This document shows, piece after piece, positions 1-64,000 of a stretch of DNA of 64,000 bases; positions within the stretch are counted from its first letter, which is position 1, and each line of letters starts with the position of its first letter. The translations under genes and the position numbers were made by a program. The notes beneath the pieces were generated by a model. It searched no databases. It was not told where the DNA came from and saw only the letters and a program-made list of their open reading frames with translations. Origin of the DNA: Macrophomina tecta (taxonomy: Eukaryota; Ascomycota; Dothideomycetes; Botryosphaeriales; Botryosphaeriaceae); the NCBI GenBank assembly GCA_024180945.1, contig JAKSGN010000001.1:332814-396813 (forward strand). Reading direction: 5' to 3'.

Positions 1-770
1 CCTTGCCGAGGTTGAGTTTCGACATGATGGCTGCCTTGATCGCGAAGGGTTGGTGCTTTCTAGCTGGGTGGTCAGGAGTGAGGCGGATAAAGAGTCTGTT
101 GTCCTCTTTAGCCTGGGCCTCCGGGGGCCGTTTGGTGGTCCTCGGCTTGTGGGAGGGTGTTGGCTCCTTGGGTCCTGACTTGGCTGCTTGGGCGTAGGTC
201 TGCTGGGCTCTGGAGCCCTCTCCCGCGGCTTGGGGGTTTCCGATCAGATGCCTTTTGATGGTGTCAAGTAGGTCCGTTGTTAGAGAGCGGGCAATTTCGG
301 CCTGGATCCCAGTGGGGAAGCTTGCTAGCTGTTGGTCTAGAGTCTTTGCGAAGGCCTTGAGGACTTCTTCGCGTGCCTTGGCTTTGTTCTTTTCAATTTG
401 GAGGGCTCCTCTGAGTGAGGTTGACAGAGGTCCAGTGTTCGCGTCCGGGTCCCATTGAAGGGGGATTGGATCCAGCCTGAGCTGCTTGGTTCTGTTTACT
501 GGCTCTCTAGTGGCTCCATCTGTTTCTGGAATTGGGATTGCCTCGGGGGTAGAGGCGCGCTCGCGGTATCGTCGGGGGACGGGAAGTGCTCGGGGTCATG
601 GCCTCCGTCCACGACGGGTCTGATGGGTCGGGAGCCATCTAAATGCCCTAAGAGGGTGTTTTTGGGGAGGAATCTGGAGATTGGACGTGTAATGATCACC
701 GAAGGTCGTATGGAGAAGAAGAGAGAGAAGATCAACTTAAATACATAAGGGAAGGAACGTCACGTGACCG
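1..770 (-). pseudogene. 5' end of a Tad-like LINE ORF1 (family C), broken and cut by the window edge
   Basis: Read on the minus strand, about 595 down to 1 is one open frame resembling fungal LINE ORF1 (gag-like) proteins: a linker, a Lys/Glu-rich helical stretch, then DNRLFIRLTPDHPARK, typical of the segment before the RNA-binding part. The CCHC knuckles and ORF2 would lie left of the window. The likely start (MAPDPSDPSW, ATG near 639) is in a different frame from the main stretch, so at least one frameshift breaks the ORF. The segment upstream (about 745-830) recurs at 34341-34440, fitting a LINE 5' UTR/promoter. Family assignment is by pattern only. Confidence 0.55.
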
Positions 771-830
771 CCGAGGATTCTTCTGAGGCTTCTCCATCAC
801 TGGGCTTCCAGACCATAACACGGACCTCTT
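745..830 (-). repeat. Promoter-like repeat shared with 34341-34440
   Basis: On the minus strand this begins TGTTATGGTCTGGAAGCCC and runs through a CACGTGAC box to a TATTTAAG box. The same segment with few differences is at 34341-34440 on the plus strand. Here it leads into the LINE ORF1 fragment; there it is followed by CT-rich sequence and an AATAAA. It is either a LINE 5' UTR or an LTR start. Confidence 0.6.
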
Positions 831-1167
831 TTAGAAAGAGTATCGGCGTAATATTTTTCTTAGAAAGTTTTTATAGAATATTCTTTTCTTTCTTTATTTT
901 CTATACTATAGAGGCTGCGTTATAATAGTTATATAATAGGGGAAGAAACAACATGCACACTCTTGGCGTGCAATGTAACACTTTGCACACTTGCGTAGCG
1001 AAATACACACTGTTTTTTTCACCCCTGGTCTTAAACAGTAACCATCTTAACTATTCCTTGTAATATTCTAATATTCTATCTAAATCTATATAACCTAAAT
1101 ATCCCGAACCTAAAAGAGACTCTAGGAAATTTTAGAGGGGTAATTAACCGGGGATAAATCCCCTATA
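813..1167. repeat. AT-rich decayed LTR pieces with a conserved 59-bp core (951-1009)
   Basis: No gene. About 813-855 resembles the LTR end seen at 34130-34156 (a TCGGCGTAAT-type end). About 905-935 on the minus strand resembles a decayed gypsy LTR start (AACGCAGCCTCTATAG). Positions 951-1009 are identical to 6029-6087 while the flanks differ by many transitions. The block is strongly AT-rich, as expected after RIP. Confidence 0.5.
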
Positions 1168-3016
1168 ACGTGGTTGATAACCGAGCTGCGCATACAACCG
1201 AGCTGCGCACCCCACCACCAAAATCCATCCTACCTACCTTCAAACGCGATGCATCCACAACACCACACACTGACATCTTCTAACGAAGCGAGAATTAAGC
1301 TAGCTATACAATCTCGTAAACGAAACGCGTCTTTAAGCGAGCGACGCGCTGCGGCCCTCTACGCCGTTCCCCCAAGTACGCTCCGCAGCCGACGCGGTGG
1401 AGCGACCCCCCGACGCGATTGCGAGGCCAACGGGCGAAAGCTCAGCAAGGAAGAGGAGCTAGTGATAGTTGAGCGTATATTGGACCAGGATTTAAGAGGG
1501 TTTCCGCCTACGAAGCTTGCTGTGCGAGCAATGGCCGATAGGTTGCTAGCAGAGCGGGGTGGCAAGCCAACAGGCAAGCGCTGGGTGGATAACCTCATTA
1601 AGCGATCGCCTGCGCTCAGGGTTCGGATGACACGTTCCTATGATCGCCAGCGAGCCTTGAACGAAGATCCAGAGGTGATTGGCAGGTGGTTCGAGCTGGT
1701 GCGCAATATAAAGGCGAAGTATGGCATCCTTGATGAAGACAGCTACAACTTTGACGAGACTGGCTTTATGATGGGTGTAATCTCGACGCGGTACGTGGTT
1801 ACAGGCTCAGAAGAACGCTGCGGCAAAGCGAAATTAGTGCAGCCAGGCGATCGCGAGTGGACCACCGCGATTGAGTGTATCTGTGCCGACGGCTCTGTGA
1901 TTCCCCCCTTCATCATCTTCGCAGGCAAGAAGCACATCTCCACCTGGTACCAGGACGGCCTCGTGCCCGAGGATTGGCCTATTGGAGTCACCGAGAACGG
2001 CTGGACGACCAACGAGCTCAGGTCAGTGGTTAAAGCATTTTTAACGCGCATACAAAGTCGTACCGTGGGCACGCACCGGCTGCTCATAATCGACGATCAC
2101 GAGAGCCACAACTCCAGGATTTCCAGGATCTCTGTAGGGAGAACAGGATTATCGCTCTGTGCCCCCACTACGCGTCACCTATTGCAGCCACTTGATGTGG
2201 GTTGCTATTCGCCGTTAGCGAAGCGCGTACGGTGATGAGATCTCGGCAACGGCGCGCAGGCACGTCACCCATATCTCTAAGACCGAGTTCCTCCCAGCCT
2301 TCAGTCAGGGCAGCTCACGCCCAGGTTTTTAAGAAGGAGAACATCCTTGCAAGCTTTTAGAGGCGCTGGGCTGAATCACTGAACCCAGACGCGGTGCTAT
2401 CAAGCTTGATGAAGCTTCGTACGCCAACGCCACCTGCCCTAGAGACCACCCCTTGGGAGCCCAAAACACCGCGCACTCTTCACGAAGTAGACTTCCAATC
2501 AGCCTTTGTCCTTAATAAGATTCCGCCTCCTGCAGGTTCTTCGCCAAGTTTCTTGAAAGAAGCTGTGGTTCAGCTAACAAAAGGCACTATAGCGATGGCA
2601 CACGAACTGGTGTTGTTGCGCGCCGAAATCACAGACTTGCGGGAGGCCAATAAGACTCTAACCAAGCGGAAATCAGGCAAGAGGAAGTATATCCAGACTA
2701 GAGGGTCGTTGACGGCAGAGGAGGCAGCTGAATTGATGGCTCCTAGCAACGTAGGTGGGCGGGATGAGGGTGGGGAGTCTTCGAAGAGGGCGCGCACGGG
2801 TGGGGATGCGACACAACAAAGGCGCTGCGGGCGCTGCGGTATGCTAGGACACAATTTGCGTACCTGCAAGCTAGATACTAATGAATTTAAAAATTCTAAA
2901 TAAACTTGTTGCATTGCAATAGCTTGTTGTAGTGTTGAGATATTAGCCTGCAAAGTCGCGCGGCATTGGTAGGGTGCGCAGCTCGGTTGTATGCGCAGCT
3001 CGGTTATCAACCACGT
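1168..3016 (+). mobile_element. Pogo/Fot-type DNA transposon, copy 1 (defective)
   Basis: The element starts ACGTGGTTGATAACC and ends with the reverse complement, flanked by TA on both sides, as in the Tc1/mariner superfamily. The terminal repeat contains two copies of CGAGCTGCGCA at each end. It is nearly identical to the intact copy at 6248-8103 but in the opposite orientation. Small indels break its transposase gene. Confidence 0.9.
1249..2900 (+). pseudogene. Pogo-type transposase, frameshifted
   Basis: The reading starts MHPQHHTLTSSNEARI, as in the intact copy. It shows an N-terminal CENP-B/Tc5-type helix-turn-helix region, then a DDE_1 catalytic core (first Asp in YNFDETGFMMG, second in LLIIDDHESHN), and a C-terminal CCHC knuckle (CGRCGMLGHNLRTC). 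Compared with the 553-residue intact copy, frame is lost near 2020-2050, 2110-2140 and 2215, and again before 2394, where the C-terminal frame resumes. The second catalytic Asp block reads IDDHES instead of IDGHES. It cannot make a full transposase. Confidence 0.88.
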
Positions 3017-3501
3017 TATTCGAGGAATTATATAAATAGCTTATAATTTAAGCTTAAAACACCTAGAATTAGGTATATAATTAATTTTATATAGATGTGA
3101 ATTACTTTATTATAATTCGTAACTTTTAACAGCTTTATAACGCTAAGAATTAGTTAAATACTTAAGCATATATAGCTGCGAATAGCCTTAAGAGTTTGGT
3201 GTTGCGACCTCTATAAGCCTATTTGGCACTAAAACTCTCTACTAAACGAACCGGCATCTACTCTACGAGCACATAAGGAGACCTTGAAACACGGAATATC
3301 CAATAGGTAGGGAATTTATGATTGTAATTGACTACAAAGGTCTTATCTACTTATAACGAACATGACTTATACATAAAAGGATTGGCCAACGGTTGTCCAG
3401 ACGAGTGTGGTGGTTTGACCGTTAGGGTGGCGCGAGATACTTAGTGCGGTCATCGCCTGAAGTTGCTGCGCCGCTCCCTCCTCTCCTCCGCGTCGTAACC
3501 A
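3017..3501. other. AT-rich intergenic DNA, no gene seen
   Basis: The AT-rich sequence downstream of pogo copy 1 becomes less AT-rich from about 3380 towards the stop codon of the monooxygenase gene. I see no coding-like frame, repeat or RNA gene here. Confidence 0.6.
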
Positions 3502-5379
3502 CTATCCCTTAATCTCAAACTTATCCAGGGTGTTCTTCGCCATGTATTCCTGCGCAATTCTCCAATACTCGATTGGGCCACCACCCCATGAAGCTTTTGA
3601 AGCTGCCTGTACGGCTTTCTTTGGATCTAATCCGAATATTTCGCCTTCCGCGTTAAAGTAACTTGGTGTGCATGTTTGCGACACAGAAAACCATAAAGCC
3701 CTCCTCCGCACCTCACGGCTATATTCCTCCTCTGCTTCTTTCGTTGCTTCAATAGTCAACCGCTGCGTATCTTCCGCACGTTCGGAGGCCGTTGCCACGA
3801 TATGTGCCACTAATTTCGCAAGCATATCAAAAGTGGAGGTAAGATTTGGAGACATCGGCGCTCCTCCACCTGTGCTGCAGAAAAACATATTCGGGAATCC
3901 ATTCGTGGTGATTCCGAAAACATTCCCCCAATCTCCAGAATCAAACTTCTCAGACAGCAATGCACCACCGCGGCCGATGGTTGGGCAAGGGGCGGGCCCT
4001 CGAGGGACCGAGAATCCAGTGGCGAAGACTAACACATCTAAGTCATACTCAATCCCGTTCACCACGACTCCATTTTCCGAGTAGCGCTCTACACCTCTGC
4101 CGTCCGTGTCTACGAGTGTAACGTTCGGTTTGTTGAATGCCTGGAGGTAATGATCATGGAAGGTCGGGCGCTTGCACCAGCCGGGGTACCATGGCTTCAA
4201 CTTCTTTGCCACAGCCGGGTCCTTGACGATACGATCGATATGGGCGCGGATCCGCTCTGCTCGGGGGACGTCCAGCTTGAACATTGCGGCGATATGTTCC
4301 TCGACCAGATCAGGGGTTAATTCCGCCGCCTTCGCATTACCTGCCACGCCCGCAAAAGCCTGCGTCTCGGTCCAGCCATCGTTCACCAGATCCACGTCCA
4401 CCGGGTCCGCTGTAATAAAATGGTTGAAGTTCTCCTGCCTCTCAAATTGCCAGCCGGGCTTATAGGCAACCCGGGTTCTCCATTCGTTGAAATCAGTGGG
4501 CCGTTGGTTGCGAGGGCCACAATAGGATGGCGTTCGCTGGAAGACGTACAGCTGGTCGGCCCACTTGGCCAGTTCCGGGACGATCTGTACGGCAGTGGCT
4601 CCAGTTCCGATTATGCCAACCCTTTTCCCTTTCAGGTTGATCAGTTCGGGGTTCTCTTGCGTTCCGCCAGTTACATTATAGTTCCAGCGAGCAGAATGGA
4701 AAAGCTGTTTCGAACCGCGAAAGTCGGCCAAACCCGGGAGTTTTGGTATATGAGGCGTAGGAAGTATACCCGCTGCATTAATAAGGAATTGGGCGTGGAC
4801 AGTTAGAGCAAGCGGCTCCCGTCCGTGCCCACGATTTTTTGCCAACACCACACTCCATCGTCCTGTGTCCTCATCCCAGCGTTGATGATTGACCTGCGTG
4901 GAGAAGAGGGCCCGGTTACTAAGACCCCACTTTCTAGTAATATGCTCGGCATTGGCACGGATCTCGTATCCGTACGAATATCTGTTCTTCGGCACGAATC
5001 CGCTCTCCTCGAGTAAAGGAAGATAGACGTATCCTTCCACGTCACACATAAGCCCTGGGTAGCGGTTCCAGTACCACGTGCCTCCGAAGCCACCGGCGAC
5101 GTCGACGATACAGATATCCTCGGGCTTAAAGCCCGCTTGAATTAGGCGAACCGCGAAGAGGATTCCACTATGGCCCGCGCCAACGACTAAAAATTTGACG
5201 TCGCCCCCGTCCTGGATAGGCACCTGCTGGGACTCCGGGGCGTCGTAGTCGACGAAGGGATCCTCCGCTAAATCGGTGCCGATTAGATCAGCATACTGCT
5301 TTAGGCCATCCTGGCGAAGACGTTTGCTGCGCTCCTCAGCGTACTTCTGCTGCAGATCCGAGAGACTGGGTCCTAACAT
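3502..5379 (-). CDS. Baeyer-Villiger-type flavin monooxygenase
   Basis: The product is 625 residues with no interruption. Visible motifs: the first Rossmann FAD site VVGAGHSG (about residues 65-72), GGFGGTWYWNRYPG after it, a fingerprint-like FRGSKQLFHSARW (F-x-G-x5-H-x3-W, close to the Baeyer-Villiger signature), and a second NADPH Rossmann site GIIGTGATAVQ followed by VFQRTPSY. Near the C-terminus VFATGF is the usual ATG motif. Such enzymes insert oxygen next to a ketone or hydroxylate substrates using FAD and NADPH, often in secondary metabolism. It stands alone between transposons, with no synthase gene near. The minus-strand ATG at 5379 sits in an ATG-poor leader and gives the full N-terminal extension typical of this group. 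Its composition is unlike the RIP-affected flanks, so it looks intact. The substrate is unknown. Confidence 0.93.
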   Translation of the reverse strand: MLGPSLSDLQQKYAEERSKRLRQDGLKQYADLIGTDLAEDPFVDYDAPESQQVPIQDGGDVKFLVVGAGHSGILFAVRLIQAGFKPEDICIVDVAGGFGGTWYWNRYPGLMCDVEGYVYLPLLEESGFVPKNRYSYGYEIRANAEHITRKWGLSNRALFSTQVNHQRWDEDTGRWSVVLAKNRGHGREPLALTVHAQFLINAAGILPTPHIPKLPGLADFRGSKQLFHSARWNYNVTGGTQENPELINLKGKRVGIIGTGATAVQIVPELAKWADQLYVFQRTPSYCGPRNQRPTDFNEWRTRVAYKPGWQFERQENFNHFITADPVDVDLVNDGWTETQAFAGVAGNAKAAELTPDLVEEHIAAMFKLDVPRAERIRAHIDRIVKDPAVAKKLKPWYPGWCKRPTFHDHYLQAFNKPNVTLVDTDGRGVERYSENGVVVNGIEYDLDVLVFATGFSVPRGPAPCPTIGRGGALLSEKFDSGDWGNVFGITTNGFPNMFFCSTGGGAPMSPNLTSTFDMLAKLVAHIVATASERAEDTQRLTIEATKEAEEEYSREVRRRALWFSVSQTCTPSYFNAEGEIFGLDPKKAVQAASKASWGGGPIEYWRIAQEYMAKNTLDKFEIKG

Positions 5380-6247
5380 GATTGGTAATGGCGTGTGCGG
5401 ATGAAGTTGAGAAACAAGAGTTATATGCTTACTTTTGCTACGAATCTTCTTCTGCTGCGAGCAAGTAATATATATACGTAGGAAGTCTTACTATCACACT
5501 GTCTTAGTTCTCTTAGTACAGTGCATTGTCTGACGGTTTTACTACCATCAATAATGAACCCTCTTCGATTCCGGCTCTTAACGGACGCACCCGGACAAAT
5601 CCGGGTATAACCAAGTATTGTCTGGTCTGTGAGACTTACGCACGGACGAGATCCACTTACGAGTCTCCTATTGCGGACAAGGCCCAGTATTTTAGGCATA
5701 CAAACTCGTAGGCCCGTGCTCGTTAGGCCGAAGACCCGTCTTAGAAGGGAGAAACCCTGTTCCCAACCGTAGGCGGCAATCCTTAATTTACCGGCGAAGT
5801 CAACAATTTAACCGTCATTACCCCTTATACGCCTGTGGGGCGCTGATTTGCCGGCAAAATCACCTTAATCAGGAGGCCTTTTTTACAATAATAGAGAATT
5901 AAGTTATATTATTCCATACTATTAAGTATTACGGCGTAGCCTCTATAGTAGAGATAAGAAAAATTAGAAAGAAAAAAAAAATTAGAAAGAATTAAATAGA
6001 AAAAGTTATTATATACGGGATAATACAGCATGCACACTCTTGGCGTGCAATGTAACACTTTGCACACTTGCGTAGCGAAATACACACCTATTTTACCAAG
6101 ATATTACTTTCCCTTAAAAATCTTAACCATGGTAATAAATCATAATAAAATACCTTCCGGAATATTAAATTTATACCTTGCTCTATGGTTAGAAGGGTTA
6201 GTGGTTACTAGTTAGATAGGTTAGGGTTAGTATTTTAGGTAGGAGTA
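5380..6247. other. Monooxygenase upstream region, then decayed repeat DNA
   Basis: From 5380 to about 5720 is the presumed promoter of the monooxygenase; no clear TATA motif was singled out. From about 5880 the sequence is AT-rich. Around 5933 it reads TATTACGGCGTAGCCTCTATAG, a C-to-T/G-to-A decayed form of the gypsy LTR start seen at 28187 and 52735. The 59-bp core repeat is at 6029-6087. No convincing gene. Confidence 0.5.
6029..6087 (+). repeat. 59-bp core, identical to 951-1009
   Basis: Both copies run from CATGCACACTCTTGGCG to GCGAAATACACAC in the same orientation, and each ends about 160 bp before a pogo-element end. The flanks are only loosely similar. Confidence 0.85.
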
Positions 6248-8103
6248 ACGTGGTTGATAACCGAGCTGCGCATACAACCGAGCTGCGCACCCTACCAATG
6301 CCGCGCGACTTTGCAGGCTAATATCTCAACACTACAACAAGCTATTGCAATGCAACAAGTTTATTTAGAATTTTTAAATTCATTAGTATCTAGCTTGCAG
6401 GTACGCAAATTGTGTCCTAGCATACCGCAGCGCCCGCAGCGCCTTTGTTGTGTCGCATCCCCACCCGTGCGCGCCCTCTTCGAAGACTCCCCACCCTCAT
6501 CCCGCCCACCTACGTTGCTAGGAGCCATCAATTCAGCTGCCTCCTCTGCCGTCAACGACCCTCTAGTCTGGATATACTTCCTCTTGCCTGATTTCCGCTT
6601 GGTTAGAGTCTTATTGGCCTCCCGCAAGTCTGTGATTTCGGCGCGCAACAACACCAGTTCGTGTGCCATCGCTATAGTGCCTTTTGTTAGCTGAACCACA
6701 GCTTCTTTCAAGGAACTTGGCGAAGAACCTGCAGGAGGCGGAATCTTATTAAGGACAAAGGCTGATTGGAAGTCTACTTCGTGAAGAGTGCGCGGTGTTT
6801 TGGGCTCCCAAGGGGTGGTCTCTAGGGCAGGTGGCGTTGGCGTACGAAGCTTCACATCAAGCTTGGATAGCACCGCGTCTGGGTCTAGTGGGACTAGCCC
6901 AGCGCCTCTAAAGCTTGCAAGGATGTTCTCCTTCTTAAAAACCCGGTCGTGAGCTGCCCTGAAGGCTGGGAGGAACTCGGTCTTAGAGATATGGGTGACG
7001 TGCCTGCGCGCCAAGGCCGAGATCTCATCACCGTACGCGCGCTTCAACGGCGAATAGCAACCCACATCAAGTGGCTGCAATAGGTGCGACGCGTGTGGGG
7101 GCATACAGAGAGCGATAATCCTGTTCTCCCTACAGAGATCCTGGAAATCCTGCGAGTTGTGGCTCTCGTGACCGTCGATTATGAGCAGCCGGTGCGTGCC
7201 CACGGTACGCGACTTTGTATGCGCGTTAAAATGCTTTAACCACTCGACTCCGAGCTCGTTGGTCGTCCAGCCGTTCTCGGTGACTCCAATAGGCCAATCC
7301 TCGGGCACGAGGCCGTCCTGGTACCAGGTGGAGATGTGCTTCTTGCCTGCGAAGATGATGAAGGGGGGAATCACAGAGCCGTCGGCACAGATACACTCAA
7401 TCGCGGTGGTCCACTCGCGATCGCCTGGCTGCACTAATTTCGCTTTGCCGCAGCGTTCTTCTGAGCCTGTAACCACGTACCGCGTCGAGATTACACCCAT
7501 CATAAAGCCAGTCTCGTCAAAGTTGTAGCTGTCTTCATCAAGGATGCCATACTTCGCCTTTATATTGCGCACCAGCTCGAACCACCTGCCAATCACCTCT
7601 GGATCTTCGTTCAAGGCTCGCTGGCGATCATAGGAACGTGTCATCCGAACCCTGAGCGCAGGCGATCGCTTAATGAGGTTATCCACCCAGCGCTTGCCTG
7701 TTGGCTTGCCACCCCGCTCTGCTAGCAACCTATCGGCCATTGCTCGCACAGCAAGCTTCGTAGGCGGAAACCCTCTTAAATCCTGGTCCAATATACGCTC
7801 AACTATCACTAGCTCCTCTTCCTTGCTGAGCTTTCGCCCGTTGGCCTCGCAATCGCGTCGGGGGGTCGCTCCACCGCGTCGGCTGCGGAGCGCACTTGGG
7901 GGAACGGCGTAGAGGGCCGCAGCGCGTCGCTCGCTTAAAGACGCGTTTCGTTTACGAGATTGTATAGCTAGCTTAATTCTCGCTTCGTTAGAAGATGTCA
8001 GTGTGTGGTGTTGTGGATGCATCGCGTTTGAAGGTAGGTAGGATGGATTTTGGTGGTGGGGTGCGCAGCTCGGTTGTATGCGCAGCTCGGTTATCAACCA
8101 CGT
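6248..8103 (-). mobile_element. Pogo/Fot-type DNA transposon, copy 2 (apparently intact)
   Basis: 1856 bp, flanked by TA on both sides, with terminal inverted repeats starting ACGTGGTTGATAACC. Each end carries two CGAGCTGCGCA motifs. It carries one uninterrupted transposase gene. Its right TA is shared directly with the next element at 8106, so two elements lie back to back. Confidence 0.93.
6361..8022 (-). CDS. Pogo-type transposase (DDE_1) with C-terminal zinc knuckle
   Basis: 553 residues from MHPQHHTL. An in-frame ATG further out lies inside the terminal repeat and would make the repeat code for protein, so I prefer the inner start. Order of domains: basic N-terminal helix-turn-helix (CENP-B/Tc5 type, about residues 15-150); DDE core with YNFDETGFM (first Asp), RLLIIDGHESHN (second Asp) and a PLDVGCYSPLK block; a Lys-rich coiled stretch; and the knuckle CGRCGMLGHNLRTC (C-x2-C-x4-H-x4-C). 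The enzyme would cut and paste the element at TA sites in the nucleus. It is the only intact pogo transposase in the window and could mobilise copy 1. Confidence 0.93.
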   Translation of the reverse strand: MHPQHHTLTSSNEARIKLAIQSRKRNASLSERRAAALYAVPPSALRSRRGGATPRRDCEANGRKLSKEEELVIVERILDQDLRGFPPTKLAVRAMADRLLAERGGKPTGKRWVDNLIKRSPALRVRMTRSYDRQRALNEDPEVIGRWFELVRNIKAKYGILDEDSYNFDETGFMMGVISTRYVVTGSEERCGKAKLVQPGDREWTTAIECICADGSVIPPFIIFAGKKHISTWYQDGLVPEDWPIGVTENGWTTNELGVEWLKHFNAHTKSRTVGTHRLLIIDGHESHNSQDFQDLCRENRIIALCMPPHASHLLQPLDVGCYSPLKRAYGDEISALARRHVTHISKTEFLPAFRAAHDRVFKKENILASFRGAGLVPLDPDAVLSKLDVKLRTPTPPALETTPWEPKTPRTLHEVDFQSAFVLNKIPPPAGSSPSSLKEAVVQLTKGTIAMAHELVLLRAEITDLREANKTLTKRKSGKRKYIQTRGSLTAEEAAELMAPSNVGGRDEGGESSKRARTGGDATQQRRCGRCGMLGHNLRTCKLDTNEFKNSK

Positions 8104-8105
8104 TA

Positions 8106-9586
8106 ACGTGGTTTATCAGTGAGCGACGCATATCAGTAAGCGACGCACTTTTCCTTGGCGCTACCACCCTTCATCTTCCACACGCGTTTTTTCCACAACA
8201 AAGCATGCAAGTCCAAACAACCGAAGCACGAATTATCTTAGCCATCGAAGCTATCCGAACATCCCGAAAACTCAGCCGCCGAGCCGCCGCAAAGGTCTAT
8301 AACGTGCCCGAAGCAGCGCTCCGCCATAGAATGAACGGCAGAACCGCAAAAACCGATTCCCGGCCCGCTATTCAGAATTTGACCGAGATCGAGGAAGATG
8401 TGATCGTTCAATATATCTTAGACCTAGATTCGCGAGGATTTCCACCCTCGATCGAAGACCTGCGTGCAATGGCTGATCACATCCTCGCGTCGCGGGGCGC
8501 GCGACGCGTCGGAAAACTCTGGCCAAACCGCTTCATTAAGCGACGAGAAGAGCTGCGCACGCGTTTTTCTCGCGCCTACGACTTCCAGCGAGCCCTTTGC
8601 GAAGATCCCCAGCCTATAAGCGAATGGTTCAGCCTGTTCTCGAACATGCGGGCCAAATACGGCATCCAGGACTGCGATTTATACAACTTCGACGAGACCG
8701 GCTTTATGATGGGCATGATCTGCTCTTCTATGGTTGTTACCCGTGCCGATCGACGCGGAAAAAGCAAGACAATTCAGCCTGGCAATCGAGAATGGGCGAC
8801 CGCCATTACCTGTGTCAGTGGTGACGGCTTTGACGTGCCCCCGTTTTTGCTAGTTCAAGGCCAGTACCACCAAGGTCGAGTTCTTTTTGGCATTTCGCAC
8901 AGCATATAATGCTACAATGACCAAAGGAAACATTGCCGGTGGTTTTCAGGGTGCCGGATTTATTCCATTCGACCCGGAAGCAGTCACTTCTAAGCTAGAT
9001 GTCAAGTTACGGACGCCAACACCCATAGGCGCCCTAAACACCAACGCCGACCTTTGGGTCTCCCAGACGCCACACAACCCGACCGAGGCTATTTCGCAGT
9101 CCGAGCTAGTTAAATCTCGGATTAGTGGTCACCAAGGAAGCTCCCCGACGCCTATTTTTTCCGCTGTCAAGCATATGGCGAAGGGTTTGGAGGGAATGGC
9201 CCATACGGTAACCCTTTTGACCGAGGAGAACCGCGCGCTTCGAAAGGCAAATGAGGCACTTAGCAAGCGCCGGAGGGCTAAAAAAACACGTGTTCGTAAT
9301 GGAGGCGCACTAACCACGGAAGATGCGCGAGATATTCTAGCTCAGAAGAATGCTAAGGAGCAGGTAGCACGCGATAAGCGCGAAAATCGGGATGGCGGCG
9401 GAGAGAGGCCGGCGAGTATACGGCGATGCGGCACCTGCGGCGAGGTCGGGCATAATGCACGAACATGCCAGGTCGAAGAAGTAATGTCCGATGTCCATAG
9501 TTCCGACTAATTTTAATTAATTTAAGCGATGTTGGCTGCGCAATTCGGGTGAAGAGTGGTGGCGCCAAGGAAAAGTGCGTCGCTTA
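8106..9586 (+). mobile_element. Pogo-type element, copy 3 (internally deleted, right end missing)
   Basis: Starts ACGTGGTTTATCAGTGAGC next to the TA that ends copy 2. The subterminal motifs are AGTGAGCGACGCA and AGTAAGCGACGCA. On the right, the inverted repeat is followed as far as AAAGTGCGTCGCTTA and then stops where another element (9587) begins at a TA. The missing outer part of the repeat was not found elsewhere. Confidence 0.8.
8204..9510 (+). pseudogene. Pogo-type transposase with deletion in the catalytic core
   Basis: Starts MQVQTTEARIILAIEAI and reads through the DNA-binding region and the first catalytic Asp (YNFDETGFMMG). Near 8863-8872 it jumps from the VPPFLLVQGQ block straight to FRTAYNATMTKGNIAGGF, which in copy 2 lies far downstream. 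Roughly 130 residues, including the second catalytic Asp, are missing and the frame shifts. The C-terminal half (about 8875-9510) is open and ends with the knuckle CGTCGEVGHNARTC. It cannot be catalytically active. Confidence 0.88.
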
Positions 9587-9696
9587 ACGTAGTTAAGCTG
9601 CGCACCCTAGAAGCTGCGCACCCCTAGTAGCTGCGCACCCCACCAAAATCAACATAGTTTCTTCAACTCACGATATCTCAACAACCTATCACCAAA

Positions 9697-10033
9697 ATGG
9701 CTAATCGTGAAGCTGCAATTGAAAGCGCAATCACCGATCTTCGTTCAAACGTTTACCCATCTATCCGAGCTGCTGGGAAGGCGTACAGAATCCCTGAAAG
9801 CACCCTTCGCTCACGCGTCAATGGAACCGCGTCACGACGCGATAAAAGCCACGAACACCAACAAAGACTCATATAGTTGTAGGAGGAGTTTCTTGCTGAC
9901 TAGATACTTGAAGAAGATGCACGCGGATACCCTTCTTCGCACGCGCGTGCACGAGAAATGGCCTCACGAATCCTACACTTAAATGGTAATAACTAACCTC
10001 TCGGACGAAAATGGATATCCAGCTTTATAACGC
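9697..10033 (+). pseudogene. N-terminal remnant of a pogo-type transposase
   Basis: Starts MANREAAIESAITDLRSN and continues into a helix-turn-helix-like stretch (AAGKAYRIPESTLRSRVNG). A stop near 9875 and others follow, and the frame ends at the insertion of copy 5. Nothing of the DDE core is left. The part right of copy 5 (11922-12100) has no recognisable coding. Confidence 0.75.
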
Positions 10034-10036
10034 GTA

Positions 10037-11919
10037 ACGTATCCCACAAGCGAGCGGTGCACACAAGCGAGCGGTGCACACAAGCGAGCGGTGCACACAA
10101 GCGAGCGGTGCACCTCATTAACAAAACGCGTCTCCTCAGCTTTTACCACTATGCAACAACCACAACATGTTCAATCTTCTTTATATGAAGCTCACCTACT
10201 CCTAGCATCACAAGCCATCGATCAAACCCACATTCAAAGCACTCGGGGTGCTGCGAGGGCGTATCGCGTCGCCGCAATAACGCTTACGCGACGACGCGAC
10301 GGGATCCTCTCGCGACGTGATTGCACGCCTAATTCTCGAAAACTCACGCCTACCGAGGAATCTGTGATTGTTCAACGCATTCTTGACCTAGATTCGCGAG
10401 GATTTCCGCCGCGATTGAGTGCTGTTAAAGATATGGCAAATAAGCTACTCGCCGACCGCGCCGAAGGTACCGTTGGTAAGAACTGGCCCTCCAACTTCGT
10501 GAAACGGACCCCCGGGCTTAAAACGCGTCTGAATCGCAAGTACGACTACTAGCGAGCGAAATGCGAGGACCCAGAGCTTATCGCGCAATGGTTCGAGCTC
10601 GTCCGGAACACTATCGCGAAGTACGGGATCGTGGACGGAGACATGTACAACTTCGACGAAGCTGGCTTTCTTATGGGCATGATCGCAGCTGGAATGGTTG
10701 TCACGGCATCGGAGCGACGCGCTAGACCCAAATCAGTCCAGCCAGGCAATCGCGAGTGGGTTACGGTGGTCTAGGGAGTTAACGCCGAGGGCTGGGCGAT
10801 TCCGCCGTTCGTGATTTTCAAGGGACAACACCACCTTTCTGCCTGGTACAGCGACGACGTACCACGCGATTGGGTCATCGCACTGAGCGAAAACGGCTGG
10901 ACGACAAATGAGCTTGGTCTGCAATGGCTGCAGCACTTCGAAAAGCACACAAAGAATCGCACAACTGGAGTATGGCGACTTTTGATTCTTGACGGCCACG
11001 CGAGCCACAATTCGGCCGAATTCGACGCGTTCTGCCAGGAACGCAAGATCATTACGCTCTGCATGCCTGCGCATTTATCGCATCTCCTTTAGCCGCTCGA
11101 TGTAGGCTGTTTTGCGCCTCTTAAGAAGGCGTACGGAAAGCAGGTTGAAGAGCTAATGCGATCCCACATCAACCACATCACGAAGCTCGAGTTTCTGCCT
11201 GCGTTTAAAACGGCGTTCGAAGCCGCATTCACGCAGCAGAATATCGTAGGCGGGTTCCGAGGCGCAGGACTGGTTCCGCTCGATCCAGAGGCCGTGATTT
11301 CCAAGCTCGATGTCAAGCTTCGGACGCCGACACGCCCGCAGGCAGAGGCCATAACTTGGGACGCTCAAACACCGCACAACCCAGCTGAATTAGCCTCTCA
11401 GACTGAGCTTATTAGGAACCGGATTGCAAAGCATCAGAACAGCTCACCAACGCCAATCAACGATGCGCTGAACCAGCTTGCTAAGGGGGCTTAAATGATG
11501 GCGCATTCGGCTGTTCTTCTGCAGGCGGAAGTCGCGAATCTTCAAAAGGCAAACGAGGCCGCAACGCGACGTAAAAAGCGGCAGAAAAAGCGGATTCAGA
11601 AGCGAGGGACTCTTACGGTTCAGGAGGGGCAGTATTTAATCGATGGAGCTGCTGTTAACCAGCAGATTTCGCAGGAAACGCGCCAAAGTGGTGCGCGATC
11701 GTATGGGGCTGCGACGAAGAAACGGCGATGTGGGCAATGCGGCGAGGCTGGACACAATTCTCGCACATGTCAAAAAGATGCGGAAAACGCTGTAGAGTAG
11801 AATGTATATTATAGATAGTCGACTTTATAAGGCGTTGGAGAGTTATTCGTCCTTTAAGCGATTAAGGTTTAATGGGGTGCACCGCTCGCTTGTGTGCACC
11901 GCTCGCTTGTGGGATACGT
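10037..11919 (+). mobile_element. Pogo-type element, copy 5, nested in copy 4
   Basis: Flanked by TA on both sides (10035-36 and 11920-21). The ends begin ACGTATCCCACAAGCGAGCGG. The left end has four tandem 18-bp units containing AGCGAGCGGTGCAC and the right end only two, an asymmetry in an otherwise full-length element of 1883 bp. Confidence 0.92.
10151..11800 (+). pseudogene. Full-length pogo-type transposase with in-frame stops
   Basis: One frame runs from MQQPQHVQSSLYEAH to the C-terminal knuckle CGQCGEAGHNSRTC. It is interrupted by stops at about 10550 (TAG), 10772 (TAG), 11090 (TAG) and 11492 (TAA). At least two of the TAGs replace a Gln codon in alignment with copy 2 (CAG to TAG), as expected from cytosine deamination (RIP). 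The first catalytic block reads YNFDEAGF (Thr to Ala) and the second LLILDGHASHN. Otherwise the protein is collinear with the intact transposase. Confidence 0.9.
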
Positions 11920-12182
11920 TATGTAATTTCGGACCCCAAAATCTGCTCCAATTCTTGCATGTCAACACTCACCTTGTCAATTACTCTAAAAATGAGAAAG
12001 AGAACACATTGCACGTATAAAAGCTTAACAATAGAATTTTGGCGGTTTTTATGAAGTGAGTGTTGAGATATCGTGCTGCCAAATTTACGATTTTTGGTGA
12101 AAAACGCGGTGCGCAGCTCACTGGGGTGCGCAGCTCACTGGTGAAACACGTTAGTTGCAAATAGTCTCTAGTTACTCAAGAA

Positions 12183-12400
12183 TTCAGTCATTCATTCACT
12201 TATTATGATTGATTCACCCATTTTATTTCATCAAATAGGTCCGTAAGATTAAGAATAGGTTTCTTCAGAGCGTCTTTTATAGAGAGTCTTTCAGCTCTAT
12301 ATAAGTAACAGTCTAAGAGGAGATGTCTCGGTGTTTGTTTTGCCGTACCAGAGCAGTAGCATCTATCATCCTCTACATGGTTCATGGCTCTCATCTTCGG
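12183..12400 (-). pseudogene. LINE ORF2 C-terminal scrap (family D)
   Basis: On the minus strand it encodes NHVEDDRCYCSGTAKQTPRH and on to ALKKPILNLTDLFDE. This is nearly identical to the cysteine-rich C-terminus of the LINE fragment at 57354-57904. The 5' junction is at the NHVEDD point and the 3' side runs into a short (AATG)-like tail. It is a dead 5'-truncated insertion. Confidence 0.8.
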
Positions 12401-12696
12401 GCAAGTTAGCTCAACCCAGTAAGAACTATATGATGGCATACTTTTGTGTACATCAGTCCCCCCATTCTCGAGGTGGAGGACTCTTGGAGGAACAGGAGAG
12501 TTCATCTTGAGGCCTGCTTTGGACTTGAGGAGTGGAAAGACGATATCTGGCCTGATGGCAGTGGGCAGTTTGCTCGAGCATTAATGCATAGTTATGGAGT
12601 TTATATATGCATCTTTAACAGCCTCGAAGCAGCGCATAGCCATTGCTGGTAGATTCCGCAGCTGCATCATCAGTAGCTCCACTATGAACCTTGCAG

Positions 12697-13001
12697 GGTA
12701 GGCATCGGGTGAACTTCAGGAATGAGGCAGCAGTCCCCGATATCGAATGGATACATGCGCTCGCCCACCTGGCCAGCCCCTCCAGCCACAGGACCGTGAC
12801 TTGCAGTAGTTCGACAGGGTAAGTAACCATTGCATATACCTCCACAAATAGTCACACCGCTAACAAGAAAGCGATAAAGATAAGAAAATGAAGGCAATCA
12901 TATGCCGATTGGGTCTGCAGATCGAACGGAGATACCAATCATTTTATGAGACATTGTGTGAGAAATTAGCAAGGGAGCATATAGCCAGCAGAGTTGACTG
13001 A
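12697..13001 (+). CDS. 3' exons of an unrecognised host gene (5' part not found)
   Basis: Two exons join in frame: 12697-12818 and 12872-13001. The intron 12819-12871 has GTAAGT at the donor, GCTAAC as branch site and AAAG at the acceptor. An acceptor TTGCAG precedes 12697, and a stop in frame just upstream means the preceding exon must be spliced in. The product reads GRHRVNFRNEAAVPDIEW, then a Ser/Thr stretch, then DKDKKMKAIICRLGLQIERR and an Ala/Glu/Lys helix ending RVD. I do not recognise it. The 5' exons may have been lost to the LINE insertion ending near 12400. Confidence 0.4.
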
Positions 13002-13541
13002 CTTCCGCCAGAATATTTACGCCGGGGTGGGGATGCCTGGGGCTGCAATAGAACGGAGCTTCGCTGAGGCTTTGTCGCCTAGCCATTTTATGCAGGTTTG
13101 CTAAAGTTTCGGAAAAAGTTCGAATGGCCCAGGCAGATAACTCGGTCGGCTAGTGTCAATTTCTCCGAACTTTTAGCGAAATCGCGCTAGGAGTGGGGTA
13201 ACCTCATTCCCTCATTCTCTCTCAGGCTCTTTTCGCACCAGCCGTTCCTAATCATTATCGCTCAGACAGTCAATCTGCTCAATAAAGGTAAGTACATCAA
13301 CTTTCTCATTCGTTATCTGCTTTTGTGCGACTCTTATCCAGCAAAAATCTCTCAACGCTACTTCGTAGCCTCTCAATCAGTAGGTCTGCGAATCTCCGCC
13401 AGTATCCCATTATCGAATCTAGACGTTATGTAGGCTTAGCAATTACTGATACTCTAGTAGATCGCTTCGTTTCCTCTTCATCAACCCCGTAATCGACCGT
13501 TGCGGCACTTCCTTCCCTCTCCTCCCACCGTGCTGCTTCAT
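13002..13541. other. Intergenic, presumed promoter of 13542
   Basis: No coding-like frame. CT-rich stretches just before 13542 (about 13507-13530) resemble fungal core promoters. Imperfect repeats of TTTCGGAAAAAGTTCG and TTCTCCGAACTTTTAGC face each other at about 13105-13180. Confidence 0.5.
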
Positions 13542-13943
13542 ATGAACTCCGTAACAAAAGACGGGCCGGACATAATTTCAGTTGATGATATCGCGAATGA
13601 TGACCAGAAACTAAAGGAAAAGGCTATGGAATTGGTAGGCGGACTATGTTCTCAGAGTAATAATGGCGTCACCTTACTGAATACTACGCAGTGCGGGGAG
13701 GCTCTAGAGGCCGGCCCAGAGAGAGTCGGGGCAGATTTTGAGGGAGTAGACTTATCTGTCCGGGCCATACTCGTCCAGAAAGATAGTAACAAGGGGGCTG
13801 TGCATGTGTATGGGGATAAATTAAAGATTGTACAGACCGGATTTGGAGAGAAAGGTTATGTTTTGGTTATTGTAAGAGCTAATGAGACTGGAGTATTACT
13901 TGGGACCCCTTCAGTGCGGTACTTCCGCAGTATTAGACATTAG
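13542..13943 (+). CDS. Hypothetical protein, 133 residues
   Basis: Starts MNSVTKDGPDIISVDD after a CT-rich leader. It is acidic at the N-terminus, with a Gly/Val-rich second half (DLSVRAILVQKDSNKGAVHV, then GFGEKGYVLVIV) that looks like a beta-rich fold. I recognise no family. Its last 33 bases overlap the end of the gene on the other strand (13911-15178), so the two genes converge. An unseen intron near the 3' end could change the C-terminus. Confidence 0.5.
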   Translation: MNSVTKDGPDIISVDDIANDDQKLKEKAMELVGGLCSQSNNGVTLLNTTQCGEALEAGPERVGADFEGVDLSVRAILVQKDSNKGAVHVYGDKLKIVQTGFGEKGYVLVIVRANETGVLLGTPSVRYFRSIRH

Positions 13944-15178
13944 CGCTAGCATATATCGTAACAGCACCCCGCTTAATTCAAAGGAAAGTTCAATCCTCGC
14001 ACTATACTGGCGAGTTGATCCCCACGTAAGGTGAATGAATGGCAAGCGCTCTCCTCCCCATGAGCATATCATGCGCACTTCGGAGATTTCGTTTTGGTAT
14101 TGCCGGAAGAAAGTGAGAAGCTCAGTAAATTTAAGGTTGAAAACGGATTCGTAGTCTGCTAGACGAGATTGCACGGGTGATCCCAGCGGAATAGAGCGCT
14201 CTATAATGAATAAGTAAATAGCGGTCGGAGAAGGGAGTCGTGAATACCAAATGACCAGATAGGATCCTGAATACTCCAGGATCGATGCACGTCTGTTGGC
14301 TGAGCATGGGTATCACCCGTGTGTGCTGGCTGCTGGGGTTTTTGGGGTCGGTCAATTTCTTGGGTAACCACACAGTCATCTTCCACGCGCCTACGCTTTC
14401 TACGGCGTCCTGAGTACTGCTCTTGGCTTAGCGGATTATCGATAGCTAGCTTGCTTATTAGTCCATTCGCGTCCATTAGGGAGTCAACAAAAGACCAACC
14501 TTGAAGAAACTTGCCATACTCAGGAGACGTGCGTAGATAGGCCTCGTCATCCTTAAGTTTGTGCAAAGTTTCTTGTATCACCGGTGGCCACGTCTGGACC
14601 ACATCGGGCTCGATGTCGCTGGTAAGGCAGTCGAACACGTCCGATGCCATTGCGCCTGCAGCCCACAGGGTTGGAGCGAACGCGATTGCCCACGAAATTA
14701 TTCCGTCAGGGTTCAAGTTACGGATGACGTTGCATCTCTTGCGTGTGGACTCCTTCCTCGTCCTCATATCCTCTGGATCAAACGTGGAGTTTCTTGGACC
14801 TTCGAAAATGATGACGATGTTTCTCCGAAAAACGGCCGACTGTTTCAACCTTCCGGTCGCGAAAAGTTCACCGCTTAAGGAGCGTGCTTGGGATCTGTGT
14901 TTCTCGCTTTCCTTCAAAGCCCGTTCCGTACGAGAATTTTTCAAAATCTTGATTTTTTGTTGAAGCTGCGATGCAGCATTTGCAAGGTGGAGACTGGAGT
15001 CGATAAGAGAGTTCCATTGGTCGTCAGTCGGAGAGATTTTGTCCAGTTTACTCTTTAATTTTTCCGCCTTTTCTGCTAGCCCTCTTAATTGCGAGAGCAC
15101 AACTGTGGATGACATGCTGCTGGTAGACGGAGTAGCCAATGTGTAAGTGGATGGGGAACAGATGTGGGTGGAACCCAC
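13911..15178 (-). CDS. Two-exon hypothetical protein with N-terminal coiled coil
   Basis: Exons 15178-14248 and 14200-13911. The 47-nt intron 14201-14247 starts GTATTC and ends TTATAG. Splicing joins the phases exactly and extends the protein from 325 to about 406 residues. N-terminus: a helical Leu/Lys/Glu region (VLSQLRGLAEKAEKLKSKLD), then a Ser/Arg stretch. The middle reads IISWAIAFAPTLWAAGAMAS, possibly a buried or membrane-near helix. A basic patch RRRKRRR near residue 260 looks like a nuclear signal. The spliced tail reads LADYESVFNLKFTELLTFFR and ends AEVPH. An inner ATG (MSSTVVLSQL) is an equally good start. No family recognised. Confidence 0.65.
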
Positions 15179-15550
15179 GGATAAGGCTTAATTATCAAGC
15201 CGGCCTACGCTCAAGCTAGGCGCCCACTGTATTTCTGCAGGCTCGCATAACTTCAGCGTGCTGGTCGGACCTCGAAATGGGTAACTCCACGGCCAATAGA
15301 CGCGCCTTCATCTCGTTTGTGCGGACCACTTCCCCACTTCTCCCGGCGCCACCCCGCCGCTCTAAATTGGTCCCGTGTTTCTACGTGACGCCAGCCATCC
15401 AATCACCAGTTACTATCGGAGATTTGGGTTCGTCCGAAGATTGCACGAGCCCACGTACAAGCAGCCCTCGCCGCTGGATTTATGGGCCCTACCATGGCGG
15501 AGCCCAGTGCCGGCTGATCCTATCTGTGCGTTTTAGGACTAACGTTCGAC
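15179..15550. promoter_or_regulatory. Shared divergent promoter region
   Basis: The genes starting at 15178 (minus) and 15551 (plus) diverge from this 372-bp stretch. I see no clear TATA box or repeat. An open frame begins at 15277 but crosses into the wrong frame of the downstream gene. Confidence 0.4.
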
Positions 15551-16115
15551 ATGTCTTCGCTCTCGCGACCGTTGACCCGGTAGAGCGCTTGACTGGCAGG
15601 TTCATTTCTCGGCTAGCAGGCAAAAGGATCGCCAAGCCTCTGGATGCCGCCAATCGCTTCGAGCTTCAGCGAAACGCCCGACAGTACGGAGCTTCATCCG
15701 GTTGGCCGGTGCACAATCCCCGCTTTACGTTCTGCACACGACTCCAGGTACGATCATTTCAACATACTCGCCTCGGGCCATCAACCCTACGCTGGCGCCA
15801 ACGATGCCACCATCAAAAATCGATATCGCTATTCAAGTGGGACGCAAGGATGCTAATAGCAACGGTTGCGAAACCATCCGCTCTCCCATCTCATGGTCTC
15901 ATTCGACCCGGCCGCACTCAACATTACCAAGCGATAAATGGCGGGACATCAATATTGAGGGGCCAACGCAACTCGTACACGAGATCATGTTTCGGGTGCA
16001 ACGCCCGAGTGGACCCAAAAGGCGCATCCATGATCATAGGCCTGTGCTGGCTACGGGATGCACTGTGCCACACGACGTGGTAGTCCGCCCTTTCCTTATT
16101 CTTCCCTTAGACTAA
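15551..16115 (+). CDS. Two-exon hypothetical protein, 174 residues
   Basis: Exon 1 15551-15579 (MSSLSRPLTR), a 40-nt intron 15580-15619 (GTAGAG donor, CTTGAC branch-like site, GCTAGCAG acceptor), and exon 2 15620-16115. The joined frame is open for 174 residues and ends PFLILPLD. The first third is Arg/Ser-rich and basic. The second part has ordinary globular composition (PPSKIDIAIQVGRKD, then DINIEGPTQLVHEIMFRVQR). Without the splice only the second exon is open. The intron is short even for a fungus, so the 5' end is less sure than the rest. Confidence 0.5.
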
Positions 16116-16393
16116 GTAGGGAACGGAATCGCCCTCTGACATGCCGTCTCCCAACGCCTGACCTGGCGAACTCTTTGCGCGTACGAGTACCGGTGAGACC
16201 AGCGCACGATTGACATGCTTAGGTTCTGAGGCAGAGTTCGTCGTATTGTTGTGGAGTCCATAGAGACACGCTGGCTGCCATTCTGCACGGTGTGCGTGTA
16301 CTTTTGTGCATATCCGCCATTGGGCTACAAATAGTATGCTAACTGGGACCGGGAGACCAAGGACCAACAAGACTCTCCACCCCAATTGCGGCC

Positions 16394-17118
16394 ATGTCAA
16401 ACCGCCCGCCAATTCCTTTTGCCGTCCCGACGAATCCTTGGGATGTACCTATCCAGAGTGTAGAGGATCCACTTAATGGTTAGTCTCTCTCATTGCCAGG
16501 AGAACGTCTTGGCTAACTAGTCCAGATCAACCAGACAGTTCTCGAGGAACTAACCGAAGTGACGTATGCCACCTCGATCAACTCCTCCATTCTTCAGAAC
16601 CTCAGGAACCGGTGCAAGGGATAAGGCCTCCGGAATGGAGTCCAGGTTCCACTGTTCGGGTCCCTACGGAAGAAATGAACGAGTTGATCACGGAAGAGAA
16701 ACGCAAGAGAACAGAAGCCTCTAATATCAGGCGTCGGAATTGGAATGGTGGAGACATCAGCAGACCGGCCCGTCGTTCCAGACGAAGGAAGGGCTCGCTA
16801 GAATTGTCGGAGAGGGTCCTGCAGTTCTCGAGAGAGATGAAGGAGTTACAGAAAAGTATGGAAGGGATGGAGATCAGCAAATTACTGGACAGTATGGAAC
16901 GGAGGGTTCGGCAGTTCTTGGAGGAGAGAACTTTAACATCAGAACGCCGCGAAATTAAGGAATTATTGATAAGTATGGAAGGAAGAGCATTACGGCCATT
17001 GAGTAGAAGGGCCCTGCGGCCATTGGGAGGGAGTAGGGCGATAGCAGAACTTCCCGGGATTGTGGTGTCAATGATACCTTTGCGAGATTTGATCCTCGCC
17101 GGTAACGATATAATATGA
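16394..17118 (+). CDS. Two-exon coiled-coil hypothetical protein
   Basis: Exon 1 16394-16478 (MSNRPPIPFAVPTNPWDVPI), intron 16479-16525 (GTTAGT donor, GCTAAC branch, CCAG acceptor), exon 2 16526-17118. The joined protein has a Ser/Asp linker and then a long charged helix region (about 16675-17010) with repeats like SMEGMEISKLLDSMERRVRQ. It ends in a short hydrophobic tail (IAELPGIVVSMIPLRDLIL). An alternative acceptor 5 nt earlier (16520) gives a different second exon, VQINQTVLEELTEV, ending at a stop near 16623. Both look protein-like, so alternative splicing is possible. No family recognised. Confidence 0.5.
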
Positions 17119-17257
17119 CTAAGGCTCCCTCCAGAATTCTCCTCCATTTACCCCGTGACATGATACCAGCCCTGTTTAAATGTCTTGGTTGCATGTCCTT
17201 CCGCCACTCATCACATATCTCTGAACCCCTTCCTGAGCCCAATACTGATTGTCCCGA

Positions 17258-17657
17258 TGTAACGGCGGGCCTCTTCCTCTGAGGACCCAAACACCAACGA
17301 GGACGGAAAGCCGTGGGCACAAGAAGAGGGTGGCAACAAGCGACAAGAGGTATGTGACTGAGTGCTGCCTGTGAAGGTCGTCTTACCAGTAATGGTATGG
17401 ACTGCTACTTTTAGGTCGACCACTAAGGTCCGGTCCGCCACCGTCAGCCACCAGCGTCACGCGCGCCGGCAACGCCCACGATTGATGCCACCAAGCACTG
17501 AAGAGGCCAGTCCAGTGGAGGATGCACAGGCTCTCTCTCTCAGACCGCACTAACTTCCGTCGGTTCAGCAGCCGAAGCCCCCTCGCGCTCTGTGTCAGGA
17601 ACCCCCACTCTGGATGATGTCCAGGACTATCCGGCCATCGTTGCAGGCTGCGGCACA
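17258..17657 (-). mobile_element. Decayed solo LTR of the gypsy family (LTR-A)
   Basis: Left edge TGTAACGGCGGGCCTCTTCC and right edge TGCAGGCTGCGGCACA are the reversed ends of the LTR seen at 25322 and 52735. The inner part (CTCTTCTTGTGCCCAC and GTGTTTGGGTCC on the minus strand) also matches. About 400 bp. No 5-bp target duplication is visible, so it is old or rearranged. Confidence 0.7.
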
Positions 17658-18318
17658 GCAGCTCTGAGGGCGCCCCGACGCCACGGGTGCAACAATACCG
17701 GCGTCTCCGGATGGCCATCGAGGCGAAGGAGCGATTCATGCGCCTGCGGATCCACGCCCCTGAACTCTCGCATGCAGTGATTGAAGCTGCTCTCGTCGGT
17801 TAGCTCGACCAGTTGAGTTTGGGGAAATGGACGTAATGGTTCCAGTCCGCGAGATCTGTGCGCAATATTAGACTTGCCGACATCACCGACCTGGGCGACA
17901 AGCGGTGGCAGCATCGCCCTGGCTGATCATTCGCCATGGCTGAGCGGGCCCACCACATCTCAGTTGCCCATCGGATTTCGGCTGCCCCATCATGTCTAAG
18001 CGTCCCGTCATATTTGAGCCGCCCGGCAATCGGCATCTCATCTCCTCGTTTGCCCAAAACTTCTCCCTCAACATCACAACCTCCGCCTTGCTCCCCATCC
18101 GCGGCTCTATTCTTCTGCTCAGTGACTTTGAAAATGCTTCTCCCACTTACCTCTCACCAAGCCCCTTCCTTCCACACCTCCAGCGGCCCTAAGCGCATTC
18201 GAGTAAACTACATCTCCAAGCCGTCTTGGAGGCTTCGCCGCAGGGCTTCTGACTCTCCAATCGCGCAGGTGTGTATTATCCTCGCCTGCAAGGGCGTTCG
18301 CACACCGCTGATACAGAA
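17658..18318. other. Region with weak coding signals only
   Basis: Right after the LTR a plus-strand frame reads SSEGAPTPRVQQYRRLRMAI and on to IEAALVG before a stop (about 17658-17810), which looks like the end of a gene cut by the LTR. At about 17945-18020 there are four imperfect 18-19-bp units (ending GCCCAT, GCCCCAT, GTCCCGT, GCCCGGC). A frame from ATG 18134 with a possible intron 18271-18318 could be the 5' part of the next exon, but the phases do not join. Confidence 0.3.
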
Positions 18319-18614
18319 CACAGAGACACGAGCTGCAGCGATCTCGCTGTTCCAGCACAGAAACGATATCGACATCTGAGGGGCCAGAAGGTGGAACGAA
18401 ATCCAGGGTGTCCAGTCCGGAAGGCCTTGCTCTTTTGGACAGGCGGATCTATCAACTGGAGAAGAGGATGCGTGTGACAGACCTTAGGACCATGAAGCTT
18501 TTGAGAAAGGCTGAAAACTGCGAGATCGACCTGGAGAGGAAGATGGCGATGCTGGAAACAAAGGCCTATCAATCATGCCGCACCAGGACCCGAATGACCC
18601 AAATCGGCTGGTGA
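18319..18614 (+). CDS. Coiled-coil exon of an unrecognised gene
   Basis: An acceptor CTGATACAG ends at 18318. The frame from there reads TQRHELQRSRCSSTET, a Ser/Gly linker, then LALLDRRIYQLEKRMRV and a charged helix ending RMTQIGW. Heptad-like Leu/Ile spacing suggests a coiled coil. I could not find a 5' exon whose phase fits with confidence, so the start is unknown. It is unrelated to known families as far as I can see. Confidence 0.4.
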
Positions 18615-19231
18615 GCCAATATAAGAGATTATAAACGCAATGTACATCACAAACATGATTTTACCTGCCATGGTTTCGTCGGACGTCTCTGTACGCCTTA
18701 CCACGTGTTGTCGTTGCTCTGTGTTGGCCAACCGAACCTCATCGTCTCCTGTGCCGCATTGGTGCTAATTATAACACGCCGCTGGAAAGACCGGATTCAC
18801 CCCGAGAGACAGCCAGCACTGTAGAGGCCAATCGACTGCTGCGGGGGAAGAACATACGGCCAAGAGGTGTCAGCACTAACGCTTATCCCTGGGCACAGAT
18901 GACCGGTTCAATGGCACAATGACCCACCTGCCCCCTCCTCCATAACTCCCCTGCCTCCCGCATGGTGGGTCTGGTACCGTGTCGGGCAGTTCAATCCCGT
19001 ACCTACTTCTTCCAAGCGTGCCGGCGTTGGGGATGCCTCATTTTTGCAGGTCTACCGGTGTGGCGCGTTGGGGGAAGAGGCACATGCCTTGGCTGCGTGC
19101 AGCAGTACCACATATCGAAGTGACGGGACGGACTTGCGCCACGTCACAAGGCCTTTCCCACAAGATTTTGTCTATCTTTTAATCCTCACTTGGTACCGTG
19201 ATAGCAGTCCGTCAACTCCCAAATCCACATC
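18615..19231. other. Intergenic, presumed promoter of 19232
   Basis: No coding-like frame. CCGTCAACTCCCAA at 19209-19222, just before the start codon at 19232, recurs at 24934-24947 before another gene. Confidence 0.45.
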
Positions 19232-19899
19232 ATGGCTTCCTCTGCCAGTTCTTTCAGTGGCGTCAGTGACACCATCGCGGACGCTCTAATGTATAGTGTC
19301 CTTGTGCCCCCTCGACGACTCTGCTGACTCGAAGTAGGAATGATTTTTTGTTGGACGAGAAGCACCCACACAACGATCCTCGGGTTCTCTGGGACGTATA
19401 TTGCAGCTGGTGCATGGATAGAATCATACACTGGATGGGCGGAAAAGAGAACCCAGTATCTCCCCGCTTTGAGCGGGACCTCCTACTCGAGTCTTACTTC
19501 TACGGAGTCGGAAAGGGCGACACCAACTTTCAAGATACCGTCGTCAATGCGATTTTTCAGCAATCCACCAAGCATCCTCAACTCCTTCTGGGGAAGAATC
19601 ACGTCGACCGAGTTTACAACCACACGAGGAAAGGAGACAGATTGCGCAATGGTTTCATCACGATCAACATATTTCGCCTGCCCCTGGGCTCTCTGGAGAA
19701 ACTGTTGGCAAGTGCCCAGCCAGAACAGTTCCGCGACGAACTCAGGGCGGCATGTCAATTAAGTGACACGGAGAGGGAAGAGATACATCAGGCAGATCCT
19801 GATCTCTTGCTGGAAGTAAATCCCAGGCTGGCTAGTACTGATAGTGTTCGTCTGAAGAGAGGATGGCGGAAGCCGTACCCGTGGGTGGTTAATCCGTGA
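19232..19899 (+). CDS. Two-exon protein resembling the C-terminal part of fungal BTB-type proteins
   Basis: Exons 19232-19290 and 19338-19899. The 47-nt intron has a GTATAG donor, CTGAC branch and GTAG acceptor. The product is 206 residues, starting MASSASSFSGVSDTIADAL. The stretch RDLLLESYFYGVGKGDTNFQ followed by DTVVNAIFQQS and VDRVYNHTRKGDRLRNG matches the order seen after the BTB fold in many fungal BTB/POZ proteins (an aligned helix, then a conserved VxYVYxNT-like strand). The BTB fold itself is not evident. The function would be protein-protein interaction, but this is inference. The splice is well supported because the upstream ATG otherwise meets stops. Confidence 0.6.
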
Positions 19900-20154
19900 C
19901 AGTTTCACCAGCATGGACAGGGGTTCTTGTCCAGTGGGTTTATCACGCCGACCAAGGAGCCCCTGACAGTTCTACGAGCAGCACAGCTTCAATTTCTTTT
20001 TTAGGTAGTTCGCACAATCAATTGGATAATTATCATGGCAATTAGTTGCAAGATACCGGTTAGCGCAAGTGCCCTGGGACGCAATGACACGTTGTTCGAT
20101 CAAGCGAGTGATCAACGAGTCACCGCATTTGCCGCCCGCATGCAGAGTCAGGAT

Positions 20155-20206
20155 ACGTCCAGAGATTTCCGAAGGAGGCGACGTCCAGAGATTTCCGAAG
20201 GAGGCG
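20155..20206. repeat. Two tandem 26-bp units
   Basis: ACGTCCAGAGATTTCCGAAG plus GAGGCG occurs twice, 20155-20180 and 20181-20206. It lies just after the stop codon of the minus-strand gene at 20217. Confidence 0.9.
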
Positions 20207-20216
20207 GCGAAGCATC

Positions 20217-20733
20217 TCAAGCATGGGGTGTGCTCGATGGACCCGCAGAGTCCCGGACCGGGTCGTAGTACGTTGAGGCTTGCGAGTCAGGCGCCAGCGC
20301 ATCAGCTGTTGCGTTTACGTCCCCACGTTCTACAGGGTATTAGTGAGTCTTGCCAATGCGCATTGTCTGAAACGTACTTTGCAGTCTGTAGTATAACGCC
20401 TTCTTCATCCGCCAGTCAAAGACGTCGTCGGTGACCTTTGCTAGCTCGTTCTCTACGAGCTGATCATTTACGTTCCTGTGCGCACTTTTCCAAACGGGCT
20501 GTGGCACGTCTTTCCACGACTTTAACTCGCGCTTCCGTACGCCTGCCCATAGGTTCTCGTCAAACGAAGCGATCTTTTCGGCTTCTTTATTCGTGAAATC
20601 CTACACGCAATTAAGTAATGATACTTCTCGTAGATTGTATTTAGCTTACCAAAAACCTGCCCCATTCTCGATTGCCCCAATCCATTGTTTGTTTGACATA
20701 TTGCTGTGGAGTTTTAGAAGTTACGGGTTCCAT
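20217..20733 (-). CDS. Three-exon hypothetical protein, 139 residues
   Basis: Exons 20733-20650, 20600-20378 and 20329-20217. The introns of 49 and 48 nt have donors GTAAGC and GTACGT and acceptors TGTAG and TGTAG; the second has an ACTAAT branch site. All phases join exactly. The protein starts MEPVTSKTPQQYVKQTMDWG, has a charged Trp-rich middle (LWAGVRKRELKSWKDVPQPV, then DDVFDWRMKKALYYR) and a disordered tail ending SAGPSSTPHA. No single exon is long enough to be seen as an ORF by itself. The family is not recognised. Confidence 0.7.
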
Positions 20734-21294
20734 GACCGATAACGTCTTGGAAGCTTGAGCGACGGGTGAGAAAGTCAGAAGAAAGAAGCGAGTTTTCTAT
20801 CTTAATGCAGCGCTAGTGGAGCATTTGGATGCACCCGCAGCGAGCCAAGCGCCTACGGCTGGGCCCATAGGAGGCCTTATCCGCTGTGCCAAGAATGTGG
20901 ACCCGCTCAAAATGCCGGGACAAACCGGAACAAATGGTCAAAATCGGAAAAAGAGGCTTGAAATTCCAGTGAACGCCGCAGCACCATGCTATTCCAGGCG
21001 GCTTCTCCGTACATGCCCCCTTCGGCAAGCATCTGGCTGGGTCCGTTCGTTCCCCACTTCTGTTAGTACGTGTTGGTCGGGACTGCATGGCCGCAGCTTT
21101 GTACCAGCTGTTACTTTACCAACATGCATACGAGCTGATCTTCCCGGTAGCAACAATCCGGGGGCCCACCTCACATCCGAGTCTAGCCTCTGGACGACAA
21201 CCCACACGCGCTCGTCTCGTGTCGCTAACACCTTCCTCTCTTCCTTTAACCTCCCCTCCCGTTTCAGCTCTACATCGCGCTCAGACCTCAAAGT
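20734..21294. other. Intergenic; CT-rich promoter-like tract on the plus strand
   Basis: Several open frames here lack coding character. A CT-rich run at about 21225-21270 (CTTCCTCTCTTCC and following) could be a plus-strand promoter, but no gene I trust starts behind it. Confidence 0.35.
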
Positions 21295-21978
21295 TCACGA
21301 AAATGCTCCATGTTGCAAGACCTTCGAGATGTGCCGCACGTCCAACTTGCTTTTGGCAAAGTTTTCCTTAGATTTACACCGAGATTCTATACCGCCTTTT
21401 GAAGTTCGTACCCAGTCGCCGAGGCCTGACTTGTTGGCCTCGTGCTGGTCCGCCGTGCTTTCGTCCTCAGGCTCTGCGGCCGCAGTGGATCTCTTTTGAG
21501 CATCGACGCGGATGATCACACCAATTTGATTGCAGCTCCGTGCCCTGCGCGAACCGTCGGAATTGACGCTCCCCTGAGCTAACAATGTGCCCTACGATCA
21601 GGTCAGTGCATGGTTTTCACCACCAAGCACACTGCATACCGGCACAACGACGGGCTAATGAGTTCCTTCGTCAGAAGCAGATCCTCCATTCAGGATGTGT
21701 CTTACAAGAGCTTGAAGAGGGGAAGGAGAGATAGAGCGGCGTCTGCGATTCATGCTAGCAGTTAGTAGGTCTTCTGCCGTCTGTACAATGCCGCTCTTTT
21801 TATGCACGCCACGGCGTGACGCTATGAACAGCTCCCCGGAGCCCACATGCTGCTGGTGCGCGCTGAAGCAGCTCGCGTGACTGCACGAAAGTGATAGGTG
21901 ATCAGACCTGCGTCGTAAACGAGGCTTTCGAATGAAGCCGCTCTTGTCAAGGCACCCGAAGAGGCAGACGTGCGTCAT
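21295..21978 (-). CDS. Tentative multi-exon hypothetical protein
   Basis: The most convincing part is the last exon, about 21572 down to 21295: GSVNSDGSRRARSC, then a hydrophilic stretch with AAEPEDESTADQHEANKSG and a Lys/Ser-rich end KLDVRHISKVLQHGAFS. It follows an acceptor GCTCAG. A possible first exon, ATG 21978, ends at a GTAAGA donor near 21707. The two connect in phase through a very short middle exon after an ATTAG acceptor. The microexon makes the model uncertain. No family recognised. Confidence 0.35.
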
Positions 21979-22111
21979 GCGGGCAATTTGCTCCGTGGCT
22001 GGATATTGGCCAGCATCCGACCGCGGACGAGGCCCCGTTTCTACTCTACTCAGCCGGTGCTTTCACTGTCCCCAGGAGATATTTGCGGCGTGCCGCTTTT
22101 TGCCAGCTGTC

Positions 22112-22284
22112 ATGGGTGACGGAGATGCTGATGGTCTGGCCACTCTTACTTCGCCATTCACTTGCTATAGTTCTGTATGGCAACAATATTTCAAGGATAA
22201 GGCTTTGGATTTCTATAGACCGTAGAATATCAGGCTCCTGTCTCACTGCCTCCAGCCGAGTCCATCACCGCCGAAGAGGTCTGA
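22112..22284 (+). CDS. Possible tiny two-exon gene or gene end
   Basis: 22112-22174 (MGDGDADGLATLTSPFTCYS) joins in phase to 22219-22284 (TVEYQAPVSLPPAESITAEE and stop) across a 44-nt GTATGG...CTATAG intron. The frame is also open upstream to 21932. It is short and low in signal; it may be the end of a longer gene or chance. Confidence 0.2.
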
Positions 22285-23295
22285 AATGAGTACCCGCTCA
22301 ACAAACGAGCACGACTGCGGTCACCGGATAGGGCGCTTCGTGTTAGCGATGATTCGGAATATCCACTTGATGTTGCCGCTCTTTACCGTCGATGATCTTG
22401 TTTCGCAGCGGCCGCCTGTTCCTCGGTGGCTCTGGCGTGCCCGTCGTATCGTAGCCGCCGCGGCCTTGATCAGACTCCTGTGGGTCGAGCTAGTATCAAG
22501 TCAGTATTTCATCAATGGAAGATCCATCCAAGAGTACTAACTGGTTTTGCCATGTTTAAGTGTAGATGAGTCCAACTGTAGATCGGGTTATGGGGATAGC
22601 GAGCTACTCGTCAGACTGTGATATCAGTTATGCGTGGCGCGTATTTATACTAAAGACACATCCGTTGAAGAAAGTCACAGGATGCTTAGGTGGAGCTCTT
22701 GTGCAATTGGGTAGTGCTCCAGAGTACACGCCTAGTATTTCCAGCGCCAGGCGGCTTTGCCGCAGCACTCTCTTCACCATCCATATTCTGTGCCAAGCGA
22801 GGGTCTTCGACTCAGAGGACTACGCGTGGCCTATGAGAAGCGGCGGCGCGCAAGGATATGATGGGATTACATGCCATTCATGTTATCCGACGAACAAGGG
22901 GACTACATTAGCTGCATGAGAACCAGCGCCTCTTTAAGACCATGCTCTTCCTGGGGCGTGGCACTCCATGTGGGCCCTTTTCGAGCGCTTTCTGCGGGAT
23001 CGTTGGTGGGGCCTCACATAATGCTCCCTGTTAATCTACAACCAGCCAGAGCCATTTTAGGAGACGAGCAGTGTGCCATCCTCGTTCCGCGTGCAACTCC
23101 CTTTGCTCTGTAATACCGAGATTAGCTCTCCAGTTCCGGTCATGCGATCGCAAGTGACACGGACGTGATGTTTTCCTTGGAAGCGCGCCCCCTCGTGCTG
23201 CGAGACGACATATAAGCCCCCAACTCCTGTGCCGGTACGTCACGTCAAGCTCCTGCGCCGACACACTCAGCCAACTCAAACTACAAGCAGACAAG
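22285..23295. other. About 1 kb with no gene I can support
   Basis: Several open frames of 80-120 codons overlap one another without clear coding character. Upstream of 23296 a CACGTCAAGCTCC stretch and ACTCAAACTACAAGCAGACAAG form a typical fungal leader. Confidence 0.35.
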
Positions 23296-24129
23296 ATGAT
23301 TGTTCCTACGCACCGAACCTGTGAAGTCCAAAACACGGGCGATTATGTGCACAGTAAGTCCCAATGCAGGACTTACAGTTCGCAATGACTTAAGGTTGCC
23401 TGCAGAAAACCCCGACTACATGCTGCAGGGGAATCTCTCCTGGCTTCGGCTTGAAAGCGATGCGACTACCATCGATACTTCCTCGGACACCGACGACTCG
23501 AACGAGGGCGCAGGGGCCCCACATGGGGTTAGAGTCGACGATGATCCCGATAGGCTGCCACGGGCATGGTGCCATGAAGCCGAAAGAGAGACCCCTGAGC
23601 CAGAGAAGCATCTGAATGGTAATTTCGTCGGGTGGAAAATGGACCATCTACTTACGGTTAAATAGTTCGTGCACACCTTTCAACCCAAGCCCATGGGGCT
23701 ACACTCGGTACAGGGCTTTCAAACCATGCTCCGTCAGCAGCCCATGAAAGTGTTCAGCAGGACCCGTTCCACATGTTTGCGAGCCTGTCGGACATTGCCT
23801 GTGGTCTCGAGGTTGGACGTGATATTTTGACAGGAGAGATGATATACCGGAAGAGAGTCCTCGAACTCCAGGGAGTCAATCAGCGGACTTTCTGCCAAAT
23901 GATTGACCGAAAATGTGTCCATGCGGTATTTTACCTTGGCAAGCCAGCAACTGATGAGTTGGTGCACCTCTTATACGATGGCAGTGTTGTTCTGCGCGTT
24001 GAGGGTCTTGAGGTGGTAGCGCCTGCCGCGGAGTGGTCTGACTGGAATTCTTGGGAGAGTTACAAGGCCGATGAGGCCTCCTACACCTACTACCAGACGG
24101 TACTGAAGACGGGGGGATCTTTTTGCTGA
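23296..24129 (+). CDS. Three-exon hypothetical protein, 244 residues
   Basis: Exons 23296-23353, 23406-23618 and 23666-24129. Introns 23354-23405 (GTAAGT donor, CTGCAG acceptor) and 23619-23665 (GTAATT donor, AATAG acceptor). Phases join exactly at both. The protein starts MIVPTHRTCEVQNTGDYVHK, has an acidic Asp/Ser/Thr stretch (DATTIDTSSDTDDSNEG), then a folded second half: FASLSDIACGLEVGRDILTG, QRTFCQMIDRKCVHAVFYLG and HLLYDGSVVLRVEGLEVV. It ends TVLKTGGSFC. No family recognised. The model is well supported by its consensus splice sites. Confidence 0.72.
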
Positions 24130-25009
24130 AGCAAATGGTTTTAATACCTCAGATATGGTGTGAGAGGATAGTGTTAATCTTAGCTTTCGGCTTCATATGC
24201 GTAGAACTTGCTTTGCTTCTGTGAAGTAAGAGCTGGTTTGCTAAGAGATAGGCTCGCAACAATTGCCTGGAGAAAGGGTCACTGGAGCGAGCCGGCGCTC
24301 AGCGGTTAGCGGCGCTAGTCTTTAATGGTAAAGGCAACTGAAACAAACTTCCCGAAAGCGCATGTTAGCTGCCAGAGTGCGCCAGATGTTGCTGGTTGCC
24401 TACTGGATCGAACGGGCCAACGTACCGCTTGAGTACGTGGGCTGCAGACCGGAACGTTCGCTGCACACGTGCCGAATAACCAAGGTATCGGTGTAGCATT
24501 TCGGCATTGACAGCGCGGTTTCCCGCTCCCCATCTTCGAATGTGGAGCTCCTGCATGATACAGGGCTTCGGGTGGGAGGTGCCACCGTGAAAGGCAGGGG
24601 CGTTGGTGGAGCCACAGGGATGCGACGGAGGTGCACGTATGGTGCGATGCATGTGCTTATTCCAGTGGATCTTGTGTAGGATACGCTTGGATGGTCTCGG
24701 AAGCATCGAGCCTCGGCGCTGATCCGGACTACGCCGCGTCAACTCAATCACGACATGCCCCCACGTCTCCCTGCCTCGCCTCGCCTTCGCGCCGCATTTC
24801 GTAGCGAGGCATGGGGCGGAGATGCGGTGAGACTACTACCTTGAGATGAAAATCAACCGGCTGGGCGAACGCGACACTCTGGTAACTGCACATGACTTAC
24901 CATGGTGGGCATATAAGGAGCCCTTGGAAGCATCCGTCAACTCCCAACCACAACGCTTCTTCGTCCCATCTCCTACTCCATCTCCTCGAAGTTCTGCCCA
25001 GCCTTCACA
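24130..25009. other. Intergenic; promoter of 25010 at the right end
   Basis: Minus-strand frames between 24315 and 24751 overlap in two phases and none has a supported splice model. CATATAAGG at 24910-24918 is a likely TATA box, and CCGTCAACTCCCAA at 24934-24947 matches 19209-19222. Confidence 0.45.
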
Positions 25010-27006
25010 ATGGAAGCCCATGCCACTTACGCTGATGCTCGCCGTTCTGCTGCATCCAGCAGCATCTATGCTGCTGCCATTTCCGAGAGCTCTCAGGTGG
25101 CCTTGCATGCGGTCCCAGAGAGTTGGCCTAAGGATGAGTTTCCACTGACAGGTACGTCGCTTACTGTGTATTGACTTCAGCATGTAGAAGACCTTAATTT
25201 CTTTTCTTGCTTAGGTTTAATAGAGACTGGAAAGCATGCCTTCAACCGAAGCAACAGCAACGAAAATGCTGAGGGTCACTGTGCTGCCTTTCCCCAAGCC
25301 ACGACCGATGCGGTGGCAGATTGTAACGAGCGGGCCTCTGCCTCTAAGGATCCAAACACCAAAGAGGGAGAAAACCTGTCGAGGGGGTTTTCCTTGAGTG
25401 GGTACAAGAAGAGGGTGAGAGCAAGTCGAGCACGTGATGAGACTGAGCACTGCGTGCGAAGGCCGTGTTACTAACAATGTGCTGAATTGTTATTGAAGTT
25501 GACCACGAAGGTCAAGGCTATCTAAGGAGTGTGGTTTATATACAAGTAAGAAAGTGTATACAATCTGTATGCTCAGTGAAGGTGTTGCGCTCAGTGACTG
25601 ATCGCGACCCTCCTACTGATCGGTTGGGTTGGTCTGCTCAATTTCTTGGCGAGTGGGTCTGACTGATCGCGGGGTCACGTGACCCTTGGCCCACATTTCT
25701 TTGGTTCTGCCCGCCTCTGGTGGGGTTGCTCCCCTCTTCATCAACCCGTGCAGGCTGCGCCGTAACACAGATACCCCTGTCCCATTTGAATGGGATTTTA
25801 TAACGGCAGGGCTTAAGCTTCCGCATTATGAAATGGACTGCTTTGAAAGTATTTCATATTGTGGACAGGAGGTCCGACGAGAAAATCCGCTGATTAAAGC
25901 ACTGTTCGGTCTCGCCAAGCGCTTATTTGAAGAAGTCCAAAACTTGGAACCGGGGCTTGTTCTTGAGGGCCTACCGAGGCTCAAAATAATCCCATCAAAG
26001 AAGGGTCAGGAAGCTATGGCTCAAGCCGGTATGTCCATGCAAACCGTTAGCGGGTAACGTACTAATCTTATACGGTCAGGCAAACAGCTTACGGATCACC
26101 ATCACGTCGATGATGCGAGAGCTGAGGATTGCTCTACGGATCCTCATAACATTGATGCTAAGTCGCTGCTAGATACCGAGGCTGTTCGTCAAGATGAAAG
26201 GAAGGAGGCGCCTGGGGCTGAGACGCATACGAGGAAGCATCAAGCAGGTAGTACGTATTTGGAGATCAAGCGTTGCTTGGGTATGCACTTACGAAGAAGC
26301 AGATTTCGGCAGCCACTTCCGCACTTCATTCTCCGAAAGCAACACTCAGACAACTTCAATCGAGATCAATCCGTCCGCCGACTATGAGCTCCGCACCATT
26401 ATTGTGCCTATCAAATGTTTTCCAACGTTCTGGACGGGTTATAAATCGAGGACAGTTAGGATCGGAGATGGGCAGCATGAGTTCTTCCGAGATCAACTCC
26501 CTCGCGCAGCAGAGTATCTCCAGATGCTCCTAGAGCTTCGCGACCTGGCCGACCGGCACTACGCAGGCTGCAACTACGAGCTGCATGCCAAATTCCCGGA
26601 ACAGCTTGTGGTCACCTTTTTGCTCGATCCCAACGGGTACTGGGCAGAAACAGAGGCTGACGCGGATGTGGAAGAGCTTCGTGCTGACCCAAACCGTTCC
26701 ATGGGATCCCTGAGCCCATACCAGCCTACGCGAGTCACGGAAGTTGTTTTACCTGGGGGACCTATCTCTTCCGATTCTTTGGTACAGCGTCAGCGGCAAG
26801 GGACGCCATACCCTGGGTGCGAAAATAGCGACAGTAATGAAGAAAATCGGAGTGGTCTCACACGATCAAGGAAGCGACAGTCAGAGACATCGGGCTCTGA
26901 TCAGGACAGGAAGAGAAGGAAAATGCAGATGGGCGCATCTCTGGAAGACCCTGTAGACCTCACTGGAGATGGTGGATCTGATTCGAATGGAAATGAAGCA
27001 GCCTGA
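25010..27006 (+). pseudogene. Four-exon host gene split by a solo LTR
   Basis: Exons: 25010-25151; 25215-26028 (containing the LTR 25322-25767 plus one copy of its target duplication); 26080-26247; 26303-27006. Introns have consensus ends (GTACGT...CTTAG, GTATGT...GTCAG with an ACTAAT branch, GTAGTA...AGCAG), and every phase joins. The flanks of the LTR also join in frame: the codons for ATTDAVAD continue into TPVPFEWDFITAGLKLP. The LTR insert of 451 bp (446 plus duplication) shifts the frame. The protein would have an Ala/Ser-rich start, a globular middle (FGLAKRLFEEVQNLEPG), a folded region with DYELRTIIVPIKCFPTFWTG and HAKFPEQLVVTFLLDPNGYW, and a basic, probably nuclear C-terminus (RSRKRQSE, DRKRRKMQ). 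Family not recognised. The rest of the frame has no stops, so the insertion looks fairly recent. Confidence 0.78.
25322..25767 (-). mobile_element. Complete solo LTR (LTR-A, gypsy) with 5-bp target duplication
   Basis: 446 bp from TGTAACGAGCGGGCC to GGCTGCGCCGTAACA, flanked by CAGAT at 25317-25321 and 25768-25772. In reverse it matches the 5' LTR of the gypsy element at 52735-53223 in both ends and in the TGTATATAAACCACACTCC promoter block. Solo LTRs arise when the two LTRs of an element recombine. It sits in exon 2 of the gene at 25010-27006. Confidence 0.95.
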
Positions 27007-27088
27007 AAATATAAGCAGTCTCACAATTGATACAAGATTTTTGGTCGGAATACCTGTTCGATCCATGGCGTTACCTTCGCAAGCATGT

Positions 27089-27091
27089 CAG

Positions 27092-27135
<44 letters not shown>

Positions 27136-27256
27136 CATATACCCCGTCGGCCTCCACGGGCCATAGGCAAGAGCTAACGCTAAGTAACTTAGACGTTTAC
27201 GTACAGTACATTGCTTCCCGGTTCATTCAAAACGCTCACTACAAAAACAGAGCACA
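27089..27256 (-). mobile_element. 5'-truncated LINE 3' end (family A)
   Basis: On the minus strand: TTTTGAATGAACCGG, then GGCCGACGGGGTATATGAAT, then a run of about 14 ATC triplets. The same order ends the long LINE at 33780-33910. The triplet run is the LINE's tail. It lies directly after the stop codon of the disrupted gene. Confidence 0.85.
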
Positions 27257-27257
27257 T

Positions 27258-27602
27258 GTGTTGGAATAGCGGTTCCACGAGCGTTATAACTATACTAGTT
27301 AGCTTCACGAGTGTCTCAGTAGTATAGCTAGCGTTAGTGGCACGGATATAAGAGGGCACCCCCTCTTACTCCTGTCTATCACCGAGAATCTCATTTTTTT
27401 TCAGCAAGTTCAACAACCTGAAAGTTACGTTTAGCACGCATTTTAGTAGAGAAGGAAAATAGAGCGAAGGTAGGAACCAAAAAAAAATTGGTGCAAAAAA
27501 AAAAAAAAAAAACAAGTAACAAGCCTACCTACCTCCCTCTCAGGACACAGGCAGAATCTACTCTCTTTCTGACCTCACTGCTCTTCACTTTAAAATCCAA
27601 CA
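27258..27602 (+). mobile_element. Putative Copia-type solo LTR
   Basis: Starts TGTTGGAATAGCGG and ends AAAATCCAACA, giving matching TGTTGGA/TCCAACA tips, with a GATATAAGAGGGC promoter-like box at about 27353. It contains A-runs at 27479 and 27496. No target duplication is visible. Its 3' part (CAAGCCTACC...GACCTCAC) recurs at about 35780-35860. Confidence 0.5.
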
Positions 27603-27646
27603 CTAGAGTATAGCGTATCCGCCTGTTACGAACATGCCTCTAAATA

Positions 27647-28186
27647 ACGTACTTCACAAGCGAGCGGGTCACACAAGCGAGTGGGTCACCCCAACACCAA
27701 AACTCCTGATCAAACCACTTTAAATATAAATTTCTTAACAACGCCAAAAGCAATCAATTAGAGTCTTTAGAACTCTCGCCTTCTACTTCTGCTAATCGCG
27801 CTAGACATGTCTCGATGCGATGACCTGGCTCTCTGCAGTATCCACACCGTCGCTGGCGCGGCGCGTCGCCATCGCGTCGCGACCGCGACCGAGATGTTTC
27901 TTGCTGAATTTGCCCATTAACATCAGCCTGATCAATTAATTGCGATCCTTCGTCCTTCGTGACGGTTCCTCGTTTCTGAATCTGTCGTTTTTGGCGTCTT
28001 TTTCGCTTCGTTGCGGCTTCGTTTGCCTTTCGAAGCGTCGCGACCTCTGCCTTGAGAAGTTCGTTCTGCGTCGCAATCCGAAGCGCCCCTTTCAGGATCT
28101 GATTAACCGCGTCTGTGATTGGTGTCGGGCTTGAACCTTGATGCTGATCAATCTTATGCTTAATAAGATCCGTTTGAGATACAAAA
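27647..28186 (-). mobile_element. 3' fragment of a pogo-type element (copy 6)
   Basis: Begins at a TA with ACGTACTTCACAAGCGAGCGG and two subterminal motifs (AGCGAGCGGGTCAC, AGCGAGTGGGTCAC). On the minus strand it encodes the C-terminal part of a pogo transposase: a Lys/Arg-rich helix, GTVTKDEGSQLIDQADVNG, and the knuckle CGYCREPGHRIETC. It is cut at 28187 by an LTR. The DDE core is absent. Confidence 0.85.
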
Positions 28187-28345
28187 TGTTACGGCGCAGC
28201 CTGCACAGGGTGGAGTCTGAAGAAAGAACGCTCAGAACTCACCCTCACAGAAAGGAAACTTGGGGGTCACGTGAATCACGTGACCCCAAGCATTGATCTG
28301 CCGGAGCAGGCGCAGCAGACCCACTCCACTCAATCAGAGCAAACT
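28187..28345 (+). mobile_element. 5' part of an LTR-A copy, interrupted by the LINE
   Basis: TGTTACGGCGCAGCCTGCAC matches the LTR start at 52735 and the reversed end at 25767. A GGGTCACGTGA palindrome and CAGACCCACTC follow as in other copies. Its likely 3' part is at 33911-34156, beyond the LINE. Confidence 0.75.
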
Positions 28346-28402
28346 TTTTGACCCATCACTCGTTTAGCAAGCAGGGTACTTTAAAACAATCACTCGTAAA
28401 AA

Positions 28403-29701
28403 ATGCCGGCCGACGAGGACGATGGGGGCGGGTACACCACCGTTGGCGCGTCGCGACGCGCTACGCGTCGCCAGGCCCAACAACCCGACTATCGCGCCCT
28501 CCACACCGGTAAACCAACGCGGCAGCGTAGAAGTCACGCAGAGACAATACCCGAACTGCCAACCGAATCGAGCGAAGCGACCCTAGACGACGTGATTGGC
28601 CTACTCAACCTCATTGTCGCGCAGAATGACCAGCTTACCGAGCGGAACGAAGCGCTTACGGAGCAGGTGGCCAGGAACGAAGACGAGATCAGGCGCCTGC
28701 GCAGCGTACTCGAGACGTCCGAGGAAACGCAGGCTAAGATGGAGGAGCGCATGGCGAAGATGGAGAAGCAGATTGCCGCGCTCGTGGAGTCGACGCGCAG
28801 GAATCTGAGCTCACAGTCCCAGATCAACGCCACGTACGCGAACGTGCTCCGAGGGGGACCGCCGACACCTGCGAACAGCAGTCCGTCGTCCACCGCCGCT
28901 GTCCCAGTACGCGCGAACCAAGCGACCGTCTCCACGACTCGAATGATGCCGCCCGTGATCGAGCTCGATCTCACGAATGCCAACGTCGAAACCGCAAGCC
29001 CCGGGGATATCCGCGCACGGCTGCAGACGGCGCTGGAGAGTCAGGAAGCCACAAAAGAAGTCAAGTGCTGCGGAATAACAAGAAACCCGAGCGATGCGGC
29101 CAAGGTGCGCGCTTTCTTTAGGACGGAAGAGGACGAAGAGCTCGTTAGGTCGAACCTCGGATGGCTGGAGACGGCCTTCCGGGGGGCGAGGATCCGGGGT
29201 CGCCAGTGGCACCCAGTCAAGGTAGACAATGTAAACAAGTTGGCTATTCTAAACGATGACCGCACCACGGTGCGCGCCGATGCGGGCCAGAAAATCGGCA
29301 CGGAAAACGACGTCGAAGTAACGCAGGTCCGTTGGTTAAGCAAGCCGAGCAGCCGTCTCTACGGGTCGGCGGTAATTTACCTTGCCAAGAAGAGCGAGGC
29401 CGACGCACTTCTCGCTAGGAGAGTGATCGATGTAGGCGGAGAGGCGGCGTATACTAACGTGTTTGAGCACCGCCCGCGGCCAAGGCGCTGCTTCAAGTGC
29501 CAGAGCTACGACCACCTGCAGTTCCGCTGCCGGGGAGAGGAAAGATGCGTGAAATGCGCGGGCATTGGCCATAGAGAGGACGGCTGCTCGTCGACGACGG
29601 TAAAGTGCGCCGCTTGCGGTGGTCCGCACAGAGCAGACGATAGAGGCTGCCCAGAGTATGACAAGCTCTTGCGCGAAATGCTACGCCAGCGGAATGAGTA
29701 G
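28403..29701 (+). CDS. LINE ORF1 (gag-like, zinc-knuckle RNA-binding protein)
   Basis: 432 residues. The N-terminus is basic and disordered, followed by a coiled coil (about residues 57-145, LTERNEALTEQVARNEDEIR), a Ser/Pro linker, an RNA-binding-like region (KVRAFFRTEEDEELVRSNLG) and three CCHC knuckles near the C-terminus (CFKCQSYDHLQFRC, CVKCAGIGHREDGC, CAACGGPHRADDRGC). The protein would coat LINE RNA in the ribonucleoprotein. Its stop overlaps the ORF2 start in ATGAGTAG (29694-29701), suggesting termination-reinitiation. Confidence 0.93.
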   Translation: MPADEDDGGGYTTVGASRRATRRQAQQPDYRALHTGKPTRQRRSHAETIPELPTESSEATLDDVIGLLNLIVAQNDQLTERNEALTEQVARNEDEIRRLRSVLETSEETQAKMEERMAKMEKQIAALVESTRRNLSSQSQINATYANVLRGGPPTPANSSPSSTAAVPVRANQATVSTTRMMPPVIELDLTNANVETASPGDIRARLQTALESQEATKEVKCCGITRNPSDAAKVRAFFRTEEDEELVRSNLGWLETAFRGARIRGRQWHPVKVDNVNKLAILNDDRTTVRADAGQKIGTENDVEVTQVRWLSKPSSRLYGSAVIYLAKKSEADALLARRVIDVGGEAAYTNVFEHRPRPRRCFKCQSYDHLQFRCRGEERCVKCAGIGHREDGCSSTTVKCAACGGPHRADDRGCPEYDKLLREMLRQRNE

Positions 29702-32700
29702 ACCGTTAAAAGTAATTCACGCGAACTTAGGAAAGAGCGGGACAGCGCAGTACAGCCTACTAAACGACGAAGACCTGAGCGACTTTAGTGTTATTTTCAT
29801 CTCAGAACCAAACTGTTTTCGCGAGTCTGGCGGCGAGACCGTGGCAGCACCCATTACCCTTCCATATTAGAAGCAACTGCTACCCACGATATCGCGGCAT
29901 AGTCGCTATCCCGTCCGTTCAATGTTGTGGATCCGTAAAGACACGCAAGCCAGGCAGATCGCAGTACCCTCTGCCGACATCACAGCCGCAGTCGTTACGC
30001 TGCGGGACCGGATCGTGTTCGTAGCAGCCGTGTACGTCGCCAAAAAGGAGAACGTGGACGATCCGGAACTCACCAGCGCGCTTGAGCACCTGAGAACGGC
30101 AATCACACAGATAGGAGGCCAAACTAACGGGGTTCTGGAGCTCCTCATCTGCGGTGACTTTAACAGACACGATCAATTATGGGGAGGCGATCTAGTATAC
30201 AGCTCGCCGCGCAACGGAGAAGGCGCGCCGATAATCGACTTTATGGAGGACTTTCACCTACAGAGCCTGCTGCCTAGAGGCACGGTCACGTATGAATCAG
30301 CCGGCCAGAGCTCTACAATCGATCTTATCCTGGCGTCGCCCCGACTAGCGGAAGAGATGAGCGATTGTGGTCCTTCCAGTACGGCATACGGACATGATCA
30401 TCTAGCCATCGAAGCCCATTTTGAGACTGACGTGCCTTATCAAGAACTAGAGGCGCGATACACGTTCCGTAGCGTCAACTGGGAGGCCGTTAGAAGTGAT
30501 GTGAGAAAGAAGCTCACTGAGCAGCCACCTCCCGAAGCCCAAGACATTGAAAGCTTCACCAACTGCCTCTCGGAAACGGTATCGGCAGCAATCCAGCGCT
30601 GCACCCCCAAAGCAAGACCGTCACCATACGTGAAGAGGTGGTGGACAGCGGACCTTAGTCAACTACGGAGGTCGTTTACCTACTTTAGAAACCAAGCGAG
30701 GGGACGGCGAAGGTGGGGAGTGCCAGATATCTGGTTAGAATCACAGGCAAGAGAAGCGGCGAAGAGACTCCATGACACCATGAGACGCCAAAGGCGCAGA
30801 TGCTGGAAGGACTTTCTCGCAGAGCCGACTAACATTTGGAAAGCGGCCAAGTATCTCAACGAGCGAGGAAGCAGCGGCTTCGCTCATATTGCACGCCTTC
30901 AGCACCAGGATGGCTACGCGGAGTCCTGCGAGGAGATCTCGGAGACACTAATTAGGAACTTCTTCCCGGAACTCCCAGAAGTGCAGAGTACTCTGATCGA
31001 GGCGGCTCAGAGCTTTGGTGAGCCGATCGAACACGCACCGCTAACCGTAGAGGAAGTAAAAGAAGCCATTTTCCGGGCCAGTCCATTCAAAGCACCTGGA
31101 TCAGACGGAATTCCCGCAATTGTGTGGCGCGAGCTTTGGCCAGTGGTGGGCAAGTATATCTATCAGCTGTTCAACGAATCGTTACTTCAGGGCCGCTTAC
31201 CTAGCCGTTGGAGAATTGCGAGAATCATTCCGCTGCGCAAGACAGGAAAGTCAGCGGAGATACCGCAAGGATACAGGCCAATCTCGCTGTTGTCGACGCT
31301 GGGGAAAGCGCTGGAGTCAGTGGTGGCAGAGAGGATCTCTGCTCTGGCGGAGGAACACTCTCTACTACCTAAGAACCACTTTGGCGGTAGGAAGCAACGA
31401 TCCACAGTGCAGGCACTAACCATCCTGCAGCAACGCATCTATGACGCGTGGCGCGAAGGCAAGGTTCTCTCGCTCCTGTCGTTCGATGTCAAGGGAGCCT
31501 ACAACGGCGTTGCCCGAGACGTGCTCCTCCAGCGGCTCCGACAAAGAAGGATTCCGGAAGTGCTAGTCAAATGGGTGGAAGCGTTCTGTTCTAACAGGAG
31601 TGCCTCTGTGGTGGTAAACGGCAAGACGTCCAAGGTCATGGACCTACCGCAGGCAGGACTCCCACAGGGCTCGCCTCTCTCGCCGATACTATTCCTATTC
31701 TTCAACGCCGACTTGGTGCAGTCCGTAACCAACAGGAACAAAGGAGCCATCGCGTTTATTGATGACTACAGCACCTGGGTGACCGGCCCTTCCGCAAGCG
31801 ACAATGTTGCGAAGCTTCAAAGAACGGTGGTGGCTCGAGCCGAAGAGTGGGAAGCGACGAGCGGAGCGACGTTTGAAGCAGAGAAGACGACGCTCGTCCA
31901 CTTTACACGGAACGAGCAAAGACGGTCCGACCAGCCGATAGTGGTCAAGGGAAGAGAGGTGCACCCAAAGGCTGAAGCAAAGATTCTAGGCGTCGTCTTC
32001 GACCAGGGACTACGGTTTAAGGCTCACGCGGGGAGGATCGCCAAAAGGGGCGTCCAGGCAGCCCTAGCGCTGAAGCGACTTCAGGGCCTCCGGCCGAGCA
32101 GTGTGCGCCAGCTCTTCTCAGCCACCGTAGCCCCGGCGGTCGACTATGCGGCTCCAATATGGGCGCCAGCCATCACGGCACCACTGATGAAATCACTTGA
32201 GGCAGTGCAGAGAATCGCGGGCAGAGCAATAACCGGAGCTTTCAGGACGGTGGCACTACCCATCCTCGAAGCCGAGGCAGCGATCCTACCTATCGAGATC
32301 CGCCTCCACCAGCAACTGCTTCGATTTTGGGTCAACTGCCACACGCTGCCGCAGAAACACCCGTTCTGGAAGCTAAAGCGTGCAATCGACCCGGCCAACA
32401 AGAGGTTCGTGTCCCCGCTGCAGCGAATAATGCTGACGGCTAGAGAGATTGACGCTGAACGTCTCGAAACAATCCGCCCATTTGTAAGAATGCCGTGGGC
32501 CGACAGGCCCGTTGTTCAGATCGAGTCTCTAGAGGCAGCGAAGCTCCGAGCCAGCTCTCCGCCACGGTCAGAGGTGGCTATCTTCACGGGTGGCGTACAA
32601 AGAAACGGAAAGCTCGGAACCGGCGTCTTTTGCGTGGATAGTAGGGGCACGACCATCGTCGCTCACTCATGTCCGGTCGGCAAGTCCAACTCAGTCGATG

Positions 32701-33554
32701 CCGTGTTCGCAGAACTCCAGGCGATTCACCAAGCAGTAGAACTAATACATGGCACGTGGTCGACCGCGATGGTGGCTGACTATCCCGATGCAGCCAAGGT
32801 AAAACACGCTATCTACAGCGATAGCAAGACAACCCTCCGTCTCCTCCGTAAGCCTCGACAGATGCTACGTCAGGAAGTTGTTGGAAGCATTCTCCGCCTA
32901 TTAGACCAGATCAGACGCAACAAGGGGCCGCCGGTCGAGTTCAGATGGGTGCCGGCGCACGAGGGGATTGCAGGCAACGAGAAGGCGCATAGCTTGGCAC
33001 TACACGCCACGAAGAGCAACCAAGAGCCTCCTACAGGCAATCTGCTACGGCCGCTAGCACTGGCTCGGTGTAAGGAAATTGCCATGAGACAGTGGAGGGA
33101 AACGCTCGAAGCTTCTAAGGTCGGCGAGTCGATCCGCAAGCTCGATCGCGCGTTGGCGCACTTCCACACCAAGAAGCTCTATGACCAACTGAACTATAGA
33201 GAAGCAGTGGCAATCACGCAGCTAAGGACGTCGAAAGCGAACCTGAACGAGCCGCTGTACAAAATCAAGCGAGTAGATTCACCCTCGTGCGGGTGCGGAG
33301 CAGAGAGGGAAACAGTTAAGCACTTCCTCCTAGAGTGTCCACGCTGGATGGACCGCCGGGCTCAACTACAGACCGACCTGGGTAGTAGATTCGGAGACCT
33401 TGCGTTCATGCTAGGCGGATGGTCGGGCACGAAAAGACCCGACGGTAGGTATGTGGATGGCCCACCGGAGAAGTGGCGAGCAGACACGCGAGCAGTCAAA
33501 GCAACGGCGGCATTTGCTCTGGCCACGGGAAGACTAGTCGCAACTAGAGACTGA
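29694..33554 (+). pseudogene. LINE ORF2: endonuclease, reverse transcriptase, RNase H; one early stop
   Basis: The frame starts MSRPLKVIHANLGKSGT and is interrupted by one TAG at 29868-29870, where relatives usually have Trp (TGG to TAG). From 29922 it is open for 1210 codons. The apurinic-type endonuclease has FISEPN, CGDFNRHDQLWGGD and GHDH. The reverse transcriptase has the thumb-side GYRPISLLSTLGK, FGGRKQRST and the active site FIDDY. RNase H is damaged: the first catalytic Asp block reads FTGG and the usual GNEKAD reads GNEKAH. A C-terminal CCHC-like CGCGAERETVKHFLLEC follows. The element is probably no longer active but is a recent copy. Confidence 0.9.
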
Positions 33555-33910
33555 GAGCTTAATCCTTCTTAAAGCAAATTTATCCCTTCTCCAACTAGCC
33601 GTCACGCCGCTACAGGGACTGACGGCACTCGGGAAGTGGTCTCGAGGGGATGGTATGAGGGGTGCATGGAGGATGGCTCTACGTTTATATTTTCCTTTAC
33701 TTATTCTGGTGTTTTGCTTAGCGTCATTTGTTTGTGCTTTTGTCCGTATATTTTCAGATTGCTAAACAGGAGGAGAAAGGGTTTCTTCGCATACAGCGTG
33801 CTGGGCTTTGAATGAACCGGGGTCCTAATGTAGCTTAGCGTAGAATAGCGCTCGTTGTCCCTATGGTCTACTAAGGCCGACGGGGTGTATGAATCATCAT
33901 CATCATCATC

Positions 33911-34156
33911 GACCCTGGATCACTCGGCTCACTGGATCACGGTGAGCCAGCCAGTGATCAACCGTGATCCGACCAAACACCCTGTGTATATAGGCCACAC
34001 TCGTTTACAGTAGATAGGACCCTCGTGGTCAACTTGCCAATTGATTCTCACCCTAAACTTGTGCACAAACCTCCCCTGCCTACTGCACGGCCCCTAGAAA
34101 ACCTGAGCCACCCGACGATACGCCCGACCTCCCCCAGAAAGAGTAACGGCGTAACA
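33911..34156 (+). mobile_element. 3' part of an LTR, next to the LINE tail
   Basis: Contains TGTATATAGGCCACACTCG and CCTCGTGGTCAACTTG, similar to the LTR-A promoter block, and ends AGTAACGGCGTAACA. A reversed relative is at 39936-40168 and a decayed one at about 38283-38380. Repeated GATCAC/GTGATC motifs lie at its left edge. Confidence 0.65.
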
Positions 34157-34340
34157 GGATAACATTTTGTTATCCTTATATCAATCACTACGCCAATTGT
34201 GTTTTCGATCAATTCCTGAGATACTATATTGGTCCCGTAGTTTCCCTATGTGACTCAGTAGTTTATTTTCCCTTGGATCTATTGTTTCTTTGGTTGTGTT
34301 TGGAGTGTATATGATGGCGCATGGTCCTGCGAGCCTCAAA
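34157..34340. other. Intergenic with a short perfect hairpin
   Basis: GGATAACA and TGTTATCC with a 3-base loop form a hairpin at 34157-34175. Nothing else is recognised. Confidence 0.5.
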
Positions 34341-34560
34341 ATGGGAACCTGTGTTATGGTCTGGAAGCCCAGTAATGGAGAAGCCTCGGAGGAATCCTCG
34401 GCGGCCACGTGACGTTCCTTTTCTTATGTATTTAAGGCGATCTTCTTCTTCTTTCTCTTCTTCTTCTTCTTTCCTTAAGTTCTAGCTTCTTGTACGTAGC
34501 GCAATAAACCTTTCAGCGATCATCCTGAGATTGAGCCTTGACACACGGGCATGAACAATA
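34341..34560 (+). repeat. Promoter-like repeat (as at 745-830) with CT-rich leader and AATAAA
   Basis: TGTTATGGTCTGGAAGCCC, a CACGTGACG box, TATTTAAGG, a long CT-rich run (34440-34480) and CAATAAACC at about 34501. This layout is like a complete LTR or a LINE 5' UTR with nothing coded behind it. Confidence 0.55.
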
Positions 34561-36132
34561 CTTTTGGTAGGAACCTCCGTAGTATGGCGAGCAATCTAAA
34601 AATAGAGAGAGTTGTAGATATGCGTCTAGAACGCTGTCTTATATCTTATAGTTAAGTTTCGCTCTAAGTTTTACTTTAAGATTCACGATATAATATAATT
34701 TATAAACTTTTAAAAGGTTAAGTGTTTAAAAGTACGTTATTATCTTTATTAAACATTTGCAATGAGAATCTTTAGCTCGAATTTAGAATTCATAAGTCAT
34801 GTCTAGATTTTTAATGGTTAGGCTATTTTTATGGCTATATTTTAGGCTAGACGTATAAAGATTTATCCTCGATTAGTTGCTATCTCTAAGATGTTCCTGA
34901 GTCTATCTTACTTTTAGGAAATTTAAATAAAGGATAATTTAGAAGAGTACTATGACATTAACGAAGATTTAGTTAGACAAAAAAAAAGAAAAAGAAAAGA
35001 GAAAGCGTGGCGCCGCTCTTAGATTCTAAGCTGGTAGGTATTAATTGTATCTAAAAGAGTTTTATAACATAATGCGGGCTGAGACCTAGATAGAATAGGT
35101 AGTATATATTTCGTGACGAAGTATGCAGACTGCTCTATGGTACTGCGTTTAGTGTGCATCCTGTTTTATCCCCTATCCGCGGGCGGCTACCGATAGCACT
35201 GGAAAGTTAGGAACCTATAAACGAGGCCAAAGCGCCGCGAAATTATACTATACCCGGATAGTTCCATGAAAGTGTGTGTTTCCTTTAGAATAGAAGAGGA
35301 TAAAGAGCTCGTCAAGTCGAACCTTAAATTGCAAAAACAGCATGGTGTTGGGATATAACTCAATCAATTCGCACTGAATAACAGTGCGGCGCCGTGCTTT
35401 TTTCGGTCCAACACATGGTTTTTGGGTCAAACAAATCAAGATAAATAAATATCAACGCTGAGCTAAACAGGAAATTTGAGTCAGTAGCAAACTGGGGATG
35501 GTAGAGAGGTGCATTTAAATTCTATGAGTTAAAATCCGTCGCGCGAGTGTTTCCGGAGCGGTGAAAATCCTAGAGATATTGTCAACCAAAATCCCCTGTT
35601 CTAGGCAACACTCCTTTTCTGATGTCAGACTTTCTTGCCTTACTACCTCAGGCATCTCCTTTATCTCGAATATTCTATCCTTTAGGCAACAACACTCCTT
35701 AGTGTCCAACCCCGCATCGGCACTCTTTCTCGGATCTTTGGTATCCTCGGTTATGTAGCTATCACTCACATATATAAGCAAGCCTACCGGCCTTCCTCTT
35801 GGGAGACAGGCAGAAACACACAGGCAGAAATTCGATTCTCTCTTCTGACCTCACCGAGTTCGGGCCTGAGGCCCACCCAAATTCGACAGATATAATAAGG
35901 TTTCTATCAATGACTCACATCTCACGGAAAGATTCGTCATAATAAATAAAATTTTTCGCTCTCCGCATGCGCCTAATATGCCTGACGTGCGGAAATAACA
36001 TGGGTAAGCCCCAAAGGACTTGCGAACAAGACTCAGACATAAATACATACAGCCTAGCATCTGCTGTACGTCTGTACCAATTTCTTTACATCAACCAATA
36101 CGTATACTCTTTTTTATCTTCTCATCGCTGCC
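34561..36132. other. AT-rich RIP-like block with a LINE ORF1 scar
   Basis: At about 35275-35325 the sequence TTTAGAATAGAAGAGGATAA and AGAGCTCGTCAAGTCGAACC is a G-to-A-changed copy of LINE family A ORF1 at 29110-29160 (FRTEEDEELVRSNL). About 35780-35860 resembles the right part of the LTR at 27258-27602. A minus-strand frame of 88 codons (35515-35781) has paired CCC/CC residues but no recognisable family. Confidence 0.55.
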
Positions 36133-36642
36133 ATGCGCATTGTTCTTGCTACGGTGGCTTTCTTCGTTGCAGCAGGCGCTGCTGCGCCGGCACCTCAAAC
36201 CCCTAGTCGGAATTCGGGTTTATCAACATCCAGCAACAATCCATCGGTCCTGAATTCCCCGAGCTCCAGTACCGATAATAACAGATGTTCTCTTCAGCTA
36301 CAAATCCTTCTTTTGCTGGCCATACAATCGGATCCACAACTCTCATCGAACACGCAACTTCAAAATGAGATATCCTCGGACCCAGACTCCGTCATCCAAT
36401 CCGTCCTTCAGAGTAAAGGGTTCGGCATTAGCAGCAGCAGCAACAACAACGACAATCTTAACAATAACAATCTTAACAACAATCTTAACAACAATCTGAA
36501 CAACAATAATCTGAACGACAACAACCTGGACGACAACAATCTGAACGACAATAGTCTGAACAACAACAATCTGGACAACACCAATCTCCTCAATAATCTC
36601 ATTACCCGTCTTTATGGCACCAATAACAATGGCCTGTCTTAA
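36133..36642 (+). CDS. Small secreted Asn-rich repeat protein
   Basis: 169 residues. A clear signal peptide (MRIVLATVAFFVAAGAAA, cut before AP) is followed by a Ser/Asn linker, a short helical part with one Cys (CSLQLQILLLLAIQSDPQLS), and about 50 residues of Asn/Leu/Asp repeats (NNLN, NDNNLDD, LNDNSLNNNN) before the end ITRLYGTNNNGLS. It would be exported. Secreted low-complexity proteins of this type occur among cell-wall proteins and candidate effectors; which applies is unknown. The repeat arises from AAC/AAT-CTN codons and may vary in length between strains. Its surroundings are decayed repeats, yet the frame is clean. Confidence 0.75.
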   Translation: MRIVLATVAFFVAAGAAAPAPQTPSRNSGLSTSSNNPSVLNSPSSSTDNNRCSLQLQILLLLAIQSDPQLSSNTQLQNEISSDPDSVIQSVLQSKGFGISSSSNNNDNLNNNNLNNNLNNNLNNNNLNDNNLDDNNLNDNSLNNNNLDNTNLLNNLITRLYGTNNNGLS

Positions 36643-37132
36643 TAGAGCGATATTCAATCCGTAGCACGAAGTGTCTAAGCTAGACTGCTTTCTCTGCCAT
36701 AGAGGATTTAGCAACACTCGCCGCTCAACTATCGCTTGCTTGCTTGCTTGCTTGCTTGCTTGTTTCTTTGCTTATTTATGTATTTCCACAATTCGTACAT
36801 TCGCTCTCTTACCCTTAACACTCAAGCGACCATGCGCTTCACACTCATTACAAGCCCGCACTGCCCCATTAAGTAATACTATGTGTTGGAATATTGGTTA
36901 TCATGTGTTTGTAAGGATTTGTCGAAAGGCAAAAGTACGACGCCGCACTGTTACCAGTGCAAGCTACTAAACCTTATATTGTGACAGGATTACTAAATGT
37001 AGGCAGTCACATCGCGTGAGGATAACAGGTGCCTCCCGTGCCTTTCAAGTCTAGCCTCTTATTACCTAAAGGACTGTCACTACACAATATAATGCTTCTT
37101 TCATGCTCTATATTTGGCTATCAACAGTTATA
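36643..37132. other. Intergenic; short tandem GCTT run
   Basis: About six GCTT units at 36735-36760. TGTTGGAATATTGG at about 36884 resembles a Copia LTR start, but no full LTR follows. No gene seen. Confidence 0.45.
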
Positions 37133-37302
37133 CTGTGGTCGGAGGGTAAAATATTGTTATTCGGTGGGCCCAGTGACAAGGGGTCAAGTGACTTATGCGA
37201 GCAGAACCGTGACAGCTGGTTGGCTTAAATGGCCTCGCAAAGGCGACTTGACCCCCTTGTCACTGGGCCCACCGATAACAATATTTTACTCTCCGACCAC
37301 AG
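37133..37302. mobile_element. Foldback MITE with TA target
   Basis: 170 bp flanked by TA. Inverted arms of about 55 bp start CTGTGGTCGGAG and include GGTGGGCCCAGTGACAAGG; the central spacer is about 60 bp. No coding capacity. The TA target fits a Tc1/mariner relative, though the arms are unlike the pogo copies here. Confidence 0.88.
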
Positions 37303-39183
37303 TACAATCAAGATGAATAGCGGTGTTCAACTTTATCGTACCGTCTAGCACTAACGTCAACTGTAAGCAGTGAGGCCAACAATTAAATTAAACAAATATT
37401 TAGTAAATATTCGTCGGAACTTTAGATGAGGCCCCTCGGCCTCACATCAAGTGAGGTTAGAAAGAAGTCTAAATTTTCTACCTGTCTCTTCTAAGAGCGA
37501 TGAAAGAGTGTCTTCCTCGGATACTCTCAACTCCAGATTTATCTGACTTGCGCGTAGTAGAGGCTTGAAAAGGAGGCTTGGAAAGGAGCTTGGCCATATG
37601 CAACTTTTTACTTTTTCAGAGAGGATGTACCATCTGAGTTTATAATGAAAGCTGTTCTATATTATTTGAGAAAGCGTTCGCGAAGCTTGGAGAGCGTCTA
37701 GACCGTTTAGGCTCAAGCTCTTCACGCGTTTACACTTGTAAAGACTAAGACTAGCGGTATGTTAAATAGTATTCTAGTGTTTTGGGCATCAACGGATTAA
37801 ACTATCCAGAAGTGGTCGGGGAAGAGTCTGGACTTCAGGTAGGTTCTCGGTCCTCGCTAGTATTAGCTTATTAAGTCACCGTGTGAGTATGGCATCTTTT
37901 CTCTACAAGCATGATCTTATCCCCGAGGAAGCCCTCCAACTACTGAAACGAAGCGGAGGATCTCCTATTAATAGCTTTATACTATTGAGTATCCCTTAGC
38001 TTAAAATCAATGTTTAGCTGACAAATAAAGGGCTTTTTTAGCGTGGGGTCAGTCCAGCACGTATCTTAACTTAAATATATTACGGAGGTTGCTACTACTG
38101 TGATAGAACTAGCGCTAAGAAACGTTTATACAGAGGTATATAGAATAGATAGAAAGTAGGCCGGACTCCGCCGCCTCAATTAGGCTTAAACGGGTCTAGC
38201 GAGCGTAGAAAAGCCGGCCGTATCCGCATAGCTGCTATCGGCGGCTGGGACGGTCTATGAATTCATCGCCATCATTATCTTCCTGACCCATGTAAAGGAT
38301 GCGCTATAACACCTAGGGCAAAAAAAAATAAGCTATCTAACGATATGCCTGTGCTCCCTAGAAAGAGTTTTGGCGTAATATAATATTTTTTAACTTCTGT
38401 TACGACCAGCACCCATGCACAATTAAGGTGGACAAATGTTACGGATTTTCCCTGTAGATGCCCTTAGGCAGGCCTAAGGCATCTTCACATCAGATAGGTT
38501 AGATAGCGAGGCCACCCGCAGGGTGATCGCACGGCTGTCAGGCACGTGGGATCTTGCCATGTGACCTGCATCCGGGTATATCACCGCCTGCTCAAGCATC
38601 CTCGACCGATCAACTATCTTCTTTCTCCGCATTCTATAACAACAAAGGTGTTGAAAGGCGACGCCGCCTCTAAGAGGCAGCCTGTAAGGCTCTATATATT
38701 AATAGAACGTTAATAAGTTTCTAAGCTAAAGAGAGAAAGGAAGAAACAGAAAGATTAAAATTCATAGTATTGGATTCCTTTCGCTTGCCCCTGTTCTCGT
38801 TGTTGCTTCTTTCCACTTCCTATTTCGGTAAGAAAACTTCTGCGGCGTAGGAGTTTCTATGCATTCTAGTTAAATCGTAACGACTTTCTAGATTAGGATT
38901 TAGAAGGAAAGAAAAAGAAAAAGTTATTTGATAAATTTCTTTTTAGAAAGCTTTTTAGAGTAGTTAATTTATGAGCGTTTAGCGAGGATCATTTCGAGTT
39001 AAATTCTAAATATACCACATCGATCAGTAGTATAAAGGGAAACCATTTAGTATGGCCTTTCTCTCCTTCTCTATTTCTCTACCTGCCGCGCCCAGATCTC
39101 TATAGTTAATCCTACCTTCTATACAATAACAATATGAAGATCGCGACGTCGTCTCGTAAGATATACTTACAAATCTATCTAGC
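37303..39183. other. AT-rich decayed DNA with LINE tail and LTR scars
   Basis: About 38240-38281 is a decayed LINE family A 3' end (GGGACGGTCTATGAATTCAT and CATCATTATC). About 38283-38380 is a decayed LTR 3' end (TAGAAAGAGTTTTGGCGTAAT). No intact gene was seen. The leader of 39184 contains an ACAATAACAATATG stretch. Confidence 0.5.
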
Positions 39184-39909
39184 ATGCTGCTAATATTATT
39201 AGGTTGTGTATTAGCATTTCTCCTCTTTGTCCAGCATACCCTAGCTGTTCCGACCATCGACAAACGTCTAGACTTGGCACCGCTCGCCAACGATGAACCC
39301 ACTACTGTCAATGACCTCCTCAAGCGCGATGTGGTTGACATCATCATACCGGATTTCAATGTTATTTGCCAGCGGAAGGCAGGTGAATGGGTTGCTGGAA
39401 GCAGAACAAAGTGCACGGGCTCGACTACTTTCGAGCTCAGCTGTAGCTTTAACGGCGCAATAAGGCCAGAGGAAGGCGAATGTCCTACGGACTATTATTG
39501 CGAAGATACCGATGTGTTTGGAAGCATCAAAGAGAACGATCCGAAGACGAAAGTCCGCTGTGTTCATCAAGATTATAGGGCTCTCTTAAAGGTGCCTAGT
39601 GGTCAAGAGACTGAGAGTTCCTCCTACTGCACTGGGCCGCGTAAAGGAGGTGGTGTTTCTAGGTCAATTCATGCGCGGCTAGAGACGTACGCGACGTATG
39701 GGAAGAAGGGCCTCTTTAGGTTGCTTACCTGGACTAAATCCGAAAGCTGGCATGAGGTTGGGAGGAAGGATGTCAATGGTGGCAAAAGTGTCGAGTCCTA
39801 TGAGTGGTCCTACGATGCACAAGGGGAGTACAGATGCTTTAAGGCCGAAGTACAGTCATTTTCTGGTGTACTTGATACTATTCTAAGGGTTGCCATGATC
39901 GCGGGTTAG
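39184..39909 (+). CDS. Secreted cysteine-containing protein with Kex2-like sites
   Basis: 241 residues. The signal peptide is MLLILLGCVLAFLLFVQHTLA. Two dibasic sites follow (IDKR near residue 28 and LLKR near 48), as in pro-proteins matured by the Kex2 protease. The mature part has six or more Cys (ICQRK, KCTG, SCSFNG, ECPTDYYC, RCVHQ, YCTG, RCFK), which suggests disulphides. It could be a small secreted effector-like or antimicrobial-like protein; I recognise no named family. It lies in a decayed repeat region, alone, with no introns needed. Confidence 0.72.
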   Translation: MLLILLGCVLAFLLFVQHTLAVPTIDKRLDLAPLANDEPTTVNDLLKRDVVDIIIPDFNVICQRKAGEWVAGSRTKCTGSTTFELSCSFNGAIRPEEGECPTDYYCEDTDVFGSIKENDPKTKVRCVHQDYRALLKVPSGQETESSSYCTGPRKGGGVSRSIHARLETYATYGKKGLFRLLTWTKSESWHEVGRKDVNGGKSVESYEWSYDAQGEYRCFKAEVQSFSGVLDTILRVAMIAG

Positions 39910-39935
39910 TGGCTTTTGTGGTGACCTAGTTAAAT

Positions 39936-40168
39936 TGTTACGCCGTTACTCTTTCTTGGGGAGGTCAGGCGTATCGTCGGGTAGCGTGGGCTTTCTGGGG
40001 GCCGTGGCAATAGGCAGGGGAGGTTCGCATACAATGTTGGGGTAAGAATCAATTGACAAGTTGACCACGAGGGTCCTATCTACTGTAAACGAGTGAAGGC
40101 TATATACTAAGAAATGGTGGTCGAGACCGCTGGTCATGACCGCGACGATTCTGCTGGTCAAGTTGGGT
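39936..40168 (-). mobile_element. LTR 3' part (reverse copy of 33911-34156)
   Basis: Starts TGTTACGCCGTTACTC and carries CCACGAGGGTCCTATCTACT and the matching promoter block on the minus strand. As at 33911, its upstream edge abuts a LINE family A tail. Confidence 0.7.
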
Positions 40169-40250
40169 GGTGATGATGATAATTCATACACCCCGTCGGC
40201 CTCAGCAGACCATAGGGAAAAGACGCACTACAGAATACTTTTAAAATACA
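40169..40250 (-). mobile_element. LINE family A tail fragment
   Basis: GGTGATGATGAT, then AATTCATACACCCCGTCGGC, then CAGACCATAGGGA, the reverse of the LINE end at 33860-33905. Confidence 0.75.
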
Positions 40251-40858
40251 TGATGTCAAACATTAAGCGTTACAGGACTATCCGCGGCTTACTAGCCCGA
40301 CACTGTAGTATAAAGGGGATCCTCCCCCACCACTCGTTACACTCTTCAGTAGCATCGTCAATTCATTCTCTACTCATTACAAAGTCTTACACATGAAGAT
40401 CCCGGTTCATCCAAAGCCCAAAAACTGAGAGAACAACAGTGGGATACAAGCAGTCACTCAGCAAGGAAGAAGAGGAGAAAACGAGAAATCCCTAAGATAT
40501 ATGCTCCAGTCCAGTCTACCTCTTGACTCCAGTCTACATGGGTCTTTCCGCCTTGGTGCAAGTCCTCCCGCGGTCCTACCGCCTCTTCGCCTCACCAAAA
40601 TTCTGCCGCTCATCTTTCCAGTCTTGCCTCCCCGAAAAGGCGCTCCAAATAAGGAGTAGATAGTGCAGATAAACCGAAATTAAACCTTATCTAGACGCGC
40701 TAAGAACGCGTTATAACACGCGTGCAGAAAGAAAATAAAACCGAATAGACATAACGCGTTTATTAAGCTATATCCCTCTTCGACTCTACCTCCTACATCT
40801 CTCCTGTCATCAAGAAAGAATAGCCAAGTTCTTTTAACGAATCTCCTAAGGAACAAAA
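40251..40858. other. Intergenic, presumed upstream region of 40859
   Basis: No coding frame. Confidence 0.45.
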
Positions 40859-42638
40859 ATGACGCGGTCAAGCAGATACTTCAACTATCTTCCCGAATAC
40901 CGGTTGCTCGTATGCAAAGACTGCAAGTACGCCGTCTGTCTAGACCAGGTCAGGATCCATCTACGAGGCAAGCACCACGAACTGGGCCCAAAAGAGACGG
41001 CCGCAGCTCTAGCTGACGTACAGCGCGAATGGACGGATCCGGCTAAGAACGTCTCCGAGGTCTATATTCCGGCCCGCGTGAGCCAACCGATTGCGCACTT
41101 GCCGTTGTATGAAGACGGGTTGCTATGCCAGCTCGACTCTCCAAAGTGCCGCTACATATGTCGGGACATGAAAACTTTAAAGGAACATTGGCGTGTGGTG
41201 CACCACTGGTCCTTGGGCACAAAGGGTGGATCGGGCAAGCAGAAACAGGAGCGGCTTGAGGCCCGTTTGCAGACTGCAAGGAAAGAAGTCTACTGCCAGA
41301 GGTTTTTCACACAGAAGCACGGCTCGCAGTTTTTCCAGGTCGATTACGTCAATGGTAGCGACGAGGAGGAAGAGGAGAACAATAGCGGCGCATTGAGCGC
41401 CGGTCGGGAGGGCGATCTCATCAGAAGGCTTGTTGAGCAAGACCTGCAGGAGCGCGATCGCAGGCTCTCTGACACATGCCATATCTATCACGACAAAGCC
41501 ACCAAGACGGAGGTCTCGCCTTGGTTGGAGATGACCCGTTGGCCGTCCTTTTTCAACGGCCTTAACCTGCCCGACGTTTCCACCCTTGCCTACGCAGCCG
41601 ATCCCACGGAAGAGCCTTTGCTAGCTCTACTCTCCGAGAGCCTGGACCGACTCGTCGAGCGCGCATACCAGTCCATCTGCGAGGATAAGATTAGCGTTTT
41701 CGACCAGGCCCGCATTAACAGCTTTATGGCTGGCGAGCCCTCGGGTATGGAGCGGCTGCTTATGGTCAAGCTGCAGAAGAATACTTTCCGGAGCTACAAG
41801 CATCTGTGGAAACGCCTTCTCTGTTTTGCCTGCCGGACGAGCCGGGTTGACCAGCCGATACAGCTTGCACATCGGTTCACTCCTTCTCAGCTGTCTCAGA
41901 TTGAAGCTGCGCTGTCCTTATCGAGTGGTCTGCGAGCTCTTATCTTAGCTAGCGATAGCAGCAGTTCTTCCGGCGAAGTCATGAACGCTCGGAAGGAGGC
42001 AGAAGCTGCTCTCGACAGGGCGTGCCTACTCCTCTGCATCTCACTCCTCGACCACAACATCAGAGGCAGCCATTTTGAAAGCCCTGTGCTTAGCTTTCTT
42101 GCCGTTATCGGCATTGATGACAAGAAAGACTGTGGCTTCCATGGGCCACTCACTTACTCGCCCCAGCTGTCCAAATTCATTAAGATCGCACAGATGCTCG
42201 TCATCGAGCGTGCTGTACTGGCTGCAGACGAAGGGACTGTCGAATATCCGTCCGACCTGCTCGACGAGATGAGACAGCGCTTTATGATCCGGGGATCTCG
42301 CTCGGCTTTCGATTGGGCATGCAGGCTTCGCGCCTACGCAAAGAAGGTCGTCAGCAACACGACCGTTACTGGCTATATCATCTGGTCGGAGGATCTCAAC
42401 ATGGTCACTTACAAGCAGGCGACTCTTAGCATGGAGCGTCTCAAGTCATTTGTCAGTCATCAGGTATGCCTGGCCCAAAAGGAGCTGCGAGACCTTCTCC
42501 TTGTCCATCATGAGGAGAACCACGAGGAGATCGTACCCACTTTTCACCTACATCGTCTTCAAGACGACCATAGCAACGGCCAAAATGGCTGGAATTTCCT
42601 ACAGGATCCCAGAAATGCGGCGGAGCTTGACCTGCCCG

Positions 42639-45362
42639 CAGACATCCCAATAATAAATAAATACATAATATTGACATATTCTTATGTATTCATTGGCAGA
42701 TCCTAATATTATTATCGATTGCTAAGCTTATCAATAATTATTAATATAAAACTGAAGCGCCATGCATGTCGTCGTTGCCGCCAGCAATATCCATGACCTT
42801 ACCATCTACTGCCACGTAGACTTTGCGGACCAAGTCATTCTTCACCCAGTTGCTCAGGCATTGAAGCTTCTCGATAGTATCAGGCGAGAGCCGTGCCCTG
42901 TCCCAAGAAATTGTCCGCCTTGCGCAAGAGAATACCCGTTCCGGATCGTCGGACATCGCCGGCACACTTAGTATGTCAATGGCCAATTGGTGTAAACGTG
43001 GATACTCAATCCTCTGTTCTTCTCGACACCACCATTCAAGCGGTGTTTTGGTCGTCATAGGTCTTGGCGGAGAATTGACGAATTTTTCGAATTCATCCTC
43101 ATCTCCGGGTTCATCCAAGACACTCATTGACTGCTTGATACGCTCGTACGGTGTTACTTCCCGTCGTTCGTCGTTCAGCCGAGCCGCGGACTCCGACGGG
43201 AGTGGCCGGTCCTTGTACTTCGCCCAATGCTGCCGTGCACCAGCAATAGCGGTCTGCCTCCATTCCTCTGCCCAGTGGCGGTCAAGGTACCTCCGGCGCT
43301 TTTCTGGATGGAGCAATAATGCCGTGGCATATATTGGGTTTCTGTCACTCTCTTCATAATACTTCGAGAGAACCCACCAACCCATGTGAATGGAATGAAC
43401 CATACGCGCGTTGCTGGCGTATTTGCCCTGCTTTAACATCAGTCCAGGTCTGGTAATCGATCGAGCCGTCCATGGCTTACCTTGGCATTCTCAAACTGCA
43501 TGAAAAGAATATCCATATTCTCTAGCACCTGATCTATTGATGCCCACTCCATTTGCTGCTCCAAGGTCGCTTGGTAAAACAGCTGCAAGAACTCGTGAGT
43601 CATTTTGAGTACTTGCCAATCATCATGTGTGAGGATGTCGTCTTCCAGCTCGTTGTGGTATTGGTTGAGGAATATTGACAATGGACCCTCTTGGCTGATA
43701 GCCGCATCAAGCAACTTGAACCATGAGTTCCAACGGGTGATATTGTCAATTCCAAGCGCCTTTTCTGCAATGTCATCCCATGCATCGTTGCGCACTGTGG
43801 AATTACGGATGAACACCGCAATGTTGTGGTGTTTACCCATTGGGCCGATGCTCCGCCAGCCGGCAGTGTCATGGCGTTTCTTGCGCCTGTCGTGACTCTT
43901 GTGACAAGTGTTCGACTGAATTTGGTCGTGTAACGCGTCCGCAACTGTTACATCATTTACCTCGTGTTGCGCCTGCGCAATTGCGGCCTGCAGAGCGTCC
44001 TCACTAGTTGCAAAGAGAAAGGCTTGAAGGGACAAGTTAATGATGTTGCCGGCACACCGCGTTCGAGAGGACACTGGGTCAAGTGTAAGGCCGTACTCTT
44101 GCGACAGCTCAACAGCAAGTTGGCGGAGACAGGTGTCATTCTTTGCGTCATTGTCCCCAGTGAAGTAGCCGATTCGGGGCGCTAAGTGGTACTGTCGGAT
44201 AATCGTCATCAAGTGAGGTGCCATAGCCGTGCCGGCGTGAGAGCGGCGGAGGTTTGGTAGCCCTAGCAATGCTTTCCGAGGTTTGTAGGCCTCGTCAACC
44301 CATTGGGCGTGAACAGCGATATAGGCCTTCCGCTGAGGAGAAGACCATACGTCCATAGCAATGTGTACGAGGCTCCGGGCACGTTCTAGCCATTCCTTTA
44401 CGGATTGTTGATGCGCATCGTAGGCCCTATCCAAGTCCGCCGCAACTGTGCTACCGGAATCAGTTAGGAACTCTTCAACGGCAGGGTTTATCGCGGCCAG
44501 AAGTGCCTGGTATTCCGGCCAGGTTACGAAGTTGAGCGGTAAATGTTTATGTGCGGATAGCAACATCTGTGCCTCCCGAAAGGCATCGACATTGATTACA
44601 CTCCGTAGAGTGTTCATCTCATTCTCCCTGACTTGCTGCAGCCGCTTGCCGGTTGTTCTTGCGAAGGCATTTTCGATGGCTAGTTGGCGCCTGTTTTGAG
44701 ATTTTGAATCCTCTCGAACAAGTATGTGATGAGCCTTCTCGAGATGATAGCGGGCGTTGCCAGATATGTGGGTTGACCAGGATGGATTGCGACAACGCGT
44801 GCAGTAGTGAAGTAATTTCCCGCTCATAGTACGTGGCTCGTCGCCTTGAGCTTCTCGAAAGTGATCCCATGTTGATGTGGCTCTCAGTTTCCGTCTCTTG
44901 ACCGTATGCTGAGCTGACGATGCCTCGGGTTCTGACAGTGTGCTGGCAACTTGTGAGGCACTGTCAGAGGGTACCACGGAGGAAGAACTTGACGGGGCAT
45001 TGGATTGGGGCAGTGAGGATATGTTGACGTCCATTGTCGTGTGTAGAGATATGTCGCTGATGTATTACGAACTGCGTACTTGCAACGTGACGGGTATGGC
45101 GAGGCAGCAGTTTCGGTTGCTAGGAGTTACAAACATTGGAGTTCACCTCCTATCTAGAGGCCTGATAAGCAGTAATATGCGTACAAGACTGCAATTTAAT
45201 CTGAAACACTCTGGGGGAATTGGCGCTGGAAAATAGTGGGCCTATATTATTAATAGTTAACAATATATATTTATTGGCAGCGTCTATATTATTATCCTTA
45301 TGGAAAAGCTTAACAATAAATATGCCCTTAATAATAAATATATATTTATTACTGGGATGTCT
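42639..45362 (-). mobile_element. hAT transposon with 8-bp target duplication
   Basis: 2724 bp. The target CCTGCCCG is at 42631-42638 and again at 45363-45370. The terminal inverted repeats begin CAGACATCCCA. It is inserted in the coding region of OrsD-type copy A. Confidence 0.95.
42741..45034 (-). CDS. hAT transposase (BED finger, hAT dimerisation domain), one intron
   Basis: Exons 45034-43481 and 43427-42741. The 53-nt intron has GTAAGC donor, CTGAT branch and AAGCAG acceptor. Splicing joins FENAK to GKYASNARMVHS, a normal hAT sequence, and gives about 746 residues. Without it the gene reads as two ORFs. Features: a Ser-rich N-terminus, a BED-type finger (TSTWDHF, then CTRCRNPSW and HLEKAHH), the RNase H-like core (HIAMDVWSSPQRKAYIAVHA, then GYFTGDNDAKND), and a C-terminal hATC region (PLEWWCREEQRIEYPRLHQL, SDDPERVFSCARRTISWDRA). 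No stops, so it may be active. Confidence 0.9.
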
Positions 45363-46183
45363 GCCTGCCCGGTGGAAGCGGTAACTGGCTGATCAACCGC
45401 GTGCTCGATAACGACTGGCTGCGGGACGAGCTTGTCTGTCTTGGAAAGAAGAGAGAGTTACGCTGGAAGAAACCAGCTGTAAGCCAGTACCTCATCAAGG
45501 TCGACTATTTCCTCGAGCGCCTGCTGCTTCTAGTCCACTTAACATCCGGGCAGCCCGCACGTGGCACCGAGTTGGTGAGCTTGCAGCATTCGAACACTCG
45601 GCAGGGCCATCACCGGAGTATCTTTATTGAGAACGGGCTCGTCGGAACTGTTACCTCTTACCATAAGGGATACAACGTCACCGGCTCAACAAAGATTATC
45701 CACCGCTACCTACCCCGAGAAGTCAGCGAGTTGCTGGTGTACTATCTCTGGCTAATTCTGCCGTTCTGGCAGAAGCTAGAAACTTTGGCTTTCCAACGCT
45801 TGGAAAAATCGTCGTCCTTCTTGTGGCCTAAGGGAGCTGGAGGCTGGGACAGCAGTAGACTAGGAGCGGTCCTAGCTAGGGAGACAAGTGCTTATCTAGG
45901 CACAACGCTAAACGTTATGACGTACAGGCATATTGCTATTGCAATCTCACGTCAGCACTTGAGATGTGGCGGGTTCAAAAGGGATTACGGAATGGACAAG
46001 AAACTCGCGGATGAGCAGTCAACTCATGGATCTTGGATCGCAGGCACAGTGTATGCAAGAGGTCTTCAGGAAGCACCAGGGCACGTTGAGGTTAGAAGGG
46101 TTGAATATCGGGCAGTCAGCCGGGAATGGCATAGCTTTCTTGGATTTCGGGTTTACTTGGGTGACTCGAAAACGCCCGCTTGA

Positions 46184-46424
46184 GGGAAGTAAAAGCCAAG
46201 GGAACGGAGTTCTTAAGAAATTTCGTTTGTGATAGTAGGAGTCTAATTTCGATTTGTATTTTCCTTATTAGGGTCAGAGAGAAAGGATTCATAGCAAGAT
46301 ATTAGTGGTAATAGCTGGCCACTAGCTGTACATACCGATACTCGCTAGCGAATTCAGTAATAGCACACACGACTTAAAACCAGCGAGGCAGCATCGGTGG
46401 ACTTAATAGTGGTGACCGCTTGCT
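46184..46424. other. Gap between two OrsD-type copies
   Basis: No gene. Confidence 0.4.
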
Positions 46425-47675
46425 TCTATCATTAGAGCATCGATTAGCCATATGCAAGGAATGTCGACATGCGGTATGGCCAGACCAAATTGCCGCCCAT
46501 CTACAAGGGAAGCACCATAGGCTTGGGCGGAAGCAGGCGGAAAAAGTTGCAGATGCCGTTAGAGCTTAGCCAGGCTTAATCCAGTTTCCCAGCGAGCTAG
46601 AAGTGCCAGTACAGCTAAGCCAGCCCATCACGGAATTGCCGTTGTTCGAAGACGGACTGCTATGCCAGCTTCACCCCGACAAGTACCGCTATATCTGCCG
46701 AGATACGAAGACGTTGAAATGGCACTAGCGAAAGACTCACTAGTGGTCCGTAGGCGGCAGCCATAAGGGAGGAGGGTCGGGTAAGACTAAGGAGGGAAGG
46801 ATGGGGAGGCGGTTTCAAGATACAGCAAAGCAGGTCTGCTGCCAGCGCTTCTTCCCCAGCCGCCACGGCTCGCAGTACTTCGAGGTATGCCAGCCAGAGC
46901 AAGGACAAGAGAACCAGGCACGCTTTATACGGGGAGAGCAGCTATGGCAGCAGGTGTGTGATAAGGCAAATAAGAACTGGGAGGAGCTAGAGAAGAAGGC
47001 ACGGATAACGATTAAAGATGGGGAAAAGGATAAAGTTAGTCCGTGGCTGGACAGGACGCAGTGGCTACCGTACCTAGTGAATTTGAACCGAGATAAGCTA
47101 CTGGCAGCTATTAAGGAGCCAAATACTAATCCGGATAGAGAAGAGGAGCCGATCGCGGCAGCCGTCTAGAAGGCCATAGACGATATTGCGTGCATCAGCC
47201 AGGACTCCACCACTAAGCGGGTTGGCATCTTCATCCGCATGGAGATGATGAAGACAGAGAGGCACCAGAACCAGTACCAGCCGCTGCAGCCGTACATGGA
47301 CGAGGAGGCCATTATAGACCGGTCGAGAGCGTGGAAGCAAGTGTTGATGTTTTTTATCAGGACGCAGCAGCAGCACGACTAGCGGAGCCCAGAGTACAAA
47401 TTTACACGCCGGCAGTTTGATGCTTTTGTCAAGCTTATCGAAGAAGCGAAGCAGGTTGCGCATAAAAAAGACGAAGAAACGGCAGGAGAAGAGGGGGATA
47501 AGGGAGAGAAAGAAGAGAAGGAAGGAGAGAAAAAAGAAGACGGAGGAGAAGAAGAAGAAGAAAAAGAAGAAGAAGAAGAAAGAGAAGAAGACTATAGTAA
47601 AGAGGGGCCTAAGAAGCAGGAGCTGCCGAAGTTGACTAGTATCTAAAAAGCGTGTCTTGATTTCTGCATTAAGTT
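46425..47675 (+). pseudogene. OrsD-type zinc-finger gene (copy B) with many stops, 3' end lost
   Basis: One frame reads LAICKECRHAVWPDQIAAHL, then GLLCQLHPDKYRYICRDTKT, CCQRFFPSRHGSQYFEV, QPLQPYMDEEAIIDRSRAWK and a long Glu/Lys tract. It is collinear with the first ORF of the units at 58447. Stops (nearly all TAG) lie at about 46567, 46727, 46739, 47167 and 47381, mostly at Trp or Gln positions, fitting G-to-A and C-to-T mutation. It is cut at 47676 by a repeat. It contains many CT dinucleotides, unlike the young units. Confidence 0.85.
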
Positions 47676-47873
47676 GCTGTCCCCAATGCAGCAACCATCC
47701 CAGGGCTGAGATCGTTGGCCGGCCCATACAAACGGGGAGTTAGGGTTAGCAACCGTCGGGGGCTGAGATGTTTGGTGGTAGGGGGCTGTCCCCAATGCAG
47801 CAACCATCCCAGGGCTGAGATCGTTGGCCGGCCCATACAAACGGGGAGTTAGGGTTAGCAACCGTCGGGGGCT
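47676..47873. repeat. Two 89-bp direct repeats with telomere-like core
   Basis: GCTGTCCCCAATGCAGCAAC to ACCGTCGGGGGCTG occurs at 47676-47764 and 47785-47873, separated by about 20 bp. Each copy contains GAGTTAGGGTTAGC. The first copy truncates OrsD-type copy B; the second is followed by the LINE tail at 47881. Confidence 0.9.
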
Positions 47874-47880
47874 GCCCCCA

Positions 47881-50800
47881 ATGATTGATTGATTGATTGA
47901 TTAATTCTATCAGGCTACGATACTGTCTAAGGTGGTATATGAGCCGTTCTTTCCGTTTCCCTGTCGTTACCTTCGTCTCTGGCCTTACTCACTTCTCAGT
48001 CCGACGTATTTGGGTTTTCCTTCGCTGTCCCTACGCTTCCTGTGGTGGGTCTGCCGTACCCGCCTCCCCTCTTCCGTCCTGGAACCTCCCCGTCCTTTGC
48101 AGGAACTGTATGGCCGCCTTAACTACTGCGAGGTTCGGCTTCCACTTCTCCTTCGGGCCGTCAATCGGCTTCCCCGTCTGCCTGTCTTCCCATCCATTCC
48201 ATCCTCCTAAAAGAAACGACATATCCCCCCATCTCGCCCCCGCTTCCGCCACCAACTCCCGTCTAAGGGCCTGCCACCGTGGGCACGCCAGCAGCACATG
48301 CTTGACCGTCTCCTGCCCCGTGCCACACTCGCACTCGCCGGATTCCTCTCGTCCCAGCCTGTATAGGTGGAATTTGAGGCGGGAGTGGTTCGAGCGGCAC
48401 TGGATCAGGATTGCCGCCTGTTCTGAGCCCAGCGCGTTGTATAGGCCAATGGTGTGCCTGCCCGGTGCCGCGCCGTCTAGTTCCCACGTGTATTTCCCAT
48501 ACCGCTGCCGTTCTTCCCCGTGTTTCCTCTCCTCATCTCGAACGCTTTGCAACAGCGCCCGAGTGACTGCTTTGACCAGCCTCCTTCTGTCCCGCGAGTC
48601 GCGGTCCGGTTTCTGGCCTGGCTTTACCGCCTTCTTTGCTGCCCTATCCGCCGCTTCGTTCCCCTCTACTCCCGAGTGGGCCGGAACCCAGGCGAGCCGG
48701 GGGGAGAGGCCTCGTGTTGCAATCTCGTCGAGCACCTCGTAGATCCTCCGCACGATGTATTGCCCCTCAGTTCGCTGGGCTCCGGTCCTGATCGCGTCCA
48801 GGGCCCTCTGGCTGTCCGTCGCCAGCCACACCTCTCTTCGCCCGCGGGGCCTTGTCGCTAGGTGCTCTAGTCCTGCTAGTATCGCGAGGAGTTCCGTGGC
48901 AAGGACCGAAAAGGACTTTGCCCTCGCTACCGTTTCGTTAACGATCACCTTTGACTTGCGCGTGGTTACCATGCGCACTACCCCCACGCTGCACATTCCC
49001 TCTCTCAATGCCCCGTCCACGAAGACTGTGTTCTGCAGGGGCAGTCTCTGCGCGAGCCTTAGTGCCTCGGCCCTCTCCCCAATCCTGATCATCTCGCCCG
49101 CCGGCGCCGTCCACGGCGGGAGGCTCCACGGTAGGATTGTCTCCATCTTGGGTGCCTCCCTCGGTCTGACCAGCTCTGCGAATTCATTCCACGTGTGCCG
49201 CAAGGGACTCTGCCACTTCCCGCCCTGTGACCGGAGTGCCCTCGCGCATCTAGCTGCCGGGTTGCCCTCGGGGAGGCTGAAGAGTCCGGCAAGGTGCTTG
49301 CCCACCTTTCTCTTAAGCCTGAATTCCACCGGACTCAGCCCCGCCTCCGATTCGAGGACCGGGAGCGCCACCTTCTTAAACGCCCTGGTGATAACCTGGG
49401 CACCCAATCGCTGGACCCTGTCCACCATACTCAACAACCTGCCCACTCCGTACATGCTCGGGCCGTACCACGCCGAGGCGGCGTAGTCGGTGATGGGGAC
49501 GACCGTGGCGTTGTAGAGTTGCCTCATAGCCCTCGGCCGCACTCCATTCAGCCGTTTTATTGCCAGGCACTGCTTAAAGGCCTTGGTCGTGACCTTTGCG
49601 ACGTGGTCATCCATCTTTAGTTTCTCATCCAGTACCACCCCCAGGATCTTGACCGCCTTGCTGGGGTGGATTTCTTGGCCCTGGAAGCTGAGGGCCTTGG
49701 CGGGCGAGTCGTACCTCGCCGCGGTCCGCGTGAAGTGAATCAGTTTGGTCTTCTCCGCCTCGAAGGTGACGCCGCTCTTGCGCGCCCAGTCCTCTACCTT
49801 TGGCATGATGTTTTGCTGGAGGGATTCCGTGTTGGCGCTCACGCTCGGCCCGGTTACCCATGCCGTGTAGTCGTCCACGAAGCCCAGCGTGCCTTGTTCC
49901 TTGTTGATGGGCCCTTCCACCAGTTCCGCGTTGTACAGGATATAGAGGATTGGCGAGAGCGGTGAGCCCTGGGGCAGTCCTGGGTACTTGATGTCTCGGA
50001 GTGGTGAGCAGTGCCCGCTAACCACCACGCATCCCTTCCTTTCCGAGCAGAAGCTGTCCACCCATCGGACGATGTCCTCGGGCAGGAGCCTCTGCCGCAG
50101 CCTTTCGAGCAGCACCTCTTTGTTCACGCCATTGTAGGCTCCCTGGACGTCGAACGTGACGAGGGAGAGGACGCGCTGTCCCCTCCACGCCTCGAAGATT
50201 TTTTCCATTAGCACGGTGATGGCCTGCTCGCATGACCTCCTGCGCCGGGCTCCGAAGTGGTTGTGTGGGAGCAACTGGTGTTCTTCCGCGAGGTACGAGA
50301 CCCGCCTGGCCACCACTGTCTCGAGCCCTTTGCTGATAGTCGCGAGTAGCGAGATTGGTCGGTACGCTTTTGGGATCGTGTAGTCCCTATCCGGCTTCCG
50401 TAGCGGCACGATTTTGGCCGTCCTCCATCCCACTGGGAGGTGTCCTAGCCGCAGCGACGCCTCGTAGAGGTTGGTGATGTTATCCCCCGTCGCCTGCCAG
50501 GTCTCTCTCCACACTCGGACCGGGAGTTCGTCTGCACCTGCTGCTTTGTCTGGGTGGGCCAGCATGATCGCTTCCTCCACCTCTGGTTTCTCGATTGGGG
50601 GCACTTCCAGCTGGCGCCGGCGCACCCGTCCCGCATCCATCTCCTCCGGTTCCGGTTGGGGCTGCTTGGGGAAGAATGTGTCCAGCAAGAGGTTTGCCTT
50701 CTCTTCCTCCGTCACCGCCGTCCGATCCTCCTTCGTTGGGGTGGGTATCCTCCCTGTTGACGATTCCACCTTCGTAAAGTTGTTGGCCTTCCATAGGTTG

Positions 50801-51560
50801 GCCGGGTCGTCGAGGAACTCCCTCCAGTGTTTCCGTTTTTGGGCCCTGATCTCCCGTATGTAGAGCGCTCTCGCTGCCGCCAGCTGCCCTGTCGCTTCCG
50901 TAATGTCCTGACTCTGTCTCCTTAGCGCCGTGCAGCGGTTTCGAAGCGCGGATACGCTCTGGCGGAGCGTTGTCAGTTTGTCGGACCACCATCTTTTTGC
51001 GTACGGTGATGGTTTGGCCCTGGGCGTCCTCGCCTCGACGATCTGCTGCACCACTCGAACGAACATGTCCGCCTCTCTGTCTAGCTCCCCCTCGCTCTCG
51101 ATCCGCCTTACTGCTGGCAGGGTGGATTGTAGCTCTGCCCTTACCGTCGCCCAGTCGGTCTTCTGAAATAGGCGTCGTCCCGTCTTTTCTGCTTCGCGCG
51201 TGATTGTCAGGTCCAACCACGTTTCGATTGCGCGGTGGTCGGAGCCATGGTCGGTCTCGTATATCCTGCAGGTCTCTCTCCGTTCTGCCAGGAACTCGGA
51301 TGCCAGCACCAGGTCGACCGTGGACCTTAGCTCTCCGTTTTGGTGCTCCCATGTGGCCGTTCCCGGGCGGAGCAGGGACTGCAGCCCCCATTCCTGCATG
51401 AGGTTGATCACCTCGCTCGCCTCCCCTTGCCGCGCCGTGTGGGCGATTGCGTCTCCTCCCCACAGTTGGTCGTGGCGGTTGAAATCCCCAGCCACAATCA
51501 CCTCCACTTCTTCCCTTTCCTCCTGTCCTACCTTCCGGATGGTCTGGTCGATGAGTCTGA
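47881..51560 (-). mobile_element. LINE family B, 5'-truncated
   Basis: The tail, reading AATC repeats on the minus strand, is at 47881-47905. A 3' UTR and ORF2 follow. It ends abruptly at 51560, where the young helicase unit starts. Confidence 0.9.
48031..51560 (-). CDS. LINE ORF2: endonuclease (partial), reverse transcriptase, RNase H
   Basis: About 1176 residues, open throughout. The frame also runs into the neighbouring unit (MGAESTLITVDSLLSVWV), but that part is a hairpin repeat and not LINE protein. The endonuclease lacks its first third and begins near VEVIVAGDFNRHDQLWGGD; it keeps ASEFL and DHGSDHRAIE. The reverse transcriptase has YRPISLLATISKG, HNHFGARRRRSCEQA and the active site GFVDDY. 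The RNase H looks complete (VFVDGALREG, LATELLAI, LATDSQRALD, VPAHSGVEGNEAADRAAKK). The C-terminus has CECGTGQETVKHVLLACPRW. It is probably inactive because of the missing 5' part. Confidence 0.9.
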
Positions 51561-51576
51561 CCCAAACCGAAAGGAG

Positions 51577-51604
51577 TGAATCCACCGTTATAAGGGTGGA
51601 TTCA
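51577..51604. promoter_or_regulatory. LoxP-like hairpin site, lineage 1 (also at 51757-51784)
   Basis: Arms TGAATCCACC and GGTGGATTCA flank the 8-bp spacer GTTATAAG. Extra direct right-arm copies (GGTGGATTCA) are at 51648, 51663, 51828, 51843 and 51858. Compare lineage 2 at 57921. It is possibly a recombinase site; no transcript evidence exists. Confidence 0.6.
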
Positions 51605-52294
51605 GCGCCCATACAAAATTAAGGTTTAGGGTTAGGGTTACGGGTACGGTGGATTCAGGTACGGTGGATTCAGAAAAAGAAGTCGGATTTGCGTTAGACC
51701 GAGATATGTTATAGAGTAAGGTCAGGCGATAAGATTTTTTGCCAAACCGAAAGGAGTGAATCCACCGTTATAAGGGTGGATTCAGCGCCCATACAAAATT
51801 AAGGTTTAGGGTTAGGGTTACGGGTACGGTGGATTCAGGTACGGTGGATTCAGGTACGGTGGATTCAGAAAAAGAAGTCGGATTTGCGTTAGACCGAGAT
51901 ATGTTATAGAGTAAGGTCAGGCGATAAGATTTTTTGCCTACGACATGCCCGCCCGACCGCGCGTTCGAGCGTAATTTGGCAGTTAGGGTAAGTTGGGGTT
52001 GAATTCGATGGGGTGAAAGTGGCCCGAGCGGAGCGGTGGTGGAATTGCAGAGCCGCCGGGTAGGTAAAGAGCGAGCGAACGTGCAGCCGGCAGCAGCGCG
52101 AAGAGACCGCAGCAAAGCGGGACGAGTCAGATAGTTTAACAACGGGAAGGGACGGGTAGTCAGGCAGGCAGAACAAGCCGGTCAGGGGAAAAGAAGACGT
52201 GTTTTCACATAAGAGCAAGGTAGTAGCGATCAACGAGCAATAATTAAACAACGAACAGCAGACGGCAGACAGCAGACAGCAAGTACAAGTCACC

Positions 52295-52734
52295 ATGACC
52301 GCCCGAGCAACCGAGTATTTTTATCATTTGGGCGAGTACCGGGTCGCGGTGTGTAAAGAATGCCGGCACGCCGTGTGGGTGGATCAGGTACGGGCACATT
52401 TACAGGGCAGACATCACGGCATCGGCGGAAAGGGCGTAGAGGCGATCGCAGACGAGGTTAGAGAGTTTCCCGGATTAATCAGGTTCCCCGGAGAGTTCGA
52501 GGTGCCCGCAGGCGTCGATAAGCCGATCCCGGAGTTACCGATATACGCGGACGGGTTAATGTGCGAGTTGCAGCCCGACAGATGCAGATATATTTGCCGG
52601 AACGAGAAGGCGATGAAGAAGCATTGGCGTGTCGAGCATCAGTGGTCGGCGGGCAGGCAGAAGGGCGGATCGGGCAAGAGTAAGGCCGATGGAATCGAAA
52701 GGCGTTTTCAGGAAGCAGTAAGGCGGGTGCATTG
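52295..52734 (+). pseudogene. OrsD-type zinc-finger ORF1, copy 1, truncated
   Basis: Starts MTARATEYFYHLGEYRVAVC and continues with both C2H2 fingers (VCKECRHAVWVDQVRAHLQG, then CRYICRNEKAMKKHWRVEHQ) to RRFQEAVRRVHC, where the gypsy LTR begins. It is clearly related to the ORF at 58447 but distinct in many residues, so it is a separate lineage and not a recent duplicate. Leucines are coded by TTG/TTA, as expected with CT excluded. Confidence 0.9.
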
Positions 52735-53223
52735 TGTTACGGCGCAGCCTCCACAGGGTTAGGGAACAGCAGGATGAGGTAGTAAGTGGGGAGCTCGGGT
52801 GCGGCGTGGAAAGGACCCACGCGCGCTCACGTGAAGCACGTGACGCCAAGATAGTGCTCTCACTGCTCCGAAGGCGCTCGGACCGGAACACCACAGAGCA
52901 CCCAGAGCAGGACAAGCTACTCTGTCTGCTCCCAAGGTCACCGCCCTCCCGAGGGACAGAGCAGACGGATCAGAAACTAGATTGTATACACTTTCCTACT
53001 TGTATATAAACCACACTCCTTAGATAGCTTTGACCTTCGTGGTCAACTTCAATAACAATTCAGCACATTGTTAGTAACACGGCCTTCGCACGCAGTGCTC
53101 AGTCTTGTCACGTGTTCGACTTGCTCTCACCCTCTTCTTGTACCCACTCAAGGAAAACCCCCTCGACAGGTTTTCTCCCTCTTCGGTGTTTGGATCCTTA
53201 GAGGCAGAGGCCCGCTCGTTACA
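52735..53223 (+). mobile_element. 5' LTR of a gypsy retrotransposon (LTR-A)
   Basis: 489 bp from TGTTACGGCGCAGCCTCCAC to GCCCGCTCGTTACA. It has a TGTATATAAACCACACTCC promoter block at about 52995. It is inserted after CATTG in OrsD-type copy 1; the matching right duplication is not present because the element is truncated. Confidence 0.93.
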
Positions 53224-53314
53224 CTTTGACCACCATCCTTGCAAGGAGAGGAAGGCTCTGAGATCAAGTCTCATCGGGTAAGGTATCACCCCCTAACGAG
53301 TTTAGGAAACAGCA

Positions 53315-55135
53315 ATGGCACCAGGATCTCAGATGGAGGTCGACCCGGCCGAGGGTCACGTTCAGGGTGTCCAGGGGCCAGCTCAGCCCGCACAGCAAAC
53401 GGAGCCCACCAGAGCTGAGCTCTTGCAGCTCATCGAGGAGCTGAAGACTCAGAACGCTCGACTGATCGAGCATACGACAAAGCGGAGCGCTACCAAGGTT
53501 AAGGTAGCGGCACCCGAGAAGTTCGATGGGGACAGGAAGAAGCTCCAATCCTTCCTGCTTCAGATGAAACGTTACCTCCAGTTCAACCAAGCACAGTTCG
53601 ACAACGACGCCGAAGCGGTGCTCTTCGCATCAACCTACCTCAGAGGAACGGCAGAGGCATGGATGGAACCATACCTTCGCGACCACCTAGCCAACGAACA
53701 CTCTCTCGAGAAAAGACGAGAAAAGACCAAGGAAATCTTCGACACCTACACGGGATTCGCAGACAACCTTAAGGCCACTTTCAACGATCGAGACGAAGTC
53801 CGCAAAGCCTCTAACGATATCATGACCGTTAAACAACTGGGATCTGTAGCTGTCTACGCAACCAAGTTTCAACAGCTTGCAGCCTACCTCGAATGGTCAG
53901 ACGAGACTTTCCGCGACCTCTTCTACAAAGGCCTGAAGGAAGAAGTCAAGAAGAACATGATTACCCACGAATACCCATCCACCTTCCAGAAGATGGTAGA
54001 CCTTGCGTCTCAGATCGACGGTCGCATGTACGAATGGAAAATGGGTTCTCGACAAGCCAACACCTCGAAGCCTCGCCGTGAAAGAACAACCCTCGAAGGC
54101 GAAGACGCTATGGCCCTCGACGCGGCCAACCGACAGGATTCCAAGAAGGGGAACAACAACGGTCGAAACAACAACAAGAAGCCCAAAGCACCTAACCCGA
54201 ACTGGACGGACGAGCAAAAACAACGCTACAAGGATCGACTCTGCATCACCTGCGGAAGTGACAAGCACTTCTCTCCCAAGTGTCCGCAGAACCCTCGCAA
54301 CAAGAAAGACGGAAAGCAGACCTCGAGCGCTCAACGCGAAGCATCGGGTGCATCCCGCCAAGACAACCACGATACGCTGCACTGGACAGCCTGCTACGAC
54401 GATGACTGCCAGATGCACCAAAGCAGCAAGGACATATCGGGATGGTACCCCCACGAACCACGACAATTCGGTATGATGACTAGGAACGAAGAAGTCACCG
54501 AGGCCGACGATATTATTGACAGCTTTCCCTTGGACGAGGAGCTCGTAAACAGCGAAACCGGAGAACTATACGACTCAACGGACAGCGAAGCAGAAGCTGT
54601 GCCGGACCCCACAGCTCTTCCGGAACTCGAGCGCCTCGCAGCCAAGTATGGGATTAGCGCAGAAATGACGGACGAGAACGACCAACTCGCCCAGGTAATC
54701 TGGATTCCCCACGAGAGAGGATTGGCCCTCACGGTGCTGTGGACATGGCGCCAAGGGACCCTCTGGGAAACCCGAATCGAGCAAGATGGGAAGAAGTACG
54801 AACTCATCGTCACGAAGGAAACCGCGCTTGTGACACTTCATCATCAAGGAATGACCGCTCGACAGCAAGCAGACTACGACTCCCTCCGAGAGTTAGCAAG
54901 GATTCTTTGCCAACACGGCACGGCAACCATCCAGAACCACACACTTCAGTGGATACCGGACGAGAAACTCAACATGCCAACCTTCCGATACCAGGTGCGA
55001 AAGGACATAGTCTACCAGCGGAAACAGTTGCGCACCAATAAATGGACCAACTGGAAACAAGCATACCTTCAAGTCAACGAATGGGAAGACTACATGCACA
55101 GTGAAGTCTATGGCTATCCGAAGCCAAAAAACTAG
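53315..55135 (+). CDS. Gypsy Gag polyprotein
   Basis: 606 residues beginning MAPGSQMEVDPAEGHVQGVQ. The retrotransposon gag fold lies at about residues 65-250 (KFDGDRKKLQSFLLQMKRYL, then AEAWMEPYL and LEWSDETFRDLFYKGL). A basic Asn/Lys linker precedes the zinc knuckle CITCGSDKHFSPKC. It forms the virus-like particle and packages RNA. The long tail (acidic, then EDYMHSEVYGYPKPKN) has no clear homology. The frame is clean. The pol frame follows shifted relative to gag. Confidence 0.9.
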   Translation: MAPGSQMEVDPAEGHVQGVQGPAQPAQQTEPTRAELLQLIEELKTQNARLIEHTTKRSATKVKVAAPEKFDGDRKKLQSFLLQMKRYLQFNQAQFDNDAEAVLFASTYLRGTAEAWMEPYLRDHLANEHSLEKRREKTKEIFDTYTGFADNLKATFNDRDEVRKASNDIMTVKQLGSVAVYATKFQQLAAYLEWSDETFRDLFYKGLKEEVKKNMITHEYPSTFQKMVDLASQIDGRMYEWKMGSRQANTSKPRRERTTLEGEDAMALDAANRQDSKKGNNNGRNNNKKPKAPNPNWTDEQKQRYKDRLCITCGSDKHFSPKCPQNPRNKKDGKQTSSAQREASGASRQDNHDTLHWTACYDDDCQMHQSSKDISGWYPHEPRQFGMMTRNEEVTEADDIIDSFPLDEELVNSETGELYDSTDSEAEAVPDPTALPELERLAAKYGISAEMTDENDQLAQVIWIPHERGLALTVLWTWRQGTLWETRIEQDGKKYELIVTKETALVTLHHQGMTARQQADYDSLRELARILCQHGTATIQNHTLQWIPDEKLNMPTFRYQVRKDIVYQRKQLRTNKWTNWKQAYLQVNEWEDYMHSEVYGYPKPKN

Positions 55136-55149
55136 ACGGCCCTACGGCA

Positions 55150-57118
55150 TTGGGATCGACCCAGGGGCCACAGTCTAGGTCCCTTCACATGGTATCACGC
55201 ACACCGAATACGGAAATTCTCACCGGAAAGAAACTTTGGGGACAATTCAAGATCACCGGAGTCCTGCGAGGACGCACGATCTCGATACTAGTCGATAGCG
55301 GATCAAGCGGAGACTTCATCCATAACGAACTAGTACAAGAATTGAACATCCCTTATCGAAAGAAGAAAGAACCCTACTCTCTCAGCGGATTCGACGGAAG
55401 AAACGCCGACTACGGAGAAGGATGGGTACGCATCGAAACAGAAGAAGTCTCACTAGAAATCAACGGACACCCCGATTGGGTCACCCTTGATGTCCAAAGG
55501 ATCCCGGGACACGACGTTATCCTCGGAATGCCTTGGCTCAGGACTCGCAACCCCCTTATCGACTGGGCGAGCGATACACTCTTCCTACGACAGGATATTT
55601 GGGACATCATCGAAAACCCCGAAAGCAGCTATAAGAACATCAAACAGGAACTGCTAGACATCTTCCAAGGATACATTTTCAGCATGAAACGGGAAGTAGC
55701 CAGTGTAAGGCCTGAATGCGGCAACTGTGTAGGCAACTCCGACAATGGTATAAGTCAGAACCAGGACTGCGACGCGGAAGGCGAAGCCTCCTTGGTAAAA
55801 TGCAACCCTATCGCAGGAATAAGCCCTACTGAGCGAAACGATACCCCCGAATCATCAGAAGAAACGCAAGACTCAAACGATGGCGTGAGGCCCAGTGACG
55901 GCAGCATCAACGGCAACCTTGGGGAAGGCCTAAGACAGGACCAGGACTGCAGCGTGCGAAACGCCGCCTCCTCGGTAAAATGCAGCGCCTCAAGCGGAGT
56001 AAGCCCTACCGAGTCAAGTATTCCCGAAACCCAGGTACAACACCTGTCACGAAGGACTACGCGGAGAAAGCGCAAGGCCAAGAGTAAGGCTTCGCGGAAG
56101 CAATTGGCAGCCCCCGAACCTCCCGTAGACGTCCAGACAATCTCAGGAGAGGCATTCAGGCGTATGCGACGCCAAGGACAACAGGTCTGCCTCATGTACA
56201 TCAAACCCTCACCGGCGGTGCAACAGAGAGCATTGGCCAGGGCCCAACGGGAAAGGCCAAGGGATGAGGACTGTCCAACTCCCATCGGAGGAGATGATCC
56301 TGCGAGGATCAAGAAAGGACAACACGGTAGTTTGGAGATGTGGCAGCAACCACAAGGAACACCTCCAATACCAGAAATGGAAACGGTACCCGACGAGTAT
56401 TGGGACTTAGCTGCCGTTTGCCAAGAAAGAGGAAAGGGAGACTTGCCAAAGCATCAACCATGGGACCACGAGATTCCGCTCAAGCCAGGAACGAAACCGG
56501 CTTGTAAGCCTATCTACTCCTTATCGAAGAAGGAAATGGAGGCTTTGAAGGAATACATCGAGAAGAACCTCGAGCGAGGATACATTCGGCCATCAACATC
56601 ATCAGCCGGATATCCAATCCTCTTCGTCCCCAAGAAGAATGGCAAGTTACGCCTCTGTGTCGACTATCGACAGCTCAACGACATCACGATCAAGAACCGA
56701 TACCCGCTCCCACGCATCGACGAGCTCCAGGACAAGCTAGGGAATGCAAAGTACTTCACGAAGCTGGACTTACGGGACGGATACCACTTGGTCAGGATCA
56801 AAGAAGGGGAAGAATGGAAGACAGCCTTCCGCACAAGACTAGGACTTTACGAGTATACGGTTATGCCATTCGGGCTTACCAACGCGCCAGCAACCTTTCA
56901 GTCGCTCGTCAACGACACGCTGCGCGAATACTTGGACATCTTCTGCCTGGCTTACCTCGACGATATCCTCATCTTCTCAGAAACACTCGAGGAACATAAG
57001 AAGCATGTCAGGAAAGTCCTAGAAACCCTCCAAGCCAAGAACCTGACCATCGCACCCGATAAATGCGAGTGGCACGTACGGAGGACAGAATTCTTAGGCT
57101 TCATCATCACCCCCGGAC
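55150..57118 (+). pseudogene. Gypsy Pol, cut after reverse transcriptase
   Basis: Open frame; the first Met is near 55190. It has the aspartic protease site ILVDSGSSGDFIHNEL, with GMPWL and a downstream strand, then a variable low-complexity linker. The reverse transcriptase has LRLCVDYRQLND, KLDLRDGYH, MPFGLTNAPATFQ and the active site LAYLDDILIF. At ITPGH the frame runs into a LINE tail (57119). The RNase H, integrase and 3' LTR are missing. The element is dead although its frames are intact. Confidence 0.92.
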
Positions 57119-57904
57119 ATTTATTTATTTATTTATTTATTTAGTTTAACGTCCTTCTTGAGTCAGAGACTATCAAAGACGGGCTTTAGAAGCCGTTTCT
57201 AGTTATACATTTTCTAGAGGCTCCTTGTAAAAGAAGCATTCTAGGAGAGCACAAGGAATAGTAGACTTAAAAGCCAAACGAGAGGCAGGCCTCTAAGGAG
57301 ATAGTATAAGAGAATAGTAATAGAAAACAAAGGAGTGTAAGCGTCGGACGTATTTAAACCCCGTCGGGCGTGTTGTTAAGAATCCACCGGCGCGTAGATA
57401 TCTTGGTTTTTCTAAGAAACTCAGCTGTTGCTTGAGCGCCTTTATTTGTAGTGAATAGGTCCGTAAGATTAAGAATAGGTTTCTCCAGAGCGTCTTTTAT
57501 AGAGAGCCTTTCAGCTCTATATAAATAACAGTCTAAGAGGAGATGTCTCGGTGTTTGCTTTGCCGTACCAGAGCAGTAGCATCTATCATCCTCTACATGG
57601 TTAAACGGGTAGAGATAGGACTTGAAGTACCCGTGTCCAATCTTCAGCTGGTAGAAGGAGGAAGCTGTTTCCCTTACTGTAGTAGGGGCGATCAGCTTCC
57701 TCTTTATCTTCCAGGTAAATGCTTTACTGTAGGCTGAGCTGGGAACTGATAAGAGCTGGCTTTTCCACTCGTTGTAGAGAACTTCTTTTAGTTGCATTCC
57801 GTAGAATGCAACAGAAGTGTCTTCTGTTGTAGGGGGGATTAACGTTGCTTGTTTAGCAAGTCTGTCGGCCTCCTCATTTCCGTGCACGTTGACGTGCCCC
57901 GGAA
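57119..57904 (-). mobile_element. LINE family D fragment, 5'-truncated
   Basis: The tail reads AAAT repeats on the minus strand (57119-57143). The 3' UTR and RNase H plus C-terminal ORF2 follow. It ends at 57904 where a young unit starts with CCCAAACCG. A second scrap of this family is at 12183-12400. Confidence 0.88.
57354..57904 (-). pseudogene. LINE ORF2 C-terminal part (RNase H end, cysteine motif)
   Basis: From VPGHVNVHGNEEADRLAKQA through KIGHGYFKSYLYPFNHVEDD to CYCSGTAKQTPRH and the end RRWILNNTPDGV. The VPGHVNVHGNEEAD stretch is the last conserved block of RNase H. The apparent start MGPESTLITVDSLLSVWV belongs to the next element. Only about 180 residues remain of a protein normally over 1000. 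Confidence 0.85.
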
Positions 57905-58045
57905 CCCAAACCGAAAGGAGTGAATCGACCGTTATAAGGGTCGATTCAGGTCCCAAACCGAAAGGAGTGAATCGACCGTTATAAGGGTCGATTCAGGTCC
58001 CAAACCGAAAGGAGTGAATCGACCGTTATAAGGGTCGATTCAGGT
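57905..58045 (+). repeat. Three perfect 47-bp tandem copies of the hairpin-site block
   Basis: Units start at 57905, 57952 and 57999 (CCCAAACCGAAAGGAGTGAA, then the hairpin arms and spacer, then AGGT). The copy at 62463 has only one. This is a head-to-tail duplication of the unit's own 5' end. Confidence 0.95.
57921..57948. promoter_or_regulatory. LoxP-like hairpin site, lineage 2 (also at 57968, 58015 and 62479)
   Basis: Arms TGAATCGACC and GGTCGATTCA flank the spacer GTTATAAG. Half-sites GGTCGATTGA (58086) and GGTCGATTCA (58100) follow. The differing base from lineage 1 (51577) changes in both arms and in the half-sites. Confidence 0.65.
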
Positions 58046-58061
58046 CCCATACAAAATTAAG

Positions 58062-58080
58062 GTTTAGGGTTAGGGTTACG
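58062..58080 (+). repeat. Telomere-like TTAGGG tract
   Basis: GTTTAGGGTTAGGGTTACG. The same is found at 51631, 51811 and about 62528, always about 15-20 bp after the hairpin block. The fungal telomere repeat is TTAGGG. Confidence 0.8.
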
Positions 58081-58446
58081 AGTACGGTCGATTGAGTACG
58101 GTCGATTCAGAAAAAAGATGTCGGATTCGCGTTAAATTAAGATATGTTGCAGAGCGCGGTTAGGCGATAAGAATTTTTGCGTATGACATGCCCGCCCGAT
58201 CGCGTGTTCGAGCGTAATTTGGCAGTTGGGGTAAGTTAGGGTAAGGTTGAGGGGGTAAGAGCGGCCCGAGCGCGGTAGTGGTTAAAGAGCGCGCATTCGC
58301 CGGGTAGGCACGCAGCGCGCGAACGTGCAGCAGGCGCCGAGTCAGAGAGTTAAGAGCAAGGGTTAAAGTAGTTAGTTCGATAGCAAAGGGTGGTTTCCCG
58401 CATCAACGCAGCGAAAGAATAAGCAGATAGCAGCGAAATAACGAGC

Positions 58447-60084
58447 ATGCAGCAAGCGAAAGTCAACATGGCCGAAACAGCGGAGTATTTTCATCATTTA
58501 GGGTTAGGAGAATTTGGAGTCGTCGTGTGCAAGGAGTGCCGGCACGCGGTGTGGCCGGATCAGGTGGCAGGGCATTTGCAGGGCAGACATCACGGCATCA
58601 GCGGAAAGAACGCAGAGGCGATCGCGGAGGAGGTCGTGGCGTTTGCCGGATTAATCAGGTCCCCCGGAGAATTTCAGGCGCCCGCAGGCATCGACAGGCC
58701 GATCCCGGAGTTGCCGTTGCATCAGGACGGGTTAATGTGCGAGTTACAGCCCGACGGGTGCCGGTATATTTGCCGGGACAGAATGACGATGAAGAAGCAT
58801 TGGCGCATCGAGCATCAGTGGTCGGCCGGCAGCCGAAAGGGCGGGTCGGGCAAGAGCAAGGGCGAGCGGGTCGAGAGGCGGTTTCAGGAAGCAGTGAGGC
58901 GGGTGCATTGTCAGCGATTTTTCACGAGCCGGCACGGATCGCAGTATTTCGAGGTGCAGCAACCGGCAGAGGAAGAGAATGGAACGCGCGAAGACGGCAA
59001 CGGCGGCAGCAACGATAGTAGCAGGGACACGTGGACGCGGGCGTGGCAGCAGATGCAGGCCCGGTTCGAGCAGGCCGAGAAGGAGGCAGCCGCCGTCGTT
59101 CAGGACGCCGAGAGGGATCAGGCGAACCCGTGGTTGGAGCGGACGCAGTGGCAGAAGTATTTGGCCGGCAAGAACCGCGAGGATTTGTCGCGGTGCATCG
59201 TCAAGCCGGGCGGCGAGGAGGACGAAAAGAAGAACAGACGATGGAAGCCCGCCGATAAGGAAAAAGACGATCCGAACGAGCCGATCGAGACGGCCGTGTG
59301 GCAGGCGATGGAGGACGTTGCCCGCATTAGTCAGGAGAGCGTGGCGAAGCGGGCGGGCGTGTCGATGCGGATGCAGGCGATCAGGACGGAGAAGCATCAG
59401 ACCCGATATCAGCCGTTGCAGCCGTATATGGACGAGGAATCGATCAAGGACCGTGCCCGGTCGTGGGAGCAGGTGTTGATGTTTTTTATGCGGACGCAGC
59501 GGCAGCACGATTGGGACAGCCCGGCGTACAAATTCACCCGCAGTCAGTTCGAAGCATTCGTCAGATTGGTCGAAGAGGCAGAGCGGGAGGTAGAAGGAGG
59601 CGAAGATGGGGAAGAAAGTAACAAAGAAAACGAAGATAACGAGGAAGCAGAAGAGGAGGGAGAAGGGGAAGGCGACGAGGAAGAAAGCGAGACAAACGAG
59701 AAGGACGAAGAGAAGTGGCAAAAATTAACCCCGATTCAACGGGCATGTTTAGATTTTTGCATCGAGTTGTTGAATCAACGATTCGTCGAGCGCGAGTACG
59801 AGAGTGCGTTGGTATGCGCCGCCGCCGTGGTAGGAGTCGACCCGACGGACAACAGTTGGAGAGGCCCGGAGACATACGGGTCGATTTTATCGGCGTTGAT
59901 CAAGGTGGCGCATTTCATGGTCATTCAGAAGGCATTCGAGGTAGCAACGCCGGCGGAGGAGAACGAGCATTTTAGCGCGAGCGCGAGGCCGTGTGATTTC
60001 GAAGATAGTGGATACGAAAGCGGGGAAGCAGTAGAAGCGGCGAGAGCAGCAGGCGCCCCGGCAGGAGCGGGTTGCAGTGGGTGA
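58447..60084 (+). CDS. OrsD-type zinc-finger protein (ORF1 of the unit)
   Basis: 545 residues. A second ATG (MAETAEYFHH, 58468) is equally likely as start. First finger VCKECRHAVWPDQVAGHLQG with RHH (about residues 27-50); second CRYICRDRMTMKKHWRIEHQ (about 104-123). Then a basic linker, CQRFFTSRHGSQYFEV, a long helical part with QPLQPYMDEESIKDRARSWE and VLMFFMRTQRQHDWDSPAYK, and an acidic tract (NKENEDNEEAEEEGEGEGDE). The C-terminus ends PAGAGCSG. The fingers could bind the hairpin site. The next ORF overlaps by 13 nt in another frame, where copy A (40859) is one continuous protein. Leucines are only TTG/TTA. Function is inferred from family pattern. Confidence 0.85.
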   Translation: MQQAKVNMAETAEYFHHLGLGEFGVVVCKECRHAVWPDQVAGHLQGRHHGISGKNAEAIAEEVVAFAGLIRSPGEFQAPAGIDRPIPELPLHQDGLMCELQPDGCRYICRDRMTMKKHWRIEHQWSAGSRKGGSGKSKGERVERRFQEAVRRVHCQRFFTSRHGSQYFEVQQPAEEENGTREDGNGGSNDSSRDTWTRAWQQMQARFEQAEKEAAAVVQDAERDQANPWLERTQWQKYLAGKNREDLSRCIVKPGGEEDEKKNRRWKPADKEKDDPNEPIETAVWQAMEDVARISQESVAKRAGVSMRMQAIRTEKHQTRYQPLQPYMDEESIKDRARSWEQVLMFFMRTQRQHDWDSPAYKFTRSQFEAFVRLVEEAEREVEGGEDGEESNKENEDNEEAEEEGEGEGDEEESETNEKDEEKWQKLTPIQRACLDFCIELLNQRFVEREYESALVCAAAVVGVDPTDNSWRGPETYGSILSALIKVAHFMVIQKAFEVATPAEENEHFSASARPCDFEDSGYESGEAVEAARAAGAPAGAGCSG

Positions 60085-62462
60085 ACAAGATGATGGACGA
60101 TTTCATGGTCCGCGGCAGCGACAGCCCGATGCAGTGGTTTTTGGATTTGCGGGCGTATGGTATGAAGATTCATTTCAACACAACGGCGAAAGGGCACGTC
60201 GGGTGGAGGGATAGAGATGTGTTGGAGTACAAGAACATATCGTTCAGCATGGCGCAGTTCCGCGGGATGGTACACGGTTTGGCGCAGACGACGGCGCAGG
60301 TGTTGGTCGAGGATTTGTTGTTTTGCAAAAGCCGGCGGGAGGTGCCCGCGGTGCCGTGGCATTCGATGCATGACGACCCGACAAACGGCCGTCGAGGGTG
60401 GAATTTTTTGCAGGATCAGCGCAACAGATTCCCCGTGGACGGGAGGTCGTGGTTGTTCGAGCAGATTATGCAGAACGGCGCGGTCAGAAAGCGGTTCACC
60501 CGGCAGGGGACGGCGTCGGGGTTGAGCCGCGAGGCGGTATCGGATTGGATGAGCCGGGTTGCGGCGTTTAAGGAAAAGTTATTGGTGTTGATGCACATAA
60601 CGGGCGGGCAGCCGGCGAGAGGGCCGGAGATATTAAGCATCAGGCACAGCAACACGGCGGAGGCGGGGCACCGGCATATTTTCATCGAAGACGGGATGGT
60701 CGTGTTTGTTACGCGGTATCACAAGGGGTACGCGTTGCAGGGAGATGTCAAGATCATTCACCGGTATTTACCGCGCGAGGTGGGCGAGTTGTTGGTGTGG
60801 TATTTGTGGTTGGTTTTGCCGTTTCAGCAGAGAATTGAGGTGTTGATACGAGGCAAGCAGCAGCAGGGGCAGCGGCAGGGGCAGCAGCAGGAGCAACAGC
60901 AGGAGCAACAGCAGGAGCAGCAGCAGGAGCAACAGCAGCAGGAGCAGGAGCAGTCGCCGCCGTTGTCCGCGCATTTATGGGCAGCCGAGCCCGGGGGCAA
61001 GAAGTGGACGACGGAGCGGATGAGACAGGCGATTAAGCGGGAGACAGCAGCGGGGTTAGGGCATGAAGTCACGGTGCGGGCGTATCGTGATATCGCGATA
61101 GCAATCAGCAGGCAGTGGATCCGCGGGCCGACGGCGTTCAGGCAGGACGATGGAGAGGGAGACGATAGCGAGCAGCGGCAGGATGAGGACGGCATGGCGG
61201 CGGCGATCGCGGACGCGCAGGCAGGGCACACGTCGCACGTGGCGGGAATCGTATATGCGAGGGGAATCATGGAGCAGTTGGGGTGGGTGGCAGAACGAAG
61301 GCAGCAGTTCCGGGCGTGCAGCGTCGATTGGCACCGATTTTTAGGATTCGAACCGACGGGTCAGGCAGACGAGCGGAACGAGGCGGCGGATAGCAAGGCG
61401 ACGAGCAAAAAGCGCAAGCGGTGCCCGTTCGAGGAGGAGGCGGAAGAGGAGCGGTTGGATCGTTGGATCCGGTTAAACAAGATGAATGCCGAGGAACAGT
61501 TGCGGCAGTTGGTGGGTAAGGAGGCGGTTTTCCGCAGCGTGCAGGAGCCGGCATTGGATGCGATCAAGGCAGGGCACAGCCCCGTGGTGGCAGTGATGCC
61601 GACGGGGGCGGGCAAGAGCGTGTTATTCACATTGCCGGCGTGGGCAGAACCCGGTGGCACGACAGTAGTAGTGGTGCCGTTGAAGTCGTTGCGGAAGGAT
61701 ATGAAGCGGCGGTGCGATGAGGCGGGGGTGCGGTGCGCGGTATGGGGCGGCAGGCGGCAGGCGGATGCGGAGTCGATCGTGTTGGTGACGCCGGAGGCGG
61801 CGGTGGGCGAGGAGTTCGGGACGTTTTTAAAGCGCATCAGGCGGACGAGGCAGTTGGACCGTATCGTGGTGGACGAATGTCACGTCGTGTTGAACGATAG
61901 GGTGGATTTTCGGAAGCATTTGCAGCAGTTGGGCAAGTTGGCGGGAGTAGAGACGCAGATGATATTATTAACGGCGACATTGCCGGCGGCGGAGGAGAGC
62001 AGGTTGTATAAAAGGATGGGATGGAGGGCGGACGAGGTAAAGATGTTTAGGGGGTCGACGGTGCGGAAGAACGTGCGGTATCGGGTGGTTGGCAGGAAGG
62101 AGAGTAGTAGGAAGGAGCAGGAGGATTTGGTAGCGGAGTTAGTGGATCGGGAGTTGAGGGCGTCGGCGGAGGGGAAAGTAGTAGTTTATTGCAAGACGCG
62201 GGGGGAGGTGGAGCGGTTGGCGAAAGCAGGCCGGTTCGCGTGCGAGGAATTCCGGGCAGACATGAGCGAGCGGCGAAAGGACGAGGTGTTGGAGGATTTC
62301 CGAGTGGGTAGAGAACGGGTGGTAGTGGCGACGAGCGCGTTGGGGATGGGGATCGATATACCGGGCATCAGGTTGATCGTGCACGCGGGCGAGCCGCGTA
62401 GCATGATGGATTACGGGCAGGAGAGCGGCAGGGCGGGGAGAGATGGCGGAAGAAGCGAGGCG
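60072..62462 (+). CDS. Tyrosine-recombinase-like plus RecQ-type helicase protein (ORF2), C-terminus cut
   Basis: About 797 residues up to the junction at 62462; the frame runs on into the next unit to 62495. The first in-frame ATG is at about 60090. About residues 175-400 hold HITGGQPARGPEILSIRHSN, RYHKGYALQGDVKIIHRYL, VRAYRDIAIAISRQWI and HVAGIVYARG, in the order Arg, Lys/His, RH-like and Tyr of tyrosine recombinases. This is a tentative reading. A polyglutamine tract (about 262-295) lies inside. The helicase follows: motif I MPTGAGKS (about 508), II DECH (about 600), III LLTATLP, IV VVYCKTRGE, V VATSALGMGIDIP, VI QESGRAGRDG. It ends just after motif VI where the next unit begins, so the RecQ C-terminal part is missing. 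Confidence 0.8.
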
Positions 62463-64000
62463 GCCAAACCGAAAGGAGTGAATCGACCGTTATAAGGGTC
62501 GATTCAGGTCCCATACAAAATTAAGGTTTAGGGTTAGGGTTACGAGTACGGTCGATTGAGTACGGTCGATTCAGAAAAAAGATGTCGGATTCGCGTTAAA
62601 TTAAGATATGTTGCAGAGCGCGGTTAGGCGATAAGAATTTTTGCGTATGACATGCCCGCCCGATCGCGTGTTCGAGCGTAATTTGGCAGTTGGGGTAAGT
62701 TAGGGTAAGGTTGATGGGGTAAGAGCGGCCCGAGCGCGGTAGTGGTTAAAGAGCGCGCATTCGCCGGGTAGGCACGCAGCGCGCGAACGTGCAGCAGGCG
62801 CCGAGTCAGAGAGTTAAGAGCAAGGGTTAAAGTAGTTAGTTCGATAGCAAAGGGTGGTTTCCCGCATCAACGCAGCGAAAGAATAAGCAGATAGCAGCGA
62901 AATAACGAGCATGCAGCAAGCGCAAGTCAACATGGCCGAAACAGCGGAGTATTTTCATCATTTAGGGTTAGGAGAATTTGGAGTCGTCGTGTGCAAGGAG
63001 TGCCGGCACGCGGTGTGGCCGGATCAGGTGGCAGGGCATTTGCAGGGCAGACATCACGGCATCAGCGGAAAGAACGCAGAGGCGATCGCGGAGGAGGTCG
63101 TGGCGTTTGCCGGATTAATCAGGTCCCCCGGAGAATTTCAGGCGCCCGCAGGCATCGACAGGCCGATCCCGGAGTTGCCGTTGCATCAGGACGGGTTAAT
63201 GTGCGAGTTACAGCCCGACGGGTGCCGGTATATTTGCCGGGACAGAATGACGATGAAGAAGCATTGGCGCATCGAGCATCAGTGGTCGGCCGGCAGCCGA
63301 AAGGGCGGGTCGGGCAAGAGCAAGGGCGAGCGGGTCGAGAGGCGGTTTCAGGAAGCAGTGAGGCGGGTGCATTGTCAGCGATTTTTCACGAGCCGGCACG
63401 GATCGCAGTATTTCGAGGTGCAGCAACCGGCAGAGGAAGAGAATGGAACGCGCGAAGACGGCAACGGCGGCAGCAACGATAGTAGCAGGGACACGTGGAC
63501 GCGGGCGTGGCAGCAGATGCAGGCCCGGTTCGAGCAGGCCGAGAAGGAGGCAGCCGCCGTCGTTCAGGACGCCGAGAGGGATCAGGCGAACCCGTGGTTG
63601 GAGCGGACGCAGTGGCAGAAGTATTTGGCCGGCAAGAACCGCGAGGATTTGTCGCGGTGCATCGTCAAGCCGGGCGGCGAGGAGGACGAAAAGAAGAACA
63701 GACGATGGAAGCCCGCCGATAAGGAAAAAGACGATCCGAACGAGCCGATCGAGACGGCCGTGTGGCAGGCGATGGAGGACGTTGCCCGCATTAGTCAGGA
63801 GAGCGTGGCGAAGCGGGCGGGCGTGTCGATGCGGATGCAGGCGATCAGGACGGAGAAGCATCAGACCCGATATCAGCCGTTGCAGCCGTATATGGACGAG
63901 GAATCGATCAAGGACCGTGCCCGGTCGTGGGAGCAGGTGTTGATGTTTTTTATGCGGACGCAGCGGCAGCACGATTGGGACAGCCCGGCGTACAAATTCA
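62463..64000 (+). mobile_element. Telomere-linked helicase-type unit, copy 3 (runs off window)
   Basis: Starts CCAAACCGAAAGGAGTG directly after the cut helicase of copy 2. It has one site block, the telomere-like tract, the leader and ORF1, nearly identical to copy 2 (only about two differences noticed, e.g. GAGGGGG versus GATGGGG in the leader). No CT on the plus strand. The array therefore continues to the right. Confidence 0.93.
62911..64000 (+). CDS. OrsD-type zinc-finger protein (ORF1 of copy 3), partial
   Basis: Starts MQQAQVNMAETAEYFHHLGL (the inner MAETAE start is at 62932) and is open to the window edge. It matches the ORF at 58447 except for Lys to Gln at residue 5 as far as compared. 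Both fingers and QPLQPYMDEESIKDRARSWE are present. The 3' part and ORF2 lie outside. Confidence 0.93.
   Translation, partial: MQQAQVNMAETAEYFHHLGLGEFGVVVCKECRHAVWPDQVAGHLQGRHHGISGKNAEAIAEEVVAFAGLIRSPGEFQAPAGIDRPIPELPLHQDGLMCELQPDGCRYICRDRMTMKKHWRIEHQWSAGSRKGGSGKSKGERVERRFQEAVRRVHCQRFFTSRHGSQYFEVQQPAEEENGTREDGNGGSNDSSRDTWTRAWQQMQARFEQAEKEAAAVVQDAERDQANPWLERTQWQKYLAGKNREDLSRCIVKPGGEEDEKKNRRWKPADKEKDDPNEPIETAVWQAMEDVARISQESVAKRAGVSMRMQAIRTEKHQTRYQPLQPYMDEESIKDRARSWEQVLMFFMRTQRQHDWDSPAYKF

Follow-up and report, generated by a model that had tools for sequence, protein, structure and literature searches.

Near-total loss of the CT dinucleotide from one strand of helicase-encoding elements arrayed at contig ends in Macrophomina tecta

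Results

CT is absent from one strand at a contig end

Elements arrayed at contig ends of Macrophomina tecta have lost the dinucleotide CT almost completely from one strand. The loss is spread over diverged families, the words lost are not the same in all of them, and many of the leaders with which copies begin are joined at those very words. We analysed a stretch of 64,000 nucleotides (the window; contig JAKSGN010000001.1), whose right end is the end of the contig. The first-pass annotation, reading by eye, had reported no CT on the plus strand from 57905 to 64000. A script count bears this out, with 0 CT against 210.3 expected from composition (C 1234, T 1039), in agreement with its estimate of at least 200. 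The final CT before the tract starts at 57873, and the CT-free run extends from 57875 to the end of the window. AG is not depleted on the same strand (639 observed, 571.7 expected), so the matching AG loss that the annotation had named as a refutation is not found and the effect is single-stranded. Leu is encoded only by TTA and TTG in both frames, and TCT, CCT, ACT and GCT are each used zero times, again as annotated. Together, these counts support an exclusion confined to one strand and blind to codons, which affects leader, coding and 3' non-coding DNA. Since positions 62464-64000 repeat the unit starting at 57999, the independent sequence amounts to only about 4.5 kb. Array sequence at 11 contig ends contains 7 CT in 61,143 bp, where about 2145 are expected, indicating that the loss is imperfect in some copies.

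Chance or skewed composition is ruled out by 2000 shuffles of the 4465-bp family A unit, in which CT never fell below 116 (mean 150). GC skew is rejected as well: the coding part of L044, a homologue from a different assembly, has a skew of 0.12, yet contains 0 CT against 218 expected. Because of this second assembly, and because the DNA interposed between copies is normal in CT, an assembly or base-calling artefact is unlikely. Telomeric position as such is rejected, since trapped LINE and Gypsy DNA retains CT, and so is a lost telomerase, a TERT RNA-binding domain being present. RIP is rejected because CA is not lost: in A, B, G1 and G2, CA stands at 1.3-1.5 times and TG at 0.8-0.9 times expectation, and the loss of both CA and TG on both strands is not seen. 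RIP-like loss is present elsewhere in the genome.

The trinucleotide CCA is also depleted on the CT-free strand of the family A unit (2 observed, 44.7 expected; TGG 104 against 78.6), which the annotation had not mentioned.

Structure and distribution of the element

The tract belongs to an array, at the contig end, of an element that resembles the telomere-linked helicases of fungi and combines an OrsD domain with a recombinase-like region and a RecQ-type helicase. On the plus strand, two 47-bp family A leader stubs (57905-57998), each ending at CC^A 47 bp after the leader start, precede a unit of leader, ORF1 and ORF2 (57999-62463; period 4464 bp; CT 0 against 150 expected). This unit loses its 3' end just past helicase motif VI, as placed by eye. 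A second, partial unit (62464-64000, plus strand) stops at the contig end, and these last 1537 bp are identical across the 6 contig ends compared. The leader carries an apparent inverted-repeat site, TGAATCGACC-GTTATAAG-GGTCGATTCA (58015-58042, plus strand), in whose two arms family C shows a matching change; its 10-8-10 layout resembles loxP/FRT. Two more half-sites in direct order, GGTCGATTGA and GGTCGATTCA, lie at 58086-58109 and a short telomere-like stretch (TTTAGGGTTAGGGTTA) at 58062-58078, both on the plus strand.

ORF1 (58447-60084, plus strand; 545 aa) contains an OrsD domain (PF12013, E 1.5e-23, residues 22-124), which we take to be the same as DUF3505 and which also occurs in L036 and L044. 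ORF2 (60072-62495, plus strand; 807 aa) shows tyrosine-recombinase-like motifs (R183, K218, R339, H386, Y395) followed by DEAD and Helicase_C domains (PF00270, E 7.9e-20; PF00271, E 5.3e-20), and profile A1 best matches the structures of RecQ1, RecQ5 and BLM (best E 5.7e-63). This copy of ORF2 is broken, its frame separated from ORF1 and its 3' end gone; 12 of 19 matches at 95% identity or more lie within an open frame of 1280-1339 aa. Among 30 homologues, the R, K, R and Y of the putative catalytic set R-K-HxxR-H-Y are invariant and H is nearly so, and family H reads HDYRH in this region. Searches of the recombinase-like region against Pfam and PDB profiles gave no relevant match, and the Pfam scan gave no integrase-type family. 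No RVT domain was found in ORF1, ORF2 or the frames of L036 and L044.

The element is present at 18 of 74 contig ends (C1, C3 both, C5, C6, C7, C8, C9, C10, C11, C13, C18, C21, C30 both, C31, C33 and C36), with its sense strand pointing to the end; telomere repeats themselves are absent from the assembly. Some relatives sit inside contigs, and G1 (C7, 96 kb) and J (C10, 50 kb) do not face the contig end nearest to them but the opposite way. No relatives in viral contigs were found in scans with ORF2, alignment A1, P0006 and the L044 protein, and five helicase-region matches from bacterial records (L045-L049, 26-31% identity) were left out.

Elsewhere in the window, a minus-strand LINE fragment (57121-57904) with a (TAAA)n tail, reading TTTA on the plus strand, separates the family A leader from older DNA and has 55 CT against 44.7 expected. 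A second nearly CT-free tract (51558-52748), whose single CT is at 51938, comprises a family C leader stub (51561-51741, plus strand), which breaks off at native TTTTTTGCC^TACG where the following leader is attached, and a family C element (51742-52748, plus strand; 73% DNA identity to A; CT 1 against 36.5 expected; CCA 4 against 14.4 in 51741-52735). A relative at 45365-47590 (plus strand), 42-51% identical to ORF2 in amino acids, is normal in CT (116 against 95 expected) and groups with an 881-aa CT-normal protein of C20. An OrsD-domain ORF of 615 aa (40859-42706, plus strand) is likewise CT-normal (136 against 114).

The lost word differs between families

The count was extended to homologous units, as the annotation had suggested, and in five further elements 0-5 CT were counted over the whole length from the leader on, against 103-261 expected: B 3/187, G1 4/196, G2 5/178, L044 (family X) 1/261 and the partly read J 0/103. 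L044 is only 31-33% identical in protein, and these counts show the loss of CT to be shared by the family. CT stands at normal levels in the LINE and Gypsy DNA interposed between elements and in three relatives in which no helicase was seen. Families A, B and C lack CCA as well (B 3/63.9), while G, J and X lose CT only (CCA in G 72/69.9 and 54/55.7). In H, CT is above expectation, but CCT (0/27) and CCA (1/25) are missing, with TGG and AGG normal.

These patterns bear on two rival explanations. A nuclease or surveillance factor could attack sense transcripts at CU or CCW, leaving word-free transcripts to be expressed. Such a purge would act on the sense strand only and on leader, coding and 3' non-coding DNA alike, as seen here. 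It would also suit the positions of the few remaining CTs, which lie mostly within the first 76-100 leader bp of G1 and G2 with one each beyond, as if the purge set in at a transcription start (all 4 in G1 fall within the first 274 bp, 4 of 5 in G2 within the first 100 bp). CpG depletion driven by ZAP in RNA viruses is a parallel, as a dinucleotide selected against on RNA; it concerns another word and is partial, whereas the loss here is nearly absolute. However, a single host factor does not explain words that differ between families of one genome, the joins at the words are left unexplained, and we know of no host factor that purges CU or CCW transcripts; we consider this main rival unlikely. 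Alternatively, a strand may have to lack a priming or pausing word, for C-strand synthesis or a helicase, in order to persist as long single-stranded 3' DNA. The CT-free strand does run to the contig end like the telomere G-strand, and TTAGGG lacks CT. Against this, families sharing one host differ in their word, LINE DNA lying between copies at the same ends carries CT, and no such absolute priming word is known to us in fungi, which makes the explanation highly improbable.

Codon choice is rejected as the cause, CT being also missing from non-coding parts (1 against 120 expected), and replacement at synonymous sites speaks to mutation. At 283 four-fold third positions before T, C is found 0 times, G in 60%, A in 22% and T in 18%, where a pure CT-to-TT process predicts about 42% T. 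The T share is about 10% in A and B, 20% in G1 and 30% in L044, and T before T was observed 50 times against about 27 under pure selection. Hypermutation, in which C before T is deaminated on a sense strand that lies open as RNA or, in a telomeric overhang or R-loop, as single-stranded DNA, would fit the excess of TT, which is 1.85-2.3 times expectation where CT is missing and, in non-coding parts, 82 above expectation with CT 119 below. Yet G and A make up most of the replacement at these third positions, contrary to what C-to-T deamination would leave; LINE DNA caught at the same ends has kept its CT, a few new CTs survive in array copies, and the loss of CCA without loss of other CA is unexplained. 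There is thus very little probability in the repeated deamination that the annotation had put forward. Of the three causes it proposed, cutting of CT-containing copies fits best because the joins of new copies fall mainly at avoided words.

Leaders are joined at the avoided words

We read the bases at which leaders join older DNA. Leaders of A and C abut CC^A or CC^T at all 6 native sites read, against a baseline in which 54% of CC in window positions 1-44000 come before A or T. The joins are CCC^A at C6 left, CC^T at C13 left (from decayed paralogues), GAACC^T at C18 right (alternatively readable as CCC^G with one base lost), GCC^A in G2 (read against G1), GCC^T in family C, and CCC^A at +47 of A and C. 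Two of the six natively read sites, those in C and G2, lie inside other elements; G2 retains CCA and is truncated at a CCA by an A leader. Outside A units there are 12 distinct contexts of A, C or B leaders: 6 read, 1 inferred (LINE 57904), 1 ambiguous (C11 right, where A reads CCC^C and the L033 copy GC^T) and 4 unread. A search of the C3-left flank found no paralogue. G leaders start with T and are preceded by C at 4 of 4 places. The bases at the L044 join may belong to the LINE, and a leader of H was looked for and not found.

For A joined onto A in the 11 ends, 36 of 49 joins are at the one CCA inside the unit, and these stubs may be tandem copies of few events. The other 13 lie off CC^W: 5 at CCC^G, 2 at GAC^AAAC, 5 near GATGG (stub lengths 4405-4411) and 1 without a native reading.

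The run of C's with which the A leader begins could attract joins to CC and CCA through microhomology. End-joining of this kind might even suffice, if broken ends were healed onto the leader C-run, CCA being lost through its match to the leader and CT for an unrelated reason. A leaders begin (C)CC|AAACC, and at several joins CC, CCA or ACAAAC is common to the leader and the native site. Nevertheless, the native CC^T sites (3 of 6 read) gain nothing by pairing with CCA, H avoids CCT, CT is avoided in A, B, C, G, J and X, and the word next to G leaders is C^T; we regard microhomology as a very unlikely full account.

Discussion

We tentatively propose, at somewhat less than an even chance, that a newly arriving copy attaches to one strand at a short word and truncates the resident, so that word-free copies survive. 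New copies would join by their fixed 5' leader to the strand running 5' to 3' toward the chromosome end, at C^T for G and probably X and at CC^A or CC^T for A and C. All DNA distal to the join would be lost, each arrival thereby truncating a resident copy. Copies free of the word would stay uncut inside, remain full length and keep spreading, and the word would gradually disappear from that single strand, in coding and non-coding DNA alike. The element's own recombinase or helicase would make the join, single-stranded 3' DNA would be the substrate, and truncation would be the selecting force; the redistribution at third positions fits selection, as it would under a transcript purge. A's own joining word does not explain its loss of CT, so attack by CT-type elements would be needed as well, and families living alongside two word types (A, B and C) would come to lack both. 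The 13 A-on-A joins off CC^W, the surplus of T before T and the orientation of G1 and J speak against this model.

Known systems share parts of this picture. Yeast Y' elements are subtelomeric helicase-coding repeats in arrays, as here, and we know of no word loss, OrsD domain or recombinase-like region in them. The telomeric retrotransposons HeT-A/TART and MoTeR are reverse-transcribed, with the 3' tail pointing inward. Together with FoTeR they resemble the present arrays in chromosome-end addition and truncated stacks; unlike them, the element here is attached to the old end by its fixed 5' leader, and no domain of a reverse transcriptase turned up in its frames. Cryptons, which are tyrosine-recombinase DNA transposons, resemble the element in the order of its putative recombinase motifs and in its apparent inverted-repeat site; a difference is that the main text of PMC3212892 does not contain the word 'helicase'.

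The element family has in part been described before. Passages of PMC5576322 and PMC7473861 describe the DHX_G198 family of C. higginsianum with a helicase, DUF3505 and TTAGGG motifs, and their reference lists go back to a 1998 report of telomere-linked helicase elements. The elements studied here share with telomere-linked RecQ helicases the RecQ-type helicase, the DUF3505/OrsD domain, the position at chromosome ends in one orientation and a short telomere-like motif; those passages of the two papers report no strand-specific word loss, recombinase-like region or leader-stub arrays, and in PMC7473861 the subtelomeric RecQs are described with no domain found beside the helicase core. The annotation knew of no described element with this property, and our literature searches on strand-wide CT loss in such elements found no paper describing it.

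For one strand to lose a dinucleotide almost completely over kilobases, and to stay without it while the proteins diverge to about 31-33% identity, a force is needed that is strong and tells the strands apart; it is not described in the literature searched. Elements might compete through attachment at a word of two or three letters, with element-wide deletion of the word as immunity and with lineages differing in both (CT for G, CCW for H, both for A, B and C); we hold this to be possible and on balance rather doubtful. If true, it would amount to a self/non-self code written as the element-wide absence of a word. The trait can be checked in any long-read fungal genome by counting one word, and word loss offers a way to study, from sequence only, how telomere-linked helicase elements spread and compete, and perhaps how they cap chromosome ends.

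CT is lost from one strand across several element families

We confirmed by script count the claim of the first-pass annotation that the plus strand at 57905-64000 lacks CT (0 against 210 expected) and that the loss affects one strand only (AG 639 against 572 expected). The CT-free run begins directly past the CT at 57873, and a second tract at 51558-52748 carries a single CT. By sequence comparison, 57905-64000 (plus strand) consists of two leader stubs of 47 bp each, followed by a 4464-bp unit and an incomplete second one. Domain and profile searches place an OrsD domain in the unit's ORF1, and a recombinase-like N-terminal part followed by a RecQ-type helicase in ORF2. Across 30 homologues, the recombinase-type residues R, K, R and Y never vary and H hardly does; profile searches of the recombinase-like region gave no match confirming a recombinase fold. 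Among the best 120 of 332 protein relatives, those that are close and have a named source belong to Lasiodiplodia, Neofusicoccum and Pyrenophora, which makes the host probably a fungus close to Botryosphaeriales. Telomere-linked helicases with DUF3505 are already known (PMC5576322; PMC7473861). Strand-specific word loss is not mentioned in the portions seen of these two papers, PMC8381367 and PMC3212892, and literature searches, covering listings and abstract openings, found no paper describing it.

CT was counted from the leader to the end of the sequence read, not between flanking CTs. Family A, to which this unit belongs, has no CT in the unit (150 expected) and 7 in 61,143 bp of arrays at 11 ends (~2145 expected). 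Family B (84-90% protein identity; eight copies listed) has 3 in 5780 bp of the contig C36 copy, read whole (187 expected), and none in the last 3303 bp of the contig C9 copy, read in part (98 expected). The family G copies carry 4 in 6107 bp (G1, 196 expected; at leader +21, +27, +75 and +273, none beyond) and 5 in 5510 bp (G2, 178 expected; at +36, +59, +74, +99 and +860). Family C has 1 in 1007 bp (36.5 expected), and J, part of an element, none in 3001 bp (103 expected). L044 on PBMZ01000166.1, whose protein is 31-33% identical to ORF2, has 1 in 6914 bp (261 expected) and 0 of 218 expected in its coding part. PBMZ01000166.1 is titled a Planctomycetaceae MAG, yet holds LINE-type gag frames and an 1848-aa OrsD-helicase frame, and is thus probably fungal; L044 (PBMZ01000166.1:3758-14769) is probably fungal sequence that was assigned to a bacterial genome during binning.

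Decayed internal copies are low in CT, not devoid of it (9/71, 20/146, 46/125 and 33/53 expected in L031 to L034). CT is normal in an 881-aa protein gene on contig C20 (158; 147 expected), the window copy at 45365-47590 (116; 95 expected) and a partly read contig C21 copy, L043 (116; 94 expected). The first two form one clade in a tree, and no helicase match was listed for any of the three.

Terminal position alone does not explain the loss, and deamination is disfavoured

Contig C1, whose right end is the window's, belongs to a genome of 54.1 Mb in 37 contigs. Of the 74 contig ends, 18 carry element copies, whose sense strand faces the end; in terminal arrays the CT-free strand runs toward it. 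G1, which sits ~96 kb inside the left end of contig C7, and J (contig C10, ~50 kb) are directed away from the nearest contig end, indicating that some copies are now outside the terminal setting. The final 1537 bp are identical, with the same last base, in the six ends compared (C1, C3, C5, C6, C9 and C13), and C10 ends short of this block; we take the shared last base to mark a limit of the assembly graph and not an established chromosome end. The whole assembly contains no (TTAGGG)3, and a TERT RNA-binding domain is present. Chromosome-end position alone is ruled out as the cause of CT loss, since LINE and Gypsy DNA trapped between old elements and new leaders keeps normal CT (55 against 45 and 211 against 172 expected).

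LINE fragments with (TTTA)n tails lie on older DNA at window 57121-57904, L035 6190-6401 and L019, each with its tail facing inward and its other side next to a family A leader; L044 has like stacking with (GATT)n. Telomeric retrotransposons likewise sit tail inward on older DNA.

The first-pass annotation had also proposed repeated C deamination in a CpT context. We tallied four-fold third positions in six frames drawn from A, B, G1 and L044. Those followed by T hold C in no case, G in 170, A in 63 and T in 50 (n=283), against C 417, A 207, G 465 and T 72 before other bases (n=1161). Conversion of CT to TT predicts a T share before T of ~42%, and removal with free replacement ~10%; we found 18% overall (A and B ~10%, G1 20%, L044 30%). 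Deamination is therefore disfavoured, and the third-position pattern fits selection against CT. In non-coding parts (3804 bp, 8 pieces), CT stands at 1 of 120 expected, and TT and GT exceed expectation by 82 and 53.

A few of the 44 substitution variants found on aligning 59.5 kb of array sequence across 11 ends create CT, showing that CT can arise and persist for some time. By hand count, 27 of these 44 family A variants are A-to-G or T-to-G on the sense strand, reflecting either sequencing error or strand-biased drift to G. Six contig starts (L011, L012, L018, L021, L028 and L029) have long RIP-like stretches nearly without CA and TG; CA/TG loss of this kind is absent from the terminal multi-copy arrays (~99% identity).

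A second word is avoided in some lineages

A trinucleotide scan showed that CCA is also lost on one strand in A (2/44.7 expected), B (3/63.9) and C (4/14.4), the A unit having CCA solely at the leader start and +47. CCA is kept in G (72/69.9 and 54/55.7 expected) and L044 (146 beyond position 4180). In the H element of contig C20, read almost solely in its coding part, CT is 213 against 154 expected, CCT 0/27 and CCA 1/25, with AGG and TGG normal; CCW (CCA or CCT) is absent from all three codon phases save one case. The sense strand of H (C20:81500-86300, L038, minus) thus avoids CCA/CCT in place of CT. The avoided words therefore vary by lineage: CT in G, J and L044, CCW in H, and both CT and CCA in A, B and C.

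Leaders join at the avoided words

The leader start base is fixed except for a variable number of Cs, and the preceding DNA is cut at varied points. Outside A units, the sequence read holds 12 distinct contexts of A/C/B-type leaders. Native sequence was read at six sites, with the homologous +47 positions of A and C treated as one; C31 left, C3 left, window 51561 and the B leader are not among the six. With ^ marking the join, these are CCC^A at C6 left and at +47 of A and C; CC^T at the family C leader and at C13 left (from paralogues with C-to-T decay); CC^A in G2, compared with G1; and GAACC^T at C18 right, alternatively CCC^G with one base lost. CC^W was thus found at 6/6 sites; 54% of CC is followed by A/T in window 1-44000, and base frequency alone would give 6/6 with a probability of ~0.025. 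At the LINE join at 57904, the native word is probably CCCA, judging by the tryptophan of the RNase H motif; at C11 right it is ambiguous. Joins of A on A fall at the sole internal CCA in 36 of 49 cases, at CCC^G in 5 and elsewhere in 8. G2, which keeps CCA, has been cut at CCA by an A leader.

G leaders have C before and T first (TGNCCCCAATG following the C) at 4/4 places. At C7:95845 the native sequence reads C^T; a shared TG makes the same reading less certain near window 47874. At the L044 leader's LINE join, C precedes and T starts, though these bases could be the LINE's. Family C's sole CCT, which is its sole CT, was used by both a C leader (window 51741) and a G leader (C7:95845).

A 10-8-10 inverted repeat with half-sites lies at the leader start. 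Matching changes in both arms in family C point to a candidate protein-binding site. By eye, arm sequence varies between A, C, G and L044, which suggests putative co-evolving binding sites, and a CCCAYAYAAA-like motif after the repeat is common to all four.

A model for word loss

A genuine confounder of the model that follows is microhomology between the C-run of the leader and native CC/CCA, and the model leaves 13 of the 49 array joins unaccounted for. The recombinase-like protein may act in joining, and we infer from the join pattern that joining could cause the word loss. The findings fit an element that, on the strand running toward the chromosome end, would use a short word as its attachment point and drop the distal DNA. 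Residents bearing the word would be cut and word-free residents would persist, and coexisting attack words may have left A, B and C without either word.
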